Below are positions 1 through 64,000 of a stretch of 64,000 nucleotides of DNA, piece after piece (within the stretch, counting starts at the first letter, position 1; each line of letters opens with the position of its first letter). The stretch is taken from NCBI GenBank assembly GCA_947561395.2, contig OX387194.1, positions 14,432,048-14,496,047 of the forward strand, given 5' to 3'. Under the pieces are notes generated by a model. That model was not told the origin of the DNA, searched no databases, and was given only the letters and a program-made list of their open reading frames with translations. The translations under genes and the position numbers were made by a program. Source of the DNA: Buxus sempervirens (Eukaryota > Streptophyta > Magnoliopsida > Buxales > Buxaceae).

Positions 1-1255
1 TAGAAATAATTATGCAAAAGGGCCACTTAGCATTTGCCAAATATGGAATGCCCAAAATGCCCCTACTTAGAAGGGGGGAAAAGGAGAGGGAAACACGTGA
101 GTTTCCCTCTCATTCCCCCTTTTGCTCATCTTCTCCAAAAAACGCAGGGGTCGACGACCAGCCGACCCCTTTTTTTCCCTCCTTTGCCAGCGACCTCTCC
201 CCCTTTTTTTCCTCTCCTTCGCCGCCGACAAATAGCAACCCCTGCTTTGTCCTTTCCTTCCCCATTCTCATTCCCCATTTCTCTCTTCTTCTCCAATAAA
301 ACGCAGAGATCTCGATGGCAACCCCTCTCCTCCTCCATTCTTTTTGCTCATTTTCTCCCTCTCCCTCATTCACTCTCCCTCTATAATCGAAACCCCTTCT
401 ATTTTTTCCGCACATTGAGGCATCCACCAACATTGCTGGTCGTTGGAGAGTCCCTGCCGTCCGGTGACCAAGTTGCTGCCAGCGAGTCTTGCCGCCGTGG
501 GAGTTCACATGTTGCCGCCAGCAACGTTGTGGAGAGGTAAAGTTGCTGTTCGTATACTTTTTTTTTTTTTTAATTTTTTTTTATGGAAACATAGCAATAT
601 TATAACAAATTATAACCCCAAATCACTGCCTAGGAACTCTAAACTCAGTAACTCAAAAATCATCAGTTCTACTATTTGTTTTCTTGAGCTCTTCGTTTTC
701 TTGGTTGTCCTCCTAATTCTTGCTTCTTGATTGAAATTCTATGCATCCAAGTCTTGAGTTTTGAAGCAACTACATTAATTGCATAGAAAGTTTTTAGATT
801 GAAACCACAAATTACAGTACACGGCTGGTATTAGCATAGCATGCACCTGTCCAGCTGATTTACAATTTTGGTTACCCATGACTTTATAGGAGACCAACAT
901 CTTAGAAAAATCACATTCTAAAACAAGATACTTTTATGTGAGCATGCTCCTAGTAGTTAATTAAAAAGGATAATGGGATCCAAAGTTGCACTTGCTTCTC
1001 GTGAATTATTTAATATAACTATGGGGTTCTTTTTTTTTTCTTTTTCTTCGCGAAACTATACTTCTACATTTAAATGGATCAATGGATAATCCCTTATCCA
1101 GTAATTGTATATTATATCTTCTTTTTTTTTTTTTTGAAACCAGATGTTTTGTGTTCTTTGTTTCATATTATTGCCAAGATGATGAGTTAGAACTGATGTA
1201 GAACTTAATTGATTTCTAGTATTGAATGGTTTCAAGTTAATTAATAGAGTACTAC
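1..1255. other. Non-coding sequence, no gene recognised
   Basis: Bases 100-540 are rich in C and T and include a diverged direct repeat around the string AACGCAG (near 140 and 300). Open frames here are low-complexity and overlap on both strands, so I do not call a protein. A GAG|GTAAAG splice-donor-like site lies near 537-540 after GC-rich sequence, so part of this could be the 5' leader of a lost gene or element. Bases 541-1255 are AT-rich with poly-T runs. The block ends at base 1256, where the LTR of Tat copy A begins. Confidence 0.4.
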
Positions 1256-1707
1256 TGTAGACACCCCAAAATTGCATGATTTTTGATAAATCTTGAAGGA
1301 GAGATATTTTATTGTAATTTTCAATTCTTAGCATTGGGTTTGAGATCCTTAACCCATTTGAATCCAAAACCACAAAGGAAAAGGCTCGAATTCAACCTTT
1401 TGTGCAAAGTCAAACTTTTTCCGGTTGAATTTTGTTGACTTTTGACCCCAGAAAATGAAATATTTTTTAAAGCAAGATTTCAAGATAATTTTTCCCAGTT
1501 ATCAGCTTTTTAGCAATGTTATTGCATAAATGAATTTTTTGAGATTTTAAATCTTGACGAATACCTTGGTATTAACATATTGAACCTTTTTATCAGATCT
1601 GAAAAACCGGAATTTTGCCTTGAACTGAAAAGTTGACTTCTTATTCACTTGGAATTTGGGTCTGGAACTATTTTTAATGGATTCAAATGGGGGGGGGGGG
1701 GTGTTTG

Positions 1708-1789
1708 CTTATTTACATGTAATATCTTAAGTAAATGGAGATTAAAAAATACGAGGACATTTACTTAAGTGATATTACATGTAAATAAG
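1708..1789. repeat. Foldback (inverted repeat) of 30-32 bp arms
   Basis: Arms 1708-1737 and 1758-1789 are complementary apart from a 2-bp insertion, and are separated by a 20-nt A-rich loop. It follows a run of 13 G (1689-1701). Related sequence (ACTTAAGT... ATGTAAATAAG) occurs near 32945 and 55440 inside gypsy LTRs. It is seen only in copy A of this Tat LTR. Confidence 0.7.
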
Positions 1790-1840
1790 TATTGCTTGTG
1801 GTCAGTGCCATGCAGAAGCTGTGCAGAGAGTCATTTTTCT

Positions 1841-1949
1841 TTGTATCCGACATAAAAGTTCGGATAAGAGCTTTTTCCTGTGTATCTGACAGATAATGTC
1901 GGATACAAAGGCTTTTGTTTGTATCCGACATGAGTTGCCGGATACAAGT
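1841..1949 (+). promoter_or_regulatory. Three-unit dyad array in the U3 of Tat LTR copy A
   Basis: Three dyads start near 1841, 1880 and 1919 (39-bp period). Each is TGTATCCGAC, a short spacer, then a complement ending GGATACA. The array ends 165 bp before the TATA box at 2114. The same arrangement is present in copies B and C. A role as a promoter element is inferred from the fixed position. Confidence 0.6.
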
Positions 1950-2113
1950 GTTTTGCTGCAAACTTTGAAAATCCTTAGAATTTTCACTTTTTTTACTATT
2001 TTAAAAATCTCTATGAGTGGGAATTCTCGAAAATAGCCTTAGGGTTAAGTGGAGGGATTCTAGACACATCCTTGTATCTACCATTAGGGTTCCTCTTTGC
2101 CCTAATCTTTGCC

Positions 2114-2121
2114 TATAAATA
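2114..2121 (+). promoter_or_regulatory. TATA box of Tat LTR copy A
   Basis: TATAAATA in the context GCCTATAAATAGGAGG. It is conserved at 20647-20654 and 52914-52921 (both minus) in the other LTR copies. Transcription would start near 2145. A consensus splice donor, CAG|GTAAGC, follows at 2214/2215. Confidence 0.7.
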
Positions 2122-3459
2122 GGAGGCCCCTCTTCAAGCAAATGGCCAAGAATTGGAGATTGAAGAGGTCCAAGTAAAGAAGGGAACCTCTGCTCCATTG
2201 CTTCCAGAACCCAGGTAAGCCTTAACCTTCTTTTACTTTTATGTTCTTAAATTCTAGAATTAGTCTCTTCTTCTTTCTTTCTGTAGAATAATGGTCTGAA
2301 TGTGTTTCGAACCCCATTCCCTACTCAAAGTACCTCAAGACTATCTTTAGTCGTAAAACGTGAAGAGAAATCTAGGGGAAACGAGAATGGGAATGGAACC
2401 TTAGTTCTAGAACCCTTTTAATGGCCTATTGTTGTGTGAAACCCCATTTCCTACTCAAAGTACCTCAAGATTATTTCTAGCCGTAAAAGGTGAAGAGAGA
2501 ACTAGGGGAAACGAGAATGGGAATGGAACCTTAGTGATTAGAACCCCCATTTGATTGATATGTTTTGAATGTTATATGTTGTAATGTGTTGGTTAATTTA
2601 AAGATATGATTTTTACACATGCACACATCGCACTCGTTTTGTCGAAATAGGCTTATATTTTGGATCTATCATACTCATTATGGTAGATCTGAAATGAATG
2701 GCCCCAAATATTTCTTGAACATTTCTGAATGGTTTTCAAATGAATACAAGCAAGTTTCTCCTTGGATATAGAAGACCCCTCGGTCTAATCTCTCTGTTTT
2801 GGGCATTTTTGCTCAATTTTGGGGGTTTTGGTATATTCTCTCCAATCAAAGAGAATGGTGAGCCAAATTCGTACCCTATTTCCTTCTTGAGGTTTTTCAA
2901 TACTTTTTCAAATGATTTTGGTTTGGATTGCATGGATTAAACACACTTGATCACTGTTTTGGGTTGATTTTACTTAAAAATGTCAAAACTAGACAGCATC
3001 TGTACCCTAACTTCGGACACTCATAACTTCATCATCCAGATGAATTTTGGAGTGATTTTAAAAACATGTGAAAGGTGAGACTATCTAGTTCTTGTCTGTA
3101 AAATTTCAGCCATTTTTATGAAGTGGATTTTTGACACCATTTGATCAAAGTTGAGAGGTCAGTTCAGGTTAGATTGCTGAACCTGTCATTTTGAATGAGC
3201 ACCATCTGCTCGTTTTAAGTCCGATTTGAGTGATTTTGATTTCTGTGTTTTCCTTTATGAGTATACTTTCAAATCCAATTAGTTTCAAAAATTTTTGATT
3301 TCATTTGTGCCTTGTGTGTCTGATTTACTCAAAACTGCCCTATAGCACAAGTTCGTGAGGTCGTACAAGTCACATCCGAATGAATTTAGGTGTAAGGCTT
3401 ATTTCATTTGAAAGATGGCACCATGTACTTCATTCTTCCAAATTTTCAAAGATTTATAT

Positions 3460-4739
3460 TGAAATAGTAGAGGACTACTCTTTAGGTCCACGATCAACAA
3501 CAATTCAGAATTTAACAATGCGGAAACATACACACAGAGAGAATTATACGAGGAAACCTGAATCCAGATCCAGGAAAAACCTCGAGTCTATATGAGGCGA
3601 CTAACCCTTCGAAATTCCACTATTGAATGAAAAGACAATTACAAAGGAGCGCATACTTAACCTTTACAATTGAACTCACTCAACAGCAAACCACAGTTCG
3701 AATCCACGAACTGCAACACAGCTTGAATCCACAAGCTGCAGAACACGATCAATCCAGATTGCAAACAATCACTCACCAGTGATCCACAGTTCAAATCCAC
3801 GAACTGCAACACAGCTTGAATCCACAAGCTGCAGAACACGATCAATCCAGATTGCAAACAATCACTCACCAGTGATCCACAGTTCGAATCCACGAACTGC
3901 AACACAGCTTGAATCCACAAGTTGCAGAACACGATCAATCCAGATCGCAACAATCACCTCAGAATCCACTGAGACGATCCAATGCAGTAGGAATCCACCT
4001 ACGCATCCAGCAAAGCCGATCACCAGTCCAGGCGATCACACGATCAGATGAAGTTCCGAATTGAAGAAGAATCCTCTACCTTCAATTCCAAGTGATCTAT
4101 CTCAGATCTCCCCCTCACTCGATCGCCGACTCTCTAAAGAATATTTGATCGAATCTCAAACACCTCAAGATCCGAAATCAAATTGATCCAAAGAAAAAGT
4201 CACTTCTAAAAATTATAGCACGTCTATTTAAAGGAGAAAACTCAGATCGCGTCGAGCGCTGGTGGCGTCGTGGTGCGATCGGGGTAGACGGCTGGAAGCG
4301 AACTCAAGTCCCGCTCAGAACAAGTTGAATCAGTTAAGGGCGCGCTGCCAACGAGCTGCTAGCGGGAGAGAACGCGGCATGTGCACAGCTGATCATATAA
4401 TCTTCAATCTCGCTCTGCGCTACCAGCGGCGTGTCGGCATCGCCTTACGACGCTAGTGCACGTGCCTTACTTTCAAAGCACTGATTCACTTATGCGCTGC
4501 CAGCGGAGTGGCAGCGGCATTGATCTTCGCAAGTGCCTTTACAAGAAATGCTCTATTTAGAAAATCTTTCATTTCCTTGAGCTACCAGCGGCGTGGTAGC
4601 TGTGTGGCAGCATCGTCTTCTTCTTCTTTACTAAATTCACTGAATTTTCATTATTTAATCTGCACATCTTGAAGATTTATGAGAAGACATAATTTGTCAA
4701 ACATTTGCCATAAAAGGAGTGTGAGTTTTCACACTTACA
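3460..4739 (-). repeat. Left LTR of the inverted-LTR element (1280 bp)
   Basis: On the minus strand it starts TGTAAGTGTGAAAAC at 4739 and ends ...CTACTATTTCA at 3460. The PPT complement is at 4740-4752. It contains three tandem 93-bp units (starts 3691, 3784, 3877), where the right LTR has two. That difference accounts for most of the 96-bp length difference between the LTRs. The short ORFs across this LTR are by-products of the 93-bp (31-codon) periodicity. Confidence 0.85.
3694..4037 (-). repeat. Twelve-hairpin array with constant loop, left LTR
   Basis: Plus-strand hairpins share the loop AATCCA (TGGATT in the LTR sense strand; AGTCCA in the last). The stems differ: CAGTTCG/CGAACTG (3694-3713), CAGCTTG/CAAGCTG (3719-3738), CGATC/GATTG (3746-3761), the same trio repeated twice to 3947, CTCAG/CTGAG (3958-3973), GTAGG/CCTAC (3987-4002) and GATCACC/GGCGATC (4018-4037). 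A few stems contain a single G-T pair or mismatch. Confidence 0.8.
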
Positions 4740-5118
4740 ATCTCCCCCTTGGCAAATTCCTGACAACAACCTTAAAACAGTGTTTAATATCAAACTTAGT
4801 TAATATTGATTTCCATTTAAGAATTTTAAAACCACACTGATAAGGAGAGACACAATGATTTTAGAGAATCCAGAATTTCATTCATTCAAAAGGATATACA
4901 TTGTTCCAACAGATATATACACAGTTATATACACATCCAACCAACCAACATAAAACTTCCCTTACAAACCCACAGAAAACTCCTCCATAAGCCAACTTTC
5001 AGAAACATAACAAATACACAACACATAGAGAAAGAAAGAAAGAAAAAAATAACAAGCAGCAAGCAGCAGCAGCAACCCAGCAGAACCATCAACAGAAACA
5101 TTAACCCCAGCAGCATCA

Positions 5119-6408
5119 TCATCCAAAAAACTCCCCCTTTCTGGAAGGTGGTTTGGGTTCCCAAGTCCTTGAGTAATGCTTGTATGCGTCTTGAGACCTG
5201 GAGTGCAGCCAACAGAGTTTGTGATCCATCTCCAGCTGAGTCTTCCGAATGCTTTCCAGAAAATGATCAGCTTCATTTTGCATTTGTTGCTGAGCAGCAA
5301 CATCCCTTTGTACCTCACCACAGGTAAAATCAACATCCTTTGCCAGTTTCTCCAGCTTCTCTTGGGTCTCTGATTTGAACATGCTCATCATGAGCATGTG
5401 AGCCCTAACTTCAGAATTGAAAGCCTCCTGGGAGGCTTGCATGGAATACAGTTTTTCCATAATTGCCACAGCATCAGAGCTGGACAAAGAGGACTGAGAA
5501 GAAGAGGGTTCAGAAGACACCAAACGAAAAGGATTTGCTCGTTTACTTCTAGTCAGGGTGGAGGAATCAATGGGAGGTCTGGGATGAAGGATCATTTCAG
5601 CAGGATCAGGGAGTACCCCCTGATGAATACACAGGTAAGTGATGAATATGCCAAAAGGAAGAGCAGCAGTCTTGGATTTTAAATTCCGAGACTGAAGGAT
5701 CTGATGGAATATGATGGAGGGAATACAGACACTGTCTTTGTTCCAGAGAGCATGAAGAAGTCTTGCTCTTGAGTGAGAAATCTCAGAATGGTGATCTGAG
5801 GGAACAAGAGAAGCACACACAAACAGATTCAAGATCCGGAGAAGATCTTGAAGAGAGCCATGAGGAAGGTAGTTGGGCTTGTTTTTGATGGAAGTAGGAG
5901 CACCCGGAACAATTAGAGAATGAATAATAGACTCCATCAAAGGATCAGTATGAGAATCAAGAAAGTTAAAGGAAGGAGAATCAACAAGGGGCAGTTCGAG
6001 AAGAGAGGAGATAATCTCTTTCGAGAAGTCAAAAGAGATACCCCTGACATATGCTTTGACATAGCCTTGATTGGCAAGATGAAGATTGTGAAGGTTCGAA
6101 TAAAATTCTCGGACCAAGTCCGGATATGCAAAACCATTGACCAAAGCAAATTTTGTCCAACCATTGTCCGAAAACAATGAGTAGAGAGGAGATTCAGAAA
6201 AAGACTCAAGCTTAATGGCCCTTTCCAACAGAAGTGGCCTATGCTTGAAGAACTCATTAAAATCAGAAAAACCATTACCAATGAATGGTTCAGAGGACTG
6301 AGAAGGGGATGGGGGTCTCACTGGAGGAGAAGAGATAACAGGAGAAGACCTCATAGGAGGAGAAGATGTGGAAGGAGAATCAGTCCTCGATTTTCTCTTG
6401 AGAGGCAT
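5119..6408 (-). CDS. Putative plant-transposon-domain protein carried by the inverted-LTR element
   Basis: An uninterrupted 429-residue frame starting MPLKRKSR. Residues 1-45 are Ser/Pro/Arg-rich and look disordered. Residues about 50-290 resemble the poorly characterised family often named 'putative plant transposon protein domain', with the pattern LVREFYSNL ... YVRGISFDFS ... LHALWNKDSVCIPSIIFHQI. Residues about 300-330 are Ser-rich. Residues about 340-410 are charged and probably coiled coil. No catalytic motif of a known transposase, reverse transcriptase or integrase is visible, so I give no enzymatic function. It has the same orientation as the left LTR and ends about 380 bp inside it. 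A TATA box lies about 300 bp upstream. A frame this long in an element lacking gag and pol suggests recent insertion or selection. The family call is from sequence pattern only. Confidence 0.6.
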   Translation of the reverse strand: MPLKRKSRTDSPSTSSPPMRSSPVISSPPVRPPSPSQSSEPFIGNGFSDFNEFFKHRPLLLERAIKLESFSESPLYSLFSDNGWTKFALVNGFAYPDLVREFYSNLHNLHLANQGYVKAYVRGISFDFSKEIISSLLELPLVDSPSFNFLDSHTDPLMESIIHSLIVPGAPTSIKNKPNYLPHGSLQDLLRILNLFVCASLVPSDHHSEISHSRARLLHALWNKDSVCIPSIIFHQILQSRNLKSKTAALPFGIFITYLCIHQGVLPDPAEMILHPRPPIDSSTLTRSKRANPFRLVSSEPSSSQSSLSSSDAVAIMEKLYSMQASQEAFNSEVRAHMLMMSMFKSETQEKLEKLAKDVDFTCGEVQRDVAAQQQMQNEADHFLESIRKTQLEMDHKLCWLHSRSQDAYKHYSRTWEPKPPSRKGEFFG

Positions 6409-6708
6409 GGTGAAGATTTAAAAAAATGAAAGAGAAAGAACAAACAGACAGAAACAAACAATGAACGATAAAGCCCTAATGGCAGAACAATCTACCAAAC
6501 CCTAGCTTAGAATAACGAGAGAAGACTACTGAACTAGGAAGCAGAAAATGAAGAAGCAAGATGAAGACAATAAAAAAATTTTACCTGAACAGTGAACAAG
6601 GTGGCGGAAAGAAGGCACGAAGGCAGAGAAAGATCACGACGCGAGGAGCGAGGTGAAAAGCAGAGAGGGTAAAAAACAGAGGTAAAAAAAAATGAACCAG
6701 ATTTCCCC

Positions 6709-6716
6709 TATTTATA
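6709..6716 (-). promoter_or_regulatory. TATA box upstream of the internal ORF
   Basis: On the minus strand the sequence is CCCTATAAATAGGGG, about 300 bp upstream of the ATG at 6408, followed by a T-rich leader. A CAG|GTAAAA donor-like site lies near 6584-6586 (minus), so the leader may be spliced. This suggests the ORF has its own promoter separate from the LTR. Confidence 0.5.
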
Positions 6717-7344
6717 GGGAAAAAGAATTCGCTGCTAGCGTGCATCCAGCGACGCTTACCACGGCAGGTGCCAAAGCACGAAATAGAGGAAAGGCTACCA
6801 GCACGCTTCTAGCGACGTAGAAGGTGCACATGCACACTCAGAAAGAAATACACTTATAAGGCAAAAATTTATCAAAAGAGTTTGAACTATTCTTCATGAA
6901 AAAAAATCATACTTCTAAATACAAAGCTAAGATTTTAACTAAACTAAAATCATCCAGATAATCAACTGTTATTCAATCCAAGAAGTACTTATTCACAAAA
7001 CTGATCTTAAGGAACCTATCGAGGTTAATTCAGATGTGACACATTTCATATCTATGACCAAAATTCCTTCATGGTTTCTCATACTATAAATTTTCTTCAA
7101 GATATTGAGCTCATATGCATATTAATTAGTCAATGTTTGTGTAGTGTGTGAAAAATATATATATATTTTTTTTGACTTTTACACTTTATACATATGGAAG
7201 GCTATTTTAGTGTAATCATACTTGGAAAGTATAGACATACTCCAACTTCATTTTGGTGGCTTTCGCACATCAAAGATATGTAGCCTTTTCTGATCTCTTT
7301 TTCTTTTCTTTTTGTAGAAGGCATTGACCATTAAAAAACCTGAG

Positions 7345-7482
7345 TTTACAATTCATTCAAAAAGAGTATACATTGTTCCAATAGATATATACACAGATAT
7401 ATACACATCCAACCAACCAATATAAAACTTCCCTTACAAACCCACAGAAAACTCCTCTACAAGCCAACTTTCAGAAACATAA
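7345..7482 (-). repeat. Local fold-back segment at the right-arm junction
   Basis: This segment matches 4873-5009 in the same orientation and is inverted relative to about 7622-7760 in the right arm. It is joined to the plus-oriented right arm at 7482-7485 with almost no intervening sequence (ACATAACAA then GAAAGGGGG). It marks the point where the sequence changes strand, as expected for a template switch or self-primed synthesis. Confidence 0.7.
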
Positions 7483-7889
7483 CAAGAAAGGGGGATTTTT
7501 TTGGATGATGATGCTGCTAGGGTTGATGTTTCTGTTGATGGTTCTGCTGGGTTGTTGCTGCTACTTGCTTCCTGCTTGCTGCTTGTTATTTTTTCTCTCT
7601 ATGTGTTGTGTATTTGTTATGTTTCTGAAAGTTGGCTTGTAGAGGAGTTTTCTGTGGGTTTGTAAGGGAAGTTTTATGTTGGTTGGTTGGATGTGTATAT
7701 ATCTGTGTATATATCTGTTGGAACAATGTATACTCTTTTTGAATGAATGAAATTCTGGATTCTCCACAATCATTGTGTTTCTCCTTATCAGTGTGGTTTT
7801 TAAAATTCTTAAATGGAAATCAAGATTAACTGAGTTTGATATTAAACACTGTTTTAAGGTTGTTGTCAGGCATTTGCCAAGGGGGAGAT

Positions 7890-9073
7890 TGTAAGTGTGA
7901 AAACTCACACTCCTTTTATGGCAAATGTTTGACAAATTATGTCTTCTAATAAATCTTCAAGATGTGCAAATTAAATAATGAAAATTCAGTGAATTTAGTA
8001 AAGAAGAAGAAGACGATGCTGCCACACAGCTACCACGCCGCTGGTAGCTCAAGGAAATGAAAGATTTTCTAAATAGAGCATTTCTTGTAAAGGCACTTGC
8101 GAAGATCAACGCCGCTGCCACTCCACTGGCAGCGCATAAGTGAATCAGTGCTTTGAAAGTAAGGCACGTGCACTAGCGTCGTAAGGCGACGCCGACACGC
8201 CGTTGGTAGCGCAGAGCGAGATTGAAGATTATATGATCAGCCGTGCACATGCCGCGTTCTCTCCCGCTAGCAGCTCGCTGGCAGCGCGCCCTTAACTGAT
8301 TCAACTTGTTCTGAGCGAGACTTGAGTTCGCTTCCAGCCGTCTACCCCGATCGCTTCACGACGCCACCAGCGCTCGACGCGATCTAAGTTTTCTCCTTTA
8401 AATAGACGTGTTGTAATTTTTAGAAAAGACTTTTTCTTTGGATCAATTTGATTTCGAATCTTGAGGTGTTTGAGATTCGATCAAATCTTCTTTAGAGAGT
8501 CGACGATCGAGTGAGGGGGAGATCTGAGATAGATCACCTGGAATTGAAGGTAGAGGATTCTTCTTCAATTCGGAACTTCATCTGATCGTGTGATCGCCTG
8601 GACTGGTGATCGGCTTTGTTGGATGCATAGGTGGATTCCTACTGCATTGGATCGTCTCAGTGGATTCTGAGGTGATTTTTGCGATCTGGATTGATCGTGT
8701 TCTGCAGCTTGTGGATTCAAGCTGTGTTGCAGTTCGTGGACTCGAACTGTGGATCACTATTGAGTGATTGTTTGCGATCTGGATTGATCGTGGTTTGCAG
8801 CTTGTGGATTCAAGCTGTGTTGCAGTTCGTGGATTCGAGCTGTGGATTGCTGTTGAGTGAGTTCAATTGTAAAGGTTAAGTATGTGCTCCTTTGTAATTG
8901 TCTTTTCATTCAATAGTGGAAATTCAAAGGGTTAGTCGCCTCGTATAGACTCGAGGTTTTTCCTGGATCTGGATTCAGGTTTCCTCGTATAATTCTCTGT
9001 ACATGTTTCCGCATTGTCAAATTCTGAATTGTTGTAGATCGTGGACCTATAGAGTAGTCCTCTACTCTTTCAT
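7890..9073 (+). repeat. Right LTR of the inverted-LTR element (1184 bp)
   Basis: It starts TGTAAGTGTGAAAAC after the PPT (7878-7889) and ends ...CTACTCTTTCA. It is very similar to the complement of 3460-4739, with scattered substitutions and one fewer 93-bp unit. A weak TATA-like TTTAAATAG lies near 8397. Sequence on its outer side resumes Tat LTR copy A at 9079. Confidence 0.85.
8592..8842 (+). repeat. Nine-hairpin array with constant TGGATT loop, right LTR
   Basis: Nine successive hairpins occur in about 250 bp: GATCGCC/GGTGATC (8592-8611, loop TGGACT), TAGG/CCTA (8628-8641), CTCAG/CTGAG (8656-8671), CGATC/GATCG (8682-8697), CAGCTTG/CAAGCTG (8705-8724), CAGTTCG/CGAACTG (8730-8749, loop TGGACT), then CGATC/GATCG (8775-8790), CAGCTTG/CAAGCTG (8798-8817) and CAGTTCG/CGAGCTG (8823-8842). 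Other loops are TGGATT. Order and orientation match the left LTR. Confidence 0.85.
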
Positions 9074-9765
9074 ATATGGAGCCAATTATCGCAAATAGGT
9101 TTGCAAAGTTGCCCAGTTGCCACTTTTATCAACTTATAACAGTGAATTTCAAACAAGCATAGCTCTTAGGATTTTAACCGGATCTACTTGAAAATTTTCC
9201 TAAGTCTTCTATTTATCATAATCTTTCAAATGGATTTCGTTTGATTCAATTTAAATTTGATTTGGATGATTTCAAGACAAATGGCTCCATCTTTTACCGA
9301 ATTTTCCGGATTTGTCTTAAATTGGTTGTGTTCAATTTTTGCTTTGATTTCCATTTAATAGTGATGTCCCAGAAGTGATACTTCCATAAAAGAAAGTCTA
9401 AGATTCATTGGACTTCTCATGTGGAGGGATCATACATGTGTTTAATCCTTTTCAAGCCTTTTTTATTATTTTCATTAGCAAGCTTTCTTTATTTTGAGCA
9501 TGAACAACACTTGGCAACCACCTTGTGTGGGTGAATGGGGGTGCCTAACACCTTCCCCCATTCATAATCTAATCCCCTTACGCATCTCTGGATTTTTATT
9601 TTTAAGTGGAATTCTTTTTAATCTGGATTTACCCTGTTGTGCTTATTTTGATGATTTTTGTGTCCATTCACACCCTAAAAAGAATGGTGGCGACTCTTCC
9701 CTTTTTTTCGAATCCCGTGTGATGACCGGAAAGTCACGAGATTGATTTTTCCCATGTCTCACAAC

Positions 9766-9784
9766 TGGCGACTCTGTTGGGGAC
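9766..9784 (+). promoter_or_regulatory. Primer-binding site of Tat copy A
   Basis: TGGCGACTCTGTTGGGGAC lies two bases after the LTR end (9763). The initial TGG matches the complement of a tRNA CCA tail. Tat elements such as Ogre are known to use tRNA-Arg; I cannot confirm the tRNA from this sequence. Confidence 0.65.
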
Positions 9785-11190
9785 TTGTGGATTTAAGCCA
9801 TGATTGGTGTACTTGTTCATGCTTTTTCTTTATTTTTTGAACGCTTGCTGTTTTGCCTACTTTATTGGTGTATGTTGATGTATTACAAATATGATTTGTA
9901 TGACTAGAAGGTTCATAAGGATAATGGCATGTGTGTATTATTTGATTATGCCTAGAATCATGTTTAGGGTCTTTATCTTGTCATACATGTTTATTTGTTG
10001 AATTTTATAACATGCTTTGCTTTAGGGGTATGATGCTACATTTTGAGCATGAGAATGAAGAGCATGAATTCAGTAAACTCAGTGGGCATTTTTGGGGGTT
10101 TCCAAGCATGTTTTCCCCAATTAAAACACTTCTTGTACCCTATTTTTAGTGGCTGGATTTTAGGCTTTGATGTGGATGTGAATAATGCATTTTGAGCAAG
10201 AATTCAGTAAACTCAGTGGGCATTTTTTGGGGGTTTCCAAGCATGTTTTCCCCAATTAAAACACTTCTTGTACCCTGTTTTTAGTTGCTGGATTTTTTAG
10301 GCTTTGATGTGGATGTAAATAATGCACTTTGAGCATGAAACCTAGGAACTCAGTGGGCATTTTTGGGGGTTTCCAAGCATGTTTTCCCTAATAAAACACT
10401 TCTTGTACCATGTTATTAGTTGCTGGATTTTTAGGCTTTGAGTTGGGTGTGAATAATGCAATTTGAGCATCAAAATGAAGAGCATGAAATCTGGAAATTT
10501 AGAGGATGCTTTTGGGTTTCAAGCATGTTTGTCATGGTTTAATTGTTATTTGTACAATATGATAATATGCTTATGTGATAATTTTTGGGAATATGATAGT
10601 CATGAGCATGTTTGGGTGTTTTTATCTTGCTTGCTTGTGTTTTTAATGTCAATATAATGTCATATTTGCCTTGGCTTGAAAATGTATGCATGGCTGCGAA
10701 AAAGAGTGGCAAGGGGCTGGGACGTTGTGAATGTACCTTAAATTTCAAATGCACTTGAGCACTTTAAACTTTTTGCACAGCCTACCCATTACCTATAGGA
10801 AGTTGAACCTGAATGTGTGTAGCTTGGTGCAACGAGGTCGATACTTCGAAAAGCGAAAGTGAAAACATTCACCTTAGAATTTGAGTCAATAATATGATGA
10901 CAATGGGATCTGTGATTCGATTCCGGGCATCACTAAACTTGAGATCTAAGTTGCCAATAAGCCAAAACCCAAAAACCATACGCTTGAAGGTGGAGAAACA
11001 CTTTTTCAACTAAAGTAAACAATTACGTTGGGAATTGGGTGTAATTGAGGGAAGGCCGTTTGCATGTTGTACAGGCTAATGTATAATATGAATACCATAT
11101 TGAAGGTAACATAAGGTGGCAAGGTAAATGCATTTTTTTATTACCTTCATATCATGTAAAGTAAGACCCATGGTTTCCATATGCTTGGGA
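9785..11190 (+). mobile_element. Untranslated leader of Tat copy A, truncated
   Basis: Non-coding sequence follows the primer-binding site and no gag frame is recognisable. It contains four tandem units of about 134-149 bp starting near 10041, 10190, 10327 and 10461. They share TTGAGCAT, GTGGGCATTTTTGGGGG and TTTCCAAGCATGTTTTCCC; the last is diverged. The matching 3' LTR in plus orientation is not in the window, so this copy is truncated or rearranged. Confidence 0.6.
10041..10560 (+). repeat. Four-copy tandem repeat, unit about 134-149 bp
   Basis: Consecutive copies start at 10041, 10190, about 10327 and about 10461. Each contains TTTGAGCA, a G-rich block and AAAACACTTCTTGTACC. The fourth is shortened and diverged. 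It lies in the leader of Tat copy A. Confidence 0.8.
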
Positions 11191-11573
11191 TGAAATTATT
11201 CCCGATAAAAGTCTGTACCCTAAGATGGTGTATCCTATAGGAGGAGTTTTCTACTCTTTTAAGAAGTGATCCTACCTAAAGTCCATGTAGGAGGCAATCA
11301 AAAAAACAAAGTTCAAGAGTATGGTATCCAAGGTTTGAGGGGCATGTACCCTCATGAACATTCATGCATTTTTGCAAGTGTAGTGTCAAAGTCCAATTTG
11401 AGACTGTGTTTAGAGGTCAAGTCAAGGTGAACATTAAATGGGAATAAAGATAACATTAATCTAGTGAAAAAAAGAGTCAAAAAGGATTATTTCGGCATTA
11501 ACCAACGACTTAGGTCGGTTAAGCCATATTTTCTTCTTATTCGACAGTTCTCATTGGTAAAAAGGTTTTATGT

Positions 11574-11642
11574 TTGTATCTGATTATTTATATCAGATAC
11601 AGTAAACCATAGCTTTAGCCGACCTGATATGTCGGATACAGC
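11574..11642. repeat. Two Tat-type dyads
   Basis: Two dyads 39 bp apart: TGTATCTGA...TCAGATACA near 11574 and a second ending GTCGGATACA near 11613-11642. They match the type and period of the Tat LTR arrays. They suggest this stretch is Tat-derived, which conflicts with assigning it to the LTR at 11191-13459. Confidence 0.6.
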
Positions 11643-11942
11643 CCGGAAATGTACAAATTGGTTTTTTATCCCAATCTTTCATCAATGTAAAATGCCAAAA
11701 ACATTGTGATTAATCTGTGGGCACCCCAAGGGGAGTATGAAAAGATAGATTAAGTCTTCAAAAGGTTTAACAAAAAATTTTAACCTAATCTTGGAACACA
11801 AATCCAGTTTTCCCTCAAACTTAAGGAAGATACATAAAAAGGGGAACCCAGGTGTCATATTTCTTGATGCCAAGCCACCTCAAACATGTTTCAATCAAAC
11901 TTTTGAACTTGAAAACAAAAGAAATTTTGCAAATCAATCAAA

Positions 11943-12250
11943 TTTTTGTGGGACACTTGGAAGCCCTAGAATATTCCAAAAAGCCTTTCGTTAGTCTTTT
12001 TCATACCAATCATTTGAATCTTTGTGGGATACTTGGAAGCCCTAGAATATTCCAAAAGCCATTGGTTGGTCTTTTTTGTACCAATCAATTGAATTTTTGT
12101 GGGACACTTGTAAGCCCTAGAATATTCCATAAAACCTTTGGTTGGTCTTTTTCGTACCAATCAATCCAAAATCTTGTGGGACCTTTGGAAGCCCTAAAAT
12201 ATTCCAACAATCCTAAAAAAAATAGAAAAATATATAGAAAAAAAACAAAT
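11943..12250. repeat. Four-copy tandem repeat, unit 75-77 bp
   Basis: Copies begin near 11945, 12021, 12096 and 12173. Each contains TTGTGGGACACTTGGAAGCC and AATATTCCA followed by GGTCTTTTTCGTACCAATCA with substitutions. The open frames here are a by-product of the repeat. Confidence 0.8.
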
Positions 12251-13459
12251 AAATCCGAACTTGTGTTCGCCTAACTCACTTATCTACATTTATAGGTGTG
12301 TGACTAAGATTAAATTGGAGCTGACATGAAACCCATACTTTTTAAAACATGATTAATAATTTCTATAAATTTATAATCTAACCAATATTAAAGCATCAAG
12401 AAAACCCAATTTCATCCAATCAATCCATTCAAAATACGATTTAGTGATTAATCTGGAAAACATAAAATATTTTTAGAAGGGTTACTACCTGCCTCAAGAA
12501 TGTAACATCTCTCTTCTTCCATAAGCCTCAAGGTGCAGCCAAGTTCTGTTGTTATCGCAGCACTCTAGGGATCTCCAAATTAAATCTCCACTGTTCAAAT
12601 TGAAGAACTACTAGTCAAAAACGAAATCTCCAAATTTGAGGTCGATCCAACGGTTGGTTGTCTCTAGATCTCAGTTTGATAGTTCCTCGTCGGGATTTTC
12701 TACAGCAACTCTTTTTCTCTAAAGTCTCTTATTCTCTCTCTATTTTTCTAGTTGTGTGTACGAATTTTATCTTTACTTTTTTCCACACGATTGAATTAAT
12801 GGAAACCCTAAATCTTCCCTAAAGCCTTCCTTTTATAAAGTCTTCCAAATACAAGTCCTAAGTGGATTAGGAAACTTTTTAACTAGGCTTTATAATTCTA
12901 TTTGGAGAACTCTCTTATCTCATCTCTCATTTCTAATTCCTCTTTTAAGAATCCCATACAAAAGAGACTCTAAATTTAATCTATTTTCCTGCTAATTAAT
13001 TCGCCTATTTTAAATATCACTAAAACTCTTCAAAACTCCTCTTTTTCCTCAACTTAAGGCTCCTCATTAACCATAATTACCAATATGTCATTTTCTCACT
13101 TATTAAACTATAGATCTCACTATTTATATTCAAATCAAACCTAACTTAGGTCTAACTTAATTCCTCAAGTCTAATAATCATTAATTAATTCATTTATTAT
13201 TTCTGCTAATTTGAAAATGATCAAAATACCCTTTTCTTTAATTTGGTCATATTTAACCATTAACTTTCTTCCAAAATTTCCAGATTTAATATCCTCATTA
13301 TTTTGGATCAATTAGGTATCCTAGATTAATGAACACTTCTCCAAATCATTATAATATATGTTCAATCTCCAATCGTTTCAAATAAAATCATTCTCTTTCC
13401 AAATATTAAAATTTGATTTCTTTTTATTTATTTATTTACTAAAAATTCAGGATCTCACA

Positions 13460-16120
13460 TGGGAAAATCAAGCTGAAGAACTATGCTGAAAGCTTATAAT
13501 AAACAGAGAGATTTTTCAATTCTCAACCATATTACCCCTTGTATTTCTGAATTAGATAATATCCAACTCACTAGACCTATCACTGATGAGGAAGTATGAG
13601 AAATTGTTAAAATATGGGTGCCCTCAAGATCCTAGGAGTTGATGGTTTCCAAGGGTTATTCTACCAAATATATTGGGAAGTCATAAAAGAAGAGGTGTGT
13701 AAAACTTGTGAAACACTTTTTCCAAAGGGGCAATTTGACAAGAAAGTTAGCTTTACATATATTATCATCATTTCTAAAACTAAAAATCCTAGAAGATTGA
13801 ATGAATTCATACTTATCAGGCTATGTAATTTATGCTATAAAATTATCTCAAGGCTAATGGAAGATTGAATGAATTCGTACCAATCAGCCTATGTAATTTC
13901 TACTATAAAATTATCTCAAGGCCAATGATAAACAGACTGACACCTCTTATGGCTAAACTGATATATCCTTACCAGTGTACCTTTGTTCTTGGTCAAGTAA
14001 TCTAAGAAAATATCCTTGCTACCCAAAAGCTATATCACACAGTTAAAAGCAAGAAAAAGAATTTTAAACAAGGATTATTTGTTGTTAAACTGGATCTTGC
14101 TAAAGCTTATGATAGAATACATTAGATATATACTCATTGAAAAACTCTTCGTGCTTTCGGGTTTGCCCAAAAATTTATTGATTTGATTGTATTTTGCATC
14201 AATTCTGTGTCGTAGAGTGTCCTAGTTAATGGGAAACCTTGTGGGCTTATAAATCCTTCTCATGGCATTAGACAAGGAGACCCTCTGTCCCCTTAAATGT
14301 TCATCTTAACTCAAAAAATTCTATCTTTTGCCCTAGTTAAAGCTAAAAAAAAAACAATATATATATTTATGGTATTAAAGCCAATAAGGTGGCTGAACCT
14401 ATCAAGCTGGAAAGTTGAGCTTGATAAACTCTGTTTTGTTAAGCATACCCTAGTATTATATGGGTTGTCTAAAAATCCCAAGTACTATCATTGAAAATAT
14501 TGATAAATAAGTCTGAAAGTTCTTTTGGTATAAAGCAAACAAATATAGAACTCTCCATACCTTATGTTGGGATAAATTATGCCTTCCTAAAAGATATGAT
14601 GGTCTCAATATCAGAGATAGCAGAAAGTTTAACATGGCTATGTTTTCAAAAGTGGCCTATTCCTTAGCTATTGATGAGGAGAAACTTTGGGCTAAACTTC
14701 TGAAAGCCAAATACTACTCGAACTAGTATTTATTCCAAGCCCAAGCCAAAAGCAACTCTTTATGGCTGTGGACGCAAATCTGTAAAACCAAGGAGACAAT
14801 TAATTTGGGTAGAAGTTGGTGCATCGCAAATGGTGAGCCAATTGTTATTAAAGACAAAGCATGGAAGCTTCACACGAGTCAAGATTGGGATGCTAGATCC
14901 AAAGTTGTTGCGGATAACAAAGCTGTTGAGCTAATAGGCGAACAATATCAGAGCTATAATCTTGGGAAGCTCAGAGAAATTTGGCATGATCAGGTGGTTG
15001 ATCAAATAAGAACCATCCCCATTAGTAAGTACGCTCTAAAAGATAAAATTATTTGGACAGGAACATCCTCCAGTAAATAATCTATCTCTTCTACATATCA
15101 TCTTCTCTCTAATGTGGATGGAAGTTTGGCAAATGAAAGAAGGTGGCTGAAAATTTGGCACCTCCTTGCTAGGTGCCCAAAAAATTATATTGTTCCTATG
15201 GAAACACATCCAAGGTGGCAACACAACAAATGATATATTTCATAGGCAGATTGGCACACCTACTGAACTATGTGTGTTGTGCAATAAGGAACAAGAATCC
15301 AATCTTCATTTATGCATGAGGTTTGACATCATTTGAGCACTTTGGTTTGGACGTATGAGTGGGCATATACCTGAAACACATATAGATTTAGAATTGCAAA
15401 GACTGGGTTTTCAATCAAATTATGAAGCTAGACAAAGAAGGAGAATAGAAGATGCATCAATTGGTGGCGGCTTGGGAAAATCTATGTTGGGTCGTTTGGA
15501 ACACAAGAAATAAGGTTATATTCAAAAATGACAAACCATTTCTACAACTAGACACAAAGGTGATTAGCATGAAGGAGAAAGGAGCTGGACTGCAAAGTAA
15601 AGAGGAAAAATTTGTCAAATGGACTGGACCAAGAGCAAATTGGATGAAATTGAATGCGGATGGCAGAGCAAGGGGTTACCTAGGTGCAATAGCTATCGAT
15701 GAAGTGGCTAGAAATTCATATGGGAGAGTGGTTGGTGCTATCGCTCATAAGATTGGCTTAGCTAATGCAGTTGTTGCTAAAGCTAATGCTATTGCTGAGG
15801 AAATCAAACTTACCCTATTTTTTAAGTGTAACCAAATTGTGATTGAAAGTGAATCCACTTTGATCACAGAGACCCTACAGAAAGGAATATCATACCTTGG
15901 AAGTTGGAAGATTGAATAGCTTGTGGAAGAAGCATGATACCTGTGTGGCTTTTTTATATCAGTTCAAATCTCAAAGATCTATAGGGAAGCTAATGTTGTT
16001 GCTAATGAAATTGCAAATTATGCATTGGACAAACTTTCATGTTTTTGGTTGAATTCCGTACCTAATTCCATTAACTATTCTATTTTGGACGACTTTGTCA
16101 AACACAACCCTTCCTAACTT
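13460..16120 (+). pseudogene. Decayed L1-type LINE ORF2 (reverse transcriptase, zinc-binding region, RNase H)
   Basis: Fragments of one ORF2 lie in order across all three frames with many stops. These are a TRPITDEEV and FQGLFYQ-YWE region near 13570-13690, the RT motif GIRQGDPLSP near 14265-14294, and a zf-RVT-like stretch WLWTQICK ... GRSWCIANGEP...IKDKAW at 14760-14860 with a longer open piece to 15080. An RNase H-like domain follows (15600-15900, KLNADGRARG ... AIAEEIKLTL), open from 15452 to 15919, and a tail to about 16118. Plant L1 elements with a C-terminal RNase H have this order. The endonuclease and most of the first half are absent. It cannot encode active protein. Left and right target duplications were not identified. 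Confidence 0.8.
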
Positions 16121-16165
16121 GTACCTCGGTAAGCATATCAATACAATTTTATTTCTCTTTTCTTA

Positions 16166-17330
16166 TCTATACTATTATTAAAGGGAAGAGGGAGGAATAG
16201 TCCCCCCAAATTTTGGCCTCCCTTTTTTTTCCAACGATTTCCCTCCCCAATTAAAATATCCGAAATTATAACCACCCACTACTCTTTCCACATTCGAATT
16301 TAAACCCCTACTTATATGCTACAGTCAAGAGAGAGGATGTGCACTATGCATGTGCCACCACTAGTAAAAAAAAGAAAAAAGAAAAAAGACGATATCTCTA
16401 ATTATGGCTTGCAATTTCATAATCTATTAAAGTTATTTACAAGCTAGTTATGTCCTTTGAGTGTCGTGATTCTTCTACGAACAAATCTTGGCTGGTCTGA
16501 GATTAAAAGGAATACTTGCAAAATGAAAATCTAGGAGGGGCAAAACTGTGTCTGCATTATTAGATAGTAATATTTTTCTTTTTCTTTTTTTTTTAGTGTA
16601 ATTTTAGGGACTTCTATGTAGCCCCGCCCCATCTTTATCTCACCAAAAAAATTTTCAATAATCCCCACAATCGTTTAAAAAATTTTGTAATTTTAGGGAC
16701 GTCTACAGTTTGCAATAATCTACACATGCTAAAAATAAAATAAAACTGGACGTGTGGGAGAGTACTCCTAGCCTATTATTTTGCTATTGCCGTGTGGGCA
16801 GGGTATAGTCGTAATCGCATTAAATTGCTCTCGTCATTTAATTTCATAAGACCTGCTTAACATATTAACACCATCTTATCGATAATCGAAGGCGAGACTT
16901 TTCTAAATATATTTATGTATATTATATATTAAGCGAAAGGGGTTACTAGGGAAGCATACTGACGTGGCAGGCTCGCGTGCTTCGGGCTGATGTGGAAGGC
17001 TCAGGCGGGTTCGTGGATGATGTGGCAAGTTAGAATGGGTTGGCGTGGTCGTCAGTTGTCTCTCTATTGATGAAGTTTTCCTATGTTGTGTCGTCAGCTA
17101 TGTCTCTGCATAAGCCCTTTCTCTTTGATGGAGAAGCCTAGCAAGAAACAGGAAACCCTGTCTCTCTACAACGTCCTTTAAACCCAGTCAGAACTCCTTT
17201 GTCTTTTTCCAAAACCCACTAAGCAAACGTCATTAACAACCCCTTTCTCTTTGTCCAAAACCCCTTTCTCTAAAATCCATTAAGCAAAGGTCTTGCAGAA
17301 CAAAAAGGCTACTAGTGACCTACACTAATT
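16166..17330 (+). other. 5' portion of the Helitron, non-coding
   Basis: After the 5' terminus this stretch is AT-rich. Near 16960-17050 it contains repeated GA(C/T)GTGGCA(G)-type strings, then CT-rich sequence similar to 39540-39650. No coding segment is recognised. Confidence 0.5.
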
Positions 17331-18733
17331 CAATTCTAGAAAGAAACAAGAACTACTAATTCAATCCTAGAAAGAAACAAGAAACCTTGTGACCTACACT
17401 AATTCAATTCTAGCATCTTATGGATTAAACCATAGAACTACTAGAATTGATATGCTGGGTGACAAATAATTCCGGATCTTAATTAGGAAACATGGTTAAT
17501 AAAATCCAAAATCACTTGTCTAAGACATATCCTATCACTAGATAATCCATGTCCATAACATATATCAGAGTGCGCTATAAAAATTTCAACCATCAATAAA
17601 CCACTAGAGAAAACAAACCCATGAAGTATCATCTCAACGAAGATACAAATAAAAAATACAACAATGGAAGACAAATATATACAACACTAAACTGAAAGGT
17701 AACTAGAAAGGAGAATTCTCATAACTCGGAAATCTTAGAATATACAGTCTCTGATTATGAAACAAACCAAAATATAACAATAGGAAGTAGACTAAATGTC
17801 CACCTCTTCTCAATTTGACTCATACCACTCGTCAGATGCAGGGACCAACTCAGGAACACTCTCAAGAATCACCACATCACTAGTGCCCTCCTCTGATACA
17901 TCTGCACAGTCTATAAATATAAACTAAATGAGATCAGAGATCCCAGCAAGCCATTATTTATATAACTATAAATAAACAATGTAACATATAATCCAACCCG
18001 CGATACATCAAAAATCAATATGTGCAAGTGAGAGAAACAGATATCTCACTAAATAACAAGAATTCACAATAGGGTTCAGAAGAATTACAATAATCATCAA
18101 CTGGAATATAGCAATTGTTTCATAACTTAAAACCAAATCAATTTGATCAATCCGATAAACTATATCATATTATATCACAAGGCTAGTTAACATAATGTCT
18201 AGCCACAACTATAGATGTTGCCCAGACTATAACTATACTATTCAGATTGGGATGCATAGTTTTTGGATCATAAGATCACCACACACACATTTCGAGTAAA
18301 TCCACTTCGACCGGGAAATACTAATCACATCGCTCACACTATCAGGAGAAATAACACGTCTCGATTGGCTCATCACAAAATAAATGAAAACATGCCAGGA
18401 GGAATTCTCAACTCAACCAGCTTCGTTGCTACAATCAGTATGACTCCCTCTACTCCCATATTGAAGAGCCCTTGTGACATACGTCAGTTCAATTCTAGCA
18501 TCTTATGGTCTAAACTACAAAATTACTAAAATTGTTATGTCAGGTGACAAGCAAATCCAGATCTTAAGTAAAAATTAAGATAATAAGTCCGAATTTACTC
18601 ATTTGACAATTCCAATTATTTGATATCAATAGACAATCCATGCTTACCAAGTATAGTGCATCAAATTAAATAATGAATAAGTAGAAGACTTAACAAATAT
18701 CTAACTCAAATCGTAATCTCAAAATGTGCAATT

Positions 18734-21054
18734 TGTGAGACACGGGAAAAATCACGGGGATGATTTCCCCTCCGTCAGCACACGGGCTCAATGCAAAATT
18801 GGGAGAGTCGCCACCATTCAGAATTTTGGAGTGTGAATGGGCACCAAAAAGTTCAAAGATATGCAAAAATATCTAAAAGGCAAATTCTAGAGTAAAAATA
18901 ACCCTACTTGAAAGTCAAATCCAAAGATGGGTAAGGGGATTAGATTATGAACGGGGGAAGATGTTAGTCACCCCCATTCACCCACACAAGGTGGTTGCCA
19001 AGTGTTTGTTCATGCAAAAAAAGATAAGAAAGCTTGCTAAAAATCATTAAAAACATTGGAAAAGAATTAAGCCAATGTGTGATATTTTCACATGATGAAT
19101 CCACAGGGATTCTAGATCCTCTTTTATGTCAATATCACTTCTGGAATATCACAAAAAGATGGAAGTCAAAGCACAAGTTGCACAAAACCAAGTTGAGGCA
19201 AATCCGGGAAATTTGGTAAAAAGTAATGCCATTTGTCTTGAAATCATTCAAATCCAATTTTAAATTAAATCAAACCAAATCCATTTGAAAGATCTTAGTA
19301 AATAAGTGACTCATGCAAAATTTCAAGTCAATCCGGTTGAAATCCTAGGAGTTATGCTCCTTTAAAGTTGCTGCTGGGGATGATTAAAAGTAACAAGTAG
19401 GCAACTTTGGAAAATCACCTAGAAACATCTACTCCATAGAAATCCGTGAAATTTGGTGTCAATGAAGTCTGTATGGCCATATTTCAAAAGAAACTAGCCT
19501 CATACAAAAACTCATTCGGATGTGCCTTGGGTGACTTCCCGAACAGGCCCCGAGGATCACAGATTGACCCAGAAAAGTGCTATTGAGCAGTTCTGAGTAA
19601 ATCTGCTCTCCACAACACAATTTAAATCAAAAAATTATGAAATCAATTGGATTTAAAAATAGACTCATAAAGGAGTGCCCAGAAACAAAAATCACTAGAA
19701 TCGGATTTAAAACGAACACATGGCGCTCCGTCGAAGTGACAAGTTCCGTATTTAAACCTGAACTGACCAATCAACTTCGATAGAGAGGTGTCAAAAATCC
19801 GCTTGATAGAAATTAATGAACTTTGGTGGACATAAACTAGACAGCCTCACCTTTCCCATGGTTCTAAAATCACTCTAAAATTCATCCGGACGATGAAGTT
19901 ATGAGTGTCCGAAGTCGGGGTACAGTTGCTGTCAAGTTAAGCCCTTTTTGAACAAAAACAACTCAAAACTGTGACAAAGTGTGTGTGATTCGTGCAAGAT
20001 GAACACAAAACCTTTAAAAATCATTTAAAGACATTCCAGAATTGATTGAGGCCATTTATTTGAGATTTATCACAATGAATGTAATAAATCCCCAAATGTG
20101 AGCCTATCCCGCCAAAATAGTGCTATGTATGTGCAAGAGTGAAACCATACAAGATCAATAGAACAACATAGCATGCATACATATTTATCAAAATAAGGTT
20201 CTAAAACAGCCTAGGGTTCCGTTCCATTATCGTTTCCCTTTGTTCTCTCTCCCCGTTAAACACGGTTCTTCAAGATAATCAAGGGTACTTTGAATATGAA
20301 ACGGTTTACAATCAATCAAAAGGCTTATGCAAATAGGGTTCTCGTACTAGGGTCAATCCCCAGTCTCGTTTCTCCTAGATCCCGCCTTCACGTTTTACGG
20401 CTAGGGGGAGTCTCGAGATACTTTGAGCCGGGGAAGGATTTTCACACACATAGAATGCCTTATTCTACAGAAAGGTAGAAGAAGAGAACTAGATCTAGAA
20501 ATATAAAGACAGAAAATAAAAGAAAAGTTTGAGGCTTACCTGGGTTCTGGAAGCGATCTCGCAGTGGTTTCCCTCTTCTCTTGGAGCTCTTCTTGACAAG
20601 AATTCAAAACAAGAGTTAATGGCCATTTGCTTAAGAAGGAGTCTCCTATTTATAGGCAAAGGCTAGGGTTAGGGTTGGTGAGAATGGTAGACACAACATA
20701 ATGTCTATAGCCCACCAACCTTAACCCTAAGGCTATTTCCGAGATTTCCACTCATTTAATGAGGGATATGATGGTAAAAGTGAAAAGCTCTCGGAAAACC
20801 CTAACTTTGAGCAAAACTTATGTATCCAGTATATCAGACCAGATACACAAGGGTCTTAAGGTATCCGGTATATCATACCGGATACACTAAGGATTGCTTG
20901 TATCCGGTATTGGTCACCGGATACATAGGAAAACACTTGTATCCGGCCTGAGTTGCAGGATACAGGTAAAAAACTCATTTTCTCCAATTTTTGTGCTGGC
21001 TTTCAAGGAGATAATGATTTTTTATGATTGTTTGTGCAATTTGGGGTGTCTACA
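18734..21054 (-). mobile_element. Solo LTR of the Tat family (copy B, 2321 bp)
   Basis: On the minus strand it begins TGTAGACACCCCAAA at 21054 and ends TCTCACA at 18734. The flanks are CAATT (18729-18733) and CAATC (21055-21059), a 5-bp target duplication with one transition. No primer-binding site or PPT adjoins it, so it is a solo LTR left by LTR-LTR recombination. It holds a four-unit dyad array (20820-20967), a TATA box (20647-20654) and a CAG|GTAAGC donor at 20540/20539, all on the minus strand. Confidence 0.88.
20820..20967 (-). promoter_or_regulatory. Four-unit dyad array in Tat LTR copy B
   Basis: Units start near 20820, 20859, 20898 and 20937 (39-bp period). The second is nearly perfect: GTATCCGGTAT / ATACCGGATAC with a 3-nt spacer. 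Stems here are of CCGG type where copy A has CCGACA/TGTCGG, with pairing retained. The TATA box is 166 bp downstream on the LTR strand. Confidence 0.65.
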
Positions 21055-23382
21055 CAATCTATGAAATGAAACACAAATAAATATAATGAAAATGATAACA
21101 ACAATGCCTCTAAATCTGGATCTACCCGATACCAACTGCCAAGACTTTGGAATCTGAATATTCTATATAATAAATAACTAAATGAGATCAGAGACCCCAG
21201 TAATTCATCACATGATAAATTAAATACAGATGCGGATATATCTCAAATCGTAATACATCACAAGTAATCAAGTGAAAGTAAGACAACCCCATATCCCACT
21301 AAATAATATGAATTCACAGCAAGGTTCAAAAGAATTACAATAATCATCAACTAAAATATATAAATCAATTTATAATTTAGAACCAAACCAATTCAATTAA
21401 TCTGATAAACCATTCATATTATATCACAAGGCTAATCAAATATAATGCCCAACTAGAACTATAGACATTGCCCGGACTACAACTATAATATTCAAATTGG
21501 GATACACAGTCCTTGGATCACAAGGTCACCACACACAACACATTTCGAGTAAATCCCCTTCTACCGAGAAATACCAATCACATCGCTCACAATGCCAGGA
21601 GGAATCACGCATCTCGACTGTCTCTTGTCACAAAATAAGTGAAAACATGCCGGGAGGAATCCTCAATTTAACTAGCTTCGTCGCTATAATCAATACGACT
21701 CCCTCTACTTCCATATTGAAGAGCTCTCACACACTCAAGTTTTAAATATCTTTTTATGCATCCACACAAACTACTGGATATCCAAAACATAATAAGGATC
21801 TCTCTTGAGATCAAATAGTGAAATTCATTTTCCCCTTACTAACTAGTAAATTGCTAACCCACTATTGATAAGTCAAACTTATCGCATGGTAAAACCAATT
21901 TAATAAGGGCGCAATATACACAATTCAAAATTAGAAATACTCATGTGTATGTCATCTTATTCAAATATGTATATTTTTTCCAAATATAGGATTTAATAGA
22001 TATAAATGCAATTTGGAAGCCATGCTAGTGGAATTCAAATGAAATATTTAATAACAAGGATAAACAACATTGTTTGAAACTTACTATAGATATATAATTG
22101 ATAAAACCCGATTTATGATTCTCTAATATAATTAAATGAATTAGTAAATCGTTTTACGCATTTATATAAAAATTTTCTTATTTTGGCTAAATTTCTAAAC
22201 TTGTTTTCATGCAATATGTCAAATTGCATCTCATTTACAATTTTTCTCTTTACTTTTATGAAAATGACATTGTCATATTTTTAAATTAATTTGTAAACCC
22301 TAAAAAAACACTTTTAGGCACTTTTTTTATTGAATTTTGATTTTTATTCAAATTTCAACTAAAATGTAATTATTTATTAGGATTTGAATTCATTTGCTGA
22401 ATTTAATTTAAATTTGAACTAAAACTTAATTATTTAAGTATAGTACACTCATTTAAAAATAAGTATTTCATTATATACTAAAATTAAACTAATTTAATAT
22501 TATTAACTGTCTTTGAATTCACATATGAATTTTGTACTAAAAATGAATTATTTTACAAATATGCTATTTTTGTGGAATTTTCTAGATCAATCCAAGGCTC
22601 CTATTAACCTAAAATCAATTCCTTTGTAATCTACACCTGGTAAAATTAATTTTACGCTATTAAATTAAAATTTACAGTGATATTTGTATAGTTTTGCAAA
22701 CACCCCAAAACTTCTCGAAATCATTTTAAACTAAATATAAAGCTGAAACTGTTCAAAGCGACCATTAAACTAACAATCAATAAAATTCTTTCAAAACTCA
22801 TTCATATGTATATAATTACAGTGTTTGGTATACTTTAAATCAAAATAAAATGATAACTTACCTCTATTGCAGATTCAAGAGCTGTTGTTGCCAATAGGAA
22901 CCCACTCGAACACCCACTTTAATCCTCTCCTACAACACCTCCAAGCTCCCGTTGGACCAAAACTCAGCAAAAAGGTACTCGTCAACAGGAAAAGGAAAAG
23001 GAAGAAGAAGAAGTAAGAGGAAGAACGAAGCGAGGAGAATGAAGGGGAGAAGAGGAGCTGAGTTGGTTCTCTCTCTTTTTTATGTTGCACAAAGTAGCAG
23101 GTTCGTGAATGTTCATGAACTGCTCTGCTTAATTTAAATCAAAGCATCGGTTGATCCAAACCAACTTAAGGAACCTGGTTCACTTAAACTAACCCACATC
23201 AAACCGAACCAACCCAAAATCAACCTAAACTAAACTAAATTAAACTAAACCAATTAGAACCATTAGTTTAATAAACATACTTAATTAAAATTAATGCAAT
23301 AAATCCCTCAATAATTAATAGAAATTTCTAAATTATCTAAAACACATCAAAATACCAAAATTCCAGATTCTAGGATGTTATA

Positions 23383-24530
23383 GCCCTCACACACTCAAGT
23401 TTTAATTATCTTTTTACACATCCACACAAGCTATTGGATATCTAAAACATAATAAGAATCTCTCTTGAGATCAAATAATAAAATTCATTTGGGTCTTACT
23501 AACCAGTAAATTACTAACCCGCTATTGATAAGTTAAACTTATCACAGAGTAAAACCAATTTAATTAGGGTACAGTATGCACAAATCCAGACTATAAATAC
23601 TTAAGTGTGTGTTAAACCCATGTTTGTGGAATTCACGTGAAATGTTAAATATCAAGGGTAAATCTCATTATTTGAAACTTATTACATTTATATAATCGAT
23701 AAAACACATTCGTGAATATATTTCCTATTTTTGGTCAAATTTCCCAATTTTTTTTCCATGCAATCATGCAGGTAACTTGATGGTCAAGCAATAGTTTTGA
23801 TGCTAAAACTTTAATTAGATTCTAATTTATTTCTTAAACTAATTTCTAAGCCACTAATCTAAGTCCTTAAACAAGCCTTTAACTAAGCCATTCTAAGAGG
23901 TTATAAATATAAGCCATGAACAACCACTTGGTAAATTACAATGTACCTATGAAATAAGGATTGTATAAGTTTTCATGTTTTTACATAAATAGTCAAAGCC
24001 TTGCATGCTTAGGCTTTTACATATTTATTTTGGAAAGATAAAATGAATCTAAACTATATCAAACACTATAAACTACTGAGGTAGATACAGGGTTTCTAAT
24101 TGTTAACCATACCTACAATGTGATGCTCATAAATAATGAGTAATCAGCTATTAATTGATCATTAAATATTTCTCACAAAACTAACCTAAATGTAATTAGA
24201 TGTGGCATTGTTATTGTGATGTAGGCTTACAGTGCTTTTGGTTTTGTTGTGATGGTGCTGTGGGTGTCGCTATAAAAACATCAACAAACAACAACTCATC
24301 CTACAATGTAAACTACATTAGTTTAAATGATGTGAGGAATTTCCAACTTCAACTAATGCAAAACCCTTCAATGTGCTTTACAAAACAGCCCTTGAACCTC
24401 TTCAAACCCAACTTGTAGTTTATGTGAAACACAAATGAATGTTAAGATAGCTATGGAAATTATTTAAACTGAAACCCATTCTTTCTGAAACAAAATCAAA
24501 ACTAAAGCTTGTTATCCACACTTATACTTC
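23383..24530 (-). mobile_element. Gypsy LTR fragment left of the copia insertion
   Basis: AT-rich non-coding sequence whose first part duplicates 21727-21990. With 38115-39466 it probably forms a single minus-oriented LTR, since an LTR start TGTAACATCCCA lies at 39466 on the minus strand. The copia element at 24531-38109 (TSD ACTTC) splits the two parts. Confidence 0.5.
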
Positions 24531-25179
24531 TGTTATGTAACGCCCCAGATTCGGGTTACGTAGCGGAACCGTAACTCGTACCCGAGGTGTTAGATAATTA
24601 AATCGCAGGATCTATATCAGAGTGTAAGACGACATGAAATTGCACTTTATTAACATCAACAACAATATCAAAGTTCACTAATAATACCCAATCACCAATC
24701 CACAATGAAAGAAAGAATTACAACTCCAATGTTTACCTCTATATCAAATGTCAACAACAAACAACTGAAATCCCTAAAATCACTCTACAAAGTAATCCTC
24801 TCCCCTATACTCGGGGTAGTCAGTGACTGGCTCAACCCCGCCGAGATCGTCCTCACCAGGATCTGAAAACAAAACAAAACGTAATAAGATACGAATATCC
24901 CAGCAAGTGGCACATGCATGCACAAAAACATTTATAATAGTTCTAAAACCTACTTTAGCAGTAAAACATGCATCATTAACAATAACCAACATCTACGAGA
25001 AACCCAAGTAATCCAAATCCAACATATATAATGATAAAGGAAAAATATCAACAATCACTGTATAACAGAAATTCATAACGTGCAATCATCAGAAATAAGT
25101 CCACGGTGGACTCATGAAATAATACTGCCCTTAACTAGGTAATGCCGAAGTCCACTATGCCACCTCCCGGCTTAGGTGC

Positions 25180-25650
25180 GAAGCCGAGTACATGGTCATC
25201 ATCTTATTGCGGGAGAACCCATCCAGTATAGTGATGAGTTGGCATGTACTAACCCAGTCACAGTCCGAGTACATGATAAAATAAGGGATAGCCGCAGCCA
25301 GCCGAGTACACGATCAGGCCTCACCGAGTACACGGTGGAAATGCGTGCATGAACAACATATTACAACTATCAAAGAAACAATCTATTCCACTACCTATCT
25401 CTTAACTTGACAAATGTGGATCCACACCGAGCTATGCCATCTAGACTTGAGCTAAAGCCAAACAGTAATCTTGATAATCTCAACTTGTTTCAAACTCATA
25501 CACATCATCCCGAGTACACGGGGCATCTCTGAGTACATAGAGGAAACACCATCCCAAGAACATGGGCATCCCCGAGTACACGAAGGTAAAATAACCATCA
25601 ATTCATCAAAAATCCCAAAACCATCCTCCAAGTACATGGAGAATTCCAAA
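25180..25650. repeat. Dispersed CCGAGTACACGG-type dyads
   Basis: At least six variants of CCGAGTACA(C/T)GG occur, a 12-mer matching its own complement at 10 positions. They are irregularly spaced in the 3' part of the LTR. Confidence 0.6.
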
Positions 25651-27860
25651 TAATCATATTTATCCAAAATAATTCGTTTTTAAATCCTGTTACCAAAATA
25701 TTGCATAAAATTCCCTTTTATAGTCAAAATTTGATGAAATCGCTCAATTTCGGTTAAACCAGCAAATCCGAGTGTTAAAACCAGAATTTAACTCCCTTAT
25801 TGATAACAGTCTTGTATTACTCGCTTTGATTCCAAACAGTAGCTTACATGTGGAAGTTATAATTAGATCACCCTTATTTAGCCTAAATTCTCAATTCCTT
25901 CCTTAGCACTCTTATTTCCTCTCTAAACCCCTCATTGACTTCGTTTACAAACGTAATTCAGCATACCATTGTCCACCATATCTTGAAACAAATCCTCTTT
26001 AAGTCCATATAACCAACACATTAACTAAATATGTATATATATAATTCAGACTTGCACCACATCACTTTAAAATAGTCCCATGAGATCTTCTTATAACCCT
26101 TTTAACCTAATTTTTATGAACCGAACACTCTCTACTATTAAAACAATTTAGTCTCTGAATACATTCTTTATTACCTTCCCAAGCACCTTAGATATGATCT
26201 GTACCTCATAGAACATTCATGGAATCTCAATTTGTAATTCCATTTCACCTAACTCACTCATACTAACTGAACTATTCACCATGCCATTTGGACTAAACAC
26301 CACCCACCCACCACCGCCCCCCCCCCCCCCCCCCCCCCCCCCCAACGTAATACTCTCATCTCAGCATCTATTATTGCACTCCTATCCCCTCTTATCAACT
26401 CCAATTTATCCTTTAAGTATCCTTCTCAAATAAATTACAAAATAAAATGTATATATGCTGGACCATTTCAGATATCTAATAATACTCAGTTTTCCTAGTT
26501 AATATAGGTTTCTGGTTTCAATACTTAATACACCAGTATACACCGAGTTCCAGCATCTATACTTCACCCCAAGTTCTCCAAATATCCCTATTTAAGCCCC
26601 CTAGAGACATCCCTTATTGCCATTTTTATAATAACCACAAATCTAAATAAGAGGGCTGGGGAAAAGCTGGGCACCAACCTCTGTGATGGTAGGCAGCACA
26701 CAGCACATGGTTCAATTCCCCATTAAATTAACCTTCTATTAACTTTTGCAACTAATCAACCATTGACCATCTTATACTATCAATAACCATTGATTTAAAC
26801 TAATTAAACTAACAACTTTGAATGAAAAGAAAATTTCTGTTTGTTTACATAACAGCAGCAATTAGCTATGGGTATGCTGCTGCCAGCACCTATTTCACTC
26901 CTCACCAATGCATTTGTTCAAACTTAAATAGGACTGACCTGAACTAAACTCCCCCAATCAATTCCCTGTCAAACTTAACCCCTCAAGTATCATATTTAGC
27001 CATGTTTGGATTTAATTGCAACATCCCAAATAGCTAACACAAAGTCAGCCGCTCATGTTCTTTCTCAATTGAAATTTAACCACAACAAATGTAAATTTCA
27101 GATTATATAAAGTTTGTTATGATTTTCTTTGGTAACTCACTCCCAGCACCTTTAAACATTTACTAATTCAGCAACACTCTTCTAAATTTTATTGGAACAG
27201 ATTTTTACTATGGTTCATGCTTAACCGTCATCTTAATTTCTTAACTTCTGAAATTATTCTCCAATGCCTCCAATATAAATTCAGACATGATATTGCACTT
27301 TAAAGAATAATTCTATAACCCTAGTTTCATCATCTTTTTATTTACCCAAAATCCCTTATTCATATATAACTAAATCACCAAAGTACATTCCAAACTGAAC
27401 AAGCCAACTGAATACTATAAGAACTGGTTTATATGCTAGTTTAGGTACTAATTTATATGCTAATGTCTATGCTGGACTTTACCCTAGGCAGCAATCACCA
27501 GGAGCCTAAGCTGCCCTTGGCGCCCAAGTTAAAATTATTCAAATTGGCATGGGAACCAACCACAAGGACCTAAGTAGTCTTGGCGCCCAGCCTCACACTC
27601 TCACATGTGGCTATTACAACAAACACCTGCACTGAATTGTTCCCTCACCATCCAATCACTCAATACAAATTCATTCTCTCATAAACAATCAACTTATAAA
27701 CAATTGAACTTAAATTATCCATAATAACAGTCTCTAAAGAATCAAACGCCCAAAGCAACAAGAACAGAAATTTTAGCATCTCAATATTACCAAAACAATC
27801 AATTTCTTCAGTTCTAATCAACCCAAAACAAAACCAGAGATGCTACTTACTTGATTAAAT

Positions 27861-28100
27861 CAATTCCACAACTTGAATCCTCTCAATTCGACATGCACAA
27901 TTCCAAAATTCGAAATCAACCTAACCGCCACTTTCCTCTGTTCTTGAGCTTCAACCCAAACAGAAGAAATCAGGTCTCAGCAATTCCACAACTTGAATCC
28001 TCTCAATTCGACATGCACAATTCCAGAATTCAAAATAAACCTAGCCGCCACTTTCCTCTGTTCTTGAGCTTCAACCCAAACAGAAGAAATTAGATCTAAG
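27861..28100. repeat. Two-copy tandem repeat, 120-bp unit
   Basis: Copies start at 27861 and 27981 and differ at only a few positions, so the duplication is recent. The 80-residue frame across it is a by-product because the unit is 40 codons. Confidence 0.9.
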
Positions 28101-28889
28101 ATCTGATTTTAAATTTACAATGAGTCTTAAACTAGAACTCCATTCTAATCTTAATTTCCTAGTTGGATTAAATGAAGAACAAACCTGCTCTTGATGCCCT
28201 TAGATTACTGCCGTAGGTGAAGACAACTTCCAACTCAAACCAACGCCTGGAAGTTTTTCTGAAATTTGAAGAAGCTTGATCAGATCTCTACAATTATGAC
28301 ATTTTCTTGCTAAATTTGGTTTAATCCACACCTAGTTACTAGTTCTCACCTGAAATTCGGATCACCACTGCTCAAATTGTAGTGCCTGGATGAACTCAAG
28401 TTCTGCCGGAAGTGATCTTCACCCCATTTGGACAGCAACTGAACAGCCACAACTTCTCTTTGGAACAGCTCCAATCCTCCAAATCTGGCCCAGAACCCTA
28501 GCTCCTTCTCCTCCTTTCTGAGATCTCCCAAGGTTCAGTCCGATCAATGCCAAAATCAGCGACTGAATTTCACTTAAGTTTATATAGTTGCCGCCAAGTA
28601 GCAACTCATTTCATGCTCACATGAGTGCCACTCCACCACAGCTTCCCTACATCAGCAGCTTGATTTATCTTAATACACTCAATTGCCACATCATCAAACC
28701 AACTTTAATCTCCTAAATAATATTACATAAATTTTTCCTCACCTTAATAATTAAAATTCTCCAAGATGGTTCACCCGATTCTCCGATCGAACCCTTTTGG
28801 TTACCGAATCTGAAAAATTTTTACCAGTCAACAATAATTAATTTCTAAAATAACTAAACTTAAATTTTATTAAAAATAGGGATTTTACA

Positions 28890-29920
28890 CGTTAGGTCTA
28901 GTAGGTTATGTTGACTTAATTCCGTGCCAAAAAGTGTGTTTAAGTGTATTTAGAATGTTTAGATTGAGTCCAAGAAGTCACAATTCAAACGGCTTCAAAA
29001 TTAGAGTTAGATTGAAGTTTTTATGCTTGGTGTTAGACAACGTTTGATCTAGAGTTCGAACAGTGGAATTAAAGCCTGTAGACAGTCAAACCCGAGAGTG
29101 GAGTTAGAGAACATTTGATCTAGCATTCGAATGGAAATTTCTGAAGAGTGTCGTTAGATAACGTTTGATCTAGCGTTCGAACGTTCAATTTCTGCAATTT
29201 CCGAAAAGGGTCACGAAAAGTTACATTACTTACTTGTTCCAATTCAGATTGACTTCAAACTTCTTGGGGAACTTTTAAATAGGATTAGGTTCCTTTTAAA
29301 CCTATAAGAGCCACGTTTTAGAAGCCCTAAACATCCTTTTTTCTTCTAGAAAAGCCTTTTCCTAGGTTTTCCCATTTTGAGCCATAAAACATTTCTATTC
29401 TTCTTTCTTCTTCTCCCATGGAGTTACGAGATGGGGAGATTGAATCGTGGGAGTTCCTACGAATACTAGGTGAGTTCGTGGGAGTTCCTACGTCCTTGGT
29501 GTTGCTGTGGAGCAAATCTGAGGAGTTCTTCAGATACTTTCAAGTCTGTGAGTTTCAGAGTCTAGAATAGGGATGTTGAATGGTTTGAACCACAGGTTGT
29601 AAGTCTTCTTCTCATAGTGGATGTTTTAGGTGGCTCTTGCATAGCCCAGAGAGTTTTTCTCATAGAGAGTTAGCTTTGAGTTTCCCCTTTGTCACCAAAT
29701 TGTTTTTGTCTTACTTTACATGCTTTAATTATTTACTTGCAATTTGGGTGGCTTGTTAAATACTTTTGATTGATTATTTGATTTTCTGCAATTACTTTGA
29801 GGATTTGTTCATTCCTATTAATTAAGGACTTGTCTTTAATTAATAGAAATTTTTTATTCCACTATGCTACACCTATTCACCCCTCTCTAGGTGTATTTGG
29901 AGTCTAAACTGTATTTTTCA
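28890..29920 (+). repeat. 5' LTR of the copia-like element (main part)
   Basis: It matches 37107-38109 closely throughout and ends ...TATTTTTCA, directly followed by the primer-binding site. The first five bases of the LTR are separated from it by the solo LTR at 24536-28889. Confidence 0.85.
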
Positions 29921-30966
29921 ATTAGTATCAGAGTAGTTTTACCAGTTCCTTGACTCCTTATGTCATTGACAAGTCTTCCACTGCCCCACCTTTCTTTGAT
30001 GGTAGTAATTGCGCCTATTGGCAGGTTCGTACGATAGCTTATCTAAAAGCCATTGATGAGAAGGTATGGGGATGTGTAGAAAGAGGTTGGAAACCTCCCA
30101 CTGTCACTGTCAATGATGTTATTACACCAAAGGATTCACAAAAGTGGACCAAAGAAGAGTTGATTGAAGAAAATTTTAATAGCAAGGGTGTCAATGCTAT
30201 TTTTAGTGCTATATTTGCTTATGAGTTTAAAAGGGTGTCCACGTGTCAATCTAGTAAAGAAATTTGGGATATCCTTGAAACCACTAATGAGGGAACTATT
30301 TTTGTGAAGAATTCCAAATTACAGATGTTGATAACTAGGTTTGAAGAACTTAAGATGCAAGAAGATGAGTCTTTTCATGAGTTCTATGCCAAATTGAATG
30401 ACATTGTCAACTCAAGCTTCAACCTAGGTGAGAAATTCCTCCAAATATAGTGGTTAGGAAAATTTTGAGATCTTTACTTGAGAAGTTTAGACCTAAGGTA
30501 ACAGCCATAGAAGAGAACTAAGACATTGACAATATTAGGATTGAAGACCTAATAGGATCAATTAGACCTATGAGCTCACCTTACCTCAAACCAAAAAGAG
30601 CAAATCTATTGCTCTTAGAGCCATGAAAGGAAAGACTTTTAATGAGTCTGATGATGAGGTCGATGATAAGGAGATTGCTCAATTTGTTAAGAGTCTTAGA
30701 AAAATTTTTAAAATTAGCAAAAACAAAAGGGGCAATGATTGGTCTAGGGGGACTTCTAGTAAGGATAGGAAATTTAAGAAAGAAGGTAGGGACAAAAGAT
30801 ACCCTTGAAAATAAAACTTAGCAAGTAAAGTGCCATGGTTGCCAAGGGTTTGGCCATATAAGAGCTGAATGTCCCACCTACAAGAAATTGAAAGGTAAGG
30901 GCAGTGGGAAAGCAATGAATGCTACCCTTTCTGATAGTGAAACTGAATCTGAGCCTGAGAATGATT

Positions 30967-33900
30967 TGTAAAACCCCGACCCGGATTGTATCTTAATTAC
31001 TAAGTTTAATTAATTAAAGTAAGATTATTAGACTAATTAAGCATTTGTGTTATGAAGGTGAGGTGGATGTGGATCATGCTTAAGGATTTGGGGGAAATCA
31101 AATTGGATTTTATTAAAGATTATTAAGGTAAGCTTAGTTAATGTTATGTTTTAATTTCAATTAGCTAAGATTACATCCAAGTAGTTTTAGTGAATTGGAA
31201 ATCAAATACTAAAAATTAGAGTTAAGTGTGAAAATTTGCCTTACCGTGAAAACTTTGAATTGTCTGTTGAACTAAATCTTGTAGAAACCCTTTGATAAAG
31301 TCTTAACGCCCGAACGTCCAACTTTAACGTTCACGCGTTCAGTACAAAATTTCCATATTTCTTGTTTTGAACCCCAACTCAATTTGCAACACTTCTAGAT
31401 CATTCTTGAACCCCAACTCAATTTGCAACACTTCTAGATCATTCTTGAACCCTCATTAACACCAATTTGAGCCAAGTATGCCTAGAGCACACCCCAAGTA
31501 AACCTAGTGTACACCCTCTCATGTATACCTCAAAGTATACCTAAGGTACCTGTCAAGTGTACTTAAAGTATCTCCTAAGAATACCCAAAGAACCTCTCAA
31601 GTATACCCAAAGTACCCTCACAAATAACACTAAATTACCCCCTTGTATTACCCAAGATACCCCACTTCTATACCTAAAGTACACCCAAGTATTACCCAAG
31701 GTACCCCCATTATATGCCCAAAGTACACCTATGTATTATCCAAGGTACCACCCAAGTACTACCTAAAATACCCTCCAATTATACCTAAGATACCTCACAT
31801 GTATACGTAAAGTACCCCCTTGTATTGACTAAAGTACCCCAGTTGTATACCTAAGGTACCCCTTGTTTTACTTAAAGTACCCTCTTTGTATAACTAAAGT
31901 ACCCCTCCCTTTTATAACTAAGGTACTCCCTTGTATAACTAAGATACACCCCTTCTATACCTAAGGTAATCCCCAAGCATCCCTAAAGTATACCCCTTGA
32001 AATAGCTAAGGAAAGCCCTTGGAACACCAAGGTACCCCCCCACTTATCACTAAGGTACCCCCTAGTATACCTTAGGTACATCCTAGGGTTTTAATTGAAT
32101 AAAAGCTTTGTTTAGGGCAGATTTGAAAAACCAAAAGTTGGGCATATAAAAGAATGCCCTAGCTAATATCTTAAGTGTTTTGAGAACCCTTCTTCCTGTA
32201 TTGGACGTATAGAACAAGGAGAAGAGTGGGAGCTTGCTTGAAAGCTTGAAGAAGAATGAGAAGAAGGAGAGGAGAGATTGAAGAGAAGTAAGCTTCTCCA
32301 TTAAACAAGTAGCAAACCCTTCAAAACAAAATTTATTACAAAAATTCGTATTCTCTTTATAGGGTTTGATTTATTTGAAGAAATAATCTTGCATGTTGGT
32401 TTATGCTTCTAAAATTTGTAGGATTTTGGTTGTATAACAATCTTGTTTAGTTTTCTATTGATTTGCCATGGATTTCCAACCTATATTGATCACATTTTAA
32501 ATTTGGGTTTGAGTTTGGTATTTTGAATGAGGTTTCTTTCGTGGATTTGTGTTCATGTGGATTTGGGATGAATCTTTGTTTTGGAAAGTGTTTTTAAGTA
32601 TGTTGGGATGATTTATGTTCATCTCATCTGCTGTTTGAAAGGTTACAAATGATTTGTATGAGTTTTGTGCTAAAAATAGCCAAAAAGATTTGAAAACCCG
32701 AGGTGGCGATTAATCCTGAAAATTGGCGATCCATCCTAAGCCAAAACCCCTAAAAATCAGTCTCTATTATCCTAATTGCAAATCAGGATTAGGTTTATTG
32801 CCCGAATCGCGAACCTGGACGCCCAAACATCTATGAGGAATAGGTTGAACGCCCGAACGTCCATAAGGACTAGGTTGACCGCCCAAACGTCAGCCCTGTT
32901 TTTGACAGTTCTTCACCCTTTTCTTCCTCCACTCTTTTCCATTTAATTAAGTCTTTACATGTAAATAAGTTTTTACCCCACATTTGGAACCAGTAAAAAT
33001 ACTCCCAATACCCATTTCCCAACCAATAAAAGTCAACTTTCCAATTCATGCCTAAATTTCCAGTTTTTGCCGATTTTCACCAAAAACCACATTTTGTGTT
33101 TGATACCCAAATGAGTGATTCAGAAGCCCATAAAATTCCAGAAAATTTTTCTACCCTTCATTAGACTACAACCAGAATTTGAGCCTGAAACTCCTTGTAT
33201 ATTTGTTTAGAAAAATCATATACCCAAAAAGTCAACGTTTTTAACTAGACTTGGAATATTTTCAAGGTCGAAAACTTTTTGTCTCTGAATCCATTGATTT
33301 TTGGTATGGTGATTTTATTGGGAATCGCACTCATCGAATATGTATTTTGAGGATTTTATGGTATTCGTTTTGTTTGATTTGGATTTATGAAAGCAAGGCT
33401 GAAAAACTCTTATGTGATTTGAAAAGGGCTCTTTGCCTATGGTTTTATTGGCGATCGATGGGGAATTCCACTTAGCTTATGATATGATTTGGCGGTAGAT
33501 AGGGAATTCCACTTGGCCTTGGTTTAAGTATATACTAGTTTTACTCACTGATGTGAATGGTTTGGTTTTGAATTGTGAGTCATCTAATTAGACGTTGTTC
33601 TTAGTTTGGATCCACAATGAGTCTAGTCTTTGTGTTGGTGTTGGCTTGGCTTGTTAGCATTAATGCCCTTGTTCATATAGCCTTCTCCACTGTGGGGAAT
33701 CAATGAGGCTCTCTCGGGGAACAGAGGCGCTGCGGCAACACCCCCCACCCCCCCTCCCCCCCCACCGCCATGGGGAATTGGCAAGAGTCCTTGTGATTCA
33801 TCAAGTAGTGGATGGGGAATTCCACTTGACCTTGATCCTTGGTTTGGTTGTTCTTGCCAGCCCATACGTGGGTGCTTCTCTTGCTGAGATGTCCCTAGCT

Positions 33901-34684
33901 ATGCTTCTCTCTATAAGTCATGTAGGTGGCAAATGGATAGTGGTCATTAATATAATTGAGAGACACACTAACCCACTAGTCCTACCAAGACATGCTTGCA
34001 GTATTTGATTGCATTTATTGATTTGATTTCATATGTTACCCGATTGAGATATTTGACTTGGAATTACACTTTATTTCCGATTGAGTTGTTTTGGTTTACA
34101 TTTGGTACTTTATATTTGAGTAAGTTATCATGATGTTATAAAATTGCATAAATTGTTTCTATACATGTATGTTTGCTGCTTACTGGGACTTCAAGTCTCA
34201 CGCGTGTTTTGTTTTATCGGATTTGTTTTCGAATCCTCTTGGTGAGCCGCATACTGGGGCAGAGATTGAGGGTGAGCTTGAGTACAGAACTGAGGACTAC
34301 TACTACCACCCATAATAGGATTCTCTTTATGATGATGTATTTAATTTTGGGGAATTGCAAATGGGATGTAAATATCCTTTTTGGACTTATACTCTTAAGA
34401 GATATCTTTTGTATATGTTTGTGTATTTTGGGAGAGAACTTGTGAACATTTAGTTGACTGAATTGTATTTTGTTCACATAGATATCATATCTTTTGGAGT
34501 TATTACACAGATGATCTTTTATTATATGGAAAACTTTATTCCATGCTTCTTTAGCTTATGCACTTTGATGATACTTCGTAATTGCCTAGGTTAATTGTAT
34601 TTATTAGATTCTTTTGGGCCCATAAGTAAGTTTCGGGAACGGGTTGGTGCCGTGATAGGCCAGACCCAGTTCTGGGGCTCTACA
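30967..34684 (+). mobile_element. Solo gypsy LTR nested in copia gag (3718 bp)
   Basis: It starts TGTAAAACCCCGACC, ends TTCTGGGGCTCTACA, and has a perfect target duplication TGATT (30962-30966 and 34685-34689). The TATA box CATATAAAAG is near 32142. Bases 32930-33330 match 55430-55800 of the solo LTR at 54541-57376, so the two are one family. Upstream of the TATA box is an irregular AAGTACCCC-type minisatellite (31480-32080). Repeated GGGGAATTCCACTTG motifs lie near 33463, 33507 and 33817, with degenerate copies between. Confidence 0.88.
31480..32080 (+). repeat. Irregular minisatellite of AAGTACCCC / AAGGTACCCC units
   Basis: About 600 bp of imperfect 20-30 bp units of the form TAT(A)CCTAAGGTACCCC with variants such as TATTACCCAAGGTACCCCC. 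The unit contains the palindrome GGTACC. It lies in the U3 of the solo LTR, ending about 60 bp before its TATA box. Confidence 0.8.
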
Positions 34685-35542
34685 TGATTCCTCATCTGAA
34701 GAGGGCCAAAATTACATGGCTTTCACTTCTATTGTAGGAAGTGAAGAGGGAAACACTCTTCAAGACTCAAAACCACTTGAGAATGATAATGGTTCTCAAA
34801 GTGAGTTTGAAGATGAGGAGAGCCTTGAAGAGACTTATGAGAAGCTTTTTAATGAAAGCTTGAAAATAAAGAAACAAAACAAGGCCTTTCTTAGAAAGCT
34901 CAATGAAGTAGAACTTGTTAAGGAAGAACTTCAAATTAAATTGGATGAGTCTACTTCTCATGTGGGTGAGTTGAAGTTGAAAATTGAAACCCTTGAGTCT
35001 AGAAACAAGTCATTCAAATCTGAATTAGAGAAGTCCAAATCTCACTTGCAAAACTTCTCTTCTGGTTCTCAAAAGCTTGATCATATGCTTGGTATGAGTC
35101 AAACAGTGTCTCATAAGAGAGGGTTAGGATTCCAAGATGTTCCTTCCTCTTCAAAGACTTATTCTTCTTCTAAAAGCAAGAAGAAATCTGGTGTGTCAAA
35201 GGGAAAGACCAAAAAGGCCGCAAAAAGGCCTACCCAACAGTTCAAAAGGTGTCAACTTAAGGCATTTCTTCCTAGGGAAACTCCATTTCGGAAATTCATT
35301 CCTACTTGTCACCACTGTGGTGTTCTAGGTCACATAAAACCTAATTGCTGGAGATTAGGAGAAAATCTTAGTCAATCTTGGTATTTTCCTCCTAGAAAAT
35401 CCAATGTAGATTTATCTAATCAAGTCAAGGTCTTAGCTCAACAAACTAGGCTCCTTTCTGAACAATTAGTTTCCTTGACCAAGAAATCCTCTTCTACCTG
35501 ACAAGTTTGGGTGAAGAAGAGTGATTTCAATCCTCTTCCTTG

Positions 35543-37101
35543 AGTAGGATTAGGGTTGCATGCATTAGCCTTGCTTCATACTTATCTTATCTTTTGCATG
35601 CATGTTTTTTTTATTTTTCTGGTTTTTGGTTTTTGTTTTGTTGTTTTTGGTTTAAATTTTTTTTCAGAAAAAATACAAAAAGATTTTCTATTTTTTTTTT
35701 GTTTTTGATGATTTGTGTTATGAGCATGTTTTGTGAAAACAATTAATTTTTATATTGAAAAAACTCATTGCTTGAAAGGATTGTTTTGCAAAACTTGTCC
35801 CAATTGCATCATATAAATGCACAATAGATTGATTGAAATCTTTGTGTTTTTGCAATTAACACTCACACCCCAAATAAAATTTGAGAATGCTTAATCATAT
35901 AAATATGTGAATGTGTGGATAGGCAATCATGGGTTTGCTCTTGTCAATCTTAAGTTAAATTGACCCAAGGTTAGTGACCTGGACCATACTCTCTTGTATG
36001 TCAAAAATTAAAAACAAAAATTATGAATGGAAAAACTTGGGATGAGTTGTATGGTCCATGGATTAAACTGTAAACCCAGGTATTCTAAGGTTAAATACTT
36101 CTTATGAGAGATTAGATTATAAAAATAAAAAATAAAAAAACAGGGGGAGTGCGTCCATTAAAACAGAAAATTTAGGTCCTAATCAATTTATGGGGTTTGA
36201 CTTTTAACTCAAAGAGAGACTTGAGTATAACTTGTGGTTTCATGTAAAAGCCAAATCCACATCACCAAGTTCCAATTTAGGCAAACTTAATTGTGTCTGG
36301 TTTTGCACTTGCTCGCAAGCACACTTAGTGATTTGATTGAATTATTGTGAAGTTATTTGGCATTTTTGACTTGAGTTTTGTTAAAACTTGATTTTTGGGT
36401 GAAAAAGTTCTCAAAAATATGAAAATTTTGAGTTTTCATGAAATTATACTTGTGGCATGTTTCATCATATTTTTAAAGTCTTTTTAGAATGTGTTTGAAG
36501 TGTTTTGTGTGAGAAAATCTGGATTTTAGAACAGTTCGCTCTAAAACTAATTGATTTTGAATTCTCCGTGGAAACTAATGATTCATGCCTCTCTTTGAAT
36601 TTTTTTCCATTTAATCATGCATATTGCCCATCTTCCTTCTAAGGAGCTCATTGATTTGTTTTTCTTATATACTTTTCTCTTTGGTCTATTCCATGACAAA
36701 AAGGGGGAGTAGTTTATGGGGAGATAGACTTAGGGTGAGATAGATTTAGATTTCAGATTTTATTTCATTATATGAGATGCAACTTATTGATGCTCATGTG
36801 ATTATTGTAATCATTGTTTTGAACTTGGACATATTGGACTATTGGAAATATATATTGTGCTAATATTGTCCATTTACTTGTGTTTTTACATTATTTTTTC
36901 CCTTTCTTTTCACAAGGTATGTTTCAGTTTGTTTCATAGGAACATATTCCCATTCAAGTAGTGTCTGTCTAGATTAGGCTGGATAGGATTTTATTTGAAT
37001 TTGTAAAGTCCAGATGTTGCTTAGTGGTTCACAACATCTTGGAATGTTAATTTTTTTTTTGTCTTTAATGGTTTTGTCACGGAATAGTCAAAGGGGGAGA
37101 T
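35543..37101 (+). other. Non-coding remainder of the copia-like element
   Basis: This is the interval between gag and the 3' LTR where protease, integrase and RT would normally lie. No domain is recognisable in any frame. It is T-rich and ends with the PPT AAAGGGGGAGA at 37090-37100. Confidence 0.7.
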
Positions 37102-38109
37102 TTTTAGGTCTAGTATGTTATGTTGGCTTAATTCCATGCCAAAAAATGTGTTTAGAATGTTTAGATTCAGTCCAAGAAGTCACGGTTCAAATGGCGTCAA
37201 AATCAGAGTTAAATTGAAGTTTTTATGCTTGGCGTTAGACAACGTTTCATCTAGCGTTCGAACGGTGGAATTAAAGCCTGCAGACAGTCAAACTCGAGAG
37301 TGGCGTTAGAGAACGTTTGATCTGGCGTTCGAATGTTCAATTTCTGCAATTTCCAAAAAGTCACGAAAAATTACATAACTTACTCGTTTCAATTCGGATT
37401 GACTTCAAACTTCTTGGGGAACTTTTAAATAGGATTAAGGTCCTTCTAAACCTATAAGAGCCACGTTTTAGAAGCCCTAAACATCCTTTTTTCTTTTGGA
37501 AAAGCCTTCTACTAGGTTTTCCCATTTTGAGCCATAAAACCTTTCTATTCTTCTTTCTTCTTCTGCCTTGGATTTCCGGGATGGAGATATTGAATTGTGG
37601 GAGTTCCTACGGATACTAGGCGAGTTCATTTAGGTGATCGTTCGAGAAGATCTTTAGAGTTTCGAGGTGTTGCTGTGGAGCAAATCTAAGGAGTTCTTTA
37701 GATACTTTCAAGTCTGTAAGTTGTAGAGTCTAGCATAGGGATGTTGAATTGTTTGAACTACAGGTTATAAGTCTTCTTCTCATAGTGGATCTTTTATTTG
37801 GCTCCTGCATTGCCCGGAGGGTTTTTCTTAGAGAGAGTTCTCTTTGAGTTTTCCCTTCGTCACCAAATTGCTTTGGTTTTACTTTACATGCTTTAATTAT
37901 TTACTTGCAATTTGGGTGGCTTGTTAATTACTTTTGATTGATTATATGATTTTCTAGAATTACTTTGAGGATTTGTTCATTCCTATTAATTAAGGACTTG
38001 CCTTTAATTAATAAAAAAAGTTTATTCAGCTGTATTACACCTATTCACACCCCCCCCCCCCCCCCCCCCGCTAGGTGTATTTCGAGTCGAGTCTAAATCG
38101 TAATTTTCA
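37102..38109 (+). repeat. 3' LTR of the copia-like element (1008 bp)
   Basis: It follows the PPT. The expected TG start is TT here (37102-37103). It ends ...TAATTTTCA and is followed by the target duplication ACTTC. A C-rich string near the end has expanded to about 20 C (38050-38069); the 5' LTR has only a short C-rich run there. Confidence 0.85.
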
Positions 38110-38114
38110 ACTTC

Positions 38115-39466
38115 CTTCACAAAGAAGCAAAAATTTAGAAGTTTATCACATGATAATAGACATAAAAGACTTAGAATAAACCCATCAAAAGCATGTTGAA
38201 AACTCAGAAAAATTCTTAAACTTATGTTGTTCTGATACTTATAATTATGCATACCAGAACTTAATGCTTTGAAATCGATATAGGATGATGACATACCTAT
38301 TTACAGAGAACTAACTCAGCAATCCACCATATATTGCTAATAGCAAGGTTCACCAAGAAGAAAGCCTACAACACCTTTAGCCAGTGGCGGAACCACGTTG
38401 AGTGTAGGGGGGCTAACTTGTAACTTTTAATCAAAAATTATATATTTTTTAAATAAAATTTATGTTTTGCCCCCCCTAAAATTTCTGGTTCCCCCCCCCA
38501 AAATATTTCATGAGAACCCCTCTAAAATTTCTGGTTTGCCTACTCCCAACTCATTAAATTTCTATATTTCATGAGAAGTGTTAATTGAAAATTTTTTTCG
38601 CCCCCCCAGATTTGGAGTCCTGGTTCTGCCACTGCCTTCAGCAGCACCCTTTTTTGATGCAACACACTTCCATAGAATAAAGGAGAAGGAGAGCTCTATT
38701 TACCAACATGACAATTTGCAACAAGAATAAAAGAGAAGAAGAGCGCTAAGTTTTACGAATTGGGTAAGTCCTGTTAATTGATTATTTTCAGGTTTATATA
38801 CTAGGCCTAAACAAGATGAAGAAACACTCAATTAAACTAATGATATAATGAAACAATAGTTGACACCTTACTGATTAGGTGTTGACAATCCTTTGTCTCA
38901 ATAGCCACCTTAAGCATGAAGTGGTAGATGCACAATATAAACCCCAAATTAGCATGTATCTCATACTTTATTAGTACACCAAAAACCATACAGCACTGCC
39001 ACTCCATAGAAGTCCAATAGGAACAAGACACCTAAACCCTTAGCCTTAGTACTTCTCTATACGAGCAGCCTAATTAGCACTGGTCACTAAAACCCAATCA
39101 CGTTGGACTCTTAGACACTAAGATAGCTCACACACTTGATGGTAACACCATACAAGGGTACTACACCTATCAAGCAAAATATAAATAATTAAGTGTTGAA
39201 TATTTCATTTTTAATTCAATAAAATATGGACAACTATTTATTAAATCCAAAAAAAAAAAAAAATTTGCCACAATAATTCTAGAAGCATAAATACATTTTC
39301 TTACATCCAAATATAGGTTTAACTCAAACTAAATAATTTATATTAATATCACATTAATTACTTTATAGTTAATAAATTATTGTTAAAATAAATAATCATG
39401 GGTATGGAATAGCATTACATATGAAACCATGAAGAACGCAACCAAAACCAAAAATGGGATGTTACA
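38115..39466 (-). mobile_element. Gypsy LTR fragment right of the copia insertion
   Basis: On the minus strand an LTR begins TGTAACATCCCATTT at 39466. The sequence is AT-rich and non-coding. The hAT MITE at 38382-38634 interrupts it. It probably continues at 23383-24530. Confidence 0.55.
38382..38634. mobile_element. hAT-type MITE (253 bp)
   Basis: Terminal inverted repeats are CAGTGGCGGAACCA at 38382 and TGGTTCTGCCACTG at 38634, with one mismatch. The flanks are CCTTTAGC (38374-38381) and CCTTCAGC (38635-38642), an 8-bp target duplication with one difference, as expected for hAT. It is non-coding, with several C-runs inside. Confidence 0.88.
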
Positions 39467-39939
39467 AACCCAAATGGTTTTTCTGCAGCTACTGTTCTTC
39501 TGCAGGTGTTGTAGAAAAATTCATTAAGGAAAGGTCTTACAGAAGAAACGACAAAAAGGCGACCAATTAAAACCCTTTTCTCTTTGACGGAAAAGCCTAA
39601 CATGAAACCTTTCTCCAAAATGGTTCTTCTGCAGGTGTTGCAAAAGAAGCAATCGGCCATTTCTCCCGGTCTTGCAAAAGAAAAGAGATCGTACGGATTG
39701 GAACCCTAATAAGAAGAAGACTATCTGGAGAAAAAGAAGCAATCGGCAATCAATCTCAATTTTTTTCCCTAAAAGATGACTATCTTGCAGGCTCGGGGTG
39801 ACGTGTCGCCTTCCTCAAGAAACGTCGAGAGGACTCCCGAACGCTCCCTCTCCTTTGTCTCTCTTTCACTCAGTCCCTCAATCCTCTTCTCTCTTCTCTC
39901 TCTTTCCATTCCGATTATCTAACGCCTTCTCAAATGCTC

Positions 39940-40400
39940 GTTGAGATGATCACTATCGAAAAGACAAAGCTCCAGTCTACGCCTGAACAGGGGAAGAATG
40001 ATATTGCTGCGTAGCCGGCAACGCCCAAAACTGCTTAGACACCCGAACCCAAAGGTAGCTTTCAAACCATAGCTATCTTTTTCTTGCCGTTAGTTGTAGC
40101 TATATTGCTTGATAGATTAAATATTTTCTTTCTCTGTATTCTCTTCCACGAGACCCCCCTGATTTGGTACTTATCTAACACATTAAATTTAAAAATTTCT
40201 TTGTTGGTGATCTATCTTATGGTAGTAGAAGAAGCCCCAACTATGCAAAGGAAGACAGTCTCGGTCACTTAAACGGTAGGAAAGAAGATACCAAGGAAAT
40301 CAAAAACTTCTTTTGCAGCTAAAGCTTTTTCATCTCAAACACCCAAATCGGTTGAAGACTCTGCAAAGAACGAAGATGTGGTTCTTCGAAAGGTTTATTT
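39940..40400 (+). pseudogene. Captured exons of an unidentified Lys/Thr/Pro-rich protein
   Basis: Two exon-like segments lie in the Helitron. Near 39933-40053 is an ATG-initiated stretch (MLVEMITIEKTKLQSTPEQ...) ending at a G|GTAGCT donor-like site, with two stops. Near 40225-40394 is a Lys/Ser-rich stretch (KIPRKSKTSFAAKAFSSQ ... TPKSVEDSAKNEDVVLRK) ending at AAAG|GTTTAT. Both look like the N-terminal region of a nuclear basic protein. I do not recognise the gene. The CT-rich sequence before the first ATG looks like a 5' UTR, suggesting capture of a gene's 5' end. Confidence 0.4.
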
Positions 40401-41599
40401 TAAATTTTTCTCTATTCTGTAAATCTGAATTTGTTTTTTCTCTAAACTCTCTCTCTTTTATTTTTTCTCTAAATCTGATTTTTCTCCTCTAATCTCTTTT
40501 ATTCTCTTAATTTGATTTTTTTTCTCTAATCATTGCTACTTGATTATGGGAGAAGTTTTTGAATTGGCAATTGCTAAAGTTTCAGTTCCAAGAGATTGAT
40601 CAAGAGGGAAAGAGAGTATTTAGAATTGGGTGAAGCTGCCTACTTATTGAGTATCTAAATTCTGTATTTGCATGTGCTCTTTATTTCTTGCATTTTTCAA
40701 GTTTTGAACTAGTGTAATACTGTAGTGATGTGGGGATACGACTGTTTTTAATTTCTAGTATTTAGTTGTTTGATTTCAAATTTCAGGCTTAATTTGGAAC
40801 AAAATAATGTGTGCAAGGATGAGAGAGCACGGGCAGCCCGTGACTAACCCGGTTGTCACCTGCTGGAAATGGCTTCTGATTGTGGTTTCCCAGTAATTTT
40901 GTTGTCGATTTGTTCCTTTATGTTGAGGTACCTCTTCCGTTGTTCTAACTTATTTATTAGCGGCCTTAGAAATAATTAAACTTCATTTTCCTCTTCCCTC
41001 TTGGGTTTTTTCCTCTTTTCCTTTTTAAAAATTAAAATTGGCTTCGATGAATTTAGTCATAGAAAATTTTAGAGAATCACTTGATGTTTTATGCAGAGAA
41101 TTCCTTGGACTATAAGATTATTTGGTTCCCAAGAGACTAGGCCACTTACCAGAACCGAATTACAATATACTTATTCATCAAGAAGAAGAAAGACACCTAA
41201 TATTCGGTTTAATATAAGATCGAACTAACTTTGTAAAGATGTTTCATGTCTGGAACTCTCTATAAGTTAATGGAATGGAAATGGAGGACTTAAAATACAT
41301 TCATCAATTTGGTTGACATTATAGAGTGGAATTTGATTATGATCTACCCAAACTTTGAATGGAACTGATATTGAAAAAAAAGAAAAAATTTGATGGAAAC
41401 AAGGAGAGTGGATTCAAAGGCTGAGCAAGAAAAATAAAGGAAAACCATAGAACCAAAACATAGTTTGAAAATACTGAATTTTTCTACTTTTTGATATTTA
41501 AAAAAAAAATTTCTAAATTGGATTCTAATGTGTAAAGTGCTGTCAAATAATTGGCAAATGCTAACATGTGAAGTCCTATTGAGCTAATCAACTTATTAA

Positions 41600-41880
41600 T
41601 CATGATGAAACAGCTTTAGGAGCTTTACGTTGTGAAATTAACAATGGTGGGTGTTGGAAGAAAAACCATGATAGAAGGACTTACTCTCCCTGCATATTAT
41701 GTGTTTTACCTTATACGCCCATTGGATATTATCTTTCATTTTCTTTCTATAATTATATTACATTTTTCTATTCTGTTTGAAATGATCCAAGAAATTGTGA
41801 AACTGATTGTTCAGCAGGATCATTCCAAAGGTTGCAAATGTCCACCAGGATTAAAGGGTGATGGAGTGAACAGTTTTTAA
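41600..41880 (+). pseudogene. Captured vacuolar sorting receptor exons (EGF-like region)
   Basis: The frame near 41610-41692 reads ...LGALRCEINNGGCW... followed by a TYSPC segment. A second segment at 41812-41877 reads DHSKGCKCPPGLKGDGVNSF. These match consecutive parts of the EGF-like repeats of plant vacuolar sorting receptors, which carry cargo from the Golgi to the prevacuole. About 115 bp of intron-like sequence separates them. All other domains (PA, membrane segment, tail) are absent and a stop follows. It sits in the Helitron in the same orientation as the other captured pieces. Confidence 0.65.
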
Positions 41881-42302
41881 GGTATTTTTGAATTAATTGT
41901 TTTTTGTTAACATCACTAATCTTTAAAATGGTTTTATGGCATAATGATGCATATTTAGCTTTTTATGTTTCATTTCAGAAATATTTGAGGGCTGTTACAT
42001 TGCTATTATAGCGTCGAAAATTGGCAAAAAAGTAGGAGGCTACATTCTAGTGAAAGTTAGTGTCACTGGTAAAGAATATGTTATTATTTCATCATTAATT
42101 ATGAATTGGTGAACATCTTATCTTTAATTTCTTCCTATTCTCATGCTTTGGATTTTCTAATTTATCATTATTTCTTTCCATATATATGTTATGTTATATC
42201 GAAAGATAAAAAACTTTTAGATTATTTTGAAGGTCTACATTATTTTCTCAATGGCCACTTGCATTTTCCTTTTTTTTTTCTTTGCTTTATTCATCCTCCA
42301 AG

Positions 42303-43010
42303 GTTCTAAGCTCTCTAAACCACAAAAGTTGAATGGGAAGCCCATGAGAATAATGTGTCAGAGAAATCCTATTCCAAGAAAGAATGCATTGGCAATCTCT
42401 TCATTTGAGGAATCCGCCATGGCTGCTAAAGGAAGAAACTGTATGATACTACTCTTTTGTTCCTTCTCAATTTCCATGTTTTCTCTTACTCTTGCTATTC
42501 ATCATGATCTCTTGGTGGTCTATTTCTCCTTAGTTTCCCTATTAAATTATTGACTATGTGTAAGCACTTCCTAGCATATTGTGTTCACGGTGACATTTGT
42601 GACATGCTTTTCCTAAATTTTTTTTTGGGTTCCATTAAGGAAATTGAGTTGGTTTTAGTTTGTGGTAATTTATCTGATAGCTCTTATTCTTTCTCTCCTT
42701 CAGATGTGTGCCTAAATTTGTGAACAAGAATCAGGGGCAAGTAGACCATGGAGAATCTAAATTCAGAAATCTTTATGGGAAGAATCTGGATTGAGATTTG
42801 ATAGAGAATCTCCTTCGCGATATGTTCTTGGAATTTTAGAAATCTTCAGTGGTGCCATAATGAAGAATGGTGAAAGGAAATCAAAGGGCTTTGGATTCAT
42901 CAGCTTTGAATTGCCAGAAGAGGCTAAGAAAGCTCTTGAAGCCATGAATAGCACACAACTAGATGGTTTTTTTTTATGTTCCTCTGACTTTCCCTTGTCA
43001 ATTAAAAATT
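42303..43010 (+). pseudogene. Captured poly(A)-binding-protein-like exons (RRM fragments)
   Basis: A segment at about 42303-42440 contains LNGKPMRIMCQRNPIPRKNA, like the end of RRM1 of cytoplasmic poly(A)-binding proteins. A second at about 42835-42975 contains the RNP1-like core KSKGFGFISF, then ELPEEAKKALEAMNSTQLDG, like RRM3. About 400 bp of intron-like sequence lies between, and RRM2 is absent. Neither segment has a proper start or full domain, so this is a fragment and not a working gene. The RRM core is clear; assignment to the poly(A)-binding family is moderately sure. Confidence 0.6.
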
Positions 43011-43290
43011 TTGGGGCCAAATTTCACCTGCTTCTATTTGATTGAACTTTATTATTGGTAACATATGTGAGTACAGAATTATGTATTTTCTGTTGAAACA
43101 TTAGATCTTAAAAGCTTACATTTGCTTCTTATATTTACATGTTTTAGACTAATCATACTTAAAATTATTTACAAAAAGATTATCCATGCTTAAAATTAAC
43201 ATTGGCTTTTTATACAGTTTGTTTCATCATATTTAATCTTAAATACATTTGTATAGCTCTAATGATACTGGTAGCTATTTTCGTCTAGAT

Positions 43291-43313
43291 GCCCGTGAAA
43301 CGCACGGGCCTAG
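43291..43313 (+). mobile_element. Helitron 3' terminus
   Basis: A perfect 7-bp hairpin GCCCGTG / CACGGGC with loop AAACG, directly followed by CTAG and then host T at 43314. This is the standard 3' signature of plant Helitrons. Confidence 0.9.
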
Positions 43314-43843
43314 TTTTCTTTTATGCAAATTCCTCGGCAGTCTCGACATAAGAAAGTTTGAAATGTATCTAAAGACTCAATTCTTATCTTTTCCGTGATC
43401 AATCGCTAGATTTGGCCTAAGATGATCGAGGCCATGGCTGAAGGGGTACCCACGTTGCATCACGGATAAGCAGCTGTATGCCTGTATCATAAAGGCCGTG
43501 AACGGATTTGACAAGCTCAATGATGGCAACCACATAAGGGGTAGGTATGCTTGAAGACTTGATGATAATCAGTCAGTGGAAGATGATGCTTCAATGCTAA
43601 TTGGGTTGCTTGATTGTATCCCTGTCTATTTCTACCCTAGATGAGAGGCATCTACTGCCAATCTTTCCTTCATAACGCTTAATTTGGTGACTCTTGCATC
43701 CCCAACCATCCTCCGGTGACTCTTGCATCCCCAACCATCCTCCGTCAACGGTAACATTATTCTGCTTAGTGTAAGTAACTTTGCTTCCTGTTATGCTAAT
43801 GGCGGGCTCCCAATATCGGACGCATATTGATCAGACGGTAGTT
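43314..43843 (+). other. Upstream region of the receptor-kinase gene
   Basis: Non-coding. It contains a perfect 29-bp tandem duplication (43686-43714 and 43715-43743, unit GGTGACTCTTGCATCCCC...). I see no convincing TATA box. The Helitron end lies about 530 bp before the predicted start codon, so the insertion may have altered the promoter. Confidence 0.5.
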
Positions 43844-47730
<3,887 letters not shown>

Positions 47731-48240
47731 AGACTGAAGATGCTTGGTGATTTCTATGTAATTATTTGTTAATAATTAGTTGCATTACATAAAAACATGC
47801 TTCCAAAGCATACAATGTAGCAACAAATAACTTTTAATCTCATTTGGATCCACCCTAGGGAATTAAAAAAAAAAAGACTTTAACCTTGTTATAAGCTTGT
47901 GGCTATTATATATTACTATGGGAGTGCACATGTTATGCGAGTAGCACAAGAATTAGAAACAAAGAAGGTTCTTTTGGGAATAGAAGTTTATTTGGTCAGT
48001 TAGTTATGATTCTCATACTCATGGCAGTAACAAACCCTGGTATTGGATTAAATTGGGAAAAAATTGGAGGGCCTTTTGGGTATAAGATTCAAGATGCTAA
48101 GTGATTTCCATATAATTTATTATCACAAGCAACTGCATTGCATTAAAAAAAATTTCCAAAGCAATAAAATGTAGCAACAAGTAACTCTAAACTTGTTATA
48201 AGCTTGGGAGTATTTTATTATTATTAGTCCCTAAGTACCT
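47731..48240 (+). other. 3' flank of the kinase gene with a diverged duplication
   Basis: Sequence at 47735-47930 recurs, diverged, at 48085-48230 (GATGCT(T/A)...GTGATTTC(T/C)AT, CAAAGCA, AATGTAGCAACAA). A candidate AATAAA lies near 48162. It may be a partial duplication of the 3' UTR. Confidence 0.55.
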
Positions 48241-49140
48241 TAAAAAATTCAATCAATTGTACTTTATTATTGGTCCACATGGCATTGTGCCATTTTAAGC
48301 CTCCATGTTAGAGATATGCACAACATGAAGTACTCCCTAAATTCTAAACGAAGGACTTGGAAAGATTTTTCAAAAATTGAAGCTGGTGTCTAGTTTTTAA
48401 AGATTAAGAAGTTTTCATTTTCGCTGTTGGAGAGAATAGATAACATGCTTAATAGGACCATCATTCTCCATGGTTTCTGAATCAATCAATCAATTATGAT
48501 TACTTGCCAGTATATAACATACTTTTATTAGTCAAATCTAATCAAAATAAATGATTAAAAGGAAAAAAAAAACAAAGGGCTGAGGCAGAAGATTATTGGG
48601 AAACATTTCATACTTCCCTTCAATCACTTAGGATTGAAGAACCAAGTGTACATATGTGATTTGGAAAAGTACCACCTCCAAATGGAGGGCCTAAGAATTG
48701 GATTAAATGTCACCCGCAAAGGACGATGATAGCCAGAAAATTAAAGAACCATATAAGACAAAAATGTAAGATGGATAAGCCACTGGAGAATAAGCTAACA
48801 AAAACCGATATTTCAGAGAGACTCTGCATACTTGGAAATTATATTTAACCCATCATTACTAAACTTTTGAGTCATACACAGAAACCCAAAGAAGGTGTAG
48901 GGGTTAAAGTTTATAGATCAGAATAGGTGAGCTATAGTAAGGTATTTAAATGGTCTTCAAATTTCCATGCTCTTTTATATGAGGGAAGGAATTCTATAGT
49001 GATCTTGCATTTATATTCATGTGCTAAAAGAGATCTGAGCCAAAAATAATGGACTTTTTGCCATGATGAAGCACAAATATGTACAATTTTCCATTAATTC
49101 ATGAGATATTTGTTATATCCTTAGTACCTTATAATATAAT
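48241..49140. other. Intergenic, nothing recognised
   Basis: AT-rich sequence without a supported ORF, RNA gene or terminal repeat that I can see. Confidence 0.5.
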
Positions 49141-50065
49141 TATGTTAAAATTATATTACTTAATCATTATTTTATCACTTGCCATGTGTAGAGAAGGTGC
49201 TGGAGTGGCATTGTAGCAAGTCGTTGGTGTTTTAAAAGGAGGTTGGGCGGCAAGAGCATGAGTATATAAAGGAGCAGAAATTAGTTAGAGATTTGGTTGG
49301 TTGATTAGCTAAGAACGTTCTGGAGATTTTTAGAGGAGATTGAGCTAGGTTTTGAAGAGAAGAAAAGAAGAGGAGGATTCAGATCTAGAGAGAAGGAAGG
49401 CTTTTCACGGCTGATCTAGATTAGCACATTGAAGAGCTCGATCAATACAAGGTTTGCAATGATTGAGAGTTTCTAATTTTGGTTATGAATTCTGGAAATT
49501 TAGTAGAGGAAACTTAAGGATTCGTACAAATCAATTGTAATTCAGGTAAGAGATTTAATTTAATCCTATTACAATTATTGAGTTGGTTTCATATATATAG
49601 TTGGAGCAGATCTGATCAGATCTGGAATGTGTTGTATGAAACAGGGGAAATTATAGAGAATTGTGAGATCTGAAGCTTCTAAGATCTTAGGACTTGGAAT
49701 TGAGGTTGATTCGAGCTTCCTAGAGGTACGTAGCACCTTCCTAACCAATTTGTGCTGGAGTTTGTGGATTTAATGCATTGAAATCGAGATTTGAATGTGA
49801 AACTTAGATTTTTGTATTTTTGAGCTATGTGAAGAGAAATCCTAGATTTGATTTTTAATCCATGATGAATTGTTGTTGAATCACTTATAAAGTCTCTATT
49901 AATGATTTAGAAGATGTTTGTCTAATTTTAGAAGGATTAAATTAGGTTTTGGTAGTTCAAATTACGAAAACTCAGAAAATTCAGAAATCTATTCGCTAAT
50001 TGGTGTTTTGGCTGAGCACTTGGAATCGCACTCGAGCGCAATCCCAAGCACCCAACCTGTGTATT
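49141..50065 (+). mobile_element. LTR-like fragment with TATA box
   Basis: A GTATATAAAGG box near 49262 is followed by a purine-rich leader, and near 49725 by GAGGTACGTAGCACCTTCC, a string common after the leader in plant gypsy LTRs. No TG start could be fixed. It stops where another LTR start occurs at 50066. Confidence 0.45.
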
Positions 50066-50648
50066 GTAAGACCCCGAATTTTTGTATAATAATTAGGGCA
50101 TAAATAAATAAAAGAAATTTTTCCAAGGAAAACAATCTAGGATGGTAAAAAGGGTATTTTGGTAAATTTCAAAAGGGCAAATTTATGATTTAAATAATTA
50201 AATAACTAATAGAATTAGAAATAGAAGAATAAAAATTTATTGCGTTAGATTTGAAGTTAAATAGTAATAAATAAAGCGTAAAAGATGGCGAAAGGGCAAT
50301 TAGGTAATTATCCTTAATTAGTGTCCTTAATTTGGAGAAAAAGCAACTTAATAGGATGTCTAGGTAATTTTTAGGAATAAATATATAATATGCACGAAAA
50401 TTGTTTAAAAGGAGTTTAGATAGTAAGGGGCTTAATGGGTAAAGTGCTAAAAGAAAATTTGAAGGAGGAGAAAAAGTAGGAATTAAATTAGAAGGTGTCT
50501 AATCCTAATTGAACCTCTCTAGGGTTATGTAAGCACCTCATTTTTGCACCCCTCTAAAAAGCCCAAAAGCAAAACCCTAAAAGACAGGTCTAAACCCTTA
50601 AGAGCAAAAGATGACCTTCTGCCTGAGCCCAAATTGATTGCTATACCT
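50066..50648 (+). mobile_element. 5' part of a gypsy LTR
   Basis: It starts TGTAAGACCCCGAATTTTTG, the same terminal type as 30967 and 54541. The rest would lie beyond the Tat insertions that begin at 50649. A second LTR-like start, TGTAAGCACCTCATTTTTGC, occurs at 50527, so more than one fragment may be joined here. Confidence 0.5.
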
Positions 50649-50870
50649 ATGAGACATGGGAAAAATCAATTCAAAAACTCTTCCTTTATCATCACACGGG
50701 CTCAATTAAAAACAAGGAGTTGCCACCATTCAATTTTACGGTGTGAATGGACACCAAAATAATCAAATAAAATAAATAATAAAAGAAAACAAAATTAGAG
50801 TAAAAATAACTCTAAAAAATAAACCAAAGATGGGTAAGGAGATTAGGTTATGAACAGGGGAAGTTGTTAG
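50649..50870 (-). mobile_element. 3' end of another Tat LTR (copy D), split by element C
   Basis: It matches the first about 220 bp of copy C (GAGACATGGGAAAAATCA, CATCACACGGGCTCAA, GTGTGAATGGACACC, GATGGGTAAGG) in the same minus orientation. It ends GTTAG exactly where the copy C LTR begins. In copy C the matching GTTAG is followed by GCACCCCC, so copy D was cut at that point. Confidence 0.8.
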
Positions 50871-53332
50871 TGTGAGACATGGAAAAATCACCTAGATAAT
50901 TCCCCTCCGTCATCACACGGGCTCAACGAAAATGAGAGAGTCGCCACCATTCAATATTAGGGTGTGAATGGACACCAAAAATCATCAAAATAGGCAAAAA
51001 AGCAAATACTAGAGTAAAAATAACTCTACTTGAAAATAAAATTCAGAGATGGGTAAGGGATTAGATTATGAATGGGGGAAGGTGTTAGGCACCCCCACTC
51101 ACCCACACAAGGTGGTTGCCAAGTGTTGTTCATGCTCAAAAAATAAGAAAGCTTGCTAAAATCATCAAAAACCTTGAAAAATGATTAAACAAATGTATGA
51201 TACTTTCACATGAGAAATCCAATGAAATCCAGATCCTCTTTTATGTCAGTATCACTTCTGGGCCATCACCATTAGATGAAAATCAAAGCAAAACTTGAAT
51301 AAAACCAAGTTGAGACAAATCCGGAAAATTCGGTAAAAGCTACAACCATTTGTCTTGAAATCATTCAAATATAATTTAAATTGAATCAAACCAAATCCAT
51401 TTGAAAGATTATGATAAATAGAAGGCTCATGCAAATTTTCACTCAAATTCGGTTAAAATCCTAGGAGTTATTCTCCTTTGAAATCTGCTGCTGGAAATAG
51501 TTAAAAGTAACAAGTGAGCAACTTTGGAAATTCATTTGGAAAAATCGGCTCCATATAAATCCATGAAATTTGACATGAATGAAGTATGTAGGGCCATCTT
51601 TCAGATGAAACTAGCCTCATAAACAAATTCATCCGGATGTGCCTTGGGTGACCTCCCGAATAGGCCCCGAGGATCACAGATTAACCCATAAATGTGCTGT
51701 TGAACAGTTCTGAGTAAATCCATCACCCACAACACAAATGAAATAAAAAAATTATGAAACCAATTGGATTTGAAATTATACTTCCAATGAAAAACACAGA
51801 AATAAAAATCACTCGAATCAAACTTAAAACGAACACATGGCGCTCAATCAAAGTGACAGGTTCTACAATCAGACCTGAACTGACCTATCAACTTCGATTG
51901 AGTGGTGTCAAAAATCCACAACATAAAAATTGATGACATTTTACAGGCATAAACTAGACAGCCTCACCTTTCTCATGGCTCTAGAATTACTCTAAAATGC
52001 ATCCGGATGATGAAGTTATGAGTGCCCGAAGTTGGGGTATAGATGCTGTCCCGCTTTGCCACTTTTAATTAAAACCAATTCAAATCAGTGATTGGATGTG
52101 TGCGATCCTTGCAATATGAATCAAAACCACTTTGAAGAACCTCTAGGAAGAAAGAGGGCACAAGTTTGGCTCACCATTCTCTCCAATTGGAAAGAATATG
52201 CCGAAAACCCCAAAAGTGAGCAAAAATGCCCAAAACCGAGAGGTTAGACCTAGAGGTCTTCAAGACTCAAGATAAACTCATTTGAAATCAATTTAAAAAT
52301 CATTGAGATATATTCCAGAACTGCTTGGGGCTATTTATCTCAGATCTATCACAATGAATGCAATAAATCCGAAATATAAGCCGATTCCGACAAAAACAAG
52401 TGCTATGTGTGTATGTGTAAAAATCCACTCTTCAACAACATAACAACATATAGCATGCATTCATATCAAACAAATGGGGTTCTAAAACTACCTAGGGTTC
52501 CGTTCCATTCTCGTTTCCCTTAGTTCTCTCTCCCCGTTTTACGGTTCTTCGAGATAATCTTGGGGTACTTTGATCATGAAACGGTTTTCATAGAATCAAA
52601 AGGCCATTCAACAAGGTTCTAGCACTAAGGATCAATCCTCAGTCTCGTTTCCCCTAGATCCCGCATTCACGTTTTACGGCTAGGGGGAGTCTTGAGGTAC
52701 TTTGAGTAGAGGAAGGGTTTGCACAAACAAAGAGTAGGCCTTATTCTACAGAAAGGTAGAAGAAAAGAACTAACTCTAGAATGTAAAGACAGAAAAATAA
52801 AGAGGGGTTTAGGTTTACCTGGGTGTCTGGAAGCAATGCGGCAGAGGTTCCCTTCTTCACTCGGAGCTCTTCAATCTCCAACTTATTGGCCATTTGCTTA
52901 AGGAGGAGCCTTCTATTTATAGGCAAAGGCTAGGGTTAGGGTTTGCATGATGGTAGACACAAAATGATGTCTAGAGTCCACCAACCTTAACCCTAAGGCT
53001 GTTTCTAAGATTTCCACTCCTTTAATGAAGGATATGATGGTAAAAAGTGAAAACTCTCAGAAAACCCTAATTTTGAGCAAAAACCTTGTATTCGACAACT
53101 CAGATCGGCTACAAGGACACCTATATGTATCCGACATATGTTGTCGAATACATTGATACCTGCTTGTATTCGACGACCTGTGTTGGATATAAAAAGGTCC
53201 TCTTGTATCCGATGACTCATGTCAGATACAATAAAAAATGCTTAAATCTGAATTTTTGTACTGGTTTCAAAGGAAAGAATGATTTTTGCCAATTATTAAT
53301 CATTTTCCCAGCGCAATTTTGGGGTGTCTACA
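50871..53332 (-). mobile_element. 3' LTR of Tat element C (2462 bp)
   Basis: On the minus strand it starts TGTAGACACCCCAAAATTG at 53332 and ends TCTCACA at 50871. A PPT abuts its start. It contains four dyads (53086-53231), a TATA box (52914-52921, 165 bp downstream of the dyads) and a splice-donor-like CAG|GTAAAC at 52819/52818. It belongs to the element whose pol lies at 60024-64000. Confidence 0.88.
53086..53231 (-). promoter_or_regulatory. Four-unit dyad array in Tat LTR copy C
   Basis: Units begin near 53086, 53126, 53163 and 53202. The best is TGTATCCGACA-TATGT-TGTCGAATACA at 53126. Period is 37-40 bp. Confidence 0.65.
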
Positions 53333-53336
53333 AATG

Positions 53337-53348
53337 CCCCTCTTTGCG
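53337..53348 (-). promoter_or_regulatory. Polypurine tract of Tat element C
   Basis: On the minus strand GCAAAGAGGGGC lies four bases before the 3' LTR start at 53332. It primes plus-strand DNA synthesis in LTR retrotransposons. Confidence 0.75.
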
Positions 53349-53894
53349 GGAATTGCAGAGCAATGAGACGCAAAGATTAGACAAGCCCAAATTGTGCTCT
53401 ATTGACCATGATTTGCTTGGTTTAATTTTGCAAAATAATTTTGGGTGAAGATTTGCCAAAAAGCCCTAACTTTAAGGGGGGCATTTCTTCAAGATGTCTT
53501 AAATTCCACTGAGCTCTCGTGGCTATGAAGTGGATTTTAATCCCAAAATAAGATTTTTGAAAACTGATTTTTTCATCAAACCAAGTTAAAAATTGAATGA
53601 ATATTTTCCTTTCGACCCACACATTTCCCCAAGTTGTCCTAAATTTCACTGAGCTCTCATGGCTGTGAAGTGGATTTTAAGCCAAAAATATGGTTTTTTG
53701 TGAAAATAGCAGACTTTGTAGCAAATTTTTTTTATTTTTCTTTTTCTTCTTTTTTCTTTTTTTTTCATTTTCCTTTTTCTTTTTTTTTTTCACTTTTTTC
53801 TTTTCCTTTTTCTCTTTTTTTCTTTTCCTTTTTCCTCTTTTTTCTTCTCTTTTTCTCTTCCTTTTTTTTTCTTTTTTTTTTCTATTTTTCTTTT
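53349..53894 (-). other. Non-coding 3' internal region of Tat element C
   Basis: It has two diverged copies of a unit of about 140 bp (near 53486 and 53626, sharing CACTGAGCTCTC(G/A)TGGCT(A/G)TGAAGTGGATTTTAA in part). A 190-bp T-rich polypyrimidine tract follows (53700-53890). The ORFs across that tract are low complexity and not genes. Confidence 0.7.
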
Positions 53895-53972
53895 GTATCC
53901 GACGTAGTTGGTCGGATAAGAGAAGCTTCATTTGTATCCGACATGATCTGTCGGATACATTAGTTTATATAA
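53895..53972 (+). promoter_or_regulatory. Two dyads and TATA box: promoter of the antisense gene in element C
   Basis: Dyads TGTATCCGAC...GTCGGATA (from 53896) and TGTATCCGAC...GTCGGATACA (to about 53959) sit directly before TATATAA (53966-53972). A CT-rich leader follows, with a candidate donor CACAG|GTGATT near 54158. The dyads are the type found upstream of the LTR TATA boxes. The promoter is read on the plus strand, opposite to pol. Confidence 0.6.
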
Positions 53973-54540
53973 GTCGCGTGTGACCGCGACTCTTCCGCTT
54001 CTTTTCTTCTTCCTCGATTGCCAACACCGGACACATCTCCTCTTCTCCTTCGACAACAGATGCTTACTCCGGCTTGTTTCTGAGATTTCCGGCAACCGCC
54101 CAACGTCTCCGGCAACTTCAGTGGCTTCCAATAACTCCGGTGACCTTTCTTGACACAGGTGATTGCTCGTTCATTGCCGCGGCTAAGCCCTAGCTCGGCT
54201 TCAAACTCTGTTCTTCGGTGATTCGATCACCCGAAGCCGCATGCTCAGGTGTCTTCTTCCAATTTTTGACAGCCTAGGCAACTCCTCCCACCCCTGGCTG
54301 ATCCCATTTTACTGTTGCAATCCAGTGCTCTTGCTGCTCAACAACATTGGTAGGCCAATTCGACAGAACACATTTTTTTCTTGTTTATTATTATTATTAT
54401 ATTTTTTTTTGTTGAATCCCCATGGTGTGACCGATTGCCTACTGTAGAAATTGTAGCTTTGCTATCCCTGCAAACTCATGTTCTCAGATTGGTGATGTAT
54501 ACTTCACATGTTTTTGATTCTCTAGATTGCTGATACCATG

Positions 54541-57376
54541 TGTAAAACCCCGAATTTTCCCAAATATTAAAATAAAATAACAATTAATATTCTTTAGGAT
54601 TACTATGGATGGAAATAATTTATTATTGTAGAGAATATCATTATTAGTGAAGATAAGGAGTTTGGCGCAGATCGGAGCGTCTGATCGCGGTAAGATTAAT
54701 ATTTTAAAGCTAAAGTATTTTGATTGGGCGATGTGCATTGAGTTTGTTGTGTGTGCGTTGCGTGGGATAGAAGGTATATATATATATATGCTAAAATAAC
54801 CTAAACGAATAAGTTGGGAAGACTTGCTCGTATTCGTTAGCCGCACGACGGAGAGCGGCGGTAAGAACGACCAAAGAAGAAGGAGGAAGAGGTTGGTCTG
54901 GTTTTCTTCATCCCAAAGGAGTGCTTTTGAGTCTGAGTGTTGCTGTTTAGAGAAGGAAGAGGAGAGCACACGTTCAAGAGGTAGGTAGCACCGATTTTCG
55001 TTTTGTTTTGTGTTCTGGAGGTTAATCGATTGTATTGCATGTTTTAGTGTTAGATATACATGTATTTAGCTTGATATCATTCATATAATTATGTTAGAAT
55101 CATCCTGGACATGAAAAATCAGATTTCTAAACATTGTATGTTCGTTTTTGGGAGACCGCCTACCTCTCTGCGCTCGGCGATCCTCGGCGCTAGTTATAAA
55201 AATTGAGGACGCCGGAGACCGCGGGACGACGGACCGCGGGCGACCTATTTTGTACTACCGCTGACCTTTGACCGCCTAGGCGATCCTGAGCGATCCTAGG
55301 CGCTCTAGCAAAAAAATGCAATTTCGACAGTTTTTCATCCCCTTTTCTTCTCCAACCCTTTCCCAGACAACCCAAGCCTCTCACATAGCACCCTTATTAC
55401 ATGAAAGACATTTAAGTAAATGTCCTGTGTATTTATTGCTCCATTTACTTAAGTCTTTATATGTAAATAAGGTTTTACCCCCCATTTGGAATCAATAAAA
55501 ATACTTCCAAGGTCTAATTCCCAGCCAATAAAAAGTCAACTTTCCAGTTCATGCCTAAATCCCGGTTTTTATCAAAAAGCCCGGTTTGGGTTTAATACCC
55601 AGATGAGTGATTCAGGAGCCCATAAAATTGTAGGAGATGTGTTTACCCTTCAATAGACTACAACCAAAATTTGAGCTTGAAACTCCTTGTCGATTTGTCT
55701 AGAAAAATTATATACCAAAAGTCAGCGTTTTTAACTAGACTTATAATATTTTTGGGGTCCGAAACTTTTTGTCTCAGAATTGATTGATTATTGGTATGGT
55801 GACCTTATTAGGGATCCTAAGACTATTCCACTCATCCAAAATGTATTTTGAGAACTTTATGACATTCATAGTCCCTAAATCATTATAAAATAGGGTATTT
55901 GGATTTCCACCCCTTGTAACACTTCTCTAAGATTATTCTTAAGGTGTCCCTGAAGTCCAATTACACTAAAAAGTTTATACTAGATATTTAACTACCTTGT
56001 TTTATGATTTAGTACAATTTGGGGTTTAAAGAGGATCAAATTCACTTGAAATGGTTACAAGGATTCTATATAGGTAATTTCCTTCAGAAAATATAATTGG
56101 ACCATTGACCGAATGCCATGATGGCTATAAGAGATTGTACCATCTGCGGATGAGATATGTGACCACCTGCGGGTGAGATGACCACCTGCGGGTGAGATGA
56201 GACCTCCTGTTGGGGGAGATGTGATCCTGATTGGATTGCATCCCACAGGGGAGAGACCACCTACGGGTGAGATGACCTCCTGCGGGAGAGATGAGACCTC
56301 CTGTTGGGGGAGATGTGATCCTGATTGGATTGCATCCCATAGGGGAGAGACCACCTGCGGGTGAGATGACCTCCTGCGGGAGAGATGAGACCTCCTGTTG
56401 GGGGAGATGTGATCCTGATTGGATTGCATCCCACAGGGGAGAGACCACCTGCGGGTGAGATGAGACCTCCTGTTGGGGGAGATGTGATCCTGATTGGATT
56501 GCATCCCACAGGGGAGATATGTGACCTCCTGCGGGAGAGATGTGACCTCTTGTGGGGGAGATGTAATCACGATGTGATTGCATCCCACAAGGGAGATATA
56601 TGTGATTAACATCTGCGGGTGAGATGTGACCACCTGCGGGTGAGATATGATGACTCCTGCGGGAGAGACCTCATGTAGGGTAGATGTGATTACTGCGTGA
56701 TTGCATCCTACATGGGAGAATGTTGTTATCAGATTGAGACTTACTATTAATTATGAATGACATGATCTACATTTGAATCAGAAGAGTTTGATTTATATTA
56801 CATTGCCTTTCTAATTGAAACGAAGGTTACATAATAAACTCTCTTTATTCCAAACACTGATTAGATGTTGGTTTCCTGTGGTGATTAATCGTTCTTATTA
56901 TCGACCGCGACTACCTGATTATTTTATCGTGCATGAATGATTACTTTTATATATAAACTGTTTCTAGCATGCATGTGTTACCTACTGAGATAGTTGTATC
57001 TCACCCCTACTTCATATTCTACTTTTCAGGTTATCTTGGAGAGGATGCGACGGGTTAGACAGATAGTGGGTTGAAGTCTAGAAATTCCATATGAAAAGAG
57101 TAGGGTGATTTTATATAGCTGTATTTATTTTAGTGGAATCGTCATAGATGATTTTGTAGGATATTAAGAGTTAGTTAAATTTGTAGTTGCCTTTCATTTG
57201 ATTAGTTAATGTAATCGGATGACTCAGCTTCTAATAAATGATTTAAGCTTCCTAGTACTCTGATAAATCTTAGTTCTTTATTTCCTTATATTTGAACTGA
57301 TTGTAATGTACCACAAGTTAATGCCTTGATCCGAGTCAAAATGAGAAAAAAAAGAGACCCGGATTCGGGGCGTTAC
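54541..57376 (+). mobile_element. Solo gypsy LTR (2836 bp) inside Tat element C
   Basis: It starts TGTAAAACCCCGAATTTT, ends TTCGGGGCGTTACA, and has a perfect target duplication CCATG before and after. A TATA-like run lies near 54777. Bases 55430-55800 match 32930-33330, so it is the same family as the solo LTR at 30967-34684. It contains a hairpin-rich minisatellite at 56150-56720. It falls in the inferred first intron of the antisense gene. Confidence 0.9.
56150..56720. repeat. Hairpin minisatellite in the solo LTR
   Basis: Short units alternate CTCC-TGCG-GGAG and CACC-TGCG-GGTG (same four-base loop, different stems) with TCCC-ACAG-GGGA-type units and GATGTGATCCTGATTGGATT. A higher-order block of about 110-120 bp recurs about four times between 56190 and 56520. 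The long overlapping minus-strand frames here are by-products. Confidence 0.8.
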
Positions 57377-58100
57377 ACCATGCTGGATTTTTCTTTTCTT
57401 TTTCTCGCAATCTGTTCTGATTTTGAACTGACTTCAATAATGTGATGCTCTACATGACTTGTTCCTGACTACACTTTGCACGATCATCTCGATGCTTTTT
57501 AGGTTGTAGGGACCTCTGAATTGCTGATATCGAGCTGCCATTCACTTTGGCTTTTTCCTGATCTGATTGCCAATTCTTGACTTGAATTCGGATTGCCTAT
57601 TGGTGGTGATTTCCAACTAGATTGCTGATTGCCTGCTTTTTAGTTTGTATGCTTCTGATATAGCTCACACTGAATTGCCATGGTGAAGGGAAACTTCCAC
57701 TGATCATTTCCGAATACCGTGCTATCTGTTGTTCACTGGTGATATCTCTTGCCTGCAAGCATTTGGCTTGACTGAATTTTAATGACCCCATTGCACTGCC
57801 TTTGCTGTTTTGTATTGTTATTTTGTGCATTTTGGCCATATCGGTAGTTTTCATGATTCCTGAATCCAGCTATGCCTTTTGACATGAACCGTGCTTTGAC
57901 TTGAATCCTTCACTCGCCAAAGAATTTTGAACTGAAACAGAGAACAAGAGTAAGATAAAATTCCTTCAAGACACAATTCACGATAACTTTGAAAGAAATC
58001 ATGTAAGATTCCTGATGAATGTAAACTGAAACCTAGACCAAAAGCAAGGTAAAATTTCCAATAAATTTGAACTGAAATTCATGAAACACTTCCCTGTGTA
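57377..58100 (+). other. Intron-like sequence before the antisense gene's coding exon
   Basis: No coding domain. It resumes element C after the CCATG duplication and ends in TGTGTAG directly before ATG at 58101, a plausible splice acceptor. Confidence 0.5.
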
Positions 58101-59692
58101 GATGGCTAGGAGTCACTCTTGTGTGAGGAGGAGGTTGATCCAGCCGATCAGCCCTCTTCGTCTCGAGCTCGGATTGATTCCGATCAGAGTGCCACCCTTT
58201 CTGATCCCCTGGGTGATTCCAGAGATAGTTCTGGAGAAGGTTCTACCGAGGTAGGGATTCAAATTCTTCTTTTCCCTCCTTCTATTCTCTTTCTACACAG
58301 ACCTTCACATTTCTCTTTTGAATTTTAGCCCGTTGTTGCTCCTGCTCGAGGTCGGGGTAGAGGCCGAGAGAGAGGCGGAGGTAGAGTTGGCGAGAGGGGC
58401 TGAGGCCGAGCCAGAGAGAGGGGCCGAGGCCGGGCCGGAGCTTCAGGCCAGGAGGGTGTTGCTGCAGCTTTCCGCATAGGGATCTCCACGGAGTTGAGAG
58501 CGTCTGTTCATGATACAGAGCTCCTTAATGGTTTGGATAGCCACCCTTCCATGTGCATCCGTGCCGATGTGCCTCTTCCGTATCCTCCTTCTCATCTACG
58601 ATGCAGTTGGGGGAGATTCAGTGAGTTGGCGCAGACGCTTTCTCTGGCACTCAGGCGTAAGTTCGGCAAGTGCCGCCTGGATTATTTTCTCAGTATTCCC
58701 GCATTTCGAGTTGACCACCCCCTTATTTTTGCCATGATGGAGCGGTACTTCCCGGAGACGCAGTGCTTTCATCTGCCGGACGTGGAGCTGGGGATCCGTC
58801 CTTCCGATTTTGTTATGATCACCAGCATTCCTCTTTAGCTGCAGACATTAGATCTTACTGATGCATTGGATGATGCAAGTCTTGACATTCCCATATGTGA
58901 TGGTATCAGAGATTTCAGTACTCTTGGAGGTGGTGTCTTAGCTCCTGAGAAAGAGGATAATGGTGAGGAGGTCAACTCAGGATGTGACTTGGATACTTCA
59001 AGAAAGCCGAGACCTGCTACATCTATTTCTCAAGGAGTAATTGGGAAGTCTAATCCCAATACATTGTCCTTAGCCAAATCTCTTAGCCTTGATGCATTGT
59101 GAGCTTTTCTTAGATCACAATTTGATTGTGCGCTTGGTGATGGTCTTTCTAATATGAAGTCTTGGTATGACACCCATTTTCTTGTGATTGAAGAAGCTTT
59201 TCGCACTGTCTTTCATGTAGATAGTACCCTTCTCATCCAGGAAATAAAGTCTATTTGATTCAGACAGATGAATACTTCTCTCGTTGTGAGACAAGCCTTG
59301 TAGCCCTAACCCCAGAGGAGAAGGAAAAGAAGTTGGTATTATTTGATGGCTTAATAAAGGAATATGGAAACAAGAAGGCATCCTTAGCCCAAGAATTTTC
59401 AGGGATTACATTGAAATTGGCTGCTTTGAAGAAAAGAGAATTTGAGCTTAAAGCTAAATTACAACGTCTTCTTTCAGAAAGTGATGAGTTAGTCTCAAAG
59501 CAGAACCTCTTAATCAATGAAGAACAAAAGATTGAAGAGGCTATCTCTTCTACAATAGAGAGCCGCACTAGGATAGAACAAGCTCTTATCAGAGATGAAA
59601 CAGAAGTAGCAGCCATTGACCAGATGCAAGCAGATTTGACATGTGCTGTCATGGACTTGGCCAGAGCAAGATGGCTCAAGGAGGATCCCTAG
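58101..59692 (+). pseudogene. Plant-mobile-domain (PMD) gene, antisense extra ORF of Tat element C
   Basis: Exon-like segments are 58101-58251 (ending GAG|GTAGGG) and 58329-59692 (after GAATTTTAG). The first encodes a Ser-rich N-terminus with a frame change near 58119. The second begins with an Arg/Gly-rich tract (RGRGRGRERGGGR) broken by one stop. A PMD-like region follows at 58494-58838: SELAQTLSLALRRKFGK, DYFLSIPAFRVDHPL, MMERYFPETQCFHLP. The same frame continues after a stop at 58836-58838 to a TGA at 59100. A 145-residue frame (59255-59692) is strongly coiled coil. PMD proteins occur as cellular MAIN/MAIL proteins and in transposons; biochemical activity is unclear. Extra ORFs between pol and the 3' LTR, including antisense ones with a DNA-transposon-associated domain, are described for the Tat lineage. 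The stops mean this copy is probably non-functional. Confidence 0.65.
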
Positions 59693-60023
59693 CTTGTAAT
59701 TTTAGGAATTTTTTTTCTTCTCTTTTTTTTTTATGAGAATTTGAATGCCAAGAAACACATTTTTTATTTATTTATATGACTGAACCTCTTGCAGGTTGCC
59801 TATGTACCCAAACAGGGATCAAGTCAAACGTAGTTCCAATTTTTTTTTGGGGTGCCTTTCACAGTTTAAACTCTTGCGGGCCAGGAGTATCTTACAATGT
59901 AGATATTAAGAATAACTTTAGATAGTTTAAGCTCGTATTCGGGAGCTTTGCAGACAATTTAGGCTCTTATCAAGGAGCATTGTAGACAGTTTAAGCTCGT
60001 ACCCAGGAGCATTTTTCTTTCTT
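59693..60023. other. Spacer between the antisense gene and pol
   Basis: Non-coding. It has short repeated strings of TTTAAGCTCGTA(T/C)(T/C)(C/T)(G/A)GGAGC type at about 59927-60012 (three to four copies), close to the pol stop. Confidence 0.6.
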
Positions 60024-62162
60024 TCATGAATAGTATCGCTTCAGAAACTTGCCATTTATCGGGCCAACTCTCAAGCCGTCTTGACTAAGCAACTTGTAGG
60101 CGCCATTTGTCTAAACTTCCTGAACAGTGTACGGACCTTCCCACTTTGATGTAAACTTCCCACCAGTTTTATGAGTGATGACTATGGGTCTTCTTACGAC
60201 AAGTACTAAATCCCCTTTTTGAAAAGATCGAGGCCAGACCTTTTTGTTGAAAGCTTTAGACAGACGGGCTTGGTAGCACTCCAAACGCTGTTGTGCTTCC
60301 AATCTTTTCTTGTCTAATGCATCTAATTCTTCAAGCCACAGTCGAGCATTTTCTTCATTTGTGAGACCTTCTTGAATGGCAATTCTCAAAGAAGGAATTT
60401 GGCACTCCAAAGGAAGAACGGCTTCTACACCATAAACGAGAGAATAAGGCGTTGCTTGAGTTGGAGTATGGTGTGTTGTACGGTAAGCCCATAATGCTTC
60501 TCCTACTCTTTCATGCCAGTCTCTCTTTGTCTTTGAGACAACTTCTTTCAGCAGGTTGCAAAGAGTCTTGTTGAATGCTTCAGCTTGACCATTTGCAGCA
60601 GCATAATACATTGAAGAATTTCGTTGCTTTATCCTAAACTTCTCACAAAATCGATCCATGGCATTGTTGTAGAAAGGCTTCCCATTATCAGTGACAATAT
60701 ACCGAGGTATACCGTACCGGTAAATTATATGATACTTGATAAAGCTGATCACAGTCTCCTTGTTAACTTCTTTGAGTGGAATCGCCTCCGACCACTTGGA
60801 AAAGTAATCAGTTGCAGCTAGAATGTATTGATGGCCAGCAGACGATTTTGGTGAGATAGACCCGATCACATCAAGACCCCATGCTTCGAATGGCCAGGAT
60901 GCTACGGTCGGATGCAATGGCTCTGGTGGTTGATGTATGAAGTTGGCGTGGATTTGGCATGCCTGGCATTTCTTAGCATACTCCATACAGTCTTGAACTA
61001 TGGTAAGCCAATAATACCCCATCCTTTTTATACTAAAATGAAGCTTAGGGCCTGCTTGATGAGCACCACAAGTCCCAGAATGTGCTTCTTCCAGAGCTTG
61101 GACAGCTTCCTCTTCTCCTAAACATCTCAGAAGCATGCCGTCAAAAGACCGACGATAAAGTGTATTCTTGTAATACAAAAATCGAGGTGCTCGCCGACGG
61201 ACTTCTGTTCTTCGCCTTGGATCATCTAGCAATTTTCCATTTTGCAAATAGTCAATGAAAGGTTGTCGCCAATCCTCCACATCAATTTCAAACACAGCTG
61301 TGTAATTAGCTTCTTCATCATCTGTTGGTGATAAGGGAGGCAAGACCCATCTACAGCAAACCGGCACAGGCATGCTTTCATAATCAACTTCAGTGAGTAC
61401 TGCAGCAAGATTGGCGAATGCGTCAGCCAATTTGTTCTCTCTTTGGGGTATGTGTCCGATGACAATATCCTCAAAGCGTCCCATAAGTTGAATTGCATTT
61501 TGGTAATACGGGACTAAATCAGGGTTCCGGACTTCGTACTCATTTAAGAGTTGATTAATAATCAATTTTGAATCCCCTTGGATGTCCAATTGACTAAGCT
61601 GCATTTTAAGAGCCATCTCCAAGCTAATGATTAAAGCTTGATATTCCGCAACATTATTTGAGCATGGTTCCATCAAGGTAAAAGAAAATGGTAAAACTTC
61701 ATTTTGGGGTGTAACAAATACAACCCCTGCTCCCGCACAGTCTTTGCGAGCCGCACCATCAAAGAACAACTTCCAAGATGGCATGATATCGGTATAGAAA
61801 ACTTCTTCATCCTGTAAATCTTCTGGGAGCTCCCATTCAGCAGGGAGTGGATGGTCAGCAAGGAAGTCTGCCAAAGCTTGTCCCTTAATAGCTTTTTGTG
61901 AGACGTAAATTATCTCAAATTCTGAAAGAAGAAGAGCCCATTTAGCCAACCTTCCTAAAAGAACTGGCCTTGTCATAATGTACTTGAGTGGATCAGCACG
62001 TGAAGTGAGATGGATTGTATGTGCCAACATATAATGCCGTAGCTTTTTCACAGCGAAGATGAGGGCAAGACATAACTTTTCAATTGGCGAGTAATTCAAT
62101 TTTGCACCAACCAAAGTCCGACTCAGGTAGTACAGGGAATTCTCCTTTCCTTCTTCATTTGC
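60024..62162 (-). pseudogene. Tat pol, second part: RNase H, archaeal-type RNase H, integrase
   Basis: The frame is the same as the RT part, from which an in-frame TAA (62163-62165) separates it. It is open for 667 residues from 62114 to a TAG at 60111-60113, then continues in frame to a normal-looking TGA at 60024-60026. Domains: the remainder of the RT-linked RNase H (YSPIEKLCLALIFAVKKLRHY); a second RNase H of archaeal type (WKLFFDGAARKDCAGAGVVF ... NVAEYQALI ... QGDSKLIINQL ... RENKLADAFANL); the integrase zinc-binding region ending CQACQ; a catalytic core with Asp in GLDVIG, Asp in VTDNGKPF and Glu in NGQAEAFNKT; and a C-terminal GDLVLV/WEGPY region. The second RNase H is the hallmark of the Tat lineage (Ogre/Retand-like). 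Catalytic residues are intact; only the stops disable it. Confidence 0.9.
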
Positions 62163-64000
62163 TTACGCGAGAAGAGCCCCCAATGATTGTTCCTGTGCAG
62201 CAATGTAAAGGATGAGCGGCTTTCCTGGAATTGGTGCCATCAACACTGGAGGCTTCAGGAGATATTCTTTTATGCTTTTGAAAGCATTTTTGCATGTATT
62301 GTCCCATTCAAAAGGGACATCCTTCTTCATTATCCTGCTAAAGGGCTGACATCTTCCGGCGAGGTTGGAGATAAACCATCGGATATAGGCCAAACAACCT
62401 TGCAAGCTTTTCAACTCATGAATGTTGCTTGGTTCTGGCATATTCTGGATGGCATCTATCTTTGACTGGTCAATCTCAATGCCACGATAATGGACAATAA
62501 ACCAGACGAATTTGTTGGAGGCGACCCCAAATGCGCACTTCAGAGGATTCATCTTTAATTGATACTTCTGCAATCTGTTGAATATTTCATGAAGATCATC
62601 AAGATGATCATTTATTTGCTTTGATTTCACGACCAAATCATCTACATAGCATTCAACCTTTTGGTGCAGCATATCGTCAAAGATTTTTTGCATTGCACGC
62701 TGATAAGTGACGCCAGCATTCTTGATTCCGAAAGGCATGACTTTGTAACAGTAAATTCCTTTTGGAGTCCGGAAAGCAGTGAGTTCTTCATCCCTCAGTG
62801 CCATTCGGATTTGATTATACCCGGATGAACCATCCATGAAAGACAAAGCTTCATAGCCAGTGGTTGCATCGACCATAAGCTCTGTAATGGGTAATGGGAA
62901 ATCGTCTTTAGGGCATGCTTTATTCAAATCACGAAAATCAACACAAACTCGGATTTGACCATTTTTCTTCTTCACCGGAACAATATTGTTGATCCATGTT
63001 GGGTATTTGACTTCCCAAATGAAACCAGCTTCAATGAGTTTGTTGACTTCAACCTCAATTTGTGGAATAAGCTCGGGTCGATGACGACGTTGAGCCTGTT
63101 TTATAGGACGGACACTATGCTTGATTGCAAGGTGATGGACTGCAATCTTAGGATCCAACCTTGGCATTTCCTTGTATGTCCACGCAAAAACATCTTTGTA
63201 TTCCTTAAGCAGCTCGAAGTATTTAGCTTCTTCATCCGTACTTAAGAGAGCACTCACATAGACGGGCTTCGGTTCTTCTTCTGTCCCAAGATTCAATTCT
63301 TTAAGAACATCAACAGTGGCTTGCCCCCCTTCTTCAGAAGAAGGTCCTTCATCCAATGATTCCTCCGTTGTAATGTGATTCGCTTCAGCAAATTCGTCTT
63401 GCACCTTAGCGGCATCGTCATCAGAAGAGCGTCTTCTAACAACCAAGGCGTCTCCTATCGACACGTCCAAATCTTCCAGATTCTCTAAATAGGATGAGGT
63501 ACATTTTTGCTTATTGCTTTTCTTTTTCAATGTAGCAAAACGCTTGTATTGCTGTGGTTGCTTTCGACTTGACTTCTGATGATCAAGACTACTGTTAATA
63601 TGAATGGGATGGGGACGACGATTCACGGAAGCTTGTGGTGGTGAACCGTGCATGGTTGGAACTTCAGCTTTCTACAACAATCGTTGAAACACCGGAGTGT
63701 TTGTACTGGGCTTGCCAATTCTATCGAAAACAGAAGTACAAGGCTTCACTGGCTCTTCCACAGTTTCAACAACTACCTGTACCATGACGGGATTTGAAGA
63801 AGCCCTTTTGATGGTGACTTTATGAGGAACATCTGGTTTGTAGCCCAAGCTAGAGGCTTTGCGTGGGATAGAGAATCCCTGTTCCCGTAAGAACTTCTGT
63901 GTTTTTGTCAACCCTTGGACTTGGCTCGTATTGGTCAGGACTTCATCTAAATTTCCCAAATGTTCAGACTCATTTCTTTTTCCTCCAGCATTCTTGAGAA
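62163..64000 (-). pseudogene. Tat pol, first part: protease-RT linker and reverse transcriptase, runs off the window
   Basis: Minus-strand frame from the window edge. A linker segment (open from the edge to a TAG at 63672-63674) continues in frame into a 496-residue segment (63653-62163). The RT is complete: PVKKKNGQIRVCVDFRDLN, KDDFPLPI, SFMDGSSGYNQI, MPFGIKNAGVTYQR, the active-site YVDD near 62645, then the connection region LKSLQGCLAYIRWFISNL. It ends at the TAA at 62163-62165. Both stops are single codons without frame change. Gag and protease should lie beyond 64000. The intervening acidic Ser/Glu region (about 63250-63450) is typical linker. Confidence 0.9.

Follow-up and report, generated by a model that had tools for sequence, protein, structure and literature searches.

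Dispersed packaging signals have been described in single-stranded RNA viruses (MS2, STNV, HBV core), where, in the passages of those papers considered here, many stem-loops present a common loop recognition motif (PMC6281560, PMC7612645, PMC3593212). The available text on the HIV-1 5' leader describes multiple nucleocapsid sites (PMC7395439), and excerpts on the plant copia elements BARE1 and BARE2 report packaging and dimerisation signals that are retained in the relative unable to make its own Gag (PMC3735527). For the tobacco element Tnt1, the corresponding excerpt places tandem repeats in U3 (PMC3601003). Here we analyze a 64,000-nucleotide stretch of Buxus sempervirens DNA (contig OX387194.1; hereafter the window), in which a retrotransposon LTR carries an array of hairpins with one nearly constant loop, TGGATT, on different stems.

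The array shares with the viral packaging signals its many stem-loops and single loop motif; however, in the viral passages the signals are spread over the genome, while the TGGATT array is tandem, lies in one leader and has a nearly invariant loop, and its partner protein is a proposed one. Like retroviral psi and nucleocapsid sites it would offer multiple sites in an RNA leader before gag, although the HIV-1 leader text, as far as it was available, describes no repeated invariant loop array (PMC7395439), and the binding of Gag to the TGGATT array is our own proposal. As with BARE1/BARE2 the host is a plant copia element, a likeness of description and not of sequence, and the available part of that paper does not use the word 'hairpin' (PMC3735527). 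Tnt1, in the excerpt, likewise has tandem repeats inside a copia LTR, but in U3, whereas the TGGATT array lies downstream of a TATA-like box (PMC3601003). Our literature searches found no description of constant-loop hairpin arrays.

The array resides in a rearranged Ty1/copia insertion

The host of the TGGATT array is a Ty1/copia retrotransposon family. In the window it is represented by a single rearranged copia-type insertion with inverted LTRs (3460..9072, no strand assigned), flanked by the 5-bp target repeat TATAT at 3455-3459 and 9073-9077. The left LTR (3460..4739, minus strand, U5 end outermost) and the right LTR (7890..9072, plus strand) were delimited by comparison with a copy whose LTR reads TGTAAG...CTTTCA, with ATAAG on both sides. 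An ordinary element with direct-repeat LTRs was rejected for this interval, as the LTR arms are inverted and 96% complementary. A 429-aa open reading frame (5119..6408, minus strand) gave a profile match to Pfam Transposase_32 (PF20167), and a broken stretch matching it by BLAST lies between the reverse-transcriptase frame and the 3' LTR of the C9 copy (frames assigned by eye). That copy has a copia gag, an integrase before the RVT_2 reverse transcriptase, a TG..CA LTR and a 5-bp target duplication, ATAAG. A CCHC zinc knuckle is present in the gag of one copia copy of the TGGATT family.

The hairpins exceed chance expectation

The right array (8591..8845, plus strand) contains nine hairpins with the loop TGGATT or TGGACT, together with one hairpin of another loop (GATCACT-ATTG-AGTGATT), and the left array (3690..4038, minus strand) contains twelve; the preliminary description had counted the same nine and twelve. 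One of the nine on the right has just four contiguous pairs, and mismatches reduce two of the twelve on the left to three contiguous pairs and one to four. A 93-bp tandem unit is repeated inside the array, in three copies on the left and two on the right. As part of the array is a tandem duplication, there are about six stem types rather than 21; given the 93-bp units, the earlier argument that different stems cannot come from simple duplication is right only in part.

With G-U pairs allowed, the commonest loop is carried on four distinct stems of at least 5 bp in the right arm and five in the left, and none of 1000 dinucleotide shuffles per arm matched this count, nor did any of 1000 when Watson-Crick pairs alone were admitted. 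The plain count of hairpins with any loop and G-U pairs is less exceptional, since at least one shuffle reaches it (12 against a shuffle mean of 4.9 and maximum of 13 in the first arm; 15 against a mean of 6.7 and maximum of 17 in the second); with Watson-Crick pairs only, the counts are 7 and 9 against maxima of 3 and 4. Folding of the LTR RNA, proposed at the outset, gave both arms a stability far above that of shuffles (z -5.4; 0/200 and 0/100 as good).

A scan of the window for hexaloops carried on three or more distinct stems within 500 nt turned up two further loops, AGTACA and GAGTTC, with their reverse complements, and 20 whole-window shuffles yielded no such cluster. A few three-stem clusters with loops of 4, 5 and 8 nt also occur in the window; the shuffle control was run for hexaloops alone. 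An Rfam search of positions 3400-9100 returned two matches, both below the gathering score and neither within an array, and scans of IMG/VR with the array pattern and with a piece of pol found no relatives. Among the matches listed for the pattern TGGAYTN{12,40}TGGAYTN{12,40}TGGAYT, a 22-bp satellite dominates.

The array probably lies in the RNA leader

A TATA-like motif, TTTAAATAG (8397..8405, plus strand), is a putative promoter 194 nt upstream of the first right-arm hairpin; in the GAGTTC lineage described below the array begins 171 nt downstream of its TATA-like motif. The TGGATT array also lies upstream of the primer site, and from these two positions we infer that it is probably part of the RNA leader. 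An identification with U3 enhancer tandem repeats was rejected, as the arrays start downstream of the TATA-like motif and not upstream. Structure and position would fit a candidate psi element, structured RNA between the transcription start and gag, if transcription starts where the TATA-like box suggests. A shared loop motif on variable stems, as in dispersed packaging signals, is present, but the sites are clustered in the LTR and not dispersed along the genome: one copy has 10 occurrences of TGGATT in LTR and leader and 5 in two other pieces (8.2 kb, one of them still LTR), the count being of TGGATT itself, irrespective of stems in those pieces.

The leader extends for about 680 nt from the TATA-like box to the LTR end, and its length and strong folding would suit an array that shapes it for translation or reverse transcription, through ribosome shunting, pausing or control of strand transfer, with the loops incidental. 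We consider this unlikely, as it leaves identical loops on different stems unexplained. Dimerisation, raised in the preliminary description, is not favored in the form of self-kissing loops. TGGATT is, by eye, not self-complementary, as a DIS kissing loop would be. Its complement, AATCCA, was looked for in a single copy; the LTR and leader do not contain it, and the two remaining pieces have one occurrence apiece. Self-pairing of GAGTTC with G-U pairs is conceivable.

Fixed stem differences preserve pairing

We aligned 51 of the 52 available copies of the TGGATT family (alignment A1; 27 rows taken by similarity rank, 22 by pattern match and two from the window, with the range of L053 set by hand); L064, in which hairpin 3 was not found, was dropped, and L001, the window's own copy, was left out. 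Pairing is kept in 12 of the 13 pairs with differences fixed between subfamilies, compared with 27 of 62 private changes (Fisher p 0.0016; the changes are not fully independent, and two of the 51 rows fall outside both subfamilies as defined). This supports the original suggestion that a single-stranded nucleic acid structure is maintained. One-sided fixed differences keep pairing through G-U in eight pairs and through A-C in none, a contrast biased by our tracing of stems through G-U and not A-C pairs; shared variants (9 G-U, 3 A-C) and private ones (25 and 21) are far less one-sided. As the fixed states are G-U rather than A-C, the hairpins would lie on the LTR-sense strand.

These counts bear on two explanations that dispense with RNA function. 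Palindrome correction is an established process, and template switching in quasi-palindromes could copy one arm onto the other, matching stems without selection, while tandem duplication, as seen in the 93-bp units, multiplied them. We regard such a mutational origin as very unlikely: private changes are mostly uncorrected (35 of 62 break pairing), copying would yield Watson-Crick pairs rather than the G-U states fixed in eight, and invariant loops are not predicted. Palindromic sites acting at the DNA level, for a transcription factor or methylation, are suggested by the AGTACA units of other elements, where stems of just 3 bp often flank a core that is nearly palindromic, but we give this reading hardly any weight. 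The G-U to A-C asymmetry, with the tracing bias that applies to it, argues against it, as do the position downstream of the TATA-like box and the lack, by eye, of a DNA motif common to the different stems. In the window, the AGTACA-loop hairpins (25321..25641, plus strand) have four distinct stems, and the region as a whole folds no more stably than shuffles (z 0.29; 58/100 shuffles as good); eight of 12 AGTACA loci fetched, some overlapping, are without any stem longer than 3 bp.

The TGGATT family is too uniform to allow a strong test of covariation: one pair shows a double change, and the formal score of the family was reached by 91 of 500 shuffles. Nor are the loops better conserved than the stems, with columns below 90% identity numbering 3 of 36 and 7 of 104, respectively.

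The layout recurs with another loop in a related copia lineage

A second copia element (29145..38052, plus strand, between the outer ends of matched LTR parts that are 88% identical) has a gag-like open reading frame at 29926-30450 and hairpins with a GAGTTC loop on the plus strand, at 29445..29535 in its left LTR (three with at least five pairs) and 37595..37703 in its right LTR (two with at least five pairs here). The array layout of this lineage equals that of the TGGATT family and the two have a common gag (56% over 138 aa), yet their loops differ. Two GAGTTC subfamilies differ in eight stem pairs, all eight still paired and four of them through double changes, while the four hexaloops show no difference; among these differences, in alignment A3, that at columns 26-46 depends on the placement of a one-base bulge, and that at columns 85-90 belongs to a small hairpin whose loop is a different one.

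In a set of 10 GAGTTC sequences (A2, with the range of L120 set by hand), 96.9% of cells are paired and the covariation score is 0.306 against a shuffle mean of 0.233 (0/500), falling to at most 0.106 when slid. In 29 sequences (A3), 97.1% of cells are paired, with 53 double-change cells against 23.6 in shuffles (0/500) and a score of 0.274 against 0.200 (0/500), at most 0.088 when slid. Five measures were scored per set and two were not exceptional. For the count of pairs showing a double change, 32/500 and 200/500 shuffles scored at least as high, and for the count of further pair types 499/500 and 456/500 did. Covariation, a check proposed earlier, is seen as compensatory changes in this related family and is weak in the TGGATT family itself. 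A3 excludes the window segment 29426-29575, which is rearranged, and 20 of the 29 rows were picked by a pattern requiring three exact GAGTTC; as this selects for the loop, we state loop conservation from A2, where columns below 90% identity number 0 of 24 in loops and 21 of 52 in stems.

The TGGATT loop recurs in other elements

A Ty3/gypsy family has two TGGATT hairpins in its LTR, ahead of the primer site and nearer to it than the copia arrays are, and gypsy copies having the loop encode a CCHC zinc knuckle; in a decayed copy, L083, the predicted fold does not contain all three hairpins. Another LTR with TGGATT hairpins, L084, is followed by sequence that by eye resembles a non-LTR (LINE-type) reverse transcriptase. 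Among 40 leaders chosen by primer site (hand-picked among the first 100 entries in a list of 1019 matches; all lie on contig C1, and four sites in already known TGGATT copies were passed over), 16 have hairpins that share a loop, in three of 18 clusters (shuffle mean 0.43). Since 15 of the 18 clusters are without such an array, it is not something that LTR elements require in general. Loops of 4 nt gave 11/40 (shuffle mean 3.0, maximum 8), of 8 nt 8/40 (mean 0.05), and of 5 and 7 nt 0/40 each; the 4- and 8-nt hits are probably for the most part these hairpins again, with one base pair more or fewer counted in the stem.

The main rival to our preferred reading is that the host reads the loops, through an RNA-binding protein or an enzyme of the RNase III type, in export, stability, localization or host control, with repetition raising avidity. 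The TGGATT loop common to copia and Ty3/gypsy LTRs upstream of the primer site would be easier to reconcile with one host protein serving both than with a Gag specific to each element. In all four copies folded, the GAGTTC loop is predicted to contract to an AGUU tetraloop closed by a G-C pair, and AGNN tetraloops are recognized by yeast Rnt1. On this prediction, GAGTTC and TGGATT need not be read alike. We nevertheless hold a host reader to be rather improbable, as a single one does not explain different loops in two related copia lineages, and sites recognized by a host enzyme that harms the element would be expected to disappear.

Discussion

A constant loop with stems changing in matched pairs suggests that a protein docks at many sites along the array. 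We favor, at a probability of roughly 45%, hairpins of the sense-strand RNA that are maintained as multiple binding sites for a protein, which is most likely Gag, acting in packaging. The sequence basis for this comprises the constant loop, the different stems, the paired fixed changes, the sister lineage with the same layout and another loop, and the position between TATA-like box and primer-binding site. The array would form a series of stem-loops in the RNA of the copia 5' leader (R-U5), which would be transcribed as it is positioned; the loop would be the part contacted by protein, with the stems merely presenting it, and repetition would supply many sites. The likeliest reader would be the zinc-knuckle nucleocapsid of the Gag that the element itself encodes, making the array a multivalent packaging signal, and reading by its own Gag would explain the loop difference between the two related copia families.

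A more speculative extension, which we consider possible but doubtful, is that the loop (UGGAUU, GAGUUC, perhaps AGUACA) is a lineage-specific 'address' that a matching protein recognizes, while the stems drift as long as they stay paired. Loop switches would then mark changes of partner, and parasites could be mobilized by an element sharing their loop, even between copia and gypsy.

To our knowledge, the RNA feature used for packaging of plant retrotransposons is poorly understood. The repeated constant loop with covarying stems is a compact, testable candidate for a packaging feature. It may also offer a means to predict which elements can mobilize which parasites, and it is a simple signature to seek in other genomes.

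Hairpin arrays in a copia insertion with inverted LTRs

The window (contig C21, 14432048-14496047) comes from a 677-Mb genome that a plant transposon domain and plant-type genes mark as probably that of a plant. The preliminary description of this window claimed arrays of hairpins with one constant loop, and these are present: nine hairpins at 8591-8845 on the plus strand (right array) and twelve at 3690-4038 on the minus strand (left array), with the loop TGGATT or TGGACT. The stem types are TGATCGCC, (G)TAGG, GATCGTCTCAG, TGCGATC, TGCAGCTTG and TTGCAGTTCG, each with its partner; the adjacent hairpins CAGCTTG/CAAGCTG and CAGTTCG/CGAACTG differ in two pairs, both sides being changed in each. 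As many different stems on a single loop arose in none of 1000 dinucleotide shuffles of either arm, and hairpins with any loop and Watson-Crick pairs only numbered 7 against a shuffle maximum of 3, and 9 against 4. With G-U pairs allowed the plain count also exceeded the shuffle mean (12 against 4.9 and 15 against 6.7), but at least one shuffle attained it. Folding of the LTR RNA gave z = -5.4 for each arm, and neither array has an Rfam match. Scanning the window for 500-nt stretches where one hexaloop carries three or more different stems picked out TGGATT, AGTACA and GAGTTC; 20 window shuffles yielded no such loop.

The two LTRs are mutually inverted and belong to a rearranged insertion (3460-9072) with U5 at both outer ends (TG..CA) and the 5-bp target repeat TATAT on each side. 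BLAST against a copy on contig C9 identifies the insertion as the element's 3' part, present in both orientations; it resembles integrated palindromic or self-rearranged cDNA. The C9 copy has LTRs of ~1.26 kb (TGTAAG to CTTTCA) with ATAAG on both flanks and a primer site, TTGGTATCA, one base past the LTR, and encodes copia gag with a zinc knuckle, integrase and RVT_2. A TATA-like motif, TTTAAATAG, lies 194 nt upstream of the first right-arm hairpin. This upstream motif, and the primer site after the LTR, suggest that the array probably lies in the RNA leader. Genome-wide, GTGGATTC pairs at 8-38 nt spacing gave 6660 matches against 91 for the reversed pattern, where one copy may give several matches and other families add to the count.

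A Transposase_32 ORF (Pfam 'putative plant transposon protein'), at 5119-6408 in the window and 2270-3566 in sequence L010, has a similar stretch upstream of the 3' LTR in the C9 copy; it is apparently copia-borne, between the reverse-transcriptase frame and the 3' LTR. In a short derivative (C4:43142000-43146900), 3.3 kb separates the LTR arrays, and the ORFs of at least 100 aa include no pol although a gag frame is present; it is possibly a non-autonomous relative retaining the arrays.

Variation in two copia lineages

Across 51 TGGATT array copies with six hairpins aligned, 98.0% of cells were paired, against 30-48% with partners slid. But the covariation score (0.055; slid partners at most 0.045) fell within the shuffle range, being as high in 91 of 500 shuffles, and only one pair showed double changes. 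The copies are too alike for a strong test (mean column identity 95%). A second subfamily has different outer pairs and a repeat of 69 nt in place of 93; the majority sequences of the two subfamilies disagree at five stem pairs, of which four remain paired and one is broken (GT to TT). Loop columns in the family are no better conserved than stem columns; the constancy of TGGATT is between successive hairpins.

A second element, at 29145-38052, has the loop GAGTTC. Its gag is 56% identical to that of the TGGATT element over 138 aa and 36% over another 156, which indicates related copia lineages. Most copies carry four GAGTTC hairpins in a position equivalent to the TGGATT array, starting 171 nt downstream of a TATA-like motif in both window LTRs. 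In the predicted folds of four copies GAGUUC closes as a G-C pair and an AGUU tetraloop, and the triple GAGTTC spacing recurs across the genome (1772 matches against 432). Among 10 sequences, 96.9% of cells were paired, the covariation score was matched in none of 500 shuffles, and columns below 90% identity comprised no loop column and 21 of 52 stem columns. With 29 sequences the score was 0.274 against 0.200 shuffled and at most 0.088 slid, and double-change cells numbered 53 against 23.6 in shuffles, cells counting sequences and not events. The numbers of pairs with a double change (as high in 32 and 200 of 500 shuffles for 10 and 29 sequences) and of further pair types (499 and 456) were unexceptional. 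Counted as events between subfamilies, eight pairs differ. Pairing holds in all eight, and in four of them both bases have been replaced (G-C/A-U, A-U/C-G, A-U/U-A and A-U/G-C), one of the four lying in a small other-loop hairpin and one hinging on the placement of a one-base bulge. Between GAGTTC hairpins three and four (alignment columns 81-94) is a small tetraloop hairpin with an A-U to U-A change between subfamilies, whose loop sequence differs between them too.

In both families together, pairing was kept in 12 of 13 fixed stem differences and in only 27 of 62 private changes (Fisher p 0.0016; GAGTTC alone p 0.013, TGGATT alone p 0.14), the changes being not fully independent. Selection before insertion, followed by neutral decay, would give this contrast. 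Fixed one-sided differences that preserve pairing run through G-U in eight pairs and through A-C in none, which points to a structure residing in the LTR-sense strand, an argument biased by stem tracing that allowed G-U and not A-C. The G-U to A-C ratio was 9 to 3 among variants in more than two copies and 25 to 21 among private variants.

The AGTACA cluster and other repeats

The AGTACA cluster (25321-25641; stems TCACCG, TCCCG, TCTCTG and CTCCA) folds no more stably than expected. Its relatives have TCACTG/CAGTGG alongside TCACCG/CGGTGG, and the pattern CCGAGTACACGG..GAGTACA has 1129 genomic matches (reversed control 0). At other AGTACA loci stems were at most 3 bp in 8 of 12 fetched, some overlapping. 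A 22-bp satellite, TGGACTTGTAA..GGCATGGT, forms two opposed arms joined at the centre (C1:6192674-6193473 and C1:8914918-8915759), and diverged tandem arrays lie at window 31526-32079 and 56131-56668 (periods about 22 and about 19-94 bp).

Shared-loop hairpins in other leaders

The primer site TTGGTATCAGAGC matches 1019 places. We surveyed up to 600 nt upstream of 40 of these, hand-picked among the first 100 listed and all on contig C1, with no loop chosen beforehand. At least two distinct-stem hairpins on a common hexaloop occurred in 16 of the 40 leaders, against a mean of 0.43 and a maximum of 3 in 200 shuffled sets. BLAST linkage grouped the leaders into 18 clusters, 15 of them without shared-hexaloop hairpins; 8 of 9 leaders in the GAGTTC copia cluster were positive, as were all 7 in the TGGATT cluster and the singleton L115.

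The coding part of L115 is Ty3/gypsy (RVT_1, RT_RNaseH, integrase, zinc knuckle). With its relative L082 it shares CCTTG-TGGATT-CAAGG (partner arm TAAGG in L115), GCTGG-TGGATT-CCAGT and AGGATTAA-CGGAGA-TTAATCCT (loop CGAAGA in L082); not all three appear in the predicted fold of a decayed copy, L083. The L115 hairpins lie at most about 90 nt from the primer site, closer than the copia arrays, and their pattern has 174 genomic matches (control 0). A TGGATT loop in copia and gypsy argues for a common reader or convergence, and its presence in a second superfamily weakens a purely element-specific Gag code. Because of this gypsy family, reading of the loops by a host protein ranks second among the candidate roles.

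A candidate packaging signal

Full-text searches of open-licence papers turned up no account of constant-loop hairpin arrays, which may have been described before elsewhere. A published parallel is offered by packaging signals that have many sites and a common recognition motif (PMC6281560). The HIV-1 leader is described as having several NC sites (PMC7395439), and barley BARE2, which is unable to produce a Gag of its own, reportedly retains its dimerisation and packaging signals (PMC3735527).

Taken together, a constant loop is repeated, its stems drift yet pair, the arrays lie between a TATA-like motif and the primer site, and they occur in more than one lineage. We infer that a protein reads the constant loop. 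Gag-mediated packaging through repeated loop sites would be the most likely role of the arrays, favoured by their position, their multiplicity and the lineage-specific loops of related copia elements.
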